A program made the position numbers and the translations under genes. A DNA stretch of 36,631 nt from Nanobdellota archaeon. Its GTDB lineage: Archaea > Nanobdellota > Nanobdellia > SCGC-AAA011-G17 > GW2011-AR17. Numbering within the stretch: the stretch's first letter is position 1; every line of letters starts with the position of its first letter. The notes beneath the pieces are model-generated. The model did no database searches, was not told where the DNA came from, and was given only the letters and a program-made list of their open reading frames with translations. This document shows, piece by piece, positions 1 to 36,631 of this stretch. The DNA lies in assembly GCA_018830945.1 (NCBI GenBank), contig JAHJRD010000086.1:1-36631 (forward strand), read 5' to 3'.

Positions 1-81
1 ACAGTAAGAAAACTTAAAAAATTAAGAGAAAAAGAAAAGTGTCAAGGGGAAAGTCAAAAGATAAATGGTCTTGAACGGCAT

Positions 82-107
82 ATTAGCGTCCTTGGCGCTA
101 ATTTTTT
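82..107 (+). terminator. Hairpin plus T-run, terminator-like
   Basis: The arms attagcg (82-88) and cgctaat (96-102) are perfect inverted repeats around a 7-base loop, and the 3' arm runs into six T residues. This looks like an intrinsic terminator for a gene that ends before the window. The rest of 1-190 shows no coding potential. A TATA-like gttataaagg at about 160-170, some 25 bases before the ATG at 191, would give the first gene a nearly leaderless transcript. Confidence 0.5.
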
Positions 108-190
108 AAGTTGTAGCGTTTAGTTTATCAACACATTCTAACCCCTAGCTTTCGCAAGGGTTATAAAGGGATAAAAAGTGCCTAATATCC

Positions 191-922
191 ATGAGTTTCA
201 TTGACAAATTAACAAGAAAGAACATATTGTATTATCCAGGCTGCCTTACAAAGTTCGCTGCAAAAGAAATAGGGGAGAAGTACCAGAAGGTATTTAGAAA
301 GCTGGGAATTGATTTTATCATGCTTCCAAATGTTGAGCTTTGCTGCGGAAGCCCTGTTATAAGCGGGGGGCATGCGGATGTTGCAAAGGAGATTGCTGTA
401 AAGAATTTTCAGATATTCAAGGACCATGGTGTTAAGAAGATTATAACAAACTGCCCTGGCTGCTTTAAGGTTTTCTCAAAAAATTATCCGCTGCTTGTTC
501 CTGAATGGGACATTGAGGTTGAGCATGCAACTGTGACTCTTTTGAAAGAATTTGAAAAAAACAAGCCCAAAGTGACTAAAAAGATTACAGCAACATACCA
601 TGATCCATGCCATCTTGCAAAGCACTGCGGCATTACTGAGGAGCCCAGAAAGCTTCTGGCTTTATTAGGAGTAGAGCTAAAGGAAATGCCATTGTCAAAG
701 ATGGATGCATTCTGCTGCGGCGGCGGAAGCAGTGTTAAAAGCAATTATCCTGAGCTTGCAAAGTCAGTTGCAAAGGAAAGGCTTGAAATGGCAAAAGAGG
801 CAGCCAATATCGTGATTACTCCGTGCCCTATGTGCTTTAAGCACATGGATGAGAATGCCGAAGGGATTAATGTATTAGAATTAAGCGAATTGCTTGATGT
901 GGAAGAAAATGGAAAAGATTAA
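191..922 (+). CDS. CCG-domain iron-sulfur protein, LutA/LldE/HdrD-like
   Basis: 243 aa. It carries two cysteine-rich (CCG) domains: CCGSP near residue 52 after an early YYPGCL, and CHLAKHC with FCCGGGSS and CPMCF in the second half. Such domains bind a noncanonical iron-sulfur centre or link flavin and Fe-S redox partners in heterodisulfide reductase, glycolate oxidase and lactate oxidase (LutA/LldE) systems. The length fits a free-standing LutA/LldE subunit. No signal peptide or membrane segment is visible, so it is probably cytosolic. The next gene, a LutB-like protein, overlaps its 3' end, so the two are very likely co-transcribed subunits. The electron donor cannot be told from sequence; lactate is the family precedent. 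A TATA-like element about 25 bases upstream suggests a leaderless start at the ATG. Confidence 0.8.
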   Translation: MSFIDKLTRKNILYYPGCLTKFAAKEIGEKYQKVFRKLGIDFIMLPNVELCCGSPVISGGHADVAKEIAVKNFQIFKDHGVKKIITNCPGCFKVFSKNYPLLVPEWDIEVEHATVTLLKEFEKNKPKVTKKITATYHDPCHLAKHCGITEEPRKLLALLGVELKEMPLSKMDAFCCGGGSSVKSNYPELAKSVAKERLEMAKEAANIVITPCPMCFKHMDENAEGINVLELSELLDVEENGKD

Positions 923-2153
923 TGAAAAAACAAGGGATGCAATACTGAAGTTTGCGCTTGAATACAAGGAAAAAAGAGCAAATGCGTTGTCAGGAGAGAA
1001 TGAGGAAGAGTTGAAGAATAAATTAGAGGCAATAAGAAAGCATTCAATCGGCAGTTTAAGCGATATAAAAGCAAGGGCAATTGCAAGCCTTCAAGAGAAT
1101 GGATTTGTTGTGCATGAAGCAAAGGATGCTGGAGATGCAATTGAAAATATAAAAAATATTATTGCAGGAAGCAAGCTTGCTGTAAAAGCAAAGTCAAATG
1201 TGCTTGACGAGATAAAGCTGAAAGAGTCAATAACAGAAACAGAAATTGTTGAAACTGATTTGGGTGATTTTATCAACCAGTTCACAGGAAATGTGGATAT
1301 GCACCCTGTAATCCCTGCATTAAACCTTACGCCGAAGGAAATAGCAGCTGCAATTAAATCAAAGTTCAAAATTAGTGTTAAGGATGAGCCAGAGGCAATC
1401 ATGGCTTTTGCGCGTGAATATCTTAGGGAGAAAATAAAAAAAGCAGATATTGGCATGACTGGCGCGAATGTGATAACAGCAGACGGAAAAGTGATTTTGC
1501 TTGAAAACGAAGGGAATATTTCTTTGGTTTCAAGAATGCCTGAAAAGCACATAATTGTCGCAGGCATTGAAAAGTTCGTTGAAAATATTGAAGATGCAAT
1601 GCATGTTGTGAGGTGCTCTGCAATATGGGGCACTGGGCAGAAATGGCCTGTATATGTAAGTGTTATTGCAGGGCCGAGCAAGACAGGAGATATACAAAAC
1701 AGGCATATTACAGGGGCGCAGGGCGCAAAAGAAGCCCATGTAATACTTTTAGACAATGGAAGAACAGAGATGATAAACCAGGGATTTGGGGAATTGCTGC
1801 AGTGCATTGGCTGCGGCGCTTGTTTGGATTTCTGCCCTGCCTTCCACCAGCTGCAGTCAGGGTTTGGCTGCGAAACTTTAGGGGGCATAAAAGGGATTTC
1901 ATCAAGGTTTGTGAAAGATTCGCATAAGGCAGCTTTGGATTGCGGCGCTTTCCGCTGTTTAACCTGCTTGTCATGCAAGATAAACTGCCCTGCAAAGATT
2001 AATTTCTCAACATACATAATGAAGGTAAGGGCAGAGCTTGCCAAGGAAGGGCTTGAGCCTGAAAAGGCAAAAGAAATGGTTGAAAAGATGAAAGAGTTTG
2101 GCAATCCCTTTGGAAAGCCAGGGGAAGCGCCGAAGGAATTGTATTGCTGCTGA
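909..2153 (+). CDS. LutB-like LUD-domain protein with two 4Fe-4S clusters
   Basis: About 414 aa. The N-terminal two thirds is a LUD domain: the stretch around GMTGANVITADGKVILLENEGN matches the LutB/LutC core, although the usual AETGT is ITADG here. The C-terminal third has two ferredoxin-type motifs, CIGCGACLDFCP and CLTCLSCKINCP, as in LutB. It overlaps the upstream LutA-like gene, so together they resemble the LutAB part of an L-lactate oxidation complex; no LutC follows. The start is uncertain: I prefer ATG 909, inside the end of the upstream gene, because ATG 897 and TTG 894 have no better ribosome-binding site. LutA, LutB and LUD assignments are family knowledge; the substrate is not proven. 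Confidence 0.8.
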   Translation: MEKINEKTRDAILKFALEYKEKRANALSGENEEELKNKLEAIRKHSIGSLSDIKARAIASLQENGFVVHEAKDAGDAIENIKNIIAGSKLAVKAKSNVLDEIKLKESITETEIVETDLGDFINQFTGNVDMHPVIPALNLTPKEIAAAIKSKFKISVKDEPEAIMAFAREYLREKIKKADIGMTGANVITADGKVILLENEGNISLVSRMPEKHIIVAGIEKFVENIEDAMHVVRCSAIWGTGQKWPVYVSVIAGPSKTGDIQNRHITGAQGAKEAHVILLDNGRTEMINQGFGELLQCIGCGACLDFCPAFHQLQSGFGCETLGGIKGISSRFVKDSHKAALDCGAFRCLTCLSCKINCPAKINFSTYIMKVRAELAKEGLEPEKAKEMVEKMKEFGNPFGKPGEAPKELYCC

Positions 2154-2184
2154 GAATGCCCGTAGTATCCTGATATTATTGCAT

Positions 2185-2604
2185 CTACTTCCTGCTGCCT
2201 ATTGCCAGCCCCTTTTCCCCTTCAACAGCGCCATGATAATCTCTTGCAGTCCTGCCGCACTTCCCTGCATAAACCACCTTTATTACTTCAAGATTGCTGT
2301 CAAACCATATGTTCTCTATGCAGCCTTCATAAATTTCACCATAAAAGCCGTCCTGAAGCTGGTCCTGGTTGAACAAGACACCGCTATCTGCAATATTCTC
2401 AACAGACACTATGCTAAGGTAGTCTTGGCCGTTTACATTAATATCAAAGATATTCACGCCTGAGTGTCCTTTGCCTTTGTTTGCATCGCCGACTGTGTCT
2501 TGTGTTGTGCCTTTGCCGTTTTCCCTGCCGAATTGCTCGTTAGCATAGGCTAAAGGCAGCAGTAAAAGCAGAACAAAGGTTGCTGTCAAAATGTGTTTTT
2601 TCAT
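2185..2604 (-). CDS. Small secreted protein, unknown function
   Basis: 139 aa beginning with a typical Sec signal peptide (MKKH followed by a hydrophobic stretch rich in Leu and ending LAYANE), so the mature protein of about 118 aa is exported. Two cysteines (in YEGCIENIW and AGKCGRT) could form a disulfide outside the cell. The sequence GKGTTQDTVGDANKGKGHSG is low-complexity and Gly/Lys-rich. A good ribosome-binding site, gaggtga, sits a few bases before the ATG, which supports the start. It lies convergent with the LutB-like gene and downstream of two other minus-strand envelope genes, but the gaps are large enough for its own promoter. I do not recognise a family. Confidence 0.7.
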   Translation of the reverse strand: MKKHILTATFVLLLLLPLAYANEQFGRENGKGTTQDTVGDANKGKGHSGVNIFDINVNGQDYLSIVSVENIADSGVLFNQDQLQDGFYGEIYEGCIENIWFDSNLEVIKVVYAGKCGRTARDYHGAVEGEKGLAIGSRK

Positions 2605-2670
2605 TTGGTTTCACCTCATTTTTTTGTTACATCCCTATTATTTCAAACATTTAGCATTTCCTCCACTGCA

Positions 2671-2946
2671 TTAAAAGGTGGGTGTGATAAAATAAATTAA
2701 TAATATGAGTAGCAGGTTTAAAATAATTCCAGTTATAGCTATCCCCGCCCCTCTTAGTAAAGGATTTTTTATTATTTTAATTAGAGCGATAACACCTAAA
2801 ATACTAGCGAATAACAATATTAGCTCTATAACTCCGATAGCTCTAATTAAAATGCGAGGCCAACCTATTATAATACAACCGATTAGAACTATTGGAATTG
2901 CAAAAGGAAAAAATACCCAAATACTTATTTTTTGTGTTACACCCAT
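2671..2946 (-). CDS. Small integral membrane protein, three helices
   Basis: 91 aa, almost entirely hydrophobic, with three likely membrane helices (about residues 10-28, 33-57 and 67-88) separated by short loops; a basic KIIKN loop lies between the last two. The layout (helix, Gly/Ile-rich helix, final helix after a short NPLLRGAG loop) recalls small DUF4190-like membrane proteins but the match is weak. It lies 22 bases downstream of the large secreted metallopeptidase gene on the same strand and may be co-transcribed with it. The opposite-strand reading frame over this region is an artefact of its hydrophobic codons. Confidence 0.6.
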   Translation of the reverse strand: MGVTQKISIWVFFPFAIPIVLIGCIIIGWPRILIRAIGVIELILLFASILGVIALIKIIKNPLLRGAGIAITGIILNLLLILLIYFITPTF

Positions 2947-2968
2947 CTTATTTAACTTCCCTAAAGTC

Positions 2969-5170
2969 TTAAACTCCCGCTATTAAATCGTTAATAAGTG
3001 CTATTAATTCATCTTTTGAGAACTGGAACGGATTTTCCTTTTCATATTCTATTAACCACTTTTCTATTTTGTCCTTTATGTCCTTCTCCAATTTATTTTT
3101 TGCTCCAATTTTATTCTTTTGTTCTAACATTTTTTCTACAGCATTTATTTTATTATGTAATGCATTCCTTCTTTGTTCAGGATTATTTATAAAGCCATAG
3201 TCTGGTATACTCTCTATTGCATCGTAAAGTAGTTTGGTTGTTGGTATGATTTCTTTTAAAACTACCCCTTCCTGTGTAATTTGGATAGTAAACGTATTCT
3301 CCGGATAAGGTATTGCAAAAGCAAATCCCGTAAAGTCCATTTCTATACCATTAACTATAGGAAATTTAGCATCAAAGAATGTCTGAGCAAGTAATCCGCC
3401 CTTATCATTTAAAACTTTTATTGAGTAATTGCCTGAGATAATATCGCTAATTGTTCCGTTATGCAGTTTATACCATTCCATAGTTTGAACAGTACCGTTT
3501 TTATATATGACTCCATTTACAATTAGGAGTTGAGGATCAGCAGGGAACGTTTTTAATTTTTTAAATAGATGCTCATAATCCTGAATGCCCACCCATCTTT
3601 GTTTGTTATTCTGATCAAACCAACTGTTCTTTTCTGTTTGTGTACCCATAAAGCACACCTGTTCCTTTAGAGGTAATCTCTTTTCAACCCAAAAGCCATT
3701 AGCGCTTCTACCACCCTGCCCGTATATTTCATATTCTTCACATTTATGTGGACCAGATTCCCAAGAAAAACACCAACCAGTATCTATAGGCAATCCGTAC
3801 ATGTGTCCAATCTCATGAGCCGCAGCAGTCCAATATCCGTCTTGAATGAATACACCTTTAATATTTACGAACCAATCTAACCAACCAAGCTTAGCGTATG
3901 AAACTCCACCTGCTGAAGGTTCTCCAAATTGAAAGTCAAAATATTCAGAAGGGGCAACTCCAATTACTTGATCGGCAAAGGGGAGTAAAACTTTTCCTTG
4001 TGTAAATAATCTAGCTGAATCTACAACTGCACCAAGGATTGGTTGTGTGCTCAAAGAACAACCCTGATATTCATCATCCAGCTTCTGATTCTCAAACTCC
4101 CCGTCCGCCACAGGATATGTCGCCTTAATGAACTCGCCGCTCTTCTCCACAGTTTCCTGATAGCGGCTTAACGGACCAAGATAAGTTATAGGTATGTAAG
4201 CTATATTCAGCGGCTTTGTATCCTTCACCTCAATCCAGTAATCTCCATTATTATTGCTTTCATTTTCCTCTTCTATTACATTATAAGGATCAGCAGCTAC
4301 TGTAACGCCCCTCGTGCCTTCAAGATTCGGCGTTAGGTAAAAGTTTACAGTCCCGCCTGCTTTTAGCTCTCCTGCGGCAAGCGTTTCAAAATAGTCCATA
4401 CCTTCGTAACTCAACTTCAATGTAACAACAGTGCTGTCAGCAATCGCCTCCGGATTCTCAATACCAACATCCACGAGCACAGCCATCTGCTTGCCTTGCA
4501 CCATATCATCAATGCCATTGCCGTTGATGTCAGGATGATAGACAACCTGCACAGGTTTAATCTCAGAAATAGTCAAATCTGGCTTAACAGCTTCGCTTTC
4601 ATACTCAATTGTTATAATTACTTTATCCACTGTAACAGCCCAATAATTATAACTGTGCTGCGAGTCAACATTGATAAAAGCAGTCAAAGCAAGGGGATAT
4701 GGTAAGGAGCCAAAAATAGCATCAATCTGCGCTTTTGTAAGCGAAAAGACACTTGTTGACCACCCATTGCTACTGCCTTTAAGAACCCCCAAATACTGGT
4801 TATTAAGGTACACAAGATCAGTTTCATACGATGTTGGCGGCGGTATTCCATTAGTATTGTCAACATCCCAAGCCCTAACCTTTACTGTTACGGATTTAAT
4901 CTCTGAAACAGGCTTATGTTCCGGGTTCCAGTTATATACGCCTGTAATATCTTGCTTCCACCATGCATAAATATCAAAATTTGTGCCAGAATCAATAGTT
5001 ATAGTTGTTATCCAGCTGTCACCCAATGTTTCACTTGCGCCTGTTTCATCAATAGGGTCTATATAGGAGGTATTCGTTTCAATATCATTATATTCCTCAG
5101 CAGATATATTCTGAATAGCTATTATTCCTATTAAGAACATCACCCCTAACAAAAATATTCTCTTTCTCAT
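2969..5170 (-). CDS. Secreted zinc metallopeptidase-like protein with CARDB-like domain
   Basis: 733 aa. Residues 1-25 form a signal peptide (MRKRIFLLGVMFLIG, then NISAEE). An N-terminal beta-sandwich (about 30-195) is followed by a CARDB-like adhesion domain (about 200-320) that includes the hallmark DPYNVIEEENESNNN. The central part has the zinc-binding motif HEIGHMYGLP (HExxHxxGxP type), preceded by a stretch naming WTAAA, so a metzincin/M64-like extracellular protease is likely. The C-terminal 90 residues are charged and helical (from about 645), resembling the helical tail modules common in archaeal exported proteins. No C-terminal membrane anchor is seen. A BRE/TATA element (ccttatatagta, 5208-5219) lies 40 bases upstream. 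The substrate is unknown; roles in shedding or host-cell contact are speculation. Confidence 0.75.
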   Translation of the reverse strand: MRKRIFLLGVMFLIGIIAIQNISAEEYNDIETNTSYIDPIDETGASETLGDSWITTITIDSGTNFDIYAWWKQDITGVYNWNPEHKPVSEIKSVTVKVRAWDVDNTNGIPPPTSYETDLVYLNNQYLGVLKGSSNGWSTSVFSLTKAQIDAIFGSLPYPLALTAFINVDSQHSYNYWAVTVDKVIITIEYESEAVKPDLTISEIKPVQVVYHPDINGNGIDDMVQGKQMAVLVDVGIENPEAIADSTVVTLKLSYEGMDYFETLAAGELKAGGTVNFYLTPNLEGTRGVTVAADPYNVIEEENESNNNGDYWIEVKDTKPLNIAYIPITYLGPLSRYQETVEKSGEFIKATYPVADGEFENQKLDDEYQGCSLSTQPILGAVVDSARLFTQGKVLLPFADQVIGVAPSEYFDFQFGEPSAGGVSYAKLGWLDWFVNIKGVFIQDGYWTAAAHEIGHMYGLPIDTGWCFSWESGPHKCEEYEIYGQGGRSANGFWVEKRLPLKEQVCFMGTQTEKNSWFDQNNKQRWVGIQDYEHLFKKLKTFPADPQLLIVNGVIYKNGTVQTMEWYKLHNGTISDIISGNYSIKVLNDKGGLLAQTFFDAKFPIVNGIEMDFTGFAFAIPYPENTFTIQITQEGVVLKEIIPTTKLLYDAIESIPDYGFINNPEQRRNALHNKINAVEKMLEQKNKIGAKNKLEKDIKDKIEKWLIEYEKENPFQFSKDELIALINDLIAGV

Positions 5171-5207
5171 TTTTAACCCTTAGTTGTTACCTTTAGAGAG
5201 TAATTAA

Positions 5208-5219
5208 TACTATATAAGG
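5208..5219 (-). promoter_or_regulatory. TATA box for the metallopeptidase gene
   Basis: Read on the minus strand this is ccttatatagta, a near-consensus archaeal TATA box, about 40 bases before the ATG at 5170. This predicts a short leader that includes the weak site agggtt. The spacer between this gene and the divergent gene starting near 5269 is short, so the two promoters are close to each other. Confidence 0.55.
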
Positions 5220-5268
5220 CTTGCGGTGCTTTTGCTTGCCCAAAAGCCTTTTTAAGCACAAACCGCAT

Positions 5269-5595
5269 ATGTTCTTTATGACAAAAAAGGCCATCTGGGA
5301 GATTCTTGTCCCAAAATATTCAAATGAAGGAAAGGAATTTGCGCTTAAGCACCATCATGCATGGGATGAAAGCGTAAGGAAAATTGCAGGCGGCGTAACA
5401 ATCCTGAAATCAGCAAAAGGGCAGTGGGTAAACACCAAAGGAAAGCTTTTTGCAGAAAAAATGATTCCTGTAAGGGTGTTTTGCACTGAAAAAGAGATTG
5501 GAAAGATAATAAAGCTCACTCTGGAGCATTACAATCAGGAAGCTGTAATGGCTTATGAGCTGAGCTCTAATGTAAAGGTCGTGAAAAAGGGCTAA
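5269..5595 (+). CDS. Small protein, weakly DUF3574-like
   Basis: 109 aa from ATG 5269 (or 106 aa from ATG 5278). The frame stays open to a TTG at 5221, but that extension runs through promoter-like DNA (a TATA-like tttttaag centred near 5253), so an internal ATG is preferred. The core pattern, GGVTILKSAKGQW followed by a strand-helix and NQEAVMAYEL, resembles the DUF3574 pattern of PDGxTVLxGxGQW then RFxQESVLR. This is a ferredoxin-like alpha/beta fold family of unknown role; the resemblance is by eye and weak. No signal peptide or membrane segment. It is transcribed alone, divergent from the metallopeptidase. Confidence 0.6.
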   Translation: MFFMTKKAIWEILVPKYSNEGKEFALKHHHAWDESVRKIAGGVTILKSAKGQWVNTKGKLFAEKMIPVRVFCTEKEIGKIIKLTLEHYNQEAVMAYELSSNVKVVKKG

Positions 5596-5726
5596 TTATC
5601 AACCCATTTGCCACTTGCCAACTCCACCATAGAAACGCTTTTAAACAATGACGGGTTTAGGGCTTTTGAGGAACTACGTTCCTAACCGCACTTCGCTAAG
5701 CTCGCGCGGTTTGAGGAAGAGGCAAA
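5596..5726. promoter_or_regulatory. Intergenic region with two adjacent hairpins before rfcS
   Basis: Two back-to-back inverted repeats lie just before rfcS: aggaac-tac-gttcct at 5669-5683, and aaccgc (5684-5689) pairing with gcggtt (5706-5711). A TATA-like cttttaaac near 5638-5646 lies upstream of both, so the hairpins would sit in the 5' leader of the rfcS transcript. They could be a leader structure or a small dispersed palindromic element. No reading frame here looks genuine. Confidence 0.4.
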
Positions 5727-6674
5727 ATGGAAACACTAATCTGGACAGAAAAATACAGGCCAAGGGAGTTTTCTGACATAAGAGGGCAGCAGGAGATAAT
5801 AAAGACAATACAAGCTCTTGTTGAGAAACAAAACATACCTCATTTGCTGCTTTCAGGCCCAGCAGGTGTTGGAAAAACAACATTAGCTTTGGTTGTTGCA
5901 AAAAAGCTGTTTGGAGACGCGTGGAAAAACAACTTTTTAGAATTAAACGCGTCGGATGAAAGAGGCATTGACGTTGTAAGGAATACAATAAAAGACTTTG
6001 CAAGGACAAGAGCAATTGGCGATTATCCTTTTAAAATTATATATTTGGACGAATGTGATTCATTAACAAAAGAGGCGCAGCAGGCATTAAGAAGGACAAT
6101 GGAAAACTTTGTCTCAGGCACGAGATTCATACTTTCCTGCAACTATTCAAGCAAAATAATTGATGCAATACAAAGCAGGTGCGCTGTTTTCAGGTTTAAG
6201 CCATTGGAAACAAAGGACATAACAATCGTTGCGGAAAGCATTGCTGAAAAAGAGGGGATTAAGCTTGACGAAGGCGCTAAGAAAGCCCTTGCTGAAATCT
6301 GCGAAGGCGATGTAAGGAAGCTGGTAAACGTAATGCAAAGCTGCGCAGCCCTGAACAGCCAGTTTACAGGGACATCTGTTTATAACATCGCATCAATTGC
6401 AGAGCCAAAGGAGATTGTTGACATGCTTAACCTTGCTGTGAAAGGCGATTTCACAAACGCGAGAAACAAGCTGCTTGATGTGCAGCTGAAATACGGCTTA
6501 TCAGGAATAGACATAATCAAGCAGATACAAAAAGAAGTGTGGAAATTAAGCATTCCTGACAAGGAAAAGCTAAGGATGATTGAAAGGTGCGGCGAGATTG
6601 AGTTCAGAATGGTTGAAGGGGCTGACGAGTTTGTCCAGCTTGAAGCGCTGGTTGCATCATTCATAAACAAATAA
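5727..6674 (+). CDS. rfcS: Replication factor C small subunit
   Basis: 315 aa AAA+ clamp-loader subunit. It begins WTEKYRP, the RFC box, then has Walker A GPAGVGKTT (residues 44-52), the LNASDERG motif (73-80), Walker B DECD (108-111), sensor 1 near SCNYSS and the SRC arginine-finger motif (150-152). All catalytic elements are present and the length is normal for archaeal RfcS. With RfcL it loads the PCNA sliding clamp onto primed DNA using ATP. The next gene starts 10 bases after its stop, so they share a transcript. In this window rfcL follows only after an inserted cassette, whereas the direct repeats indicate that it once followed directly after the coiled-coil gene. Confidence 0.97.
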   Translation: METLIWTEKYRPREFSDIRGQQEIIKTIQALVEKQNIPHLLLSGPAGVGKTTLALVVAKKLFGDAWKNNFLELNASDERGIDVVRNTIKDFARTRAIGDYPFKIIYLDECDSLTKEAQQALRRTMENFVSGTRFILSCNYSSKIIDAIQSRCAVFRFKPLETKDITIVAESIAEKEGIKLDEGAKKALAEICEGDVRKLVNVMQSCAALNSQFTGTSVYNIASIAEPKEIVDMLNLAVKGDFTNARNKLLDVQLKYGLSGIDIIKQIQKEVWKLSIPDKEKLRMIERCGEIEFRMVEGADEFVQLEALVASFINK

Positions 6675-6684
6675 GGTGATTGAG

Positions 6685-7893
6685 ATGTTTGATTTTATAA
6701 GAAGATTATTGCAGAAAGAACAGGAAAAAGAAGAAGTTGATTTCTTTGCATTAGAAGCATATCTTGCTGAAAAGGCATGGAAAGGGCTGAAGCAGGAGAT
6801 TGCAGAGCTGGAAAAAATCAAGTCAGAATTTTTAAGGAACGCTGAAAAGCTTGAGGCAAAGGACATTGATGCCGCAAAGGTTGAGGAAAGGGCAAAGGAT
6901 GTGATAAAAGGCAACAGGAATGCTTTTGTGATAACATTGAGGAAACTTGTAAGGGAAATTGAGCTGCCTTCTGAGCCAAGCAGTAAAAAAATCATAGAGT
7001 TCTGCAATACGCTCAAGGAAAGCATGGATGATTTCAACAAGAAGACAGCTAGAAACTATTTTATCATGAAAAGCCTCATAGGAGAAGAGCTTGAAGAAAC
7101 AAGAAACAACCTGAAAAAGGCAGACAATGTGCTGCAGGCAATGCAGAAAACAGCAAAGCAGCTTGAGATTGTTGAAGACATACAGCAAAAGCTGAGGGAT
7201 GTATACAGGTATCTTGATGAAAAAGGAAAAAGAACAGAAGAATTAAAAGAGCTTGAGAAACAGGCAAAGGAGCTCATGAGCTGGGAGCAGCAGGTTACTG
7301 AAAGAATTAATGCTTTGAAAACAAGCAATGAGTTTACAGAGCTTGCAAGGCTTAAGTCAGAGTTTGAGGCAAAAGTAAGCGAGGCAGAAACAGTAAGGAA
7401 CAGCGTAAAATCAGATTTCTCAGAGGTTGCAAGGGCATTAAGGAAATATGAAAAGCTCAACCCAAGCAAGCTGTTGAAAGCATATCTTGAAGAGCCCTGC
7501 AGCGCTTTGGAAAAAGAAACAGGCGAGATGCAAAAGATATTGCATTCAGCAGCAGAGGCAGTAAAAAAGCATGAAATAGATTCAAAGAATTCTGAAAAAG
7601 AAACAAAAAAGCTGGAAGAGCTTTCATCCAAATTAATGGAAATGAAAGATAACATGATTTTTGTTGTGGAAAACAAGGAAGAATTAGCAAAGAAGATTTC
7701 TGACAATAAGCTTGAAGAGCAGAGAGACAAATTAATAGAAGAGCTTAATTCTGTTGAAACAAAGCTTGGGGAAACACAGGCAAGGCTTGATGCAGGAAAA
7801 GAAAGAAGCGTAAGGCAGGACATTGAAGCAATTGGGCAGGACCTGAAAAAAGCAGGATTTGACATCGAGGTAAAAAATGCACCTTATGAATAA
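6685..7893 (+). CDS. Coiled-coil protein in the clamp-loader operon
   Basis: 402 aa from ATG 6685. The upstream GTG at 6676 is in frame but overlaps the ribosome-binding site aggtgat (6674-6680), which is well spaced for ATG 6685. The protein is very rich in Glu, Lys, Leu and Ala, with long heptad-like stretches (about 100-225 and 265-390) and no membrane segment; it is predicted to be a long coiled coil. It sits directly downstream of rfcS, and its last codons (NAPYE, stop at 7891-7893) overlap the original rfcL start inside the left 57-bp repeat. An SMC-like or clamp-loader-associated scaffold is an inference from position only. I do not recognise a named family. Confidence 0.8.
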   Translation: MFDFIRRLLQKEQEKEEVDFFALEAYLAEKAWKGLKQEIAELEKIKSEFLRNAEKLEAKDIDAAKVEERAKDVIKGNRNAFVITLRKLVREIELPSEPSSKKIIEFCNTLKESMDDFNKKTARNYFIMKSLIGEELEETRNNLKKADNVLQAMQKTAKQLEIVEDIQQKLRDVYRYLDEKGKRTEELKELEKQAKELMSWEQQVTERINALKTSNEFTELARLKSEFEAKVSEAETVRNSVKSDFSEVARALRKYEKLNPSKLLKAYLEEPCSALEKETGEMQKILHSAAEAVKKHEIDSKNSEKETKKLEELSSKLMEMKDNMIFVVENKEELAKKISDNKLEEQRDKLIEELNSVETKLGETQARLDAGKERSVRQDIEAIGQDLKKAGFDIEVKNAPYE

Positions 7894-7930
7894 ATGCGAG
7901 CCCTGCAAACCAAAGGAGTTTTCAGGCAGG
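7874..7930 (+). repeat. 57-bp direct repeat, left copy
   Basis: Bases 7874-7930 are identical to 12485-12541 (57 of 57 by my alignment). The copy holds the last codons of the coiled-coil gene and the first 18 codons of rfcL. After 7930 the sequence diverges at once from rfcL (tgttgc instead of gaagat). The repeat also supplies the last residues and stop codon of the minus-strand O-mannosyltransferase-like gene that begins the cassette. Confidence 0.95.
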
Positions 7931-7948
7931 TGTTGCAGTAATTTTTGA
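7877..7948 (+). pseudogene. Truncated 5' copy of rfcL
   Basis: From ATG 7877 the frame encodes MHLMNKCEPCKPKEFSGR, identical to the start of the intact rfcL at 12488, then five unrelated residues (CCSNF) and a stop at 7946-7948. It is a remnant made by the duplication at the left border of the cassette. It may still be translated as a 23-residue peptide because it keeps the original overlap with the coiled-coil gene. Confidence 0.85.
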
Positions 7949-9448
7949 AGCCTGATATTCATTTACAAGTGTTGCATTAAAAGTTTCTACAAGGGAAGGG
8001 TCAATTAAGACATCATACAAAATAGAAGGGACATTAAATACTACACTAATGTTCTCTTTGCTTCCTTCAATTATTAAATTTCTTTCAGGATACCTTTGCT
8101 TAAGCTGGTCAGCATACCAGGCTGATTCAGTTAAAATCCCTTTATACAGAACAATCAAATCCTTTCGTTTGCCTTCAACAGCTTGATAGTAAATTAAAGG
8201 AAAAACAGAATTATCTGAATCTCCTGTAATAATAGAATTAGGTTTAGCATAGGCAAGCATAAACTTTGCATAATTGTCTGCTGCACGGGATTCACTTCTA
8301 TCGATGTCCCCTTGTTCTCCTTTGAATATAAAGAAGAGCAAAAAGGCATTAGACACTACGAGTAATAAGGTCGCTGTAACAAGAGCATAATATATATACT
8401 TTCTAATTGCATAAAATTTTGCATTAATAAGGAGGAGGGAATGCCAGAGCCCTACGCCAATAAAAAGCGAAAAGATAATATATGTAGGGATATAATAAAC
8501 TATTATATCCTGTATATTGTAGATAATATTATATGTTATATTAAAGAGTGTAATCAATGAAACTAATGCCAGAATCGTTTTGTGGCGTACCGCTAATGCT
8601 TTTATTCCTATAAATGCAAATGGCAAAGTTAACGGGAATTGCATTAGTAAATATACAAATGCCTTTGCAAAGTTCAAAAGTGCATATTGAGGTACAAAAT
8701 AATGCCCATAACCTGTTCCCAAAACGTGATTAATGAAGAATTTAAGACTAATAGGATTACCCCAATTGATAAAAGGGTTTTGTGCGGCCCTTAATGGGAG
8801 ATAGATATAAAGCGAGATTCCAATTACAAAAAAGATTAGCATAATTAATATGCTCCGCAGTTGTATTACTTTTTGTACCTGTAATTTTCTAATATGCCCA
8901 ATAATAAAGAATGCAAACGCAGGTAAAGCTAATATCAGAGTAAGGTGATTTGTAAGACCAAGACCAAAAACAAAGCTAAATGCATAAAGATACCTTTGTT
9001 TCATTGTTTCTGCCCACTTCAGAAGAATTAGAATCAATGCTACAAGAAAAAAAGCATTCAGCGTGTAAACTTCCGCTATTGTCGCCTGCGTCCAGAGAGT
9101 ATATGAAAAGCCAAGTGTTAGGGAAGAAAATAAAGCAGCCAATCTGCTTTTTGTTATTTTAAGTGCAACAAAATAAAGTAGCATAACAGCAAATGATGCA
9201 AAGAACGCAGACATGATGTTCAGCCTGTATGCGATTGTGCCTATTGGAATAACCGTAAATAACTTACCAAACAAGACATATAAGGGGTAGCCGCTTGGAT
9301 GTGCAATCCCCATAGTATATGCAGCTGAAACAAGTTCAGGGCTATCGCCCCAATAAATTGAAGGTGCCATTGTAAGAAGGTAAGTAGAAAAAGAAGTAAA
9401 TAATATAATTAAAGGAAGGAATTTTCCAGTAAATTCTTTATAATCCAT
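7922..9448 (-). CDS. TMEM260-like (DUF2723) membrane O-mannosyltransferase
   Basis: 508 aa, with about ten to twelve membrane helices in the first 390 residues and a soluble C-terminal part of about 110 residues. The first extracellular loop holds the family hallmark APSIYWGDSPELVSAAYTMG followed by HPSGYPLY; the acidic residue of WGDSPE is the expected catalytic position of GT-C fold enzymes. Members of this family (DUF2723; human TMEM260) transfer mannose from a lipid-linked donor to Ser/Thr of exported proteins. The family match is strong; the sugar and target here are inferred. It is transcribed away from the large surface protein at 9622, which is a plausible substrate. Its final codons and stop lie inside the left 57-bp repeat, so the C-terminus may have been altered on integration. 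Confidence 0.85.
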   Translation of the reverse strand: MDYKEFTGKFLPLIILFTSFSTYLLTMAPSIYWGDSPELVSAAYTMGIAHPSGYPLYVLFGKLFTVIPIGTIAYRLNIMSAFFASFAVMLLYFVALKITKSRLAALFSSLTLGFSYTLWTQATIAEVYTLNAFFLVALILILLKWAETMKQRYLYAFSFVFGLGLTNHLTLILALPAFAFFIIGHIRKLQVQKVIQLRSILIMLIFFVIGISLYIYLPLRAAQNPFINWGNPISLKFFINHVLGTGYGHYFVPQYALLNFAKAFVYLLMQFPLTLPFAFIGIKALAVRHKTILALVSLITLFNITYNIIYNIQDIIVYYIPTYIIFSLFIGVGLWHSLLLINAKFYAIRKYIYYALVTATLLLVVSNAFLLFFIFKGEQGDIDRSESRAADNYAKFMLAYAKPNSIITGDSDNSVFPLIYYQAVEGKRKDLIVLYKGILTESAWYADQLKQRYPERNLIIEGSKENISVVFNVPSILYDVLIDPSLVETFNATLVNEYQASKITATPA

Positions 9449-9621
9449 CTGCTTTAAACTGTAATTATGTTTTAAATAGTTTTAGCTAGCTTTTGGCAAG
9501 GCCGAAAACCGCAAAGTTTATATGGTTTGGAAGTTTACCTGTTTCCTTAGAAGGCAAGAGTAGTTCCTTTGTTGCAAAGGGCTACCTAAATTATTCCTAA
9601 AAATAAGGGGGGTGATGAAGA
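9449..9621. promoter_or_regulatory. Divergent promoters with a leader hairpin
   Basis: For the rightward gene, agtttatatgg near 9514-9524 is a good TATA box, giving a leader of about 75 bases. That leader folds as gtag (9560-9563) with ctac (9582-9585) and cctttg (9566-9571) with caaagg (9575-9580), and ends in a very strong ribosome-binding site ggggggtgatg just before ATG 9622. For the leftward gene, atttaaaac (about 9466-9474 on the minus strand) is a TATA candidate. Long structured leaders are rare in this window, where most genes look leaderless. Confidence 0.5.
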
Positions 9622-12486
9622 ATGGATAATCAAGGTAAGATAAGAATAGTTACTATTGGAGGTTATGTCTCTTTATCTATAATAATAATATTAATCTTAA
9701 CTGTATATGGTTTAGCCAACCCCCAGCAATTACCCTTTTTTGAGGATTTTGAAACAGGGGTCCTAACAGAGAATTGGACGGTATGGGGAGACATGCCAGA
9801 AAACTGGCATGTTCGTGGTGAGATGTACAAGATAAACGGAGCATATAGCGTTACTGCTTATACAGGCGGACCTGGTGCTGCAACATCTTATCTTGAAATT
9901 AATCTTACCCAGCACGATATAGACAAAGACATTCAAATAGACTATAAGAGGAATACTATGTATAATTCCCCACAAAATAAGCTTGATGTATTGTGGTTTG
10001 ATGGGTCTTGGCATACCCTTGAAGCAGGAGTATATGGATATGCAGAGAAAACGCACAGGAGGCGACCAACTTTAACGGATATATCATTAAGATTTAAGTG
10101 CTATACGGCAGGGCAAGGAAGATGCACTATAGACGATGTTAATGTACGCGATATCCCGCCAGATAATGCGCCGCCGATAATCACGATTATTTCTCCTCAG
10201 AATACAACTTATAATTACTCCACTTCCTTTAAAGCATTATTAAATTTTACAACAGATGAAGAAGCAACCTGTAACTATTCTTTGAATGGAGCGAATAATA
10301 TTTCATTGGGTTTCGGAACAAGCTTCACCATGATTGTGATGGGCATAAATGGCAGTAATCGGATTGATGTTAACTGTGTAGACACTGTTGGAAATGTAAA
10401 TAGCAATAATGTTAGTTTTATATTGCAAAAAATGTTTCCGCCAATACCATTCTTTGAAGATTTTGAAACGGGTATTCTGTCAGAAAACTGGACTGTTGGG
10501 GGAAATATGCAAAAGAACTGGCATGTATTCCAGCCATTTGCAATAAACGGATTATATGGTGCTTATGCTTATACAAATGGCGCTTCTGAATCTTTTCTTG
10601 AAGTCAATCTTACATCGCATGAACTCAACAAAGATATAAGAATTGAATATAAAAGAAGCAATATGTTTAACAGCCCACAAAATAAGCTTGATGTTTCATG
10701 GTTTGATGGAACATGGCATAATCTTGAAATGGGAGTTTATGGTTATGCAGGGAAAGTGCATAAGAGACGCCCTGTTTCAACAGATATAACATTAAGATTT
10801 AAGTGCTACACAACTGCGCAAGGAAGCTGTAGCCTTGATGATGTTAATGTAAGCGATATTCTGCCTGAGGCATGGGTTGATGATGATTACTGCCCTTCGT
10901 GCAACAATGACGAGAAAGAATGGGGGTATTATGCATTCAATACCATCCAATTAGCGGTGGATTCAGTGCAGAATGGCACCACAATCCACGTCAATCCAGG
11001 CATTTACAGGGACCCGATTAACATAACATCAAGGGCAAACCTTGCAATTGTAGGAACTGATAAGAACAGCGTTATCAATGACTTTAACAATACGTATTGC
11101 TGGAACACGGCAAGCTACGGCTGCACAAGAAAGGCAGGCGTAAGAGTGGTTTCAAGCTCAAATATCACACTTAATAACATGACATTTGAAGGCGGCGAAA
11201 TAACCGGCAACTGGGGAACAATGTTTTTTTTCTGGGACAGCGACGGGATAATTAAAGATAACTATGCGTATAACATTAGCCTTTCTGACGATTCTGGCTA
11301 TTATACAGAAATAATAGGCTATTTGAGAAGCCCAAATACAGTTAAGAATGTCCTTATAAGCGGAAATGAATTTAAGAATCCCGGCAGAAGCTTTGTATGT
11401 AATGATTACCAAAACTGCACTTTCATAAATAACCTTATTTACAAGACAATTGATGATTTTGGCTATGGAATTGAATTAGGAAGCCTTGCAACTGGGACGG
11501 TAATAAACAATACTATATGGGGATATGATACAAAAGCAGCGTCAGATAGTTCCACAAGCACGGCAATTTATGTGCATAGCCTGTTTTCACAGGGTATCAC
11601 TTCTGAATTGGTAAAGGATATTACAATAAAAGGCAATAATCTTTATGAAAATCAAGCAGGGATTTGGATAGGAAGCGACTGGTCCACACTTGTAGGTAAT
11701 GTAACTATTATTGGAGTTATTGAAGACAATTGGATACATGACAATATATGCCAAAACTGCGATAATGAAGATGTTGTTGCAGGCATCTTTGCAGTTGATG
11801 ATGGAAAAAGTGTTGGCTCTTCGGTTAATGTCACTTTTGCAAATAATATTTTAAATGATAATTCCAGATACGGATATTTTATATTTACATATGGGGACGG
11901 CGAACTCCATTTGGCAATAAATAATGAAACAATAACAGGCAATCCGCAGGCAAATATAAAAGTGGTAAACTTTGGCGAGAACGCAACAAGCCTTTATGAT
12001 GTGAATATAACAAACTCGAGGATTTATAACAGCACATTAAATTTTAACAATATGCAACCACAGCCTATATATACAATACCAAACTGGTGGGGCTCCTCTC
12101 CGCCAATAGGGATTTATGGCACTGAATATGACCCCTGGTACTCTGATTATAGCTTAACAACTTTAACCAGTTTCCCACCGAAACTAAGATTATATAACCC
12201 GGAAAACATTTCCTATATAACAAATAATTTAGCATTGGAGTATTACGCAAATGATAAAACTCTTGATAAAATATGGTTTACTGTTAAAGGAGGATTTCGA
12301 GGTTATCTCACAGGGAACACTACATTTAGGTCCCCGCAAGGTGATGTAACCTTAATAATATATGCAAACGACACATATGGTGCAACTAATTCGTCTGCTG
12401 TAAGCTTTTTTGTAGACAGCAAGAAGCCAAGAGCAAAGCGGGCGGTAGGAAAAGAGAAATATGGTAAACAGGATATAAGGGGATAA
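9622..12486 (+). CDS. Large surface protein: duplicated lectin-like domain, Ig-like domain, parallel beta-helix
   Basis: 954 aa. An N-terminal hydrophobic segment (about 13-33) serves as signal peptide or anchor. Two related domains (about 38-175 and 275-410) begin FFEDFETGVLTENW and FFEDFETGILSENW and share SPQNKLDVxWFDGxWH and DDVNV, which shows an internal duplication; they look like jelly-roll adhesion domains. An Ig-like domain lies between them. From about 425 to 790 is a right-handed parallel beta-helix with many NxS/T sequons, starting FNTIQLAVDSVQNGTTIHVNPG. The end (about 840-930) is Ig-like, then a basic tail. The likely role is an adhesin, surface glycoprotein or polysaccharide-acting protein. 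The stop codon touches the right 57-bp repeat, so the native C-terminus, perhaps with an anchor, may be missing. Confidence 0.8.
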   Translation: MDNQGKIRIVTIGGYVSLSIIIILILTVYGLANPQQLPFFEDFETGVLTENWTVWGDMPENWHVRGEMYKINGAYSVTAYTGGPGAATSYLEINLTQHDIDKDIQIDYKRNTMYNSPQNKLDVLWFDGSWHTLEAGVYGYAEKTHRRRPTLTDISLRFKCYTAGQGRCTIDDVNVRDIPPDNAPPIITIISPQNTTYNYSTSFKALLNFTTDEEATCNYSLNGANNISLGFGTSFTMIVMGINGSNRIDVNCVDTVGNVNSNNVSFILQKMFPPIPFFEDFETGILSENWTVGGNMQKNWHVFQPFAINGLYGAYAYTNGASESFLEVNLTSHELNKDIRIEYKRSNMFNSPQNKLDVSWFDGTWHNLEMGVYGYAGKVHKRRPVSTDITLRFKCYTTAQGSCSLDDVNVSDILPEAWVDDDYCPSCNNDEKEWGYYAFNTIQLAVDSVQNGTTIHVNPGIYRDPINITSRANLAIVGTDKNSVINDFNNTYCWNTASYGCTRKAGVRVVSSSNITLNNMTFEGGEITGNWGTMFFFWDSDGIIKDNYAYNISLSDDSGYYTEIIGYLRSPNTVKNVLISGNEFKNPGRSFVCNDYQNCTFINNLIYKTIDDFGYGIELGSLATGTVINNTIWGYDTKAASDSSTSTAIYVHSLFSQGITSELVKDITIKGNNLYENQAGIWIGSDWSTLVGNVTIIGVIEDNWIHDNICQNCDNEDVVAGIFAVDDGKSVGSSVNVTFANNILNDNSRYGYFIFTYGDGELHLAINNETITGNPQANIKVVNFGENATSLYDVNITNSRIYNSTLNFNNMQPQPIYTIPNWWGSSPPIGIYGTEYDPWYSDYSLTTLTSFPPKLRLYNPENISYITNNLALEYYANDKTLDKIWFTVKGGFRGYLTGNTTFRSPQGDVTLIIYANDTYGATNSSAVSFFVDSKKPRAKRAVGKEKYGKQDIRG

Positions 12487-12541
12487 AATGCACCTTATGA
12501 ATAAATGCGAGCCCTGCAAACCAAAGGAGTTTTCAGGCAGG
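12485..12541 (+). repeat. 57-bp direct repeat, right copy
   Basis: Identical to 7874-7930. In this copy the repeat continues into the intact rfcL coding sequence (gaagatgag). Its first two bases form the end of the surface-protein stop codon. Confidence 0.95.
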
Positions 12542-13666
12542 GAAGATGAGTTCGGGCAGATTAAGGAGTTTGTTGAGAACTATAAAAAAGGGGCCATGCT
12601 TGTGTATGGGCAGACTGGCTGCGGCAAGACAAGCTTTGCGCATGCGCTTGCAAAAGAGCTAGGGCATGAAATACTTGAAGTGAATGCCTCTGACATCAGG
12701 AACAAGGATGCGTTATTGAAGATTGTGAAAAGCGCGGCAATGCAGATGAGCCTTTTTGCAACCAGCAAGATAATACTTATTGATGAGGTGGACGCGCTTT
12801 CATCAAAAGACAGAGGGGCTGTTTCAGCTATCATTGAGATTATCAAGGATTCCAAATGGCCCATCATTCTCACTGCAAATGACGAGATGAATGACAAGGT
12901 GCATGACTTGAAGAAAAAATGCAGGTTTATTGAGCTTCCTGCGCCAACACACAATGAGATGTGCTCAATACTGCAGGATGCATGCTGCAAGAACAATATC
13001 TGTTATGATGATTCTGTATTAAGGAACATTGCAAGGCAGTGCGACGGTGATGTAAGGGCTTCAATGATTGACTTGTTTGTGGCATCTTCTTTAGGCGATG
13101 TAAAGGATGCTTCAATGCTTGCATCAAGGCTTCGCAACCGGGACATTGATGAATCATTAAGGATTATATTTAATACAATAAAGCCTGATGTTGCGCTTAA
13201 TGCGTTTGACAACACTGACATGGACCTTAAGGACTGCTTAATGTGGATTGAGGAGAACATGGCTAAGGAATATTCCGGCTTGGAGCTAAACAATGGGTAT
13301 GATGCATTGTCAAAAGCAGATGTGTTTTACGGCAGGATACGGAGATGGCAGCACTGGAGGTTCCTTGTATATGTAAATGCAATGCTTACAGCAGGGGTTG
13401 CGCTTTCAAAGGAAGACAATCATGCAAAATCCGGCAGTGTAAGGTATGTGCGCAATTCGCGGCCATTGAAGTACTGGATTATGAACAACAAGAATAAAAA
13501 GAAAAAAGCAATTGCTGAAAAGCTTGCTGCAAGATGCCACACATCAAAAAGGAAAGCTTTTAAATACCTTATGCCATACTTCAAGGTGCAGTTTGGGAAC
13601 AATGCTGAAGGGATTGCAAAAGAGCTTTCTCTTGCTGATGATGAGGCGGATTATATTCAATCATAA
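12488..13666 (+). CDS. rfcL: Replication factor C large subunit
   Basis: 392 aa AAA+ protein. It has Walker A GQTGCGKTS (41-49), VNASD (65-69), Walker B LIDEVD (97-102) and a sensor in ILTAND, with a lysine-rich C-terminal region ending near DDEADYIQS. It forms the clamp loader with RfcS. The start can be ATG 12488 or ATG 12497; the second gives MNKCEPCKPKEF, replacing the usual WxxKYRP box. At 392 aa it is at the short end for archaeal RfcL, and no obvious PIP-box is seen at the C-terminus. It now begins 2 bases after the surface-protein gene of the inserted cassette, so it probably depends on read-through from that gene or on a weak TATA-like gatataagg at about 12472-12480. Confidence 0.93.
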   Translation: MHLMNKCEPCKPKEFSGREDEFGQIKEFVENYKKGAMLVYGQTGCGKTSFAHALAKELGHEILEVNASDIRNKDALLKIVKSAAMQMSLFATSKIILIDEVDALSSKDRGAVSAIIEIIKDSKWPIILTANDEMNDKVHDLKKKCRFIELPAPTHNEMCSILQDACCKNNICYDDSVLRNIARQCDGDVRASMIDLFVASSLGDVKDASMLASRLRNRDIDESLRIIFNTIKPDVALNAFDNTDMDLKDCLMWIEENMAKEYSGLELNNGYDALSKADVFYGRIRRWQHWRFLVYVNAMLTAGVALSKEDNHAKSGSVRYVRNSRPLKYWIMNNKNKKKKAIAEKLAARCHTSKRKAFKYLMPYFKVQFGNNAEGIAKELSLADDEADYIQS

Positions 13667-13678
13667 GGAGGTTGGAAA

Positions 13679-13966
13679 ATGAAAGTAAGTGATTTAAAGC
13701 CAAGAATGGGGAAAGTGGACATTGAGCTCGAGGTTGTTGATGTTGGGGAAACAAGGGAATTCCAGAAAATGGGCAACGCAGGAAGAGTTTCAACAGCCAC
13801 TGCAAAGGACGAGACAGGCGAGATAAAGCTGTCTTTGTGGAATGACGAGATTGACCTTGTCAAGAAAGGCTGTAAAGTGAAAATAACAAACGGCTTTGTC
13901 AATGAGTTTCAGGGAGAGATGCAATTGACTGCAGGAAGGTTTGGAAAGCTGGAAGTTATTTCCTGA
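13679..13966 (+). CDS. OB-fold single-strand DNA-binding protein, RPA/SOSS-B-like
   Basis: 95 aa single OB-fold domain. The pattern VDIELEVVDVGETREFQ, then VSTATAKDETGEIKLSLWNDE, then VKITNGFVNEFQGEMQLTAGRFGKLEV matches the archaeal RPA-like/hSSB1-like family that binds single-stranded DNA. It begins 12 bases after rfcL with a strong Shine-Dalgarno taaggaggttgg, so it is the last gene of the replication operon. No acidic C-terminal tail or zinc finger is present, so it may act as a minimal SSB or a nucleic-acid-binding accessory protein. Its last bases overlap the end of the convergent gene. Confidence 0.88.
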   Translation: MKVSDLKPRMGKVDIELEVVDVGETREFQKMGNAGRVSTATAKDETGEIKLSLWNDEIDLVKKGCKVKITNGFVNEFQGEMQLTAGRFGKLEVIS

Positions 13967-14504
13967 CTTTTCTTTTACTATTTTTCTCTGCCCAGCCGTT
14001 TGTATAAGCCATTTCTTTTGTTTTCTTAGCTTGTTTTATCAGCTTTAACGGATGAAGAAGCTCAAGCACGTTTTCCTTTATTCTCTGCATGACAAACACC
14101 CTTGCCTTGAATGATTCTTTCGGCCTTGCCTGGAATTTTTCAGCTTTTTCCTCTGCGATTGTGTCAAATTCCCTTACAATCTTTTTCCCTAATCTTTTTT
14201 CAGCCTCTTTTCTTGCTGTTTCAAGCCTTGAACGCCCTATCTCAAAATGCTTTTTAGAAATCTCGTCAATGTTTTTCAGTTTTGCCCACATTGCAAGCAG
14301 GTTTATGTATTTTTTTGCTGATTCAATCGCAAATAGAAACAGTTTTTTTATGTATTTATTGAAAGTATGCTTTAATGCATGAGCAATGCTTTTCTTAATA
14401 TCAGTGAAAAGCTGCCTTAAGTCATCCATTATTATATGCTGCTTATTATGCGGCGCTTTCAGCAATCCAATATGGCTTGCATGCTTATTTCCCCTCTTTT
14501 TCAT
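13956..14504 (-). CDS. Basic helical protein, unknown function
   Basis: 182 aa from ATG 14504, or 157 aa from ATG 14429. The frame also extends to 14582, but that start coincides with the first base of the divergent DUF192 gene and is unlikely. The protein is Lys/Arg- and Ala-rich and mostly helical, with charged stretches (for example ETARKEAEKRLGKKIV) and a basic C-terminus NSKRKVRK, which suggests binding to nucleic acid or ribosomes. A short hydrophobic, aromatic segment (KKLFLFAIESAKKYINLLAMW) may be an amphipathic or membrane-associated helix. It converges on and overlaps the OB-fold gene by 11 bases. I do not recognise a family. Confidence 0.55.
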   Translation of the reverse strand: MKKRGNKHASHIGLLKAPHNKQHIIMDDLRQLFTDIKKSIAHALKHTFNKYIKKLFLFAIESAKKYINLLAMWAKLKNIDEISKKHFEIGRSRLETARKEAEKRLGKKIVREFDTIAEEKAEKFQARPKESFKARVFVMQRIKENVLELLHPLKLIKQAKKTKEMAYTNGWAEKNSKRKVRK

Positions 14505-14581
14505 GATTTTATAAAAGGCATGATGGTTTTTAAAGTTTATCAGCAAAAGGCTTATATCCCTGGAAAGCCGCTTACAAGACA

Positions 14582-14917
14582 ATGGAAAAAGTCACTATAA
14601 AGCATAAAGGGAAAACAATAGGAAAGGCCATCTGCTGTGATAATATATTCTCAAGAGGATTTGGCTTAATGTTCAGGAAAAGGCAGATGGCATTGATTGA
14701 GCTGCCTGCTGAAAGCCTGGCAATGGCTGCGATACACACGTTCTTCATGCGGTTTCCGATAGATGTCTATTGGCTTGACTCTAAGAAACAGATAATCGGA
14801 ATAAAAAAACATGTAAGGCAGTATTCTTTTGCACAGCCGGGAAAGCCGGCAAAATACATATTTGAGGCTCCTGCAGGCAAATTATGGCTTAAGATGGGTG
14901 AAAAGCTCTCTTTTTAA
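14582..14917 (+). CDS. DUF192 family protein
   Basis: 111 aa. It shows the DUF192 signature: RGFGLMFRK, then AIHTFFMRFPIDVYWLDSKK, then a strand with ARG/VRQY, and the terminal EAPAGKLWLKMGEKL. Many archaeal and bacterial members are exported, but this one has no signal peptide and begins directly with MEKVTIKHKGK. The biochemical function of the family is unknown. It is followed by a pilin-like gene with its own TATA box (gttttatatac, 14938-14948), so it is probably transcribed separately. Confidence 0.88.
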   Translation: MEKVTIKHKGKTIGKAICCDNIFSRGFGLMFRKRQMALIELPAESLAMAAIHTFFMRFPIDVYWLDSKKQIIGIKKHVRQYSFAQPGKPAKYIFEAPAGKLWLKMGEKLSF

Positions 14918-14996
14918 GCGCCTAACATTTCAGAAAGTTTTATATACATACTTTGCCTCATTTAGGTTAATAATTACAAACTTAAGAGGTGGTAAT

Positions 14997-15425
14997 ATGA
15001 TGTATAAAAAAGGCGCGGAACTTTCGCTTAACTTTATAATAATAGCTGCAATTGTGCTTGTTGTATTGATTGTTGCTATATTATTCTTTACAGGCGCAAG
15101 CAGCAAGCTGCTGAAAGAAAAGGCTGAAGTCACAAAGCTCAGCACGCAGGAATATACTCTTGCATTAAATGTTTGCAAGTTTGCGTGCCTGAACCAGGAC
15201 AGGATTAAGTTTGAGAGCCCAAGCTTTTCTCAAGCAGTAATAGATGCAGGAAATACAAGGTGCCAGGACTTTGACGAACTACGTGACGGTTTTGATGAGC
15301 TATGCATGAAAGACTGCGTAAAGGATGAAAGCTTTACCCCAACTGAAGAGAACAAGGATATTGGCTGCAGCGGCATGTCAAGGGACGATTGCAAAGCTCA
15401 TGATACCCAATGCGACTGGGAATAA
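14997..15425 (+). CDS. Pilin-like surface protein with class III signal peptide
   Basis: 142 aa. The N-terminus MMYKKGAELSLNFIIIAAIVL is a class III signal: basic residues, Gly, then the processed AELSLN and a hydrophobic helix, as in archaeal type IV pilins and archaellins cut by a PibD/FlaK-type peptidase after Gly. The rest is soluble with eight or so cysteines (CKFAC, CQDF, CMKDC, CSGMSRDDC, CDWE), suggesting a disulfide-stabilised head. The frame is open further upstream to 14829 but a TATA box at 14938-14948 and the site aagaggtgg before ATG 14997 settle the start. It is the first of a run of related genes, all facing the same way. Confidence 0.8.
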   Translation: MMYKKGAELSLNFIIIAAIVLVVLIVAILFFTGASSKLLKEKAEVTKLSTQEYTLALNVCKFACLNQDRIKFESPSFSQAVIDAGNTRCQDFDELRDGFDELCMKDCVKDESFTPTEENKDIGCSGMSRDDCKAHDTQCDWE

Positions 15426-15536
15426 AAGCGCTTTCTTTTTTTTATATTTTTCTCTTTTCGAAACCCATGTTCACTGCGTTCTCAGGGTCTCGTCGCTGCT
15501 GCTCCGAAACCCTTATTAACATAACCGGATATTATT
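15426..15536. promoter_or_regulatory. Spacer with T-run, hairpin and TATA-like element
   Basis: A run of T residues (15432-15443) follows the pilin-like gene and may end its transcript. The motif cgaaaccc occurs twice (about 15459-15466 and 15503-15510), and gggtctcg can pair with the second copy to give an imperfect hairpin. A TATA-like cttattaac at about 15510-15518 lies about 20 bases before the next ATG. Confidence 0.35.
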
Positions 15537-15731
15537 ATGCTTATGAAACTGAATAAAAGAGGGATTGAGCTTTCCCTGAATATGGTTGTAATAATAGCCA
15601 TTGTGCTTGTTGTTCTTATTGTTGCTATCATCATCTTCTCAGGAGGCGCGCAACAATTTGTTGAAAAGTTGAAGGAGATAACTGCGCAAATATGGACGGC
15701 AAAGCCTGACCTGGCAGGCAAAGGCGTATAG
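15537..15731 (+). CDS. Minimal pilin-like protein with class III signal peptide
   Basis: 64 aa, or 62 aa from the second ATG at 15543. It has KLNKRGIELSLNMVVIIAIVLVV, a class III signal with likely cleavage after Gly and a long hydrophobic helix, then only about 30 residues with a short amphipathic helix. Its leader resembles that of the 14997 gene (AELSLN / IELSLN), so the two are paralogues that share the helix and differ in head size. Such a short protein could be a filament core subunit or an assembly partner. It lies 7 bases before the next gene, a large cysteine-rich surface protein, and is surely co-transcribed with it. Confidence 0.75.
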   Translation: MLMKLNKRGIELSLNMVVIIAIVLVVLIVAIIIFSGGAQQFVEKLKEITAQIWTAKPDLAGKGV

Positions 15732-15738
15732 GAGCAGA

Positions 15739-17223
15739 ATGGCATTGATTGGCAAAAGAGGGGATACAACCACATTAAGCTTTTTGATTGGAATAATTAT
15801 ATTCTTACTGATAATCATACCTATAGGCATTGCATTCTATCACTATTTGTATGCCAGCAGCAAGATGGAACAGACTCTTGATTTGCTTATTGAGAGGACA
15901 ATCGCGCTTGGAGATGAAGGGGAAGGGAGCATTGTCGGATACATGGAAGAAGGATATGTGCTTGTCGGCTTTGAGAAAGACAACAGTGATTTCGGCGGCA
16001 GCGGCGTGTGGTCATGCGGCGGCTGGGTATTCCCGTGGAACATTAAAAAGCCTTCCAAATGCGGGAATAAAGCGTGCCTGTGCGCCTGCCCGATTACTGA
16101 AGCGCCGCTTATTGACACTGATTTGATTCTAAGGCCAGGTGCGTGCGAAAGCGCAACCTGCAAAGTTTATGATGAAGGCATGGACCCGAGGTTTTACGGC
16201 GGCTCGGAATGCGAATACGGGCCTTTTATCAAGACAGACAATCCTGTTCTTGAAATATATTATGCTAAGAATGGAGATACAATTGGAATATGCACTGATA
16301 AAGACTGCATTTCCGAGGATATTAACAGGGCAAGGGAAGTATTTGACAAAGTATATGAAAAATACCTTGAATGCAAGGCATATGAAAAGGATGACTGCAT
16401 ATGCGGCAGCGTTGAAATATCATCAATGCCCTTTGATCATTTCATCCGGTTTAAAACAGACGGCACAAAAACCACAATAACCCTGCAGGACATTGACGGA
16501 CCGGCAAGAGCACTGAGAGTTATCCCTGATGACTATTTTGGCACATATTCTGCAGGGAGGGATGAGGCAGTGGAGCAGGCAAAGTTTGATGTCCAGCGAG
16601 AAGTGCCAGTATCCTGCGAAAGCTTTGATTTTGGATGCTTTGAATCATATACATTATTAAAGTCAAAAGGCGGTTTTGTGGCATTTGCCAAAGGCACATT
16701 TAATGGAATGGCTTTTACGCCTCCGCAGATAACAGGAAAAGAGCGATGCGATGCAATGGAAGCAGCTGAAAAGAGCTGCGCAGATGTAGAAGGGGAATGC
16801 ATGGAAAGCTGTGACTTTGATAGAGAGAATCCAATAACTGCAAAATGCGAAAATGAAGACGAGTCGTGCTGTGTTTCATCAAAGTGCGGAAGCGAAGGAA
16901 AGTGCATGTTTCTATGCACAGAAGACAAAAAGCTTCCGGAATTCAACTCTGAATGCAAAGAGCCGGGCACTATATGCTGCAAAGTTTCAAAGTGCGTTGA
17001 TATCGATGGAACCTGCAAAGATACATGCTCTGACACTGAAGATGACTTAAGCATTCAGGGCTCATGCGAAACAGGCAAATGCTGCAAGGAAAACATATGC
17101 AAGGCAAACGGAATGTGCACATACCTGTGCCTGGATGCAAACAAGCTGCCTGAATTTGATGCAGGCTGCAGCAATGGGCAGGTATGCTGCAAAAGCGACA
17201 TAGAGCCGCTGATTGAAGGATAA
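15739..17223 (+). CDS. Large anchored protein with four tandem six-Cys modules
   Basis: 494 aa. Residues 1-40 are a signal-anchor with a pilin-like KRGDTTTLSF before one long hydrophobic helix, so most of the protein faces outside. The middle part (about 60-340) is a unique domain with many cysteines. Residues 347-484 hold four tandem modules of about 36 residues with the pattern C-x5-6-C-x3-C-x11-12-C-x4-6-CC, the modules being C347-C378, C383-C414, C419-C449 and C454-C484. The same module is found in the protein at 20290. The function is unknown; adhesion or binding at the cell surface is likely. It is followed 1 base later by trmY, which probably shares the transcript. Confidence 0.75.
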   Translation: MALIGKRGDTTTLSFLIGIIIFLLIIIPIGIAFYHYLYASSKMEQTLDLLIERTIALGDEGEGSIVGYMEEGYVLVGFEKDNSDFGGSGVWSCGGWVFPWNIKKPSKCGNKACLCACPITEAPLIDTDLILRPGACESATCKVYDEGMDPRFYGGSECEYGPFIKTDNPVLEIYYAKNGDTIGICTDKDCISEDINRAREVFDKVYEKYLECKAYEKDDCICGSVEISSMPFDHFIRFKTDGTKTTITLQDIDGPARALRVIPDDYFGTYSAGRDEAVEQAKFDVQREVPVSCESFDFGCFESYTLLKSKGGFVAFAKGTFNGMAFTPPQITGKERCDAMEAAEKSCADVEGECMESCDFDRENPITAKCENEDESCCVSSKCGSEGKCMFLCTEDKKLPEFNSECKEPGTICCKVSKCVDIDGTCKDTCSDTEDDLSIQGSCETGKCCKENICKANGMCTYLCLDANKLPEFDAGCSNGQVCCKSDIEPLIEG

Positions 17224-17224
17224 A

Positions 17225-17812
17225 ATGAGGGAATTCATTCTTCGCGCAAGGACAGCAAAAACAGGTGATTTTGATATTAATGACTTGCCAGGAGCAGGCA
17301 GGATGGATATTGTATGCAATTCTATTTCAAATGCATTGAACATTTCAAATAAATTAAGAAAAGACACTGTGATGCACATTGTTCTTGAAGGAAGCCCTGA
17401 GCCTCCGAAGATTGTTAGCTTTCATGGCGATTCAATCACAGGAATGCTCTGGGATGAGAAAAGCATTGCATCTGTTATAAGAAACGCTCTTTTGAAATCA
17501 AAAGGCAAGGAAAAGATAAAAGTTTCAGACGGCCTTTTTGTTGAGAAGAAAAGCTTTGAGGCTTTGGTTAAGGAAAGATTAAAACAAGGAAAGCAGGTTG
17601 TTTATCTGCATCAGAAAGGAAAAGACATTCGCGAGGCTGAATTAAAAAAGGACATTGTTGTTGTTTTTGGGGATTACATTGGAATGCCAAGAGCAACTGA
17701 AAGCTTGTTAGATAGATTAGGCGCTGAAAGGGCTTCATTAGGGCCTGAGATGTTGTTTGCAGCGCACTGCATAATACTTGTGCATAATGAGCTGGACAGG
17801 CGGCATATATGA
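17225..17812 (+). CDS. trmY: tRNA (pseudouridine54-N1)-methyltransferase TrmY
   Basis: 195 aa. It begins MREFILRARTAKTGDFDINDLPGAGRMDI, the TrmY (DUF358) pattern, and ends in the SPOUT knot region with VVVFGDYIGMP and SLGPEMLFAAHCIILVHNELDRR. TrmY methylates N1 of pseudouridine 54 in the T-loop of archaeal tRNAs using S-adenosylmethionine. The frame is open to 17213 but ATG 17225, right after the upstream stop at 17221-17223, fits the family start. The SPOUT knot and homodimer are family knowledge. Its place behind a surface-protein gene says little about role. Confidence 0.93.
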   Translation: MREFILRARTAKTGDFDINDLPGAGRMDIVCNSISNALNISNKLRKDTVMHIVLEGSPEPPKIVSFHGDSITGMLWDEKSIASVIRNALLKSKGKEKIKVSDGLFVEKKSFEALVKERLKQGKQVVYLHQKGKDIREAELKKDIVVVFGDYIGMPRATESLLDRLGAERASLGPEMLFAAHCIILVHNELDRRHI

Positions 17813-17864
17813 TAAGATTTATAATGGATAAGAGTTTCTAAGTATTTGTAAAAGGGGTAAAAAC

Positions 17865-18116
17865 ATGAAAAAAATCGACAAAAAGGAAGCAGCAAAGGAA
17901 TGCATGTGCATTGAATGCCCTTCTTATGTTGACAAAGGGGAGCTTGCATTCTGCTTTTCTACAAAAAGCAGGAGCAGGGCAATAAAGGTTGAGAAAGGAT
18001 GTATCTGCCGCGGGTGTCCTGTATTTTACAGGAAAGAGTTTTCGCATGTATATTTCTGCACAAGGGGCGGAGAGCCAAAGCAGACGACAAAAACAGAGAG
18101 AAAGCACAAGAGGTAA
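17865..18116 (+). CDS. DUF2769 cysteine-rich protein
   Basis: 83 aa with eight cysteines in the DUF2769 arrangement: CMCIECPSY, then FCF, then [10 protein letters not shown] and a final YFCTRGG. It probably binds a metal or Fe-S cluster; the function of the family is unknown. It sits 4 bases before rubrerythrin, which suggests a role in oxidative stress or electron transfer. A site aaggggtaaaaac precedes the ATG, and a TATA-like gatttataatgg lies at about 17815-17826, so it leads its own transcription unit. Confidence 0.88.
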
Positions 18117-18120
18117 TACA

Positions 18121-18744
18121 ATGAAAACAATGCTTCACGAGCGCAGCGAAGGGAAGCCTGGAACGCCAGTGACAATGGAAAACTTATCAAAAGCCTTTGC
18201 AGGCGAGTCAATGGCAAGAAACCGCTACACGTTTTTTGCAGGGATTGCTAAAAAAGAAGGGTATGAGCAGATAGCTGAAATCTTCACATTAACTGCTGAC
18301 AATGAGAAAGAGCACGCAAGCTGGTTCTTCAGGATGGCGAATGAATTAAAGAAAGGAGATGCAAAACTGGAAGAGATTAAAGTTGAAGCTGCTGTGAACA
18401 CTGCTTTGAAAACAACAGCAGATAATCTTAAGGAAGCAATACAAGGAGAAAACATGGAGCATACAAAGCTTTATCCTGAATTTGCAGACACTGCTGAGAA
18501 AGAAGGGTTTAAGGCAATAGCAGCAAGGATAAGGGCAATTGCAAAGGCAGAAGAGCACCATGAGGAAAGATATAAAAAATTATTAAAAGAGGTCGAGGCA
18601 GGAACTGTTTTCAAAAAAGAAAAAGAAGTGCAGTGGATGTGCAGGGAATGCGGGTATGTGCACTTTGGAAAAGAGCCGCCTGTTAAGTGCCCTTCATGCG
18701 ACCACGCAAGAAGCTTTTACCAGGTGAAGTGCGAGGAATATTAA
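18121..18744 (+). CDS. Rubrerythrin
   Basis: 207 aa from ATG 18121, placed right after the DUF2769 stop with gaggtaat as ribosome-binding site; the longer open frame to 17989 overlaps that gene and is not used. The N-terminal ferritin-like diiron domain has the expected ligands ([38 protein letters not shown]). The C-terminal rubredoxin-like domain has CRECG and CPSC for one iron. Rubrerythrin reduces hydrogen peroxide to water in anaerobes. The N-terminal [13 protein letters not shown] tail is longer than in many rubrerythrins, and its DNA (18138-18154) is identical to a repeat-like stretch at 33851-33867. Confidence 0.95.
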
Positions 18745-18749
18745 GGGTT

Positions 18750-18763
18750 AGCTATATAAATTC
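18750..18763 (+). promoter_or_regulatory. TATA box for the second pilin-like operon
   Basis: The element gctatataaattc lies about 25-30 bases before ATG 18785, so transcripts of the second surface-protein cluster are likely leaderless. It follows rubrerythrin closely, so the cluster starts a separate transcription unit. Confidence 0.55.
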
Positions 18764-18784
18764 CCTTTCCCATCAATAATAAGT

Positions 18785-19165
18785 ATGAAATGGCTGGACA
18801 AAAGAGGGGAAGCTGAAGATCTTGAGACAATCACTCTTTTTGATATTATACTGGGCATTATGGTTGCAGCCTTTCTTATACTCGCAACTGTTTCTTTCAG
18901 CGGGCTTTCAAGCTACGGCAAGGTATATCTTGAATCTGACATATCTTTACTGACAGGCGCTGTGCTTTCAGCGCCAGGCAATATTATAATAAGATATCCT
19001 ATCAGCCCTGATTATAAGATAGAGATGTGTGACCAGGAAATAAAAGAATGCAGGCAGATTATAGTGCACCATGAGTCCACTGCGCTCGGCAGCATAAGAA
19101 AAGAGCTGCTTATATTTGAGGCGAGCCCGACAGAGGTTAAAAAACCGCGCAGGGAGGCAGCATGA
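18785..19165 (+). CDS. Pilin-like anchored protein
   Basis: 126 aa. The start MKWLDKRGEAEDLETITLFDIILGIMVA has basic residues and a Gly followed by EAEDLETITLFD and a hydrophobic helix, in the style of archaeal pilin-like proteins. The extracellular part is about 85 residues, beta-rich, with a CDQEIKEC pair that may be disulfide-bonded, and ends in a basic tail. It is the first of four genes that overlap or nearly touch (the next ATG is 4 bases inside its end). Together they may form the minor pseudopilins of a surface filament or secretion device; no ATPase is seen in this window. Confidence 0.65.
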   Translation: MKWLDKRGEAEDLETITLFDIILGIMVAAFLILATVSFSGLSSYGKVYLESDISLLTGAVLSAPGNIIIRYPISPDYKIEMCDQEIKECRQIIVHHESTALGSIRKELLIFEASPTEVKKPRREAA

Positions 19166-19776
19166 ATCGGAAAGCCAGCTTTGACCTAAGCAGGAAAGCG
19201 CTTTATTTCATACTTGTGCTTTTTGTGGTTACATTCATATTTTTGTATATGCATGCTGCTATTATCAAGCAGGGAACAAAGGGGATTACGCACAGGGGAT
19301 CTGTATCAGGGCAGCTTATTGCAGCAGAAGCCCTTACATCTTCAAGATGCTTTGCTTATTATGATGAAGAGCTTGACAGGGCTTATCCAGGTGTTATTGA
19401 TTTTGACAAAATAAAAGCAGGGCTAAAATTAGGGTGTTTGCAGTATGCGCAAAACCCTTTCAAGATAAGCATATATGATGCGCCTTCAATTTTCAGGGAA
19501 ACACCGGAGCTTCATGCAAGCGTTGCCAGGGGCGGATTAAATCCCAAAACAGAGAAAGCAACAAGAAATATCCTTATAGCGGAAAGAAGCAGCGGAGAAG
19601 CAAGATTTTTTCCAGGCAAGATGGAGATTGAAGTGAATGATTATTATGTTGACATAAAAGGATTGGATGAAAAACGCCAACAGTCAGAACCGACTAACCT
19701 CTATAAACCAGTTGAACCCAAGGCAGCTACGACGGTTTCAGTTGAAGGTTATGGAGATATCCCAATAACATACTAA
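19162..19776 (+). CDS. Membrane-anchored surface protein of the pilin-like operon
   Basis: 204 aa with one N-terminal hydrophobic helix (about 14-32) preceded by basic residues (MNRKASFDLSRKALYF). The exported part has two cysteines (in TSSRCFAYYDEEL and LKLGCLQYAQ) and a beta-rich fold with a conserved-looking TSSRCFAYYD segment that is often seen in archaeal pilin-like operon members. It overlaps its upstream neighbour by 4 bases and its stop is 1 base before the next ATG. No enzyme motif is seen. The role is inferred from context only: an assembly or tip component of the surface structure. Confidence 0.65.
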   Translation: MNRKASFDLSRKALYFILVLFVVTFIFLYMHAAIIKQGTKGITHRGSVSGQLIAAEALTSSRCFAYYDEELDRAYPGVIDFDKIKAGLKLGCLQYAQNPFKISIYDAPSIFRETPELHASVARGGLNPKTEKATRNILIAERSSGEARFFPGKMEIEVNDYYVDIKGLDEKRQQSEPTNLYKPVEPKAATTVSVEGYGDIPITY

Positions 19777-19777
19777 A

Positions 19778-20299
19778 ATGATGAAGAAAAAAGCGCAGGC
19801 AGAAGACATATTTGCAGACTTTGTAATTGCCTTAATCTTCATAATAACAACAATAATCCTCATCTCATGCACAGAATCAGGTGAAGAGGCAAAGCTTCCA
19901 TACAAGGTCATACAGGAAACAGCAGAACTTTACAGCACTGACATTCTAATGATGCTTAAATCAGATTTAAGCAGCTATGGCTACAGGGAGATGGCATTTG
20001 CAGAGCTTTTTGCAGTAATTGCAGAAGATGAAAAAGAAAAATACCCCTGGATTTTTGGAGAGGCTGCTTTTGTTGATGATGAAGAATGCACTGAAAAATT
20101 TGAGATGATGATGTCTGATAATTTCAGGTTTGGCTGGGATATCCAGCTTTATAATGAGGATGGAGGAGAATTGTTCCGCTGCGCACCAAATGGGCGCGAA
20201 CCAATATCGCATAAGGCAGTGTTTTGCAGGCAAAAAAGCATATGGCTTCCATTAAAAGATGAAGGAAACGCAAGGCTGGAGGTGGCAATATGCCCATAA
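19778..20299 (+). CDS. Pilin-like anchored protein
   Basis: 173 aa. The N-terminus MMKKKAQAEDIFADFVIALIF has a basic start followed by AQAEDIF and a hydrophobic helix of about 20 residues that ends in a Cys. The outer domain is acidic, with Trp-containing strands and further Cys residues (DDEECTEKF, FRCAPNG, VFCRQKS, VAICP), so disulfides are likely. It overlaps the following gene by 10 bases. It resembles the other proteins of the cluster in plan, not in sequence. No known family is recognised. Confidence 0.65.
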   Translation: MMKKKAQAEDIFADFVIALIFIITTIILISCTESGEEAKLPYKVIQETAELYSTDILMMLKSDLSSYGYREMAFAELFAVIAEDEKEKYPWIFGEAAFVDDEECTEKFEMMMSDNFRFGWDIQLYNEDGGELFRCAPNGREPISHKAVFCRQKSIWLPLKDEGNARLEVAICP

Positions 20300-21312
20300 G
20301 GAAGAAGGCAGTTGTCGTATTAAGCCTGTCTGCAATTGCATTTTTCATCGCAGTTATCATGCTTTCCCATGATGTGATAAGGCTTGCCCCTGGCCCAAAA
20401 GCAGATTATCTTGGGCAGACTGAGATTAAGATGTTCAATGCGTATGTTTCAGGGGAGGAGCAGCGCCTTTACATTGACATGGCTGCAAAATATGCATATG
20501 ACAAGGCAGGAGGCAAGAACCAAATAAAGGAAGATGAGGATAAGTTTATGGCTGCATTTACTGAAGATTTTGAAAAGCGCCTTGAGTCATTTAATAGAAT
20601 ATACGGAGAAGGCGCGAAGCTTATATCTGCTGCTGACTTTGAGATTTCAGCTGATGAAAGCAGCATAAAAGGCATTACTGAAAATACACTTGTCATTTCC
20701 TCTGATGATTATACATATTTATTCAAGCCAAATTTCAGGATAATTTTTGAAGCAGATGTTGAAGAGTTTGTGCCGCCTGCTGAGATTGAGGAAACATGCA
20801 GCGCAGCTAACGGAGCATGCAGGCTTGAGTGTGATACAAATAGCGGTGAAAGTGCAATCGCAGGCGCTGTCTGCCCAAAATCCAGTGAAGGCCTTGCGCA
20901 GTACTGCTGCAAAATTCCGGCTGAAACATCTGCAGAATGCGTTGGAACAGGAGGCAGCTGCCAGGCAGGATGTGAATATGATGAAGAGCCTTTGGATATT
21001 AACTGCGGAACAGGCAAGCACTGCTGCAAGCCAAAAGAGGAAACAGTGCCTTTATTGCCTTCATGCACTGATATGGAAGGGATATGCAGGATAGGCCCGG
21101 CTGCTGGCGAAACTCTTTATACAGGCGCAACCTGTGAAAGGCCTAATGAGTTTTGCTTTGTCGGGCAAGAGCAAAATGAATGCGAAAGCAACGGCAATGA
21201 GTGCAAGGCATTAAGCTGCGAGCATCCTTCTTTGGCTGCTGAGTATATATCAATCCATGCGTATGATTCAGCCTGCGGAACAGGCAGGTACTGCTGCAAA
21301 AAAAGAAGCTAG
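20290..21312 (+). CDS. Anchored protein with four six-Cys modules
   Basis: 340 aa. A single N-terminal helix (about 8-27) anchors it. Residues 45-160 form a mixed alpha/beta domain. Residues 170-336 hold four modules of the same type as in the protein at 15739: C170-C207, C217-C246, C259-C289 and C298-C336. The third module lacks the third cysteine (Pro270 in its place) and the second cysteine of the CC pair (Phe290), a paired loss that suggests these two form a disulfide. It is the last gene of the operon, and its stop overlaps by 4 bases the 3' end of the convergent minus-strand operon. The function is unknown. Confidence 0.7.
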   Translation: MPIRKKAVVVLSLSAIAFFIAVIMLSHDVIRLAPGPKADYLGQTEIKMFNAYVSGEEQRLYIDMAAKYAYDKAGGKNQIKEDEDKFMAAFTEDFEKRLESFNRIYGEGAKLISAADFEISADESSIKGITENTLVISSDDYTYLFKPNFRIIFEADVEEFVPPAEIEETCSAANGACRLECDTNSGESAIAGAVCPKSSEGLAQYCCKIPAETSAECVGTGGSCQAGCEYDEEPLDINCGTGKHCCKPKEETVPLLPSCTDMEGICRIGPAAGETLYTGATCERPNEFCFVGQEQNECESNGNECKALSCEHPSLAAEYISIHAYDSACGTGRYCCKKRS

Positions 21313-21965
21313 AATCTCCTCATAACTCTTCTTGCAATCCCCATAACAGGAAACACAAAAGTAAGCATTGCTGCAATGTTCGCCCATGTTTCATTAAGCC
21401 CTATCAGCATGTAAAAAGTTATAATTTTGTCATAAAAGCCGCTCTCATCCTGCGAATAGCCATTATCGCCCTCTTTTGCTGTTTCTTCAAGTTCTCCTGC
21501 TTTTGACATGAATTCATCGCGCTTTTCAAAATAATCCGCATTTCTGATTGAAGACTCAAGATTATGGCAGATTGATTCAGCAGCGCTGTAATTGCCAAGC
21601 TTTATTTCAGCTTCAGCCTGCCTTAACTGCAGCGAATAATCAGCTTCCATTGTCTGCTGCAGCCTTTGCTCAAGGGATTTGTAAAAATTATCCATCCCTG
21701 TAAAAGCTTTCAGCTCTTCTGCGCATTTATCAGTATCTTCATAATCCCTGGCAAGCAGGTATTGCTCGCACACTGCAAGCTTTTCAAAGCCAGGCGCATT
21801 AACCTCCCCGCTATTACAAGAATCCATGCATTTTGTTGCCGCAAACCCCAAAGCGGCTGTGGCGGCAATGCCAAGCGCGATATATTTTATTCCGCGAAAC
21901 AGCCCCCTCTTATCCTGCCTTGCAGAGCCTGACAACAGAGACTCAATCCTTCTTTCATCAGGCAT
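21309..21965 (-). CDS. Membrane-anchored helical-repeat protein, last gene of the ubiquitin-like operon
   Basis: 218 aa. Two hydrophobic segments frame the protein: about 27-45 (KYIALGIAATAALGFAA) and a C-terminal one (about 184-210, MLIGLNETWANIAAMLTFVFPVMG). Between them is an acidic helical region with TPR-like character (NYSAAESICHNLESS and LLARDYEDTDKCAEELKAF) and four or so cysteines. It overlaps the HTH gene upstream by 8 bases, so it is co-transcribed. Its link to the modification genes is by position only; it might be a membrane target, a sensor or an unrelated passenger. Confidence 0.65.
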   Translation of the reverse strand: MPDERRIESLLSGSARQDKRGLFRGIKYIALGIAATAALGFAATKCMDSCNSGEVNAPGFEKLAVCEQYLLARDYEDTDKCAEELKAFTGMDNFYKSLEQRLQQTMEADYSLQLRQAEAEIKLGNYSAAESICHNLESSIRNADYFEKRDEFMSKAGELEETAKEGDNGYSQDESGFYDKIITFYMLIGLNETWANIAAMLTFVFPVMGIARRVMRRF

Positions 21966-22362
21966 TTTCCTGCTTTACCTCATCAACAATAAAATTCACT
22001 CTTTTTGCATTGCAAAGCTTTCCAAGCTCCTTGTCAAACATGTAAAAGCCGTGCATTTCCCGGAAAATTGCAAAAACAATAACCGGATAAGGGCCTGCTG
22101 CTGTAAAAAGCGCATTTACATTATAGCTTGAATCAAGATACTGCATCAGCTTCCTGCTTTTCGGCGCAAGAAAAAACATTGCATGCACTTCAAAACCCAT
22201 TGCGCGGAAATCAGGAATGATTGTATATTTTTTTATATATTTATTGCACTTTCTTAATGCCCTGGCTGCGCAATGCCTTGGCATGCCTGCCTTGCGCGCA
22301 ATTGCTGCCAGGCTCTGCCTTGCATCTTTCCTTAAAAGTTTTATAATCTCTTTTTCTTTCAT
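21958..22362 (-). CDS. Lrp/AsnC-like HTH protein
   Basis: 134 aa. The N-terminal helix-turn-helix (KEKEIIKLLRKDARQSLAAIARKAGMPRHCAARAL) has the Lrp/AsnC plan, in which the first helix lists LLRKDARxSLxxIA. The C-terminal part (about 50-130) has the alternating strand-helix pattern of an RAM/ligand-binding domain but is shorter and more divergent than usual. Its start codon overlaps the stop of the E1-like gene (ATGA, 4 bases). It may be the regulator of its own operon; a candidate operator in the leader of the operon is not evident beyond a small hairpin. Confidence 0.75.
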   Translation of the reverse strand: MKEKEIIKLLRKDARQSLAAIARKAGMPRHCAARALRKCNKYIKKYTIIPDFRAMGFEVHAMFFLAPKSRKLMQYLDSSYNVNALFTAAGPYPVIVFAIFREMHGFYMFDKELGKLCNAKRVNFIVDEVKQENA

Positions 22363-23606
22363 TGCGCCTCCTGATTATGACAAGCACAACCTTCTCCCTT
22401 CTTGCACGAACACTGCGCCTCAACAGGCAAATAAGATATTTTTTCGTGTATTGGCTTTTTAGAGAAATAAAGCAATTGCTTTTCAGGGTTTAGGAATTCC
22501 TTTGAATAAAAGCCAGCAGCCACTGCTCCTATCAATGCATTGCACATTACAATGTTTGATTCAGCCACAGAAGCGCAGCTTTCAGGCTTTTTTTGTTGCA
22601 ATTTGATTTTTCCGCGCCTGCATTCAAGGCATGTATTATTGCTTGCAACATCAAGCCTTGCTGTGAAAGCGCCAACGCCTGCATCAACAAGAGGAATATT
22701 GCTTTCAAGCGCATACCTGCTTATGAGCTTTCTTGCATGCCAGCTGTCAACACAGGAAAAAATTGCGCTGTAATCCTTGTTTGCTGCATGCTTTTCCTCA
22801 AAAAAGCAGCCATTTGCCTGTATTCTTGCATCAATAAGTGATTCAAGCTTCTGTTTCAGCGCAAGCGCCTTGTTTTTGCCAACAGCATCGTAATAAAGCA
22901 CCTGCCTGTTAAGGTTTGTTTCCTCAATATTGTCTCCGTCATATATCTCAATAGGGATGCCGAGCAATGCAAGGTTTAATGCAAGATAAGTGCCTATGCC
23001 TCCTGCTCCGATAACCAGCGCAGGCTTATGTTTTGCAATGATTGTTTTTGCATTAATGCTTAAAGCGCCTGAAACCCTTTCATCGCCAGGAAGATTAAGC
23101 AATGATTTTCTTGCCTCGTCCATGGCAATTGCAGCTATTAATCCAGATGTGAAAGAGCCTTGTAATTCTTCATATCCAGTGATTGGAGGCAAAGAATTAA
23201 GCATTGACTCAAGCCTGCTTCTTGGATATTCAACAGCAATCCCTGCCTTTGCTGCAGCAGACGAAGCGCTCATGTATGTGATTGAATGCCTTAATGCATA
23301 TTCCCTTGTTTTTTGTTTTGATTCAATGCTGTTTGTAAAATCAGCTATGATATCTGCTTTTCCGATAAAATCCGGCTCAAATTCCGTGTTTATTTCTGCA
23401 ATCTCAAGATCAGTATTAATCATTGACGCAAGCATTGGATCCAAAAACCCTTTTTCCCTGCCGGTAAACAATGTAATGCTTCCAATACCAAGACCTGCTG
23501 CATAAAGCAGGAAAAAGGATGCAATATTTGAATTTCCGATTACTGCAATTGAGCTGTTTCGAAGCACTGCTTGGTCAAATACCGCTGTTTGTTTTGAATA
23601 GTCCAT
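22359..23606 (-). CDS. E1/ThiF-like adenylating enzyme with two Rossmann halves
   Basis: 415 aa. Residues 1-190 look like a degenerate E1-type Rossmann half: YSKQTAVFDQAVLRNSSIAV then IGNSNIAS (20s) in place of GxGxxG. Residues 195-365 are a canonical half: GAGGIG (200-205), YDGDNIEETNLNRQ (222-235) with the R finger, GKNKA (243-247) and CVD (285-287). CLEC (326-329) and C344 follow; C344 in PESCAS is the best candidate for a thioester cysteine. A Cys-rich tail has C399, C401, C407 and C409. The inactive-plus-active arrangement resembles eukaryotic E1 and bacterial BilD and Cap2. It starts 1 base after the E2-like gene. It would activate the C-terminus of a ubiquitin-like protein using ATP. 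Confidence 0.88.
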   Translation of the reverse strand: MDYSKQTAVFDQAVLRNSSIAVIGNSNIASFFLLYAAGLGIGSITLFTGREKGFLDPMLASMINTDLEIAEINTEFEPDFIGKADIIADFTNSIESKQKTREYALRHSITYMSASSAAAKAGIAVEYPRSRLESMLNSLPPITGYEELQGSFTSGLIAAIAMDEARKSLLNLPGDERVSGALSINAKTIIAKHKPALVIGAGGIGTYLALNLALLGIPIEIYDGDNIEETNLNRQVLYYDAVGKNKALALKQKLESLIDARIQANGCFFEEKHAANKDYSAIFSCVDSWHARKLISRYALESNIPLVDAGVGAFTARLDVASNNTCLECRRGKIKLQQKKPESCASVAESNIVMCNALIGAVAAGFYSKEFLNPEKQLLYFSKKPIHEKISYLPVEAQCSCKKGEGCACHNQEAQ

Positions 23607-23607
23607 T

Positions 23608-24636
23608 TTAATTCCTGTTTGTCAGCAACTGCATATCAACCCTGCCTGTTATTTTCTGTGCGTCAAACCTTTTGTCACTAAGGTACGCATAGGGCTTTCC
23701 CCTGCTCCTGTATTCCTCTGTAAACACTGTTCTTGCCTTTTCCATCAGCTCAGCAATTTGCGCAACATAATTGCCAGGGTGCCTTCTCCTTATTGCATCA
23801 TAATCATAATTGCCTGTGCAGATTGCCTGCATGGCTTTGTTGGCAGAGGAGAGGGAGGGATGCGTATACGCATTAAGCACATGCAATTTTCCAAAATCAA
23901 TCCTGTTTTTGTTGAAGAAAATCCTTGAGCCGGCAACAGCTTCTGGAAATGCATAATAAGAGCCATTTCTTTTTTCATAAAGGATATATGGCGCAACCTT
24001 TGTTATTGCATAAAATTCATTATTAATTATCCTAAATCCAATTTTTCTTTCTGCATCATAATATTCTCCTGCAGCAAGCGCCTCAAGCGTTATTTTCCTT
24101 GCATAAAGGCAGGGCTTGCCAGCATTATTCTTTTTTAATGCATCCTGGTATGATTTTTCAAGCTCTGGTATTGTTGCAATAGGCGTTAATCCAAGATTGT
24201 AGCGCTTGTTTCCAATTTTCGCATTTGCTCCTGGCTCAAAAAGGGGGTATACATTGCCGTTAAGTATAAACAAGTCATGCATAGGCAATACTTTTTCTGC
24301 AATTTCAGGCTGTGTTTCAGGAAGGCGGCTGTTGACAATGAAATCAGCAAGCACCTGAAAGCTTGAATGAAAATGCGATGTCTGCGCTTCAAGCTTTTTC
24401 ACAGCAGATTCAATGCTGGATTTTCTTATGCAGTCAATTATTGAAGTATTCCTTAGCTTTTGCTCTATAAAGGCATGCTCAAGCTGCGCGACTGTGCCTG
24501 CCCTGGCAAGCCTTATCTCATGGCCGTAAAACTGCACAAACCCGTCTTTTCCATCCTCGTCTTTCCTGTACATTTCAGGATATGAGATTGCCGCGCAGGT
24601 TTTTGCAAGATAAGTGCTGAAAAAGCTTTCAGGCAT
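23608..24636 (-). CDS. Candidate E2-like conjugating protein
   Basis: 342 aa with no signal peptide. The C-terminal part (about 195-310) has a strand-rich region (IGFRIINNEFYAITKVAPYILY) followed by FGKLHVLNAYTHPSLSS and then MQAICTGNYDYD. This His-Pro (259-260) followed by Ile-Cys (272-273) and Gly is the spacing seen around the active-site cysteine of E2/UBC proteins (HPN...ICL) and in prokaryotic E2-like families of PRTRC and Bil operons. A following helix (VAQIAELMEKARTVF) fits. The N-terminal part (1-190) is helical and unrecognised. It overlaps the JAMM gene by 8 bases and is followed by the E1-like gene. The E2 role is inference from motif and neighbours. Confidence 0.6.
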   Translation of the reverse strand: MPESFFSTYLAKTCAAISYPEMYRKDEDGKDGFVQFYGHEIRLARAGTVAQLEHAFIEQKLRNTSIIDCIRKSSIESAVKKLEAQTSHFHSSFQVLADFIVNSRLPETQPEIAEKVLPMHDLFILNGNVYPLFEPGANAKIGNKRYNLGLTPIATIPELEKSYQDALKKNNAGKPCLYARKITLEALAAGEYYDAERKIGFRIINNEFYAITKVAPYILYEKRNGSYYAFPEAVAGSRIFFNKNRIDFGKLHVLNAYTHPSLSSANKAMQAICTGNYDYDAIRRRHPGNYVAQIAELMEKARTVFTEEYRSRGKPYAYLSDKRFDAQKITGRVDMQLLTNRN

Positions 24637-25885
24637 CTTTCACTCCTTTTGCCTTTTTCAGCATTGACTCTACCTTTTTCAGCAAGGGTTTTTTTCCAGG
24701 CATCTTTTCAATGATTGCTTTTGCCTCATTTAAGGGATTGATATAGACATCTAACGGAACGCCTGATTCTTCAATGCTTGAGAAAAGCTGAAAAATGGTT
24801 TTAGGGCTTGATTCAACTGCGCCTGAAAGCGCTGCAAATAAGTCAATCACTGCCTTGTCAGCGTGCATGTATCTTTTGCATGACTCAGAGCGCTGGTAAA
24901 AATCTATTGCAGAAAGGAATAATCCAACATAAAATGCATGCATCTCCGTTGCTTCAATGCATGGATCTTCTGAATCATATTGCCTGAAAGAGAATAACTG
25001 CTTTTCATTTACAATGTTTTCTATTGAGTCTTTTGCATTTGGCTTTTTAGGCAGCTTTTCCTTGTATTTATCTAACTCTTCATCTGAAAGCGCGATTACG
25101 TCTTCGATTGATTCTGCAAGCTCTTGAGGGTTATCACATTTAATTGAAAAACAGCCATATCTGCTTGTGATTTCAACTGCATTATTTTTAATCCGGGTTT
25201 TTGGGGATGCTTTTTTTCTGTAAGCAGGCATGTCCTTAAGCAAAAGGCCACTTATTGTGTAATTATTTGCCATGTTTTCAAGAACAGAAGTTGCCATTAT
25301 AGGATGGATATCTATTTTTGCTTTTTCCTGTTTAAGTTCATTGTTTTCAAGCGAAAAGTGCATTGCATCATATGCTTTATTGCTTCCATTGTAAGTGTCA
25401 CGGTTTATGACAATGCTTTGGAATGTTTCAGGAAGCTGTTCATGCACATTTTTTATTTCCGGCTTATAGTTAATGCTTAATTTGATTTTCATTCCCTGCA
25501 TTGTTTCTTTGTTAAACAACTTTATGCTTCCCGGATTAGAATAAGCATCCCATGCGTCAAGCAAATCATTCTCCCTTTGCATTGCTTTCAGCCTGTTTTT
25601 CACATGAGTGTGGTCTGTTGGCGAATGAAAGACAGGGAAATAGCCGTGGCTGTGCCACATGCCTGTTATGTTCATTCCCTGCTCATAGAGCTGCCTGTAA
25701 AGAAAATCCCCTGTCCCGCTTTCAGCGTCATCGCCGTGCTGTTCAGGAAAATAAAAGTCAGTTACTGCACTGCTGCCTTTCTCAGCAAGCAGATATCCCA
25801 TGCATTCAACATCCCTGCCAACAATACCTGATATTTCCCTTGCAGCCAGGCACATCCTGCTAAAAACTTCACTGCTCAGATGCAT
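24629..25885 (-). CDS. JAMM/JAB-domain metalloprotease-like protein with long extension
   Basis: 418 aa. Residues 1-135 hold a JAB/MPN domain with a complete JAMM zinc site: Glu27 (VECMGYLL), then His78-Ser-His80 (MWHSHGY), seven residues, Ser88 and Asp91 (SPTD). JAMM proteases cut ubiquitin-like proteins from targets or process their precursors. The remaining 280 residues are unrecognised; they include an acidic helical segment and a Lys-rich end KKAKGVKDA. It overlaps the first gene of the operon by 10 bases, and the E2-like gene by 8. All four catalytic residues are present, so an active isopeptidase or tail-processing protease is likely. The long C-terminal part might recognise the modifier or the target. 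Confidence 0.88.
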   Translation of the reverse strand: MHLSSEVFSRMCLAAREISGIVGRDVECMGYLLAEKGSSAVTDFYFPEQHGDDAESGTGDFLYRQLYEQGMNITGMWHSHGYFPVFHSPTDHTHVKNRLKAMQRENDLLDAWDAYSNPGSIKLFNKETMQGMKIKLSINYKPEIKNVHEQLPETFQSIVINRDTYNGSNKAYDAMHFSLENNELKQEKAKIDIHPIMATSVLENMANNYTISGLLLKDMPAYRKKASPKTRIKNNAVEITSRYGCFSIKCDNPQELAESIEDVIALSDEELDKYKEKLPKKPNAKDSIENIVNEKQLFSFRQYDSEDPCIEATEMHAFYVGLFLSAIDFYQRSESCKRYMHADKAVIDLFAALSGAVESSPKTIFQLFSSIEESGVPLDVYINPLNEAKAIIEKMPGKKPLLKKVESMLKKAKGVKDA

Positions 25886-26295
25886 ATTCCCACATCATCA
25901 TACAGCTTTACAGTCATGTCAAGGCAGTCATAGTCAGTGCCTTCAGGCGTCTTTCTTCTGTCAATGTAAGCAGCAACCTTTTCATCAAGCCCAAGTATCT
26001 CTGTATTGTCTTTTCTTTTCCTTGTGCTGTCAGCATTGTATGCTCTTACCTCGCAGGTTGTGTTCACGCCGTTGTGCTGCTGCAGATAGTCCCTTGCTTC
26101 CAATGCAACAGGCTCTGTTGAGTTTTTCACCATTGCCTCAAGCACTTCCCTGAATGTCACCTTTCTCAAATTAGCATCAAGCTCTGCATACACAGCCCTT
26201 GACTCATACATTGCCTTTTCATCGCCTTTTGCGTCTATTGATTTTCTCCTGTTCACTTCTGTGTTCAGGACTCCGACAAGCTTTGTTTCACCCAT
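25876..26295 (-). CDS. First gene of the ubiquitin-like operon, candidate modifier
   Basis: 139 aa with no signal or membrane segment. It begins MGETKLVGVLNTEV and ends DYDCLDMTVKLYDDVGICI. The last strand followed by Val-Gly-Ile-Cys-Ile would leave a C-terminal Gly if the JAMM protein removed the three end residues, but no Gly-Gly is present. I can see strand-helix-strand segments (for example TCEVRAYNAD, LDEKVAAYIDRRK, DMTVKLYDD) that could form a beta-grasp, not enough to assert it. It is preceded by a strong ribosome-binding site (aaaggaggataaaa) and overlaps the JAMM gene by 10 bases, the place taken by the modifier gene in many comparable operons. Alternative: an unrelated operon leader protein. 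Confidence 0.5.
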   Translation of the reverse strand: MGETKLVGVLNTEVNRRKSIDAKGDEKAMYESRAVYAELDANLRKVTFREVLEAMVKNSTEPVALEARDYLQQHNGVNTTCEVRAYNADSTRKRKDNTEILGLDEKVAAYIDRRKTPEGTDYDCLDMTVKLYDDVGICI

Positions 26296-26433
26296 TTTTA
26301 TCCTCCTTTTGGCTTTCTCTTAAAGCCTGCGGAAACAACAAATCACCCCTTAATAAAGCTTGCTGAAAAAAAACGTGTTTTTTTCCAAAGAAATCGGAAA
26401 TAATAACAGAAGTTCTGAAAATTTAATGCAATT
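26296..26433 (-). promoter_or_regulatory. Leader and promoter of the ubiquitin-like operon
   Basis: On the minus strand the leader has aaaggaggataaaa directly before the ATG at 26295, and a hairpin of ggcttt (26311-26316) with aaagcc (26322-26327) just before it. A TATA-like gctttattaagg lies at about 26352-26363. The region 26365-26433 is AT-rich with several T and A runs and probably carries the end of the 26434-27117 transcript too. Confidence 0.45.
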
Positions 26434-27117
26434 TTAGCATTCTTTTAAGTTTTTTTTTAACTTCCTTGAAACTGATTTTGCTTTTCCCTCGGCAAATCTC
26501 TCTGCCCTCATTAGCCCTTTCCCTGCTTTTCTCCCGGCCTTCTCTATTTCCTGCTCTGCTTCCTTTAATTCCTCCATTTCATGCAAATGGTGCTTGCCTA
26601 TCGGCTTTTCATAGAATGGGATTGCCTTCACCAGCCTTGGGCTTCTTGCAAGCGGCCTCATTACTTTTAATATCTTTTCTGTCCTGCTTATCTCGCCGGC
26701 AAGCTTTGCTTCTTCTATCAGCTTTCCGCCCCTGCCGAAGAACTCTGAAATCTCCTTTCTCCCTTCAACTATTGTATGGAGTATTGACTGCCCTTCCTTA
26801 ATTTCCGCAGGGAGCCTTGCAAATATTGTAAATGTCTCAAAAATCCTGAACACAAGCACGAAAGGGAAGACAGCTATTATGTCAAGCCAGCACTCTTTGA
26901 AGAAATTCTTGAAGTTCCTAATCCTGTTGTATTTAAAGCCTAAATCTATTATAAAAAGGCCAATTACAATATAATCAAGGATTAAAAGCCAAATATGATA
27001 TTTCTCTGCGAATTCCTTGAAGAAAAGCTCTGTTATTATGATAAATGCAAGCACGATTAATGCGTATGGTATGGCTCTGTCTACAAAGGATTCTATCTTG
27101 TGAAGCCATGGTTTCAT
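26434..27117 (-). CDS. Voltage-sensor-like membrane protein without pore
   Basis: 227 aa. Four hydrophobic segments are visible in the first 110 residues (about 15-32, 42-62, 75-92, 95-108 in rough terms). The pattern (helix, then LLILDYIVIGLFIIDLGFKY, then RNFKNFFKECWLDIIAVFPF, then FRIFETFTIFARL) recalls the S1-S4 region of voltage-gated channels: an acidic/aromatic S2-S3 and Arg residues near S4. No pore-loop signature follows. The C-terminal 100 residues are soluble, basic and helical (LKEAEQEIEKAGRKAGKGLMRAER), probably cytosolic. Similar sensor-only proteins occur in archaea; the function is unknown. A TATA-like ccttaataagc about 25-35 bases upstream of the ATG suggests a leaderless start. 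Confidence 0.6.
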   Translation of the reverse strand: MKPWLHKIESFVDRAIPYALIVLAFIIITELFFKEFAEKYHIWLLILDYIVIGLFIIDLGFKYNRIRNFKNFFKECWLDIIAVFPFVLVFRIFETFTIFARLPAEIKEGQSILHTIVEGRKEISEFFGRGGKLIEEAKLAGEISRTEKILKVMRPLARSPRLVKAIPFYEKPIGKHHLHEMEELKEAEQEIEKAGRKAGKGLMRAERFAEGKAKSVSRKLKKNLKEC

Positions 27118-27263
27118 AGCTGTTATAATGAGAATTATTGCTTATTAAGGTTTTGTTGGAGCTGAGAAAGAAAAGGCGGCTGGAATTCAATTGATTTTAT
27201 AGATTTTATAAAATGGAAAATTAATTTCATTATCGGAAAAATTAACATTTTTCCGGACGTAAG

Positions 27264-27273
27264 TTTTTATATA
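27264..27273 (+). promoter_or_regulatory. TATA box for the PIN protein gene
   Basis: tttttatata ends 23 bases before ATG 27297, so the gene is probably leaderless. The motif ttccggacgt lies just upstream of it. Confidence 0.5.
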
Positions 27274-27296
27274 AGCTATACAAAACAAGCAGTGCA

Positions 27297-27716
27297 ATGC
27301 AAAAGAGGTATTATTTAGACACTTCCATTTGGAGAGACTTCTATGAAAATCGTAAAGACAGGTTCCGGCCGTTGGGAGAGTGGGCTTTTGAATTATTCAA
27401 GAAAATAATACGCGAGAAGAGCGCCGTATTGTATTCAGAAGCTACATTCAAAGAATTAAGAGACTATTTCAGCATTGATGAAATCAAAAGGATATTCAGT
27501 ATCGTAGCTGGCAAGGGGCTTTTGGAAAAAGTAGAAATAAGTCAGGAGCAGAAAAGAGGGGCAGGCAACTTATGCAATATAAGGAATATACCATTTAATG
27601 ACTGCCTGCATGCAGTATTAGCAAGAGACAATTCAGCTATAATGGTTGCAAGGGATCATCATTTTGAATTGCTTGCAGATATAACTGAATCCAAAAAGCC
27701 TGAAGAGCTACTTTAA
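27297..27716 (+). CDS. PIN-domain protein, VapC-like nuclease
   Basis: 139 aa. It begins MQKRYYLDTSIWRDFYE, the first PIN acidic site (Asp8 in LDTS). An acidic position follows in YSEATFKEL, and the last sites are NDCLHAVLARDNSAIMVARDHHF. This matches PIN domains of archaeal VapC-type RNases, which cut RNA with Mg2+ or Mn2+. No antitoxin gene lies upstream on the same strand; instead, a ribbon-helix-helix protein is encoded on the opposite strand and their ends overlap by 9 bases. A TATA box ends 23 bases before the ATG, so the transcript is leaderless. Confidence 0.8.
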   Translation: MQKRYYLDTSIWRDFYENRKDRFRPLGEWAFELFKKIIREKSAVLYSEATFKELRDYFSIDEIKRIFSIVAGKGLLEKVEISQEQKRGAGNLCNIRNIPFNDCLHAVLARDNSAIMVARDHHFELLADITESKKPEELL

Positions 27717-27968
27717 TCCCCACTCTTTCATCAGCTGATTGCCAACCTTTTCTTTTGTCTTTTCAAGCTGTGCATCAGTTACATGCACTTTCGCAGCGCC
27801 CTTGAACTTTTCCAGCTTTTTTATTGTGATTTCCGCTTCTACTTTCCATATCATTTCCCTTATTGCCTCCCTTATGAACTCTGTCCTGTTATTGAAATGC
27901 AATGGCTTGATTAGCTTGTCCATTGTCTTTACAATGTCTTCCTGCAGCTTGAATGAGATTGTATTCAT
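27708..27968 (-). CDS. Ribbon-helix-helix DNA-binding protein
   Basis: 86 aa. The N-terminal MNTISFKLQEDIVKTMDKLIK...NRTEFIREAIREMI is a CopG/ParD/NikR-type ribbon-helix-helix domain, with a strand (ISFKL) for DNA contacts and two helices. The rest is a Lys/Glu-rich helical tail that could bind a partner. It converges on the PIN-domain gene and overlaps it by 9 bases, so it may be the antitoxin of that protein. It has a strong Shine-Dalgarno (aggagg) and an inverted-repeat operator right in front of it, which fits autoregulation. Confidence 0.85.
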   Translation of the reverse strand: MNTISFKLQEDIVKTMDKLIKPLHFNNRTEFIREAIREMIWKVEAEITIKKLEKFKGAAKVHVTDAQLEKTKEKVGNQLMKEWGLK

Positions 27969-27992
27969 TAAAAATTCCTCCTGAATTTTTAA

Positions 27993-28055
27993 GGTTCCGA
28001 AATATTCTATTTCGAAACCATGTATTATATTGTATTACGCATGTAATATATAAGG
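27993..28055 (-). promoter_or_regulatory. Promoter and inverted-repeat operator of the RHH gene
   Basis: The repeat ggttccgaaata (27993-28004), spacer ttc, and tatttcgaaacc (28008-28019) is a 12-base inverted repeat with one mismatch. On the minus strand it lies between a TATA box (ccttatatattac, 28043-28055) and the start codon at 27968, at or just after the expected transcription start. That is the classic position for autorepression by a ribbon-helix-helix protein. Confidence 0.65.
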
Positions 28056-28100
28056 TTTTTGGTGGTTTTATGTAGAAGAGGAAATTATAGAAATATAAAA

Positions 28101-28372
28101 TGCGGCAGAAGCCTGGAATTGTCCCATACCTTAACACTGGTGAATCCCCTGCTTTCCTCGGCCCTGCGACCCTGCAAGCGTTATTGCAGTTGGTTAAGGC
28201 TGCTCCATTCCTGGCCTGACCTGATTCCCAAAAGCAACGACCCTGCAGGACAAGGTGTCAACGGTACACAAGGGACCAATGCCAAAGCATGACCCGCTTC
28301 CAGGCGATAGCCCCTCCGTAGGTTCGTTTGAGGTTATAGGGTAGAACCAACACCCCGGCATATCCACCGCAG
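28101..28372 (-). ncRNA. Signal recognition particle RNA (7S RNA)
   Basis: Read on the minus strand, 28198-28222 gives aggtcaggccagg followed by aatggagcagcc, the conserved SRP helix 8 core (GGUCAGG...GGAAGNAGCAGCC type). The 5' part, atgccggggtgttggttc, and its partner segments fit the archaeal Alu domain. The ends pair as tgcgg (28368-28372 on the minus strand) with ccgca (28101-28105), closing helix 1, and a run of T follows the 3' end. A TATA box cctttataatc lies about 25 bases upstream (28392-28402). The RNA binds SRP19 and SRP54 and targets signal-peptide proteins to the membrane. The ends are estimates to within a few bases. The open frame at 28059-28292 on the plus strand is a shadow. 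Confidence 0.88.
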
Positions 28373-28391
28373 TTTAGAACGTGTATGGAGA

Positions 28392-28412
28392 GATTATAAA
28401 GGTTTCGGATTA
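28392..28412 (-). promoter_or_regulatory. BRE/TATA promoter of the SRP RNA
   Basis: On the minus strand the sequence is ctaatccgaaacctttataat: a BRE-like ccgaaa, then cc, then a TATA box tttataat, about 22-30 bases before the expected RNA start. The same arrangement recurs ahead of several protein genes here. Confidence 0.6.
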
Positions 28413-28428
28413 GAAAAATTAAAGGAGG

Positions 28429-28501
28429 ATGGCTGCAATGCAGCCATGGTATGATGGCAAAGCCATGGCTTTGCTTGTGTTCCCATGCCTTGCATGGGAA
28501 C
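28429..28501. repeat. Three consecutive perfect hairpins
   Basis: Three inverted repeats follow each other: atggctgc-aat-gcagccat (28429-28447), gcaaagccatggctttgc (28457-28474, an 18-base palindrome), and gttcccatgc-ctt-gcatgggaac (28479-28501, 10-base arms). They lie between the end of the HEPN gene and the SRP RNA promoter. They have no T-run and contain no gene. They could be a small palindromic mobile repeat, a transcription terminator or the 3' structure of the MNT/HEPN messenger. Confidence 0.75.
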
Positions 28502-28516
28502 TTGATAAGCGGCTTT

Positions 28517-28996
28517 CTACTTCCTCAGCATCAAATTAATGTTCTTAAGGAACTTCTCTGCATTTGCTATGCTCTCGCTTGCAGGCTCCATGTTTGCCTG
28601 CGGCAGCTTCCTGTATGTAAATTTCCCCCGCTTTGATTTTTCCCATTTAAAGATGCCGAGCAATTCATCTGCTTTCACAACAAGCGACTTGTAAATGTTC
28701 AGCAGCTTAACATCAATCTCACCTGACAATGTAAGCTTTTCAAATTCCACATATGTTTTTTGGTGCTCTTCCGGCGGCTCTGTGACAATCTCTTTTGAAG
28801 ATAAGAATGCTTTCGCAGAGTAGAATATACAGTAATAGGCATTGCTTATTGCATCGCTGAAAAAAGTTACATCTTCCTTTAATTCAAGTAAAAGCTTGAT
28901 TTCCGGAGTTATGGAAATCTTGAAAATCGCCCTTGCCAGATCAAGCTCATTTTTTGCCCGCTCCAGATATAATCTCGCCTTTGAATCCATGCTCAT
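28517..28996 (-). CDS. HEPN-domain protein of an MNT/HEPN pair
   Basis: 159 aa. The pattern of helices with AISNAYYCIFYSAKAFLSS followed by EEHQKTYVEFEKL is that of the HEPN family, whose members often are RNases or toxins. The catalytic Rx4-6H motif is not apparent: the late region has YRKLPQANMEP instead, so it may be a non-catalytic or divergent member. It overlaps the 3' end of the nucleotidyltransferase gene by 50 bases if it starts at ATG 28996, and somewhat less from ATG 28990. The pair resembles HepT/MntA-type two-gene modules. The last residues are LMLRK. Confidence 0.75.
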   Translation of the reverse strand: MSMDSKARLYLERAKNELDLARAIFKISITPEIKLLLELKEDVTFFSDAISNAYYCIFYSAKAFLSSKEIVTEPPEEHQKTYVEFEKLTLSGEIDVKLLNIYKSLVVKADELLGIFKWEKSKRGKFTYRKLPQANMEPASESIANAEKFLKNINLMLRK

Positions 28997-29591
28997 GCGC
29001 CTCCTTTACAAGCTGGTAATAAATATCTGCGTTAAGAAACAGCTTATGCCTTATTAAGATTTGCTTTGCAAGGTTTTCTTCAGGCCTTAACAGCATCTTT
29101 ACAAAATCTTCAAATGTTATGTAGTGCTCATCTATATGCACAGGATAATTTAGCTTAATTTCATTAAAATAAGGCTTAATCTTCTTCTCTTGTATTGCAT
29201 TTTCCACAAGGAAGCATATGTCCATATCGGAATCTTTTTTCTGCTTGCCTTCTGCATAGCTTCCGAATACGAGCAGGCAGTAATTTTTCTCCGGAATTGC
29301 CTTTATTGCTTCTGAAATGACATTTGTGCATGGAAAACCAAGATTTTCCTGCGCTTCAAGGTATTGCAGCATATGAAACAGCAATGGATTGCCCCAGTTT
29401 AAGCTGTAAATATCAAGATTGCCTTTTCTTTCTGAAGCCAAAAGCCCATTTTTAACAAGCTCCTTAAGCGCGTTAAACACCCATGGCTTTGTATTCTTCT
29501 TTGCAATTTGCATTATCTCAGATATGCTCAACCCTTGAAAGGGGCTGCTTTTCCACGCATTTAGCAGGTTCAGCTTTTCATTTGAAATCAT
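28947..29591 (-). CDS. MNT-type nucleotidyltransferase with N-terminal winged helix
   Basis: 214 aa. Residues 1-75 form a winged-helix domain (SISEIMQIAKKNTKPWVFNALKELVKNGLL then a wing). Residues 105-215 form a minimal nucleotidyltransferase with GSYAEGKQKKDSDMDICFLV: the GS motif and the SDxD pair of metal-binding acids, plus a later acidic position near VHIDEHY. Related MntA proteins silence a HEPN toxin partner by adding AMP. The HTH domain could also repress the operon. The promoter carries inverted repeats at 29606-29644. The C-terminal end overlaps the HEPN gene by up to 50 bases. Confidence 0.85.
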   Translation of the reverse strand: MISNEKLNLLNAWKSSPFQGLSISEIMQIAKKNTKPWVFNALKELVKNGLLASERKGNLDIYSLNWGNPLLFHMLQYLEAQENLGFPCTNVISEAIKAIPEKNYCLLVFGSYAEGKQKKDSDMDICFLVENAIQEKKIKPYFNEIKLNYPVHIDEHYITFEDFVKMLLRPEENLAKQILIRHKLFLNADIYYQLVKEAHEHGFKGEIISGAGKK

Positions 29592-29605
29592 ATAATTTAT
29601 GTAAT

Positions 29606-29644
29606 GTTACTTATTTAAATAACTATCGTTACTTTTATAAGTAA
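29606..29644 (-). promoter_or_regulatory. Promoter with inverted repeats for the MNT/HEPN pair
   Basis: ttactt (29629-29634), spacer ttat, and aagtaa (29639-29644) form a perfect inverted repeat over a TATA-like cttataaaag (minus strand). A second repeat-like segment, gttacttatttaaataac (29606-29623), shares gttactt with it. They lie 15-53 bases before the nucleotidyltransferase start and could be operators for its winged-helix domain. Confidence 0.45.
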
Positions 29645-29657
29645 TAATAAGAAAAGA

Positions 29658-29927
29658 TTAAAATCCAAGCAGATGATGCCTTAATTTCCTTCTCTGTGAA
29701 AGCAATTTTAGCTTTTTATTCATTCTTTGTATTTCTTCCGCTTTCCAGCCGCTCTTGTTAATATGCCTTATCATTGATTTGTCTTTGTTAAATCTTAAGC
29801 CATCATGCCAGGTCTCCCATGAGTCATAGAAATATAAGAACGCTTCAGGCACTTCGCGCATCATGTCTTTTACCCTGCCTTTGAAAGAAGGGTATACTCT
29901 TCCGTTTTTCTTTTTGTAGCGCTTCAT
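29658..29927 (-). CDS. Small basic protein, unknown
   Basis: 89 aa, strongly basic and rich in aromatic residues (EAFLYFYDSWETWHDGLRF), with Lys/Arg clusters at both ends (MKRYKKKNGR and SQRRKLRHH). No cysteine, membrane segment or signal is present. It is isolated on the minus strand between the MNT/HEPN pair and the CPT-like kinase. It might bind nucleic acid. The start ATG at 29927 has no clear ribosome-binding site; a leaderless start is possible. I do not recognise the family. Confidence 0.55.
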   Translation of the reverse strand: MKRYKKKNGRVYPSFKGRVKDMMREVPEAFLYFYDSWETWHDGLRFNKDKSMIRHINKSGWKAEEIQRMNKKLKLLSQRRKLRHHLLGF

Positions 29928-29990
29928 GCAAGAATAGCGGGATTTTATGTTTAAAAGTGTTTGCCAAATATAAGCTTTGTAATTTTAATA

Positions 29991-30014
29991 AAAGTTTCGG
30001 AAATTTGAAACTTT
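29991..30014. terminator. Inverted repeat between two minus-strand genes
   Basis: aaagtttc (29991-29998) and gaaacttt (30007-30014) form an 8-base perfect inverted repeat around an 8-base loop, about 30 bases after the stop of the CPT-like gene (minus strand). It could be its terminator, though there is no clear T-run. Confidence 0.4.
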
Positions 30015-30044
30015 GACCGGAAAAATGAACTTTACAAATAATTT

Positions 30045-30647
30045 TTACTTCACAGCATAGAACTTCTCAGCAAAAGGCACATAAACTGCAGAATCTCTTG
30101 CTTTCATGAAACCCACAATAACAGATGCGCACTCATAAGAGCTCATTTCACCAGTATCGATTTCCAGATCATATCTCTTGCCCTTATGGACATGCGGGAA
30201 CTGCATCTCCGCGATTCCCTCTGTCCTGTCTCCCCTTGCTCTTTCCCGCTGTTTGAGTTTTTCAAGCGGGCAAAGCACCCCGACAAGAGCAATATTATAA
30301 GGAGATAACTTTACAACACAATCATCTATAATTGACTGCCACCAAAGAACATGGTCCAAGATATAAGTCCGGCCTTTTTCAAGATTTTCGGCAATCTCAG
30401 AATGATAAGCAGAAATAACTTCTGTTGACAGTTCTTTTGACTGCTTTCTAACTTCCTCATTGTCTTTTCCGAGTTTATCGATCAATGCAACCAGGCCATT
30501 AACCCTATCAGGATTCTGTTCTGCCCAATTTTCCCCGAAATCGTCCACAGAGAGATAAATATATGAAGGCAGCAGCTTCTCCAGCTCTCTTGCTATTGAA
30601 GTCTTGCCGGAGCTTGAGGCTCCGTTCAATAATATTGATTTTGCCAT
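30045..30647 (-). CDS. P-loop kinase, chloramphenicol phosphotransferase-like
   Basis: 200 aa. A P-loop, GASSSGKTS (9-17), is followed by LSVDDFGENW, then a lid-like REARGDRTEG segment and HVHKGKRYDLEIDTGEMSSYECASVI, which matches the CPT-like family (PF07931-type). Members phosphorylate small molecules with ATP; the type member modifies chloramphenicol, but many have other, unknown substrates. Here the substrate is unknown and resistance should not be assumed. A TATA box (cctttatatacc, near 30670-30680) lies about 25 bases before the ATG, so the start is leaderless. It is divergent from the Fic-like gene. Confidence 0.75.
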   Translation of the reverse strand: MAKSILLNGASSSGKTSIARELEKLLPSYIYLSVDDFGENWAEQNPDRVNGLVALIDKLGKDNEEVRKQSKELSTEVISAYHSEIAENLEKGRTYILDHVLWWQSIIDDCVVKLSPYNIALVGVLCPLEKLKQRERARGDRTEGIAEMQFPHVHKGKRYDLEIDTGEMSSYECASVIVGFMKARDSAVYVPFAEKFYAVK

Positions 30648-30696
30648 GCGTAGAAGGCGCTTTACAGAGGTATATAAAGGTTAGCTATTTCAGCCG

Positions 30697-30740
30697 TTGT
30701 AGTCCCAACCAAAAGCTTTAAATATTTGTAGTCCCAACCA
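30697..30740 (+). promoter_or_regulatory. Fic-like gene promoter with a repeated 15-mer
   Basis: ttgtagtcccaacca occurs twice, at 30697-30711 and 30726-30740, with 29-base spacing, and a TATA box (ctttaaatatt, about 30715-30725) lies between the copies. ATG 30747 follows the second copy, so the transcript would be nearly leaderless. A protein binding both copies would cover the TATA box and the start site. Confidence 0.6.
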
Positions 30741-30746
30741 GAAGAT

Positions 30747-31655
30747 ATGGTATTTGTTGAGAAGTACAGGTCAAAGGACCACGCATATTACAGGCTCAGC
30801 CACAGCATACGGAAGAATGGCAAGATAGCCCACGAAAAGAGGCAGATAGGCAGGGCCCTGCCGCCGAAAGCAAGGCTTGAGCAGATGAAAAAAGAGTTCT
30901 TAAAGGAGCTGGAGGGAGGGAAGTATAAGTATCTCAGCCCAAAAGAAGCAGAAGCAGCGGAAAACAGAAGAGCAAGCTACAGGAAAGAAGAAAAAAGCCT
31001 GAGCCCGCTGGAAAAGGAAAAAAAGCTGAAAGAGTTTATTATCAGGTTCACTTACGACAGCAGCAAGCTGTCAGGCGTGGATGTCACATTAAGGCAGACT
31101 TATCTTATATTAAAAGAAGGAATCATGCCCAAGGATATCCATAACTTAAGGACTGCAAAAGAGCTGGAAAACCACGAGAAGGGAATAATAGCAATAACCA
31201 AATATAAGGGCAACCTAAACATTAATTTCATTAAAAGGCTCCATAGGATACTGTTTTCAGGGGTTGATGAAGTGATTGCAGGGAAATTAAGAAGCGAATT
31301 AAAGAGAAACGTAAAGATTGCAGGAACATCCTATGTGCCGCCAAAATGGCGGGAAATCCAAAAAGAAATGAATATTTTCTTTAAATGGTATAAGCCAGAG
31401 CACAAAAAGCTTCATCCCATTGAATTGGCTGCACTTATACATTTAAAGCTGGTTTCAATTCAGCCGTTTGCAGACGGAAACAGCAGGCTGTCAAGGCTTT
31501 TGATGAACTGGGTATTATGGAAGAAGGATTATCCGCCTGTTGACATCCCTGTCGAGGATTTGGAGAGTTATTATGGTGTGCTTGACAGGTACCAGGTTGA
31601 GAAAGATGAAAAGCCGTTTGTTGAATATATCCTTAAATGGTATTTGAAGGGGTAG
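30747..31655 (+). CDS. Fic-fold protein with degenerate active site
   Basis: 302 aa. Residues 1-40 (VFVEKYRSKDHAYYRLSHS... GKIAHEKRQIG) are a small beta domain seen in archaeal Fic proteins. The Fic core is at about 95-300. The motif expected as HPFxDGNGRxxR is QPFADGNSRLSR (239-250): the catalytic His is Gln239 and the second Gly is Ser246. The region where the inhibitory Glu of an SSxIEGN-type motif would lie reads SSKLSGVD (105-112), without the Glu. The fold and helices are kept (HLKLVSI, FIKRLHRILF). Loss of His should abolish AMP transfer, so this may be a pseudo-enzyme or use a different chemistry. Its 3' end overlaps the MazG-like gene by 23 bases. Confidence 0.85.
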   Translation: MVFVEKYRSKDHAYYRLSHSIRKNGKIAHEKRQIGRALPPKARLEQMKKEFLKELEGGKYKYLSPKEAEAAENRRASYRKEEKSLSPLEKEKKLKEFIIRFTYDSSKLSGVDVTLRQTYLILKEGIMPKDIHNLRTAKELENHEKGIIAITKYKGNLNINFIKRLHRILFSGVDEVIAGKLRSELKRNVKIAGTSYVPPKWREIQKEMNIFFKWYKPEHKKLHPIELAALIHLKLVSIQPFADGNSRLSRLLMNWVLWKKDYPPVDIPVEDLESYYGVLDRYQVEKDEKPFVEYILKWYLKG

Positions 31656-31977
31656 CTGTTTCATGCCTTTTGTTAATCTTCTCAATCTTTGCTTCTAATA
31701 CTTTCTCTATGTCCATGTTCAATGTTTTTGCCAACAAAAGTGTTGTTATCAAGACGTCTGCAACTTCCTCATGCAGTGTTTCCTTTGTATGATTATCCAT
31801 CTTTTCTTTTCTCTGCATTGAATGGAATGCAAGAACCTCATTTGAAAGCTCGCCAAGCTCTTCTGTTATCTTTACAGTCCTTGCAAGAATTCGTTTTGTC
31901 TCATCAGGATGGCCGTACTGGAGTTTTAATCTGTCGTCTTCCAAAGCGATGAAGTCTAATAGCTGTTTTAGTTCCAT
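31633..31977 (-). CDS. MazG-like nucleotide pyrophosphohydrolase
   Basis: 114 aa. The four-helix MazG-like pattern is clear: EELGEL (about 39-44) and EEVADVL (about 70-76), each with the acidic residues that bind Mg2+, with ALEDDRLKLQYG before them. Members hydrolyse nucleoside triphosphates (house-cleaning or dCTP-type). It ends in a short tail and overlaps the 3' end of the Fic-like gene on the other strand by 23 bases. On the minus strand a TATA box cctttatta (32001-32009) with a BRE-like ccaaa lies about 24 bases upstream of the ATG, so it is leaderless. Confidence 0.85.
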   Translation of the reverse strand: MELKQLLDFIALEDDRLKLQYGHPDETKRILARTVKITEELGELSNEVLAFHSMQRKEKMDNHTKETLHEEVADVLITTLLLAKTLNMDIEKVLEAKIEKINKRHETATPSNTI

Positions 31978-32060
31978 ATGTGGAGAGATAGGAGGGTGGT
32001 TAATAAAGGTTTGGAAGGCGGTAAGGGGAGCGCCCCTAACACCCCCATGCTGGCACTTCC

Positions 32061-32978
32061 CTATTTTTGGATTATGCAGACATATTCAGTATCTTGTTCG
32101 TATTCTTTTATATTATCGGGGCTTTTAATTCCGTCACTGATATATCTGCCATCGCTTATCTCAAAAGAAGTTATACCTAAAGAATGCAATGCCTTTTCTA
32201 ATTCATCTGTTGTAAGCATAGACGCCATTGCACCAATATAATCTTCGACCAAAGTTTGAGTTTGCCAGCGCTTTTCTCCTATTCTTTCCATTACTGTTTT
32301 CCAATTTGCATTTCTGCGTAAATCTCTGATATAAATTTTTCCAGTTGGGGAAAGCGCTTGGTGCATTTGTTTTAATGCCCTTTCAGGATATTGGAATCTG
32401 TGCAAAGCATTCCTGCAAACAATATAATTTATGTTTTGGAAACCTGCATCTTGCAGGCTATAAACGCTTCCCATCACAAACCTGATTCTATTGAAAATAG
32501 GAGGATTTCGTTCTAACTTTTCATAATCCCCCTGGCTTGGTTTGCAATATTCAGGCAGCCTTTCCCAGAATTCTTTAATTTTCTCTATTTCTTCTTTTGA
32601 TTTTCTTGATAGGTTAGATTGCGCTAAATTAATCATATACCCTGATATATCCAAGCCAATTATCTTATCGCTGTTTGTTTGCTGTGCAAGCTCAGTAGTC
32701 AATAACCCCGAGCCGCAGCCTATTTCCAAAATTGAGCCGACATTAAACGAAAGGTGGTTTTTCCCATAGCATCCAGTCCTTCTTTTGAAGTCTTCTGCTA
32801 TTCTCTTATAGGTTTCTTCCCTCCCGCTTTTTCCTAAAGAGTCGTATTCAATGGCAACACAGCCGGTCATTGCTTCCTGTGTAAAAATACACGCCCTGCC
32901 AGTGGAGATTCTGTTAAATAATAGGCTAATTGCTTCTTCCAGTGTTTCTGTCTTCATTAAATTTTCTCTGTTTATCAT
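32061..32978 (-). CDS. SAM-dependent class I methyltransferase
   Basis: 305 aa. The binding motif LEIGCGSGLLTTELA (motif I), the acidic KIIGLDISGYM (motif II) and the NYIVCRNALHRFQYPERALKQMHQALSPTGKIYIRDLR stretch match UbiE/Methyltransf_11-type enzymes. The substrate is unknown. The insert of about 50 residues between motif II and the next strand (SRKSKEEIEKIKEFWERLPEYC) is unusual and charged. It is divergent from the TrmB-like regulator with a shared inverted repeat, so that protein is likely to control it. A TATA box (cttttatacc, about 33000-33009 on the minus strand) lies about 25 bases before the ATG. Confidence 0.85.
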   Translation of the reverse strand: MINRENLMKTETLEEAISLLFNRISTGRACIFTQEAMTGCVAIEYDSLGKSGREETYKRIAEDFKRRTGCYGKNHLSFNVGSILEIGCGSGLLTTELAQQTNSDKIIGLDISGYMINLAQSNLSRKSKEEIEKIKEFWERLPEYCKPSQGDYEKLERNPPIFNRIRFVMGSVYSLQDAGFQNINYIVCRNALHRFQYPERALKQMHQALSPTGKIYIRDLRRNANWKTVMERIGEKRWQTQTLVEDYIGAMASMLTTDELEKALHSLGITSFEISDGRYISDGIKSPDNIKEYEQDTEYVCIIQK

Positions 32979-32984
32979 AGAGCA

Positions 32985-33033
32985 GTTGTAACTTATGGGG
33001 TATAAAAGAGAGTGTAGTAAGGGGGGTTACAAC
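32985..33033. promoter_or_regulatory. Shared divergent operator with inverted half-sites
   Basis: gttgtaac (32985-32992) and its reverse complement gttacaac (33026-33033) lie 41 bases apart, about four helical turns, one near each promoter. The TATA box of the methyltransferase (about 33000-33009) lies between the sites, and that of the TrmB-like gene (gttttataaag, about 33043-33053) lies just outside the second site. This is a likely binding site for the TrmB-like protein. Confidence 0.6.
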
Positions 33034-33075
33034 ATTTAGGAAGTTTTATAAAGAAAGCAATTAATCTACCAATCA

Positions 33076-33792
33076 ATGAAGCAAGAGCGATTAGAAAAAG
33101 CAGGATTAAGCCCAAACGAAGCAAAATGCTATTTGGCACTCTTGAAGATAGGCTCGGCTTCGGCTAATGAGGTATCAAGAAAATCAGGAGTCCATAGGGT
33201 TTCGGTATATGATGCGTTAAGGGGGCTTGCAGAGAAAGGGTTGGTCAGCCAGATTACCAAAGCCAATAAACTTTTATTTGAAGCGGGAAATCCAGAAAAG
33301 ATAATAGACATAATAAAAGCAAAAGAAGAGCAGCTTAACGAAGCCAAAAAGATAGTGCCTGAGCTTCTACTTGATTTTAAGACGGCTAAACAAAAACAAG
33401 AAATACATAGCTTTAAAGGGATTGCAGGAGTAAAAACCATACTAAAAGAAATGCTAAACTCAAAAACAGAGATTCTTGATTTTGGTGCAGAATATAAAAT
33501 TAAAGAATTCCTGCCGTATGATTATCCAAAATGGGATAAAGAAAGGGTGCTGAAAAAGATTAAAATGCGGATTGTGGCAAATATAAAAATAAAGCCAACG
33601 ACTATCCCTTTAACAACAATTAAATATGTCCCGTCAGAATTCAATTCTTCGGTTTCAACCTATATCTTTGATGGAAAAGTGGCATTAATTATGTGGGTAG
33701 AAAATCCAATGGGCATATTGGTAGAGCATAGAGCAGTTTATGATTCTTACAGGAATTATTTTAAATATCTTTGGAAAACGGCAAGTTTCTAA
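33076..33792 (+). CDS. TrmB-like transcriptional regulator
   Basis: 238 aa. Residues 1-70 form a winged helix of the TrmB type: LSPNEAKCYLALLKIGSASANEVSRKSGVHRVSVYDALRGLAEKGLV. A coiled-coil linker (EEQLNEAKKIVPELL) follows, then a ligand-binding/dimerisation domain (about 105-238). TrmB proteins in archaea regulate sugar and other metabolic genes. Here the neighbour is a methyltransferase transcribed away from it, with inverted half-sites between. A TATA box about 25 bases before ATG 33076 suggests a leaderless start. The ligand is unknown. Confidence 0.85.
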   Translation: MKQERLEKAGLSPNEAKCYLALLKIGSASANEVSRKSGVHRVSVYDALRGLAEKGLVSQITKANKLLFEAGNPEKIIDIIKAKEEQLNEAKKIVPELLLDFKTAKQKQEIHSFKGIAGVKTILKEMLNSKTEILDFGAEYKIKEFLPYDYPKWDKERVLKKIKMRIVANIKIKPTTIPLTTIKYVPSEFNSSVSTYIFDGKVALIMWVENPMGILVEHRAVYDSYRNYFKYLWKTASF

Positions 33793-33848
33793 TTCTCAGT
33801 CTTAAACAATGCTCATTGCTATCAAACACCAACTTCACGCCGGAGTCT

Positions 33849-33940
33849 TCCGAGCGCAGCGAAGGGAGGCTCGGAGCGATAGCGACAGAGGCCCGCCTTC
33901 TTTGCCACAAGCCACCAGCTACTACCTACTTGCCACAAGC
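33849..33940. repeat. Hairpin and short repeats between two genes
   Basis: tccgagc (33849-33855) and gctcgga (33869-33875) form a hairpin with a 13-base loop. The loop side includes cgagcgcagcgaaggga (33851-33867), found again in the rubrerythrin gene (18138-18154). Then ttgccacaagc occurs twice (33902-33912 and 33930-33940). The reading frame across this stretch encodes low-complexity residues and looks artefactual. Confidence 0.5.
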
Positions 33941-33946
33941 TACGTT

Positions 33947-34702
33947 CTATTTAACCTCAAACCCCTTTAAGTATTCCTCTTCCATGAAATGCAATTTGCC
34001 GGGAACAATTAAGCACTGGGGATACTTGGAAAGCTTCTGCTTTAACAACTGCTTTGCGCTTGCATACACTATTTCCCCATCATCAAATCCCAATCTGACA
34101 CAAGCCAGGCACATTGTGTCTTCCATAAACACTTTCTCCTTTCTTTTTGCCTCAACATTTAATAAATACTCAACAGCGTCCTTTGCAGACATGAAATTGC
34201 CCTCATCAGGCCTCAAGTCCAATAAAAATAAAGTGTGCATTCCTGCATTCTCTTTCAAAACATCATAAGGCGCCTCAACATCCTTGTTTTCAAAAGGTAT
34301 TGAAGTTGTCTTGCCGAACTTATATAATGACAAGCCAGTATCGCCTATTGCTGTCAAGATAGAAGCATTATGTATTAAGTGCAGCTTTATTCCTGCCTTT
34401 CTTGCCCTTAAAGCCAAATCAACATGCGTTGTTGCTGAAAACACGTCTCCTACAACCAGAAAAGCAACATCATTCTCAACAGCTTTCTTTAAAATCTCTT
34501 CCTCTGCCTGCTTCTCAACCAATTCCCTTGTCGCAGGGATTATTTTCTTGCCGTAAAAGTCCTCTAATTTCTTGATATCAGCCGGCAGTATTGATGTGTA
34601 TGTGTCTATATAGATGAAATTGCAGTTCCTTACAGCCTCTAACCCTTTCTCTGTTATGTCCTTTTCAGAGCCTAAGCCCAATCCTATTATGTATAAAGCC
34701 AT
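33947..34702 (-). CDS. dphB: Diphthine synthase
   Basis: 251 aa. It has the tetrapyrrole methylase-type fold signatures GLGLGSEKDIT at the N-terminus and VVGDVFSATTH at about 83-93, with the LDLRPDEGNFMSAKDAVEYLL segment typical of DphB/Dph5. It methylates the modified histidine of elongation factor 2 using S-adenosylmethionine on the way to diphthamide. A TATA box with a BRE-like ccaaaa lies about 25 bases upstream on the minus strand, so the gene is leaderless. It is complete and its last codons are LKGFEVK. Confidence 0.94.
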   Translation of the reverse strand: MALYIIGLGLGSEKDITEKGLEAVRNCNFIYIDTYTSILPADIKKLEDFYGKKIIPATRELVEKQAEEEILKKAVENDVAFLVVGDVFSATTHVDLALRARKAGIKLHLIHNASILTAIGDTGLSLYKFGKTTSIPFENKDVEAPYDVLKENAGMHTLFLLDLRPDEGNFMSAKDAVEYLLNVEAKRKEKVFMEDTMCLACVRLGFDDGEIVYASAKQLLKQKLSKYPQCLIVPGKLHFMEEEYLKGFEVK

Positions 34703-34782
34703 AGGGTTAGAATGGATAATGAGGGTTTATATAGGTTTTGGATTAATAAGGAAAAAGCATATAAACGCCTTTTCTTCCTTAA

Positions 34783-35442
34783 ATGCCGATGGAAAAAGAA
34801 GAGGTTATCAAGCAGACTGCCGAGTACGCAAGAAAGACATTAGAGGGAGAAGGCTCTGGCCATGACTGGTGGCATGTTTACAGGGTTTGGAAGAATGCAG
34901 TGCATATAGCTGAAAAGGAAAATGCTGATTTATTCATTGTTGAACTGGCTGCATTGCTGCATGACATTGCTGACTGGAAGTTTCACAATGGAGATGATTC
35001 TGTAGGCCCTACAAAAGCCAAAAAATGGCTTGAAAAGCTTGGTGTTGAAGAAGCTGTTATTTCCCATGTTTGCGATATTATCAAAGAGCTGTCATTCAAG
35101 GGAGCCGGCGTCAAGTCAGGCATAAAAACAAAAGAAGGAATGGTTGTGCAGGACGCTGACAGATTAGACGCAATGGGCGCAATAGGCATTGCAAGAGCTT
35201 TTGCCTATGGAGGGCACAAGGGAAGGGAGATATACAATCCAGATATAAAGCCAGTAATGCACGAGAGCTTTGAGCAGTACAAAAACCATGTTGGAACAAC
35301 TGTTAACCATTTCTATGAAAAGCTGCTTTTACTCAAGGATTTGATGAACACTGAAGCAGGAAAGCAGATTGCTGAAGAAAGGCATAAGTTCATGGAAGAA
35401 TATCTTGATAGGTTCTTCAAAGAGTGGGAAGGAAAAGCTTAA
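34783..35442 (+). CDS. HD-domain phosphohydrolase
   Basis: 219 aa (from ATG 34783 or ATG 34789). Metal-binding HD residues are visible: GHDWWHVYRVW (H...D pattern), LLHDIAD, and later the second Asp in VVQDADRLDAMGAIGIARAF. This matches YedJ-like and other stand-alone HD hydrolases that act on nucleotides or phosphomonoesters. The helical C-terminal part (LLLLKDLMNTEAGKQIAEERHKFMEEYL) is as in the family. Its stop is about 35 bases before a tRNA gene. The substrate is unknown. Confidence 0.9.
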   Translation: MPMEKEEVIKQTAEYARKTLEGEGSGHDWWHVYRVWKNAVHIAEKENADLFIVELAALLHDIADWKFHNGDDSVGPTKAKKWLEKLGVEEAVISHVCDIIKELSFKGAGVKSGIKTKEGMVVQDADRLDAMGAIGIARAFAYGGHKGREIYNPDIKPVMHESFEQYKNHVGTTVNHFYEKLLLLKDLMNTEAGKQIAEERHKFMEEYLDRFFKEWEGKA

Positions 35443-35476
35443 TAAATAAAGGGTAATGAGTATATTTAGCCAATAT

Positions 35477-35560
35477 GCCGAGGTGGCACAACCTGGTACT
35501 GCGCTGGATTGCTAATCCAGTTTCCTCACGGATTTGTGGGTTCAAATCCCACCCTCGGCG
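35477..35560 (+). tRNA. tRNA-Ser (anticodon GCT)
   Basis: 84 bases with discriminator G. The acceptor stem gccgagg (35477-35483) pairs with cctcggc (35553-35559). The anticodon stem is ctgga-ttgctaa-tccag, giving anticodon GCT, which reads AGC/AGT serine codons. A long variable region of 15 bases contains a short stem, as in class II tRNAs. The T arm is gtggg-ttcaaat-cccac. No intron or CCA is encoded. A TATA-like tatattta lies near 35460-35468. Confidence 0.93.
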
Positions 35561-35571
35561 TAGCGGAGCCA

Positions 35572-35615
35572 GAGGGTGGTCCCGAATGCAAATGAGGACA
35601 TCACCCTCGGCGTTT
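35572..35615 (+). terminator. Hairpin after the tRNA
   Basis: gagggtg (35572-35578) pairs with caccctc (35602-35608), and gtcc (35579-35582) with ggac (35596-35599). A T-run (35613-35616) follows. The 3' arm caccctcggcg (35602-35612) is identical to the end of the tRNA (35550-35560), so the tRNA tail is repeated 52 bases later. It could be a terminator or a trace of an integrase-type attachment site. Confidence 0.5.
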
Positions 35616-35788
35616 TAATTAATAAGCAAGAATTAAGCCGGAGGCCGGCCTTTTTTCCGCCCAATATATCAATTTTCCGCATCTTCCGCATGGTTTCCAG
35701 TATTTCCGAAACCTTTCCAACTTTTGTGAAAAAATACGCGTTTTTTAAAAGCAAACGTTATAAACACAGATTTCCTGAAGATTCCGGC

Positions 35789-36124
35789 ATGAAACTTCCG
35801 TCAACAATAAGATTCGCAGACCTAAGATTAAAGCAAGCATTCAAGGAATTAGCAAATGGGGATGATGCAGAACAGAAATTATTCCAAAGCATTAATCACG
35901 CATTTGACATGATACAGGATGACGCTTTTTGCGGCATACAAATCCCTAAAAGGCAAATACCAAAAGAATACATAAGGAAATATGGCATAAAAAACCTCAG
36001 AAAATATAATCTGCCTGAAGGATGGCGCCTGATTTACTCAATAAGAAGAGAGGAGATTATAGTCATAAGCCTTATTCTTGAATGGTTTGACCATAAATCA
36101 TATGCAAGAAGATTCCATTATTAA
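35789..36124 (+). CDS. RelE/ParE-superfamily toxin-like protein
   Basis: 111 aa from ATG 35789; the longer open frame to 35576 crosses the tRNA hairpin and is not used. The pattern DLRLKQAFKEL near the start, then YGIKNLRKYNLPEGWRLIYSI and REEIIVISLILEWFDHKSYARRF, matches the RelE/ParE superfamily (helix pair, then a beta sheet with basic residues near the end). RelE-type toxins cut mRNA on the ribosome; whether this one is active is not clear, since only single candidate residues (Arg, Tyr and Lys) are seen. A TATA box (gttataaac) about 25 bases before the ATG indicates a leaderless start. A small HTH-like protein is convergent with a 4-base overlap. Confidence 0.75.
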   Translation: MKLPSTIRFADLRLKQAFKELANGDDAEQKLFQSINHAFDMIQDDAFCGIQIPKRQIPKEYIRKYGIKNLRKYNLPEGWRLIYSIRREEIIVISLILEWFDHKSYARRFHY

Positions 36125-36396
36125 CAGCGCCCCAGGTCTTTTCTTGAATAATAATATCTTGCATCTTCAGGATAAAATATCCACCCAATCTTGCCTTCAG
36201 CATCGATTGAAATCTTGCCTGAATGCAAAAGATAATCAATTACAACACAGAAAGTCTGGTACATCATTTTCTTTGGCAGGGACTCCCAGAGCTTTCTTTT
36301 CTTGTAATGCCCGTCATTCTTTTTAATGAAATTCTCAACCATCAGCACAGTATCTAATCTGGGATACCTTAAAACCTGTATTTGCACTACCTTCAT
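36121..36396 (-). CDS. Small winged-helix-like protein
   Basis: 91 aa. The segment LWESLPKKMMYQTFCVVIDYLLHSGKISIDAEGKIGWIFYPEDARYY looks like a winged helix (two helices, then a beta wing). It has a basic N-terminus with several strands. It converges on the RelE-like gene and overlaps it by 4 bases, the same convergent plan as the PIN/RHH pair. A BRE/TATA (cgaaatctttatatatt on the minus strand, 36421-36437) lies about 25-30 bases before the ATG. Its function is unknown; it might be an antitoxin or a regulator. Confidence 0.6.
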   Translation of the reverse strand: MKVVQIQVLRYPRLDTVLMVENFIKKNDGHYKKRKLWESLPKKMMYQTFCVVIDYLLHSGKISIDAEGKIGWIFYPEDARYYYSRKDLGRC

Positions 36397-36500
36397 GTTA
36401 TATCAAAGGATATAACAAGGAATATATAAAGATTTCGATTTCAGGCAGAGAAAAGCAAGAATTCATGCCATAGGCCAGCCTTTTCACCTTCAGACATTGT
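36397..36500. promoter_or_regulatory. Promoter-bearing spacer to the transposase
   Basis: It holds the BRE/TATA of the winged-helix-like gene (36421-36437) and then about 60 bases without a visible feature. The sequence after about 36480 belongs to the end of the transposase gene on the minus strand. Confidence 0.4.
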
Positions 36501-36631
36501 TTAGTTGACGTCATCTGTTTTCTTAAAGTTAGCGGCAAGTTCGATGAGACCCATCAATTTATTTCTTCCGAGAATGTATTTTACTCCAGCTTCCTCTGCC
36601 GGAGTTTTCCCATTAAGCCCCATGTGAGGAT
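36501..36631 (-). CDS. C-terminal end of a DDE-type transposase, cut by window edge
   Basis: The minus-strand frame ends at 36501 and reads PHMGLNGKTPAEEAG, then VKYILGRNKLMGLIELAANF, then KKTDDVN and a stop. RPHxGLxGKTPAExAG is the typical end of integrase-core transposases (IS481/IS6-like) found in archaea. Only about 43 codons are in the window, so neither the catalytic triad nor an element end on the right can be seen. It is too short to be listed as a full gene. Confidence 0.75.
   Translation of the reverse strand, partial: PHMGLNGKTPAEEAGVKYILGRNKLMGLIELAANFKKTDDVN

Follow-up and report, generated by a model that had tools for sequence, protein, structure and literature searches.

Complete E1-E2-Ubl-JAMM cascades, built around a ubiquitin-like modifier (Ubl), occur in bacteria and in Asgard and Caldiarchaeum archaea, the archaeal examples being relevant to how ubiquitin originated. 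The bacterial, ISG15-like Bil operons carry Ubl, E2, JAMM and E1 genes, in the order BilABCD. BilA contains a pair of Ubl domains, a CEHH motif is found in BilB, and BilD joins an inactive and an active adenylation unit, an architecture also reported for eukaryotic E1 (PMC11354881). In PRTRC, which is found on bacterial plasmids with ParB/E/F proteins, a Ubl (protein C) is followed by E2 (protein B), JAB (protein A) and ThiF genes, with protein F between C and B. Caldiarchaeum and Asgard operons encode a recognizable ubiquitin and E2, together with a small RING E3, and JAMM trimming of the C-terminal tail of archaeal pro-ubiquitin, ahead of an E1 and E2 cascade, has been published in Caldiarchaeum (PMC5654768). 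Finally, the SAMP/UbaA system of haloarchaea comprises Ubl modification, a ThiF-type E1 and a JAMM protease, and SAMP conjugation proceeds without an E2 (PMC11354881).

A literature search, largely without subscription papers and preprints, found no description of a Ubl operon in DPANN archaea. The locus described here lies in a window of 36,631 nucleotides (the whole stretch of DNA analyzed), from the genome of an uncultured archaeon of the Woesearchaeota/Nanoarchaeota (109 contigs totaling 1.5 Mb; completeness 95%). The nearest named loci belong to Woesearchaeota/Nanoarchaeota MAGs, in agreement with the DPANN host proposed in an earlier, sequence-only reading of this DNA; the operon is present in the same-genus MAGs UBA9640, STB_88 and Yes70-37, and further named loci are found in neighboring families. 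As that reading had also described, six minus-strand genes occupy positions 21309-26295, with neighbors overlapping by 4-10 bases or sitting 1 base apart. The best reading is that of a self-contained cassette whose kind is known but whose lineage is new, and whose modifier and E2 families are orphans by sequence. The operon very probably encodes a complete pathway of Ubl conjugation and deconjugation, for which I infer the reactions, the folds of the gene A and C products, the roles of genes E and F, and the substrates. The genes and their key codons are as follows:

25876..26295, minus strand: gene A, ubiquitin-like modifier candidate, 139 aa (conserved C-terminal Gly and tail)
25888-25890, minus strand: codon of Gly136 of gene A; the C-terminus reads ...YDDVG136, then the tail ICI
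24629..25885, minus strand: gene B, JAMM/JAB metalloprotease, 418 aa (Pfam Prok-JAB and invariant site residues)
25805-25807 and 25613-25654, minus strand: site codons of gene B, for E27 and for H78-D91 respectively
23608..24636, minus strand: gene C, E2-like conjugating enzyme candidate, 342 aa (H259-P260...C273 motif)
23818-23820, minus strand: codon of Cys273, candidate catalytic residue of gene C
22359..23606, minus strand: gene D, E1, 415 aa, with an inactive N-terminal and an active C-terminal ThiF unit (PF00899)
22575-22577, minus strand: codon of Cys344, candidate catalytic residue of gene D
21958..22362, minus strand: gene E, Lrp/AsnC-type winged-helix regulator candidate, 134 aa (weak PF13404)
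21309..21965, minus strand: gene F, predicted membrane-associated protein, 218 aa, genus-specific (TM predictions in homologues)

Downstream of gene F lies a convergent gene (20290-21312) that overlaps it by four bases. The gene preceding A (26434-27117), with three predicted TM segments and a weak ion-channel match, holds the same position in 4/4 genomes of the genus.

All three genus mates carry homologues of the six genes in the same arrangement, except for the helix-turn-helix (HTH) gene E, which is missing in one of them. Identity to these homologues is ∼40% for the JAMM and E2-like proteins, 50–60% for the E1 and 63–68% for gene A. Since the same arrangement recurs in three other genomes (two for the HTH gene), the cluster is more than chance, and the gene-order survey, a test that had been set beforehand, shows that the genes are kept together in relatives. 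In divergent alignments of A, B, C and D, the invariant columns are almost solely catalytic.

The identification of gene B as a JAMM protease is firm. The full site noted earlier is found exactly as claimed, and its residues (E27, H78, H80, S88 and D91) are the sole invariant columns in 19 JAMM proteins that share 13–39% identity with the window protein, so that the metal site is intact. The Pfam Prok-JAB model gives 23.8 bits on gene B, slightly under its 25-bit cut-off. A close-relative scan of genome contigs, with the JAMM protein as lone query, returned no relative.

Gene D is likewise firmly an E1. Pfam ThiF (PF00899) matches residues 196–365 (E=4.5e-37), and in the window's genome this is the single E1 match at E<=1e-12. 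The sequence-only reading had recognized one canonical E1/ThiF half from the motifs GAGGIG, NLNRQ and CVD; all three are present, but the protein contains a tandem of ThiF units, of which the N-terminal is degenerate and the C-terminal active. The N-terminal half alone exceeds the Pfam ThiF cut-off in 7/7 E1 members tested, and the active-site residues are conserved in the second unit only, with D223, D225, N231, R234, Q235, K246, D287 and C344 kept in 20/20 sequences. In eukaryotic E1s, the Arg of the RQ motif extends into the ATP site of the other unit. Most members keep this motif in the N-terminal unit, and the window copy has Lys instead of Arg. The closest PDB sequences to the E1 profile are the NEDD8 E1 UBA3 (E=2.8e-33), which is the nearest, and the ubiquitin E1. 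Unlike the eukaryotic enzymes, gene D is a single 415-aa chain with a minimal Cys region; its pairing of inactive and active units is shared with BilD, whereas the PRTRC ThiF protein, at ∼265 aa, is too short for a tandem. The NCBIfam models for the PRTRC ThiF (46 bits against a cut-off of 145) and for the SAMP-activating E1 (42 bits against 450) both score below threshold. When PADLOC was applied to the operon (E1-E2 and JAB components), it returned a generic E1 and a weak JAB only, short of a full component set; protein-family libraries do not recognize the gene set as a system.

Genes A and C, in contrast to the recognizable ubiquitin and E2 of the Caldiarchaeum and Asgard operons, are orphans by sequence. 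Neither has a match in Pfam, NCBIfam, PADLOC or PDB sequences, including searches of family profiles against the PDB, and a Pfam run on each member of the two families yielded scattered single matches only. The archaeal host and this absence of database families for modifier and E2 also set the locus apart from Bil.

In gene C, the His-Pro...Ile-Cys signature noted earlier is present as HPSL...AIC. C273 is, besides M1, the only invariant column among 36 homologues with a mean column identity of 16%, while G200, H259 and P260 are found in at least 90% of them; judging from this conservation, C273 would be the catalytic Cys of an E2-like protein. The residues conserved here are H259, P260 and C273, with an HP preceding the Cys; BilB has a CEHH motif. 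One alternative is that Ubl conjugation does take place but gene C is not a UBC-fold E2, and acts as an unrelated Cys carrier or is the main target of E1-driven modification. This is consistent with the lack of any E2 family match in Pfam or PADLOC (0/36 members), and with the AlphaFold2 (AF2) model, for which Foldseek found no significant match in the PDB or among viral proteins. I nevertheless consider it unlikely, as most family members possess an HP-x(5-16)-C motif, and the distant members HPFVYDNGSICYD (locus L017) and HPFVSLNGKYICFD (locus L056) come close to the canonical E2 active site, HPNINSNGSICLD. A duplicate E2-like copy at L017 has lost the Cys (HPFVYDNGSIDYDG), and is probably inactive. 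Furthermore, in a weak profile match hhalign pairs the HP with the HPN of yeast E2s, and C273 with their catalytic Cys (1 and 3 of 200 column shuffles equally good for two query profiles); the yeast E2 and Ubl reference sequences used may contain errors. Against PRTRC protein B, C273 falls on the IC-x-G site (1 and 0 of 200 shuffles equally good), although protein B lacks the His-Pro. Finally, the fairly confident AF2 model (pLDDT 83.9) follows an E2-like order of helix, strand meander, HP/Cys loop and helices, and gene C may have a UBC/RWD fold. Among the non-significant Foldseek matches to this model, the viral protein A0A516LAI7 reached E=1.1e-3 with a TM score of 0.22.

The features of gene A are concentrated at its C-terminus. 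In an alignment of 8 gene A sequences, only M1, E38, Y110, I111 and G136 are invariant, and across the 31-member family G136 is the sole column besides M1 with at least 90% conservation. Family members were picked by position, as small proteins encoded immediately before the E2-like gene (before the JAMM gene in the window's genus), and in distant loci the label Ubl denotes this position upstream of the E2-like gene. A GlyGly pair occurs within the last 15 residues in 19/31 members, compared to 4/153 control proteins of 100–300 aa from the same loci (Fisher p=2.8e-14, a value that overstates independence since the proteins are position-chosen and mutually related). The window's gene A ends in a single Gly (VG) without GG, a layout also seen in UFM1, whose C-terminus is a single VG plus a short tail. 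In the genus, YDDVG is followed by ICI, NGTA, NGSA or CR, and in family f13 the corresponding sequence is VGGK. Such an arrangement, in which a short variable tail follows a conserved Gly and an intact JAMM is encoded alongside, is that of a Ubl precursor, and from its sequence gene A looks like one.

The AF2 model of gene A is weak (pLDDT 68.7), and has no significant Foldseek match in the PDB. Its strand and helix order is compatible with a putative beta-grasp fold in which strands one and two are separated by an insert. Only one strand/helix set is seen in the 139 residues, at low confidence and with no sign of two domains; the locus has one small modifier candidate, and BilA has two Ubl domains. 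Alignment of the Ubl family with hhalign to ubiquitin, MoaD, ThiS and URM1 references gave no signal, no ubiquitin match to gene A or its family members was found in Pfam (a PF00240 search of the window's own genome is uninformative, since its control had no match anywhere), and gene A has no sequence match to any eukaryotic Ubl.

JAMM processing occurs for some sulfur carriers, and ThiF-type E1s are used in both sulfur transfer and conjugation. A scheme in which A is a ThiS/MoaD-type sulfur carrier, D makes its adenylate or thiocarboxylate, the JAMM serves in processing only and C is an unrelated partner enzyme would suit the ThiF-type E1 and the weak ThiS match of one of the 31 gene A family members (E=0.077), but is very improbable given the conjugating-type tandem of inactive and active E1 units, the invariant-Cys HP...C protein beside the E1 at nearly every locus, and the absence of sulfurtransferase, thiamine or molybdopterin genes from the operon in Pfam and NCBIfam searches.

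In the favored pathway of conjugation and deconjugation, the product of gene A would be a Ubl precursor, from which the JAMM protease B would trim the residues past Gly136 (ICI in the window). The tandem-ThiF E1 D would adenylate the exposed Gly through its active C-terminal unit and then hand it to Cys344. The E2-like protein C would accept the modifier on Cys273 and attach it to a target amine, and B could also strip the modifier from targets. The Lrp-like protein E may regulate expression, and the membrane protein F may anchor the system at the membrane. On these predicted reactions the locus parallels the Caldiarchaeum and Asgard cascades, whereas its E2-like candidate separates it from SAMP/UbaA. 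The RING E3 of the Caldiarchaeum and Asgard operons has no counterpart here: Pfam gave no match to RING in any of the six genes, and no E3-like protein was recognized among them. Points that weigh against the pathway are this lack of a recognized E3, the missing sequence and structure matches of A and C, the single Gly near the end of the window's gene A and the assignment of distant Ubls by position. The self-contained system envisaged by the sequence-only reading is partly supported, by the E1, the JAMM, the clustering, the Gly tail and the E2-type motif; for A and C, I infer the folds, because neither protein has a Pfam, NCBIfam or PADLOC family and the structure searches gave no significant match.

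An E2-family match at E<=1e-5 was found in 40/371 genomes of the phylum, representing 34/259 genera, and the gene set sits clustered in many families. The operon was not found on the viral contigs searched. The commonest order in the phylum is Ubl-E2-JAMM-E1, complete at 12 loci, some with an insertion or duplicate; the window's genus has Ubl-JAMM-E2-E1, and families f13 and f5, with two other loci, have Ubl-E2-E1-JAMM. The gene order of the window had been thought unfamiliar, and it is indeed peculiar to the genus, but BilABCD, and PRTRC with its extra gene, share the order most often seen in the phylum, which indicates a genus-level rearrangement in the window. These data probably reflect an undescribed Ubl pathway that is spread patchily across this DPANN phylum (Nanoarchaeota/Woesearchaeota) and comprises an orphan modifier, an orphan HP...C E2 and a tandem E1.

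Two further genes adjoin this core. Gene E matches PF13404 below the cut-off (E=1.5e-4) and NCBIfam Lrp-type models weakly; its homologues are found at the 3′ end of the operon in two of three genus mates (it is missing in G003) and in families f13 and f5. Gene F homologues close the operon in 4/4 genus genomes and have TM segments predicted from hydropathy, the window copy falling below the same threshold; gene F has no Pfam match.

The chemistry derives from the parts, but the physiological role does not follow from them. A function in anti-virus defense or stress response, as in bacterial Bil and Bub, can be put forward tentatively. The patchy occurrence and the core parts and gene order of BilABCD would favor it, and the adjoining HTH regulator recalls Bub operons, where regulators are often present (PMC13373217). 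However, the operon is retained in 4/4 genus genomes, no defense system was seen among the window neighbors looked at, and the PADLOC result stops short of a full system. A role in which the host proteasome carries out regulated proteolysis or quality control at the membrane is also conceivable, with similar reserve. The window's genome has two proteasome-family genes, TM segments are predicted in gene F homologues and in several downstream partners, and one relative has a JAMM with both a TM segment and a LysM domain, suggesting that this JAMM acts at the membrane or surface there. Membrane-predicted partners, and proteasome genes in 25/25 relatives tested, are compatible with regulated turnover, but the latter are there whether or not the operon is present, and no link between operon and proteasome genes was seen. 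Neighbors in other families (TPR giants, radical SAM proteins, Cdc48-type AAA proteins) are not shared, and do not decide the role.

For annotators, the locus adds a modifier and an E2 protein family that current family libraries miss, and the pathway is testable in vitro with four small genes. The set, widespread in small-genome DPANN archaea, would represent an independent archaeal lineage in which the E1 is a tandem, the modifier very divergent and the E2 unrecognized. If this is true, archaea beyond Asgard and Caldiarchaeum also evolved or retained full E1-E2-Ubl-JAMM cascades.

At loci elsewhere in the phylum (coordinates of each locus), the cassette genes show several variations. In L014 the JAMM protein carries an added transmembrane segment and a LysM domain (1840–3534), and in L017 (4530–6311) the E1 gene is flanked by two JAMM genes and the E2-like gene is duplicated, with the second copy having lost the Cys of the HP...C motif (Cys273 in the window). 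Very large proteins are encoded next to the E1 gene at two further loci:

L018, 2749–7236: 1495-aa TPR protein
L059, 1695–6335: 1546-aa protein

In the window, a run of pilin-like genes converges on the operon, and includes two genes for Cys-rich proteins, both with a hydrophobic segment at the N-terminus:

15739–17223: Cys-rich protein, repeated G-x-C...C...CC units
20290–21312: Cys-rich protein, repeated G-x-C...C...CC units

A convergent gene pair adjoining the operon (27297–27968) reads, by eye, like a putative PIN-domain toxin and ribbon-helix-helix antitoxin, and two adjacent genes at 28517–29591, again judged by eye, resemble a putative HEPN and MNT nucleotidyltransferase pair.

Directly upstream of the operon, the gene at 26434–27117 encodes a small membrane protein that matches ion channels weakly. 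All four genus genomes have this gene in the same position, and it may be co-transcribed with the operon.

Follow-up and report, generated by a model that had tools for sequence, protein, structure and literature searches.

A predicted ubiquitin-like modifier with a Val-Gly end, encoded beside JAMM, E2-like, and E1-like proteins in a Nanobdellota archaeon

Ubiquitin-like systems comparable to the archaeal cassette

The eukaryotic modifier UFM1 has a β-grasp fold. Its E1, UBA5, contains one adenylation domain, its E2, UFC1, lacks the HPN motif, and the UFSP enzymes are cysteine proteases. In bacteria, the Bil, Bub, and type II CBASS systems each combine E1, E2, JAB/DUB, and a ubiquitin-like protein (Ubl) in one operon. 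The archaeal SAMPs end in Gly-Gly and are not known to require an E2.

Trimming of a modifier precursor back to glycine has several precedents. The UFM1 precursor loses Ser-Cys before activation, and UFSP proteases thereby produce a mature end of Val and a single Gly that is left on lysine (PMC9638016). BilC trims BilA, exposing its Gly (PMC11354881). In the Caldiarchaeum ubiquitin operon (CsUb/E1/E2/RING/Rpn11), the JAMM of the archaeal system itself cuts the ubiquitin precursor CsUb after its Gly and so removes its tail (PMC6043591).

Here we describe an operon in a window of 36,631 nucleotides (the whole stretch of DNA analyzed), the first gene of which encodes a 139-residue protein, P0001. 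P0001 is very probably the precursor of a ubiquitin-like modifier that is trimmed by a JAMM peptidase to an end of Val-Gly, activated by an E1, and transferred by an E2. Like UFM1, P0001 carries Val-Gly followed by a short tail, the removal of which is predicted; unlike UFM1, the archaeal cassette supplies a JAMM rather than a UFSP protease. We found no sequence similarity between P0001 and UFM1, and the likeness is therefore a resemblance and not membership. The cassette shares with the Caldiarchaeum operon an archaeal Ubl precursor, a JAMM, an E1, and an E2, but CsUb carries 9 residues after its Gly-Gly, and no RING gene was noticed in the present cassette on inspection. Moreover, the modifier, E2, and JAMM families of the cassette have no close sequence match to those of Caldiarchaeum or other known systems.

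The bacterial operons resemble the cassette in their gene content and in the trimming of BilA, a step predicted for P0001, and BubB is the most plausible, though non-significant, fold match of the E2-like protein P0003. In contrast, the E1-like protein P0004 is only distantly similar to the bacterial enzymes (PADLOC E1-E2, 4e-13; NCBIfam 6A-MBL, far below cut-off), and it contains two Rossmann domains and no fused E2. The Bil, 6A, and CBASS system models of PADLOC and NCBIfam gave partial E1 matches alone, which were below the NCBIfam cut-offs, and the modifier had no convincing match in PADLOC. The SAMP/UbaA/HvJAMM1 system likewise consists of an archaeal Ubl, an E1-like protein, and a JAMM, whereas the present cassette has in addition an E2-like protein, a tandem E1, and a precursor tail; P0004 scores 42 bits against the SAMP E1 model, which has a cut-off of 450.

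The predicted modifier gene and its partners

The features of the modifier gene are as follows.

25876..26295, minus strand: P0001, 139 aa, predicted ubiquitin-like modifier precursor (Shine-Dalgarno sequence, orthologues, near-invariant G136, weak β-grasp matches)
25888..25893, minus strand: codons of Val135-Gly136, the predicted mature C-terminus (invariant in 6/6 orthologues)
25879..25887, minus strand: codons of Ile-Cys-Ile, the predicted removed tail (variable in relatives, low pLDDT at 134-139)

An earlier note, made from the letters of the window, had described a gene of 139 residues ending in Val-Gly-Ile-Cys-Ile and a JAMM gene that begins 10 bases inside its 3' end. Both descriptions proved correct. 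The 139-aa open reading frame runs from 26295 to 25876 on the minus strand, ends in DMTVKLYDDVGICI, and is preceded on its 5' side by a strong Shine-Dalgarno sequence, aaaaggaggataaaaATG. Its product terminates in DDVG-ICI, with Gly136 encoded at 25890-25888 and Ile-Cys-Ile at 25887-25879; the ATG of the JAMM gene (25885-25883) lies within the last 10 bases of the P0001 gene. The reading frame is real, because orthologues with 64-69% identity and identical gene order are found in three further members of the genus, and distant orthologues (26-28%) are also present in two genomes of another family.

P0001 gave no significant Pfam or PDB match to any ubiquitin-type family, UFM1 included, and searches of Pfam, NCBIfam, PADLOC, and PDB sequences with the modifier and the E2-like protein returned nothing meaningful. 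RPA32 matches of the modifier (E 0.013) covered its N-terminal part only and were treated as chance. An AlphaFold model built on six sequences reached a modest pLDDT of 68, with very low confidence at residues 134-139, which is consistent with a flexible tail in the modeled protein. Foldseek found no significant match to this model. The top 14 matches include RA domains, SAP18, PLC-epsilon RA1, PI3K-alpha, and the plexin RBD; by our own classification of these weak matches, RA, RBD, and SAP18 domains account for 8 of the top 23, including ranks 1, 2, 3, and 5. We take these domains to be ubiquitin-like β-grasp folds. These weak matches, with a best E of 0.13 at a pLDDT of 68, favor a β-grasp fold of P0001 without proving it. 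The earlier note had made its proposal depend on such a fold, which is thus uncontradicted, the best matches being mostly β-grasp, but falls short of being established.

P0001 is followed by five further genes, in the order JAMM, E2-like protein, tandem-Rossmann E1, Lrp-type HTH protein, and predicted membrane protein. Each gene either overlaps its neighbor by a few bases or is separated from it by one base, and an operon is therefore likely.

24629..25885, minus strand: P0002, 418 aa, JAMM/JAB metalloprotease, predicted processing and deconjugating peptidase (Pfam Prok-JAB, motif, overlap)
23608..24636, minus strand: P0003, 342 aa, E2-like conjugating enzyme (H259-P260...I272-C273-x-G275 motif)
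22359..23606, minus strand: P0004, 415 aa, E1-like activating enzyme, a single chain that holds two ThiF/Rossmann domains (Pfam ThiF)
21958..22362, minus strand: P0005, Lrp/AsnC-type winged-helix protein (sub-threshold AsnC/Lrp model matches)
21309..21965, minus strand: P0006, predicted membrane-anchored coiled-coil protein (no Pfam match)

The JAMM motif (E...HxHx7Sx2D) is complete in P0002, as E27...H78-S-H80-(x7)-S88-x2-D91. The protein scores 23.8 bits against Pfam Prok-JAB (E 4.3e-5; cut-off 25), and its genome-level match to the same model exceeds the cut-off. P0003 matched no Pfam family, Prok-E2 included. Among 21 diverse members of its family, the P260 and C273 of an HP(N)...Cys motif are invariant, and H259 and G275 are kept in at least 90%. 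The most plausible Foldseek match of its structural model, BubB (9eae_C), is not significant (E 1.7, TMt 0.43). P0003 is best termed E2-like, an assignment made from its motif, its position, and one weak fold match, without a family model.

Pfam ThiF matches the C-terminal half of P0004 (4.5e-37), and the N-terminal half is homologous to it (hhalign probability 99.6, E 5e-24). The first of the two nucleotide sites is degenerate and the second is intact, and P0004 thus looks like a fused E1 pseudo-dimer. GAGGIG (GxGGxG) and C344 are invariant among five P0004 orthologues, and Cys344, a candidate catalytic residue, is kept in nearly all family members holding that region. The closest sequence relatives of P0004 in the PDB are the SUMO E1 subunit UBA2, ThiF, MccB, and MoeB. 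P0005 is likely a regulator; a similar gene follows the JAMM or E1 in the related cassettes L017-L020, L047, and L051. Genes like P0006 stand at the operon end in L017, L018, and L047.

We infer the following route, including its cleavage site, thioester steps, conjugation, targets, and reversibility. P0001 would be made as an inactive precursor, from which the adjacent JAMM would remove Ile-Cys-Ile after Gly136. The tandem-Rossmann E1 would adenylate the exposed single Gly and take up the modifier as a thioester, with Cys344 as the candidate residue. The E2-like protein (HP...Cys273) would then accept the modifier and transfer it to an amine group of a target, and the JAMM would probably also take the modifier off again.

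The near-terminal glycine in the cassette family

Five other genomes, three of the same genus and two of another family, carry an orthologue of P0001 within the same cassette, and an E1 alignment scan of 85,000 species genomes recovered exactly these five cassettes. Their carriers are labeled Nanoarchaeota, Nanoarchaeia, or Woesearchaeota. The earlier note had proposed comparing homologues for an invariant glycine near the C-terminus followed by variable residues, and this is the pattern observed. V135 and G136 are invariant in 6/6 orthologues and belong to just 19 invariant residues, whereas the tails vary: VG-ICI in P0001, and VG-NGTA, VG-NGSA, VG-CR, VG-GK, and VG-GK in the others. A seventh, more distant modifier ends in VG-V.

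The cassette family extends well beyond these orthologues. A P0003 profile found matches in 27/371 genomes of the phylum, and a broader profile did so in 32/378 sampled genomes of the class. We inspected 40 of the E2-matched regions. Most contain a small first gene together with genes for the HP...C protein, JAMM, and tandem E1, in slightly variable order; some are truncated or are without one recognizable cassette member. One weak match, in G007 (L006), sits in a giant ORF and was dropped as chance. Tandem pairs of E2-like genes occur in L067 (2780-6322) and L054 (7043-9961). A scan of viral contigs found no relative of the cassette.

Twenty diverse first-gene proteins were also aligned without guidance; except for two close orthologues, they are 10-30% identical to P0001. 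In this alignment, M1, Y110, and G136 are the sole near-invariant positions, with G136 kept in at least 90%. Of 43 first-gene proteins, 37 share one C-terminal pattern: a hydrophobic strand and a few residues lead to a Gly that sits in nearly the same 12-residue register, and a tail of 1-19 variable residues comes after it. For this count, cleavage points were set manually so as to fall after a Gly; unguided support comes from the G136 column in the six-orthologue and 20-member alignments. The residue before this Gly is G in 23 of the 37, V in 7, A in 2, S in 2, and L, P, and M in 1 each. None of the 37 terminates at the Gly itself, and all would therefore need trimming. The Val-Gly and Gly-Gly groups are homologous by profile comparison (hhalign 95.9%, E 5e-9), so the Val-Gly end is a variant within a mainly Gly-Gly family. 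The proposal that P0001 is a modifier without Gly-Gly, made as a precursor and processed by the product of the next gene, thus gains support from its homologues, with the amendments that most relatives carry Gly-Gly, Val-Gly being one variant, and that cleavage is a prediction.

The Gly is missing in 6 of the 43 first-gene proteins. Two of these, L060:7705-8151 and L062:1-270, have Gly-Ala at the predicted site (QEGA, then a long tail), and the JAMM is retained; four have no Gly there at all. Modifier-like copies without a C-terminal Gly lie at L061:5112-5576, L074:3941-4324, and L081:4362-5296, and those in L061 and L074 adjoin a Gly-bearing copy. Such copies are possibly a non-conjugated partner or a decaying duplicate.

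None of the models of Pfam, NCBIfam, or PADLOC matched the cassette family, and our search of mainly open-access journal papers found no description of the cassettes. On balance, we favor the view that they form a previously undescribed, fast-diversifying family of complete Ubl-E1-E2-JAMM cassettes in tiny, uncultured archaea with small genomes, in which the Gly is fixed while the residue before it is free to vary (G, V, A, S, P, L, M), and in which the Val-Gly branch reached a UFM1-like end independently. With that position free, each JAMM and E1 may be adapted to the modifier end of its own cassette. The cassettes would then represent widespread archaeal Ubl conjugation that employs a two-domain E1 and an E2-like protein of its own, in lineages whose genomes are very small. 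They would also be a case in which the Gly-Gly rule is naturally relaxed within one homologous family, and would supply a matched set of proteases and modifiers for probing the requirements of JAMM and E1 enzymes.

Alternative explanations and genomic surroundings

The small protein might instead be a sulfur carrier of the ThiS/MoaD/SAMP type, with its Gly adenylated by the E1 and converted to a thiocarboxylate for biosynthesis or tRNA thiolation, and with the E2-like protein as the acceptor enzyme. ThiF and MoeB are indeed among the relatives of P0004, and 1 of 20 modifiers gave a faint ThiS match (E 0.077). We consider this improbable. Elsewhere in the genome are a distinct ThiS-family gene and another ThiF-like gene, and in nearly every cassette examined the modifier is joined by an HP...C E2-like protein, a JAMM, and a tandem E1. 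In addition, the tag differs greatly between neighbors, which would be unusual for a housekeeping carrier.

Similarly low odds attach to a genuine Ubl with another mature end, produced by JAMM cleavage at a different position or by an exopeptidase that trims the tail, with the JAMM confined to deconjugation. The orthologues in G045 and G056 could be cut one residue later, behind the second Gly (VGG-K instead of VG-GK); Gly-Ala occupies the site in two cassettes; and the JAMM could act on conjugates only. However, the other lineages keep the register at Gly136, and JAMMs are known from other systems to process Ubl precursors.

Least probable of all is that Val-Gly and the tail have no protein function and are conserved as start-region DNA of the overlapping next gene: the tail does overlap the JAMM start in the four same-genus genomes, with Gly codons 1-5 bases before the start, but Val-Gly is still kept in G045 and G056, where the E2 and not the JAMM is the overlapping gene, and in L052 41 bases separate the Gly codon from the next start, while in 26 of 37 loci the codon lies at least 17 bases before that start, so an overlap or ribosome-binding-site origin is contradicted by the distant-codon loci and was rejected.

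Gly-Gly near the end was seen in 15 of 104 other cassette proteins versus 25 of 43 modifiers. JAMM, E1, and other proteins in L047, L048, L050, L062, and L086 end in Gly-Gly plus a short tail, for example GGKK. These ends may be in-frame Shine-Dalgarno codons, or there may be more than one processed protein.

Beside the cassette, at positions 27297-31655 of the window, lie toxin-antitoxin-like genes for PIN, RHH, HEPN, nucleotidyltransferase, chloramphenicol-phosphotransferase-like kinase, and Fic proteins, and PIN/RHH-like and MNT/HEPN-like genes were noted by eye near the cassette of L017. Given this proximity to PIN/RHH, MNT/HEPN, and Fic genes, defense and stress regulation are both possible roles, and we do not firmly choose either. 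Proteasome subunits are encoded in the same genome. In two other genomes, an AAA+ ATPase (AAA_2, Clp-like) adjoins the cassette (L048:2-1183 and L056:1114-2475), which hints that tagged proteins may be unfolded or degraded. In L052, where the modifier ends in VG-V, a transglutaminase-like protein is encoded after the JAMM (2302-3663).
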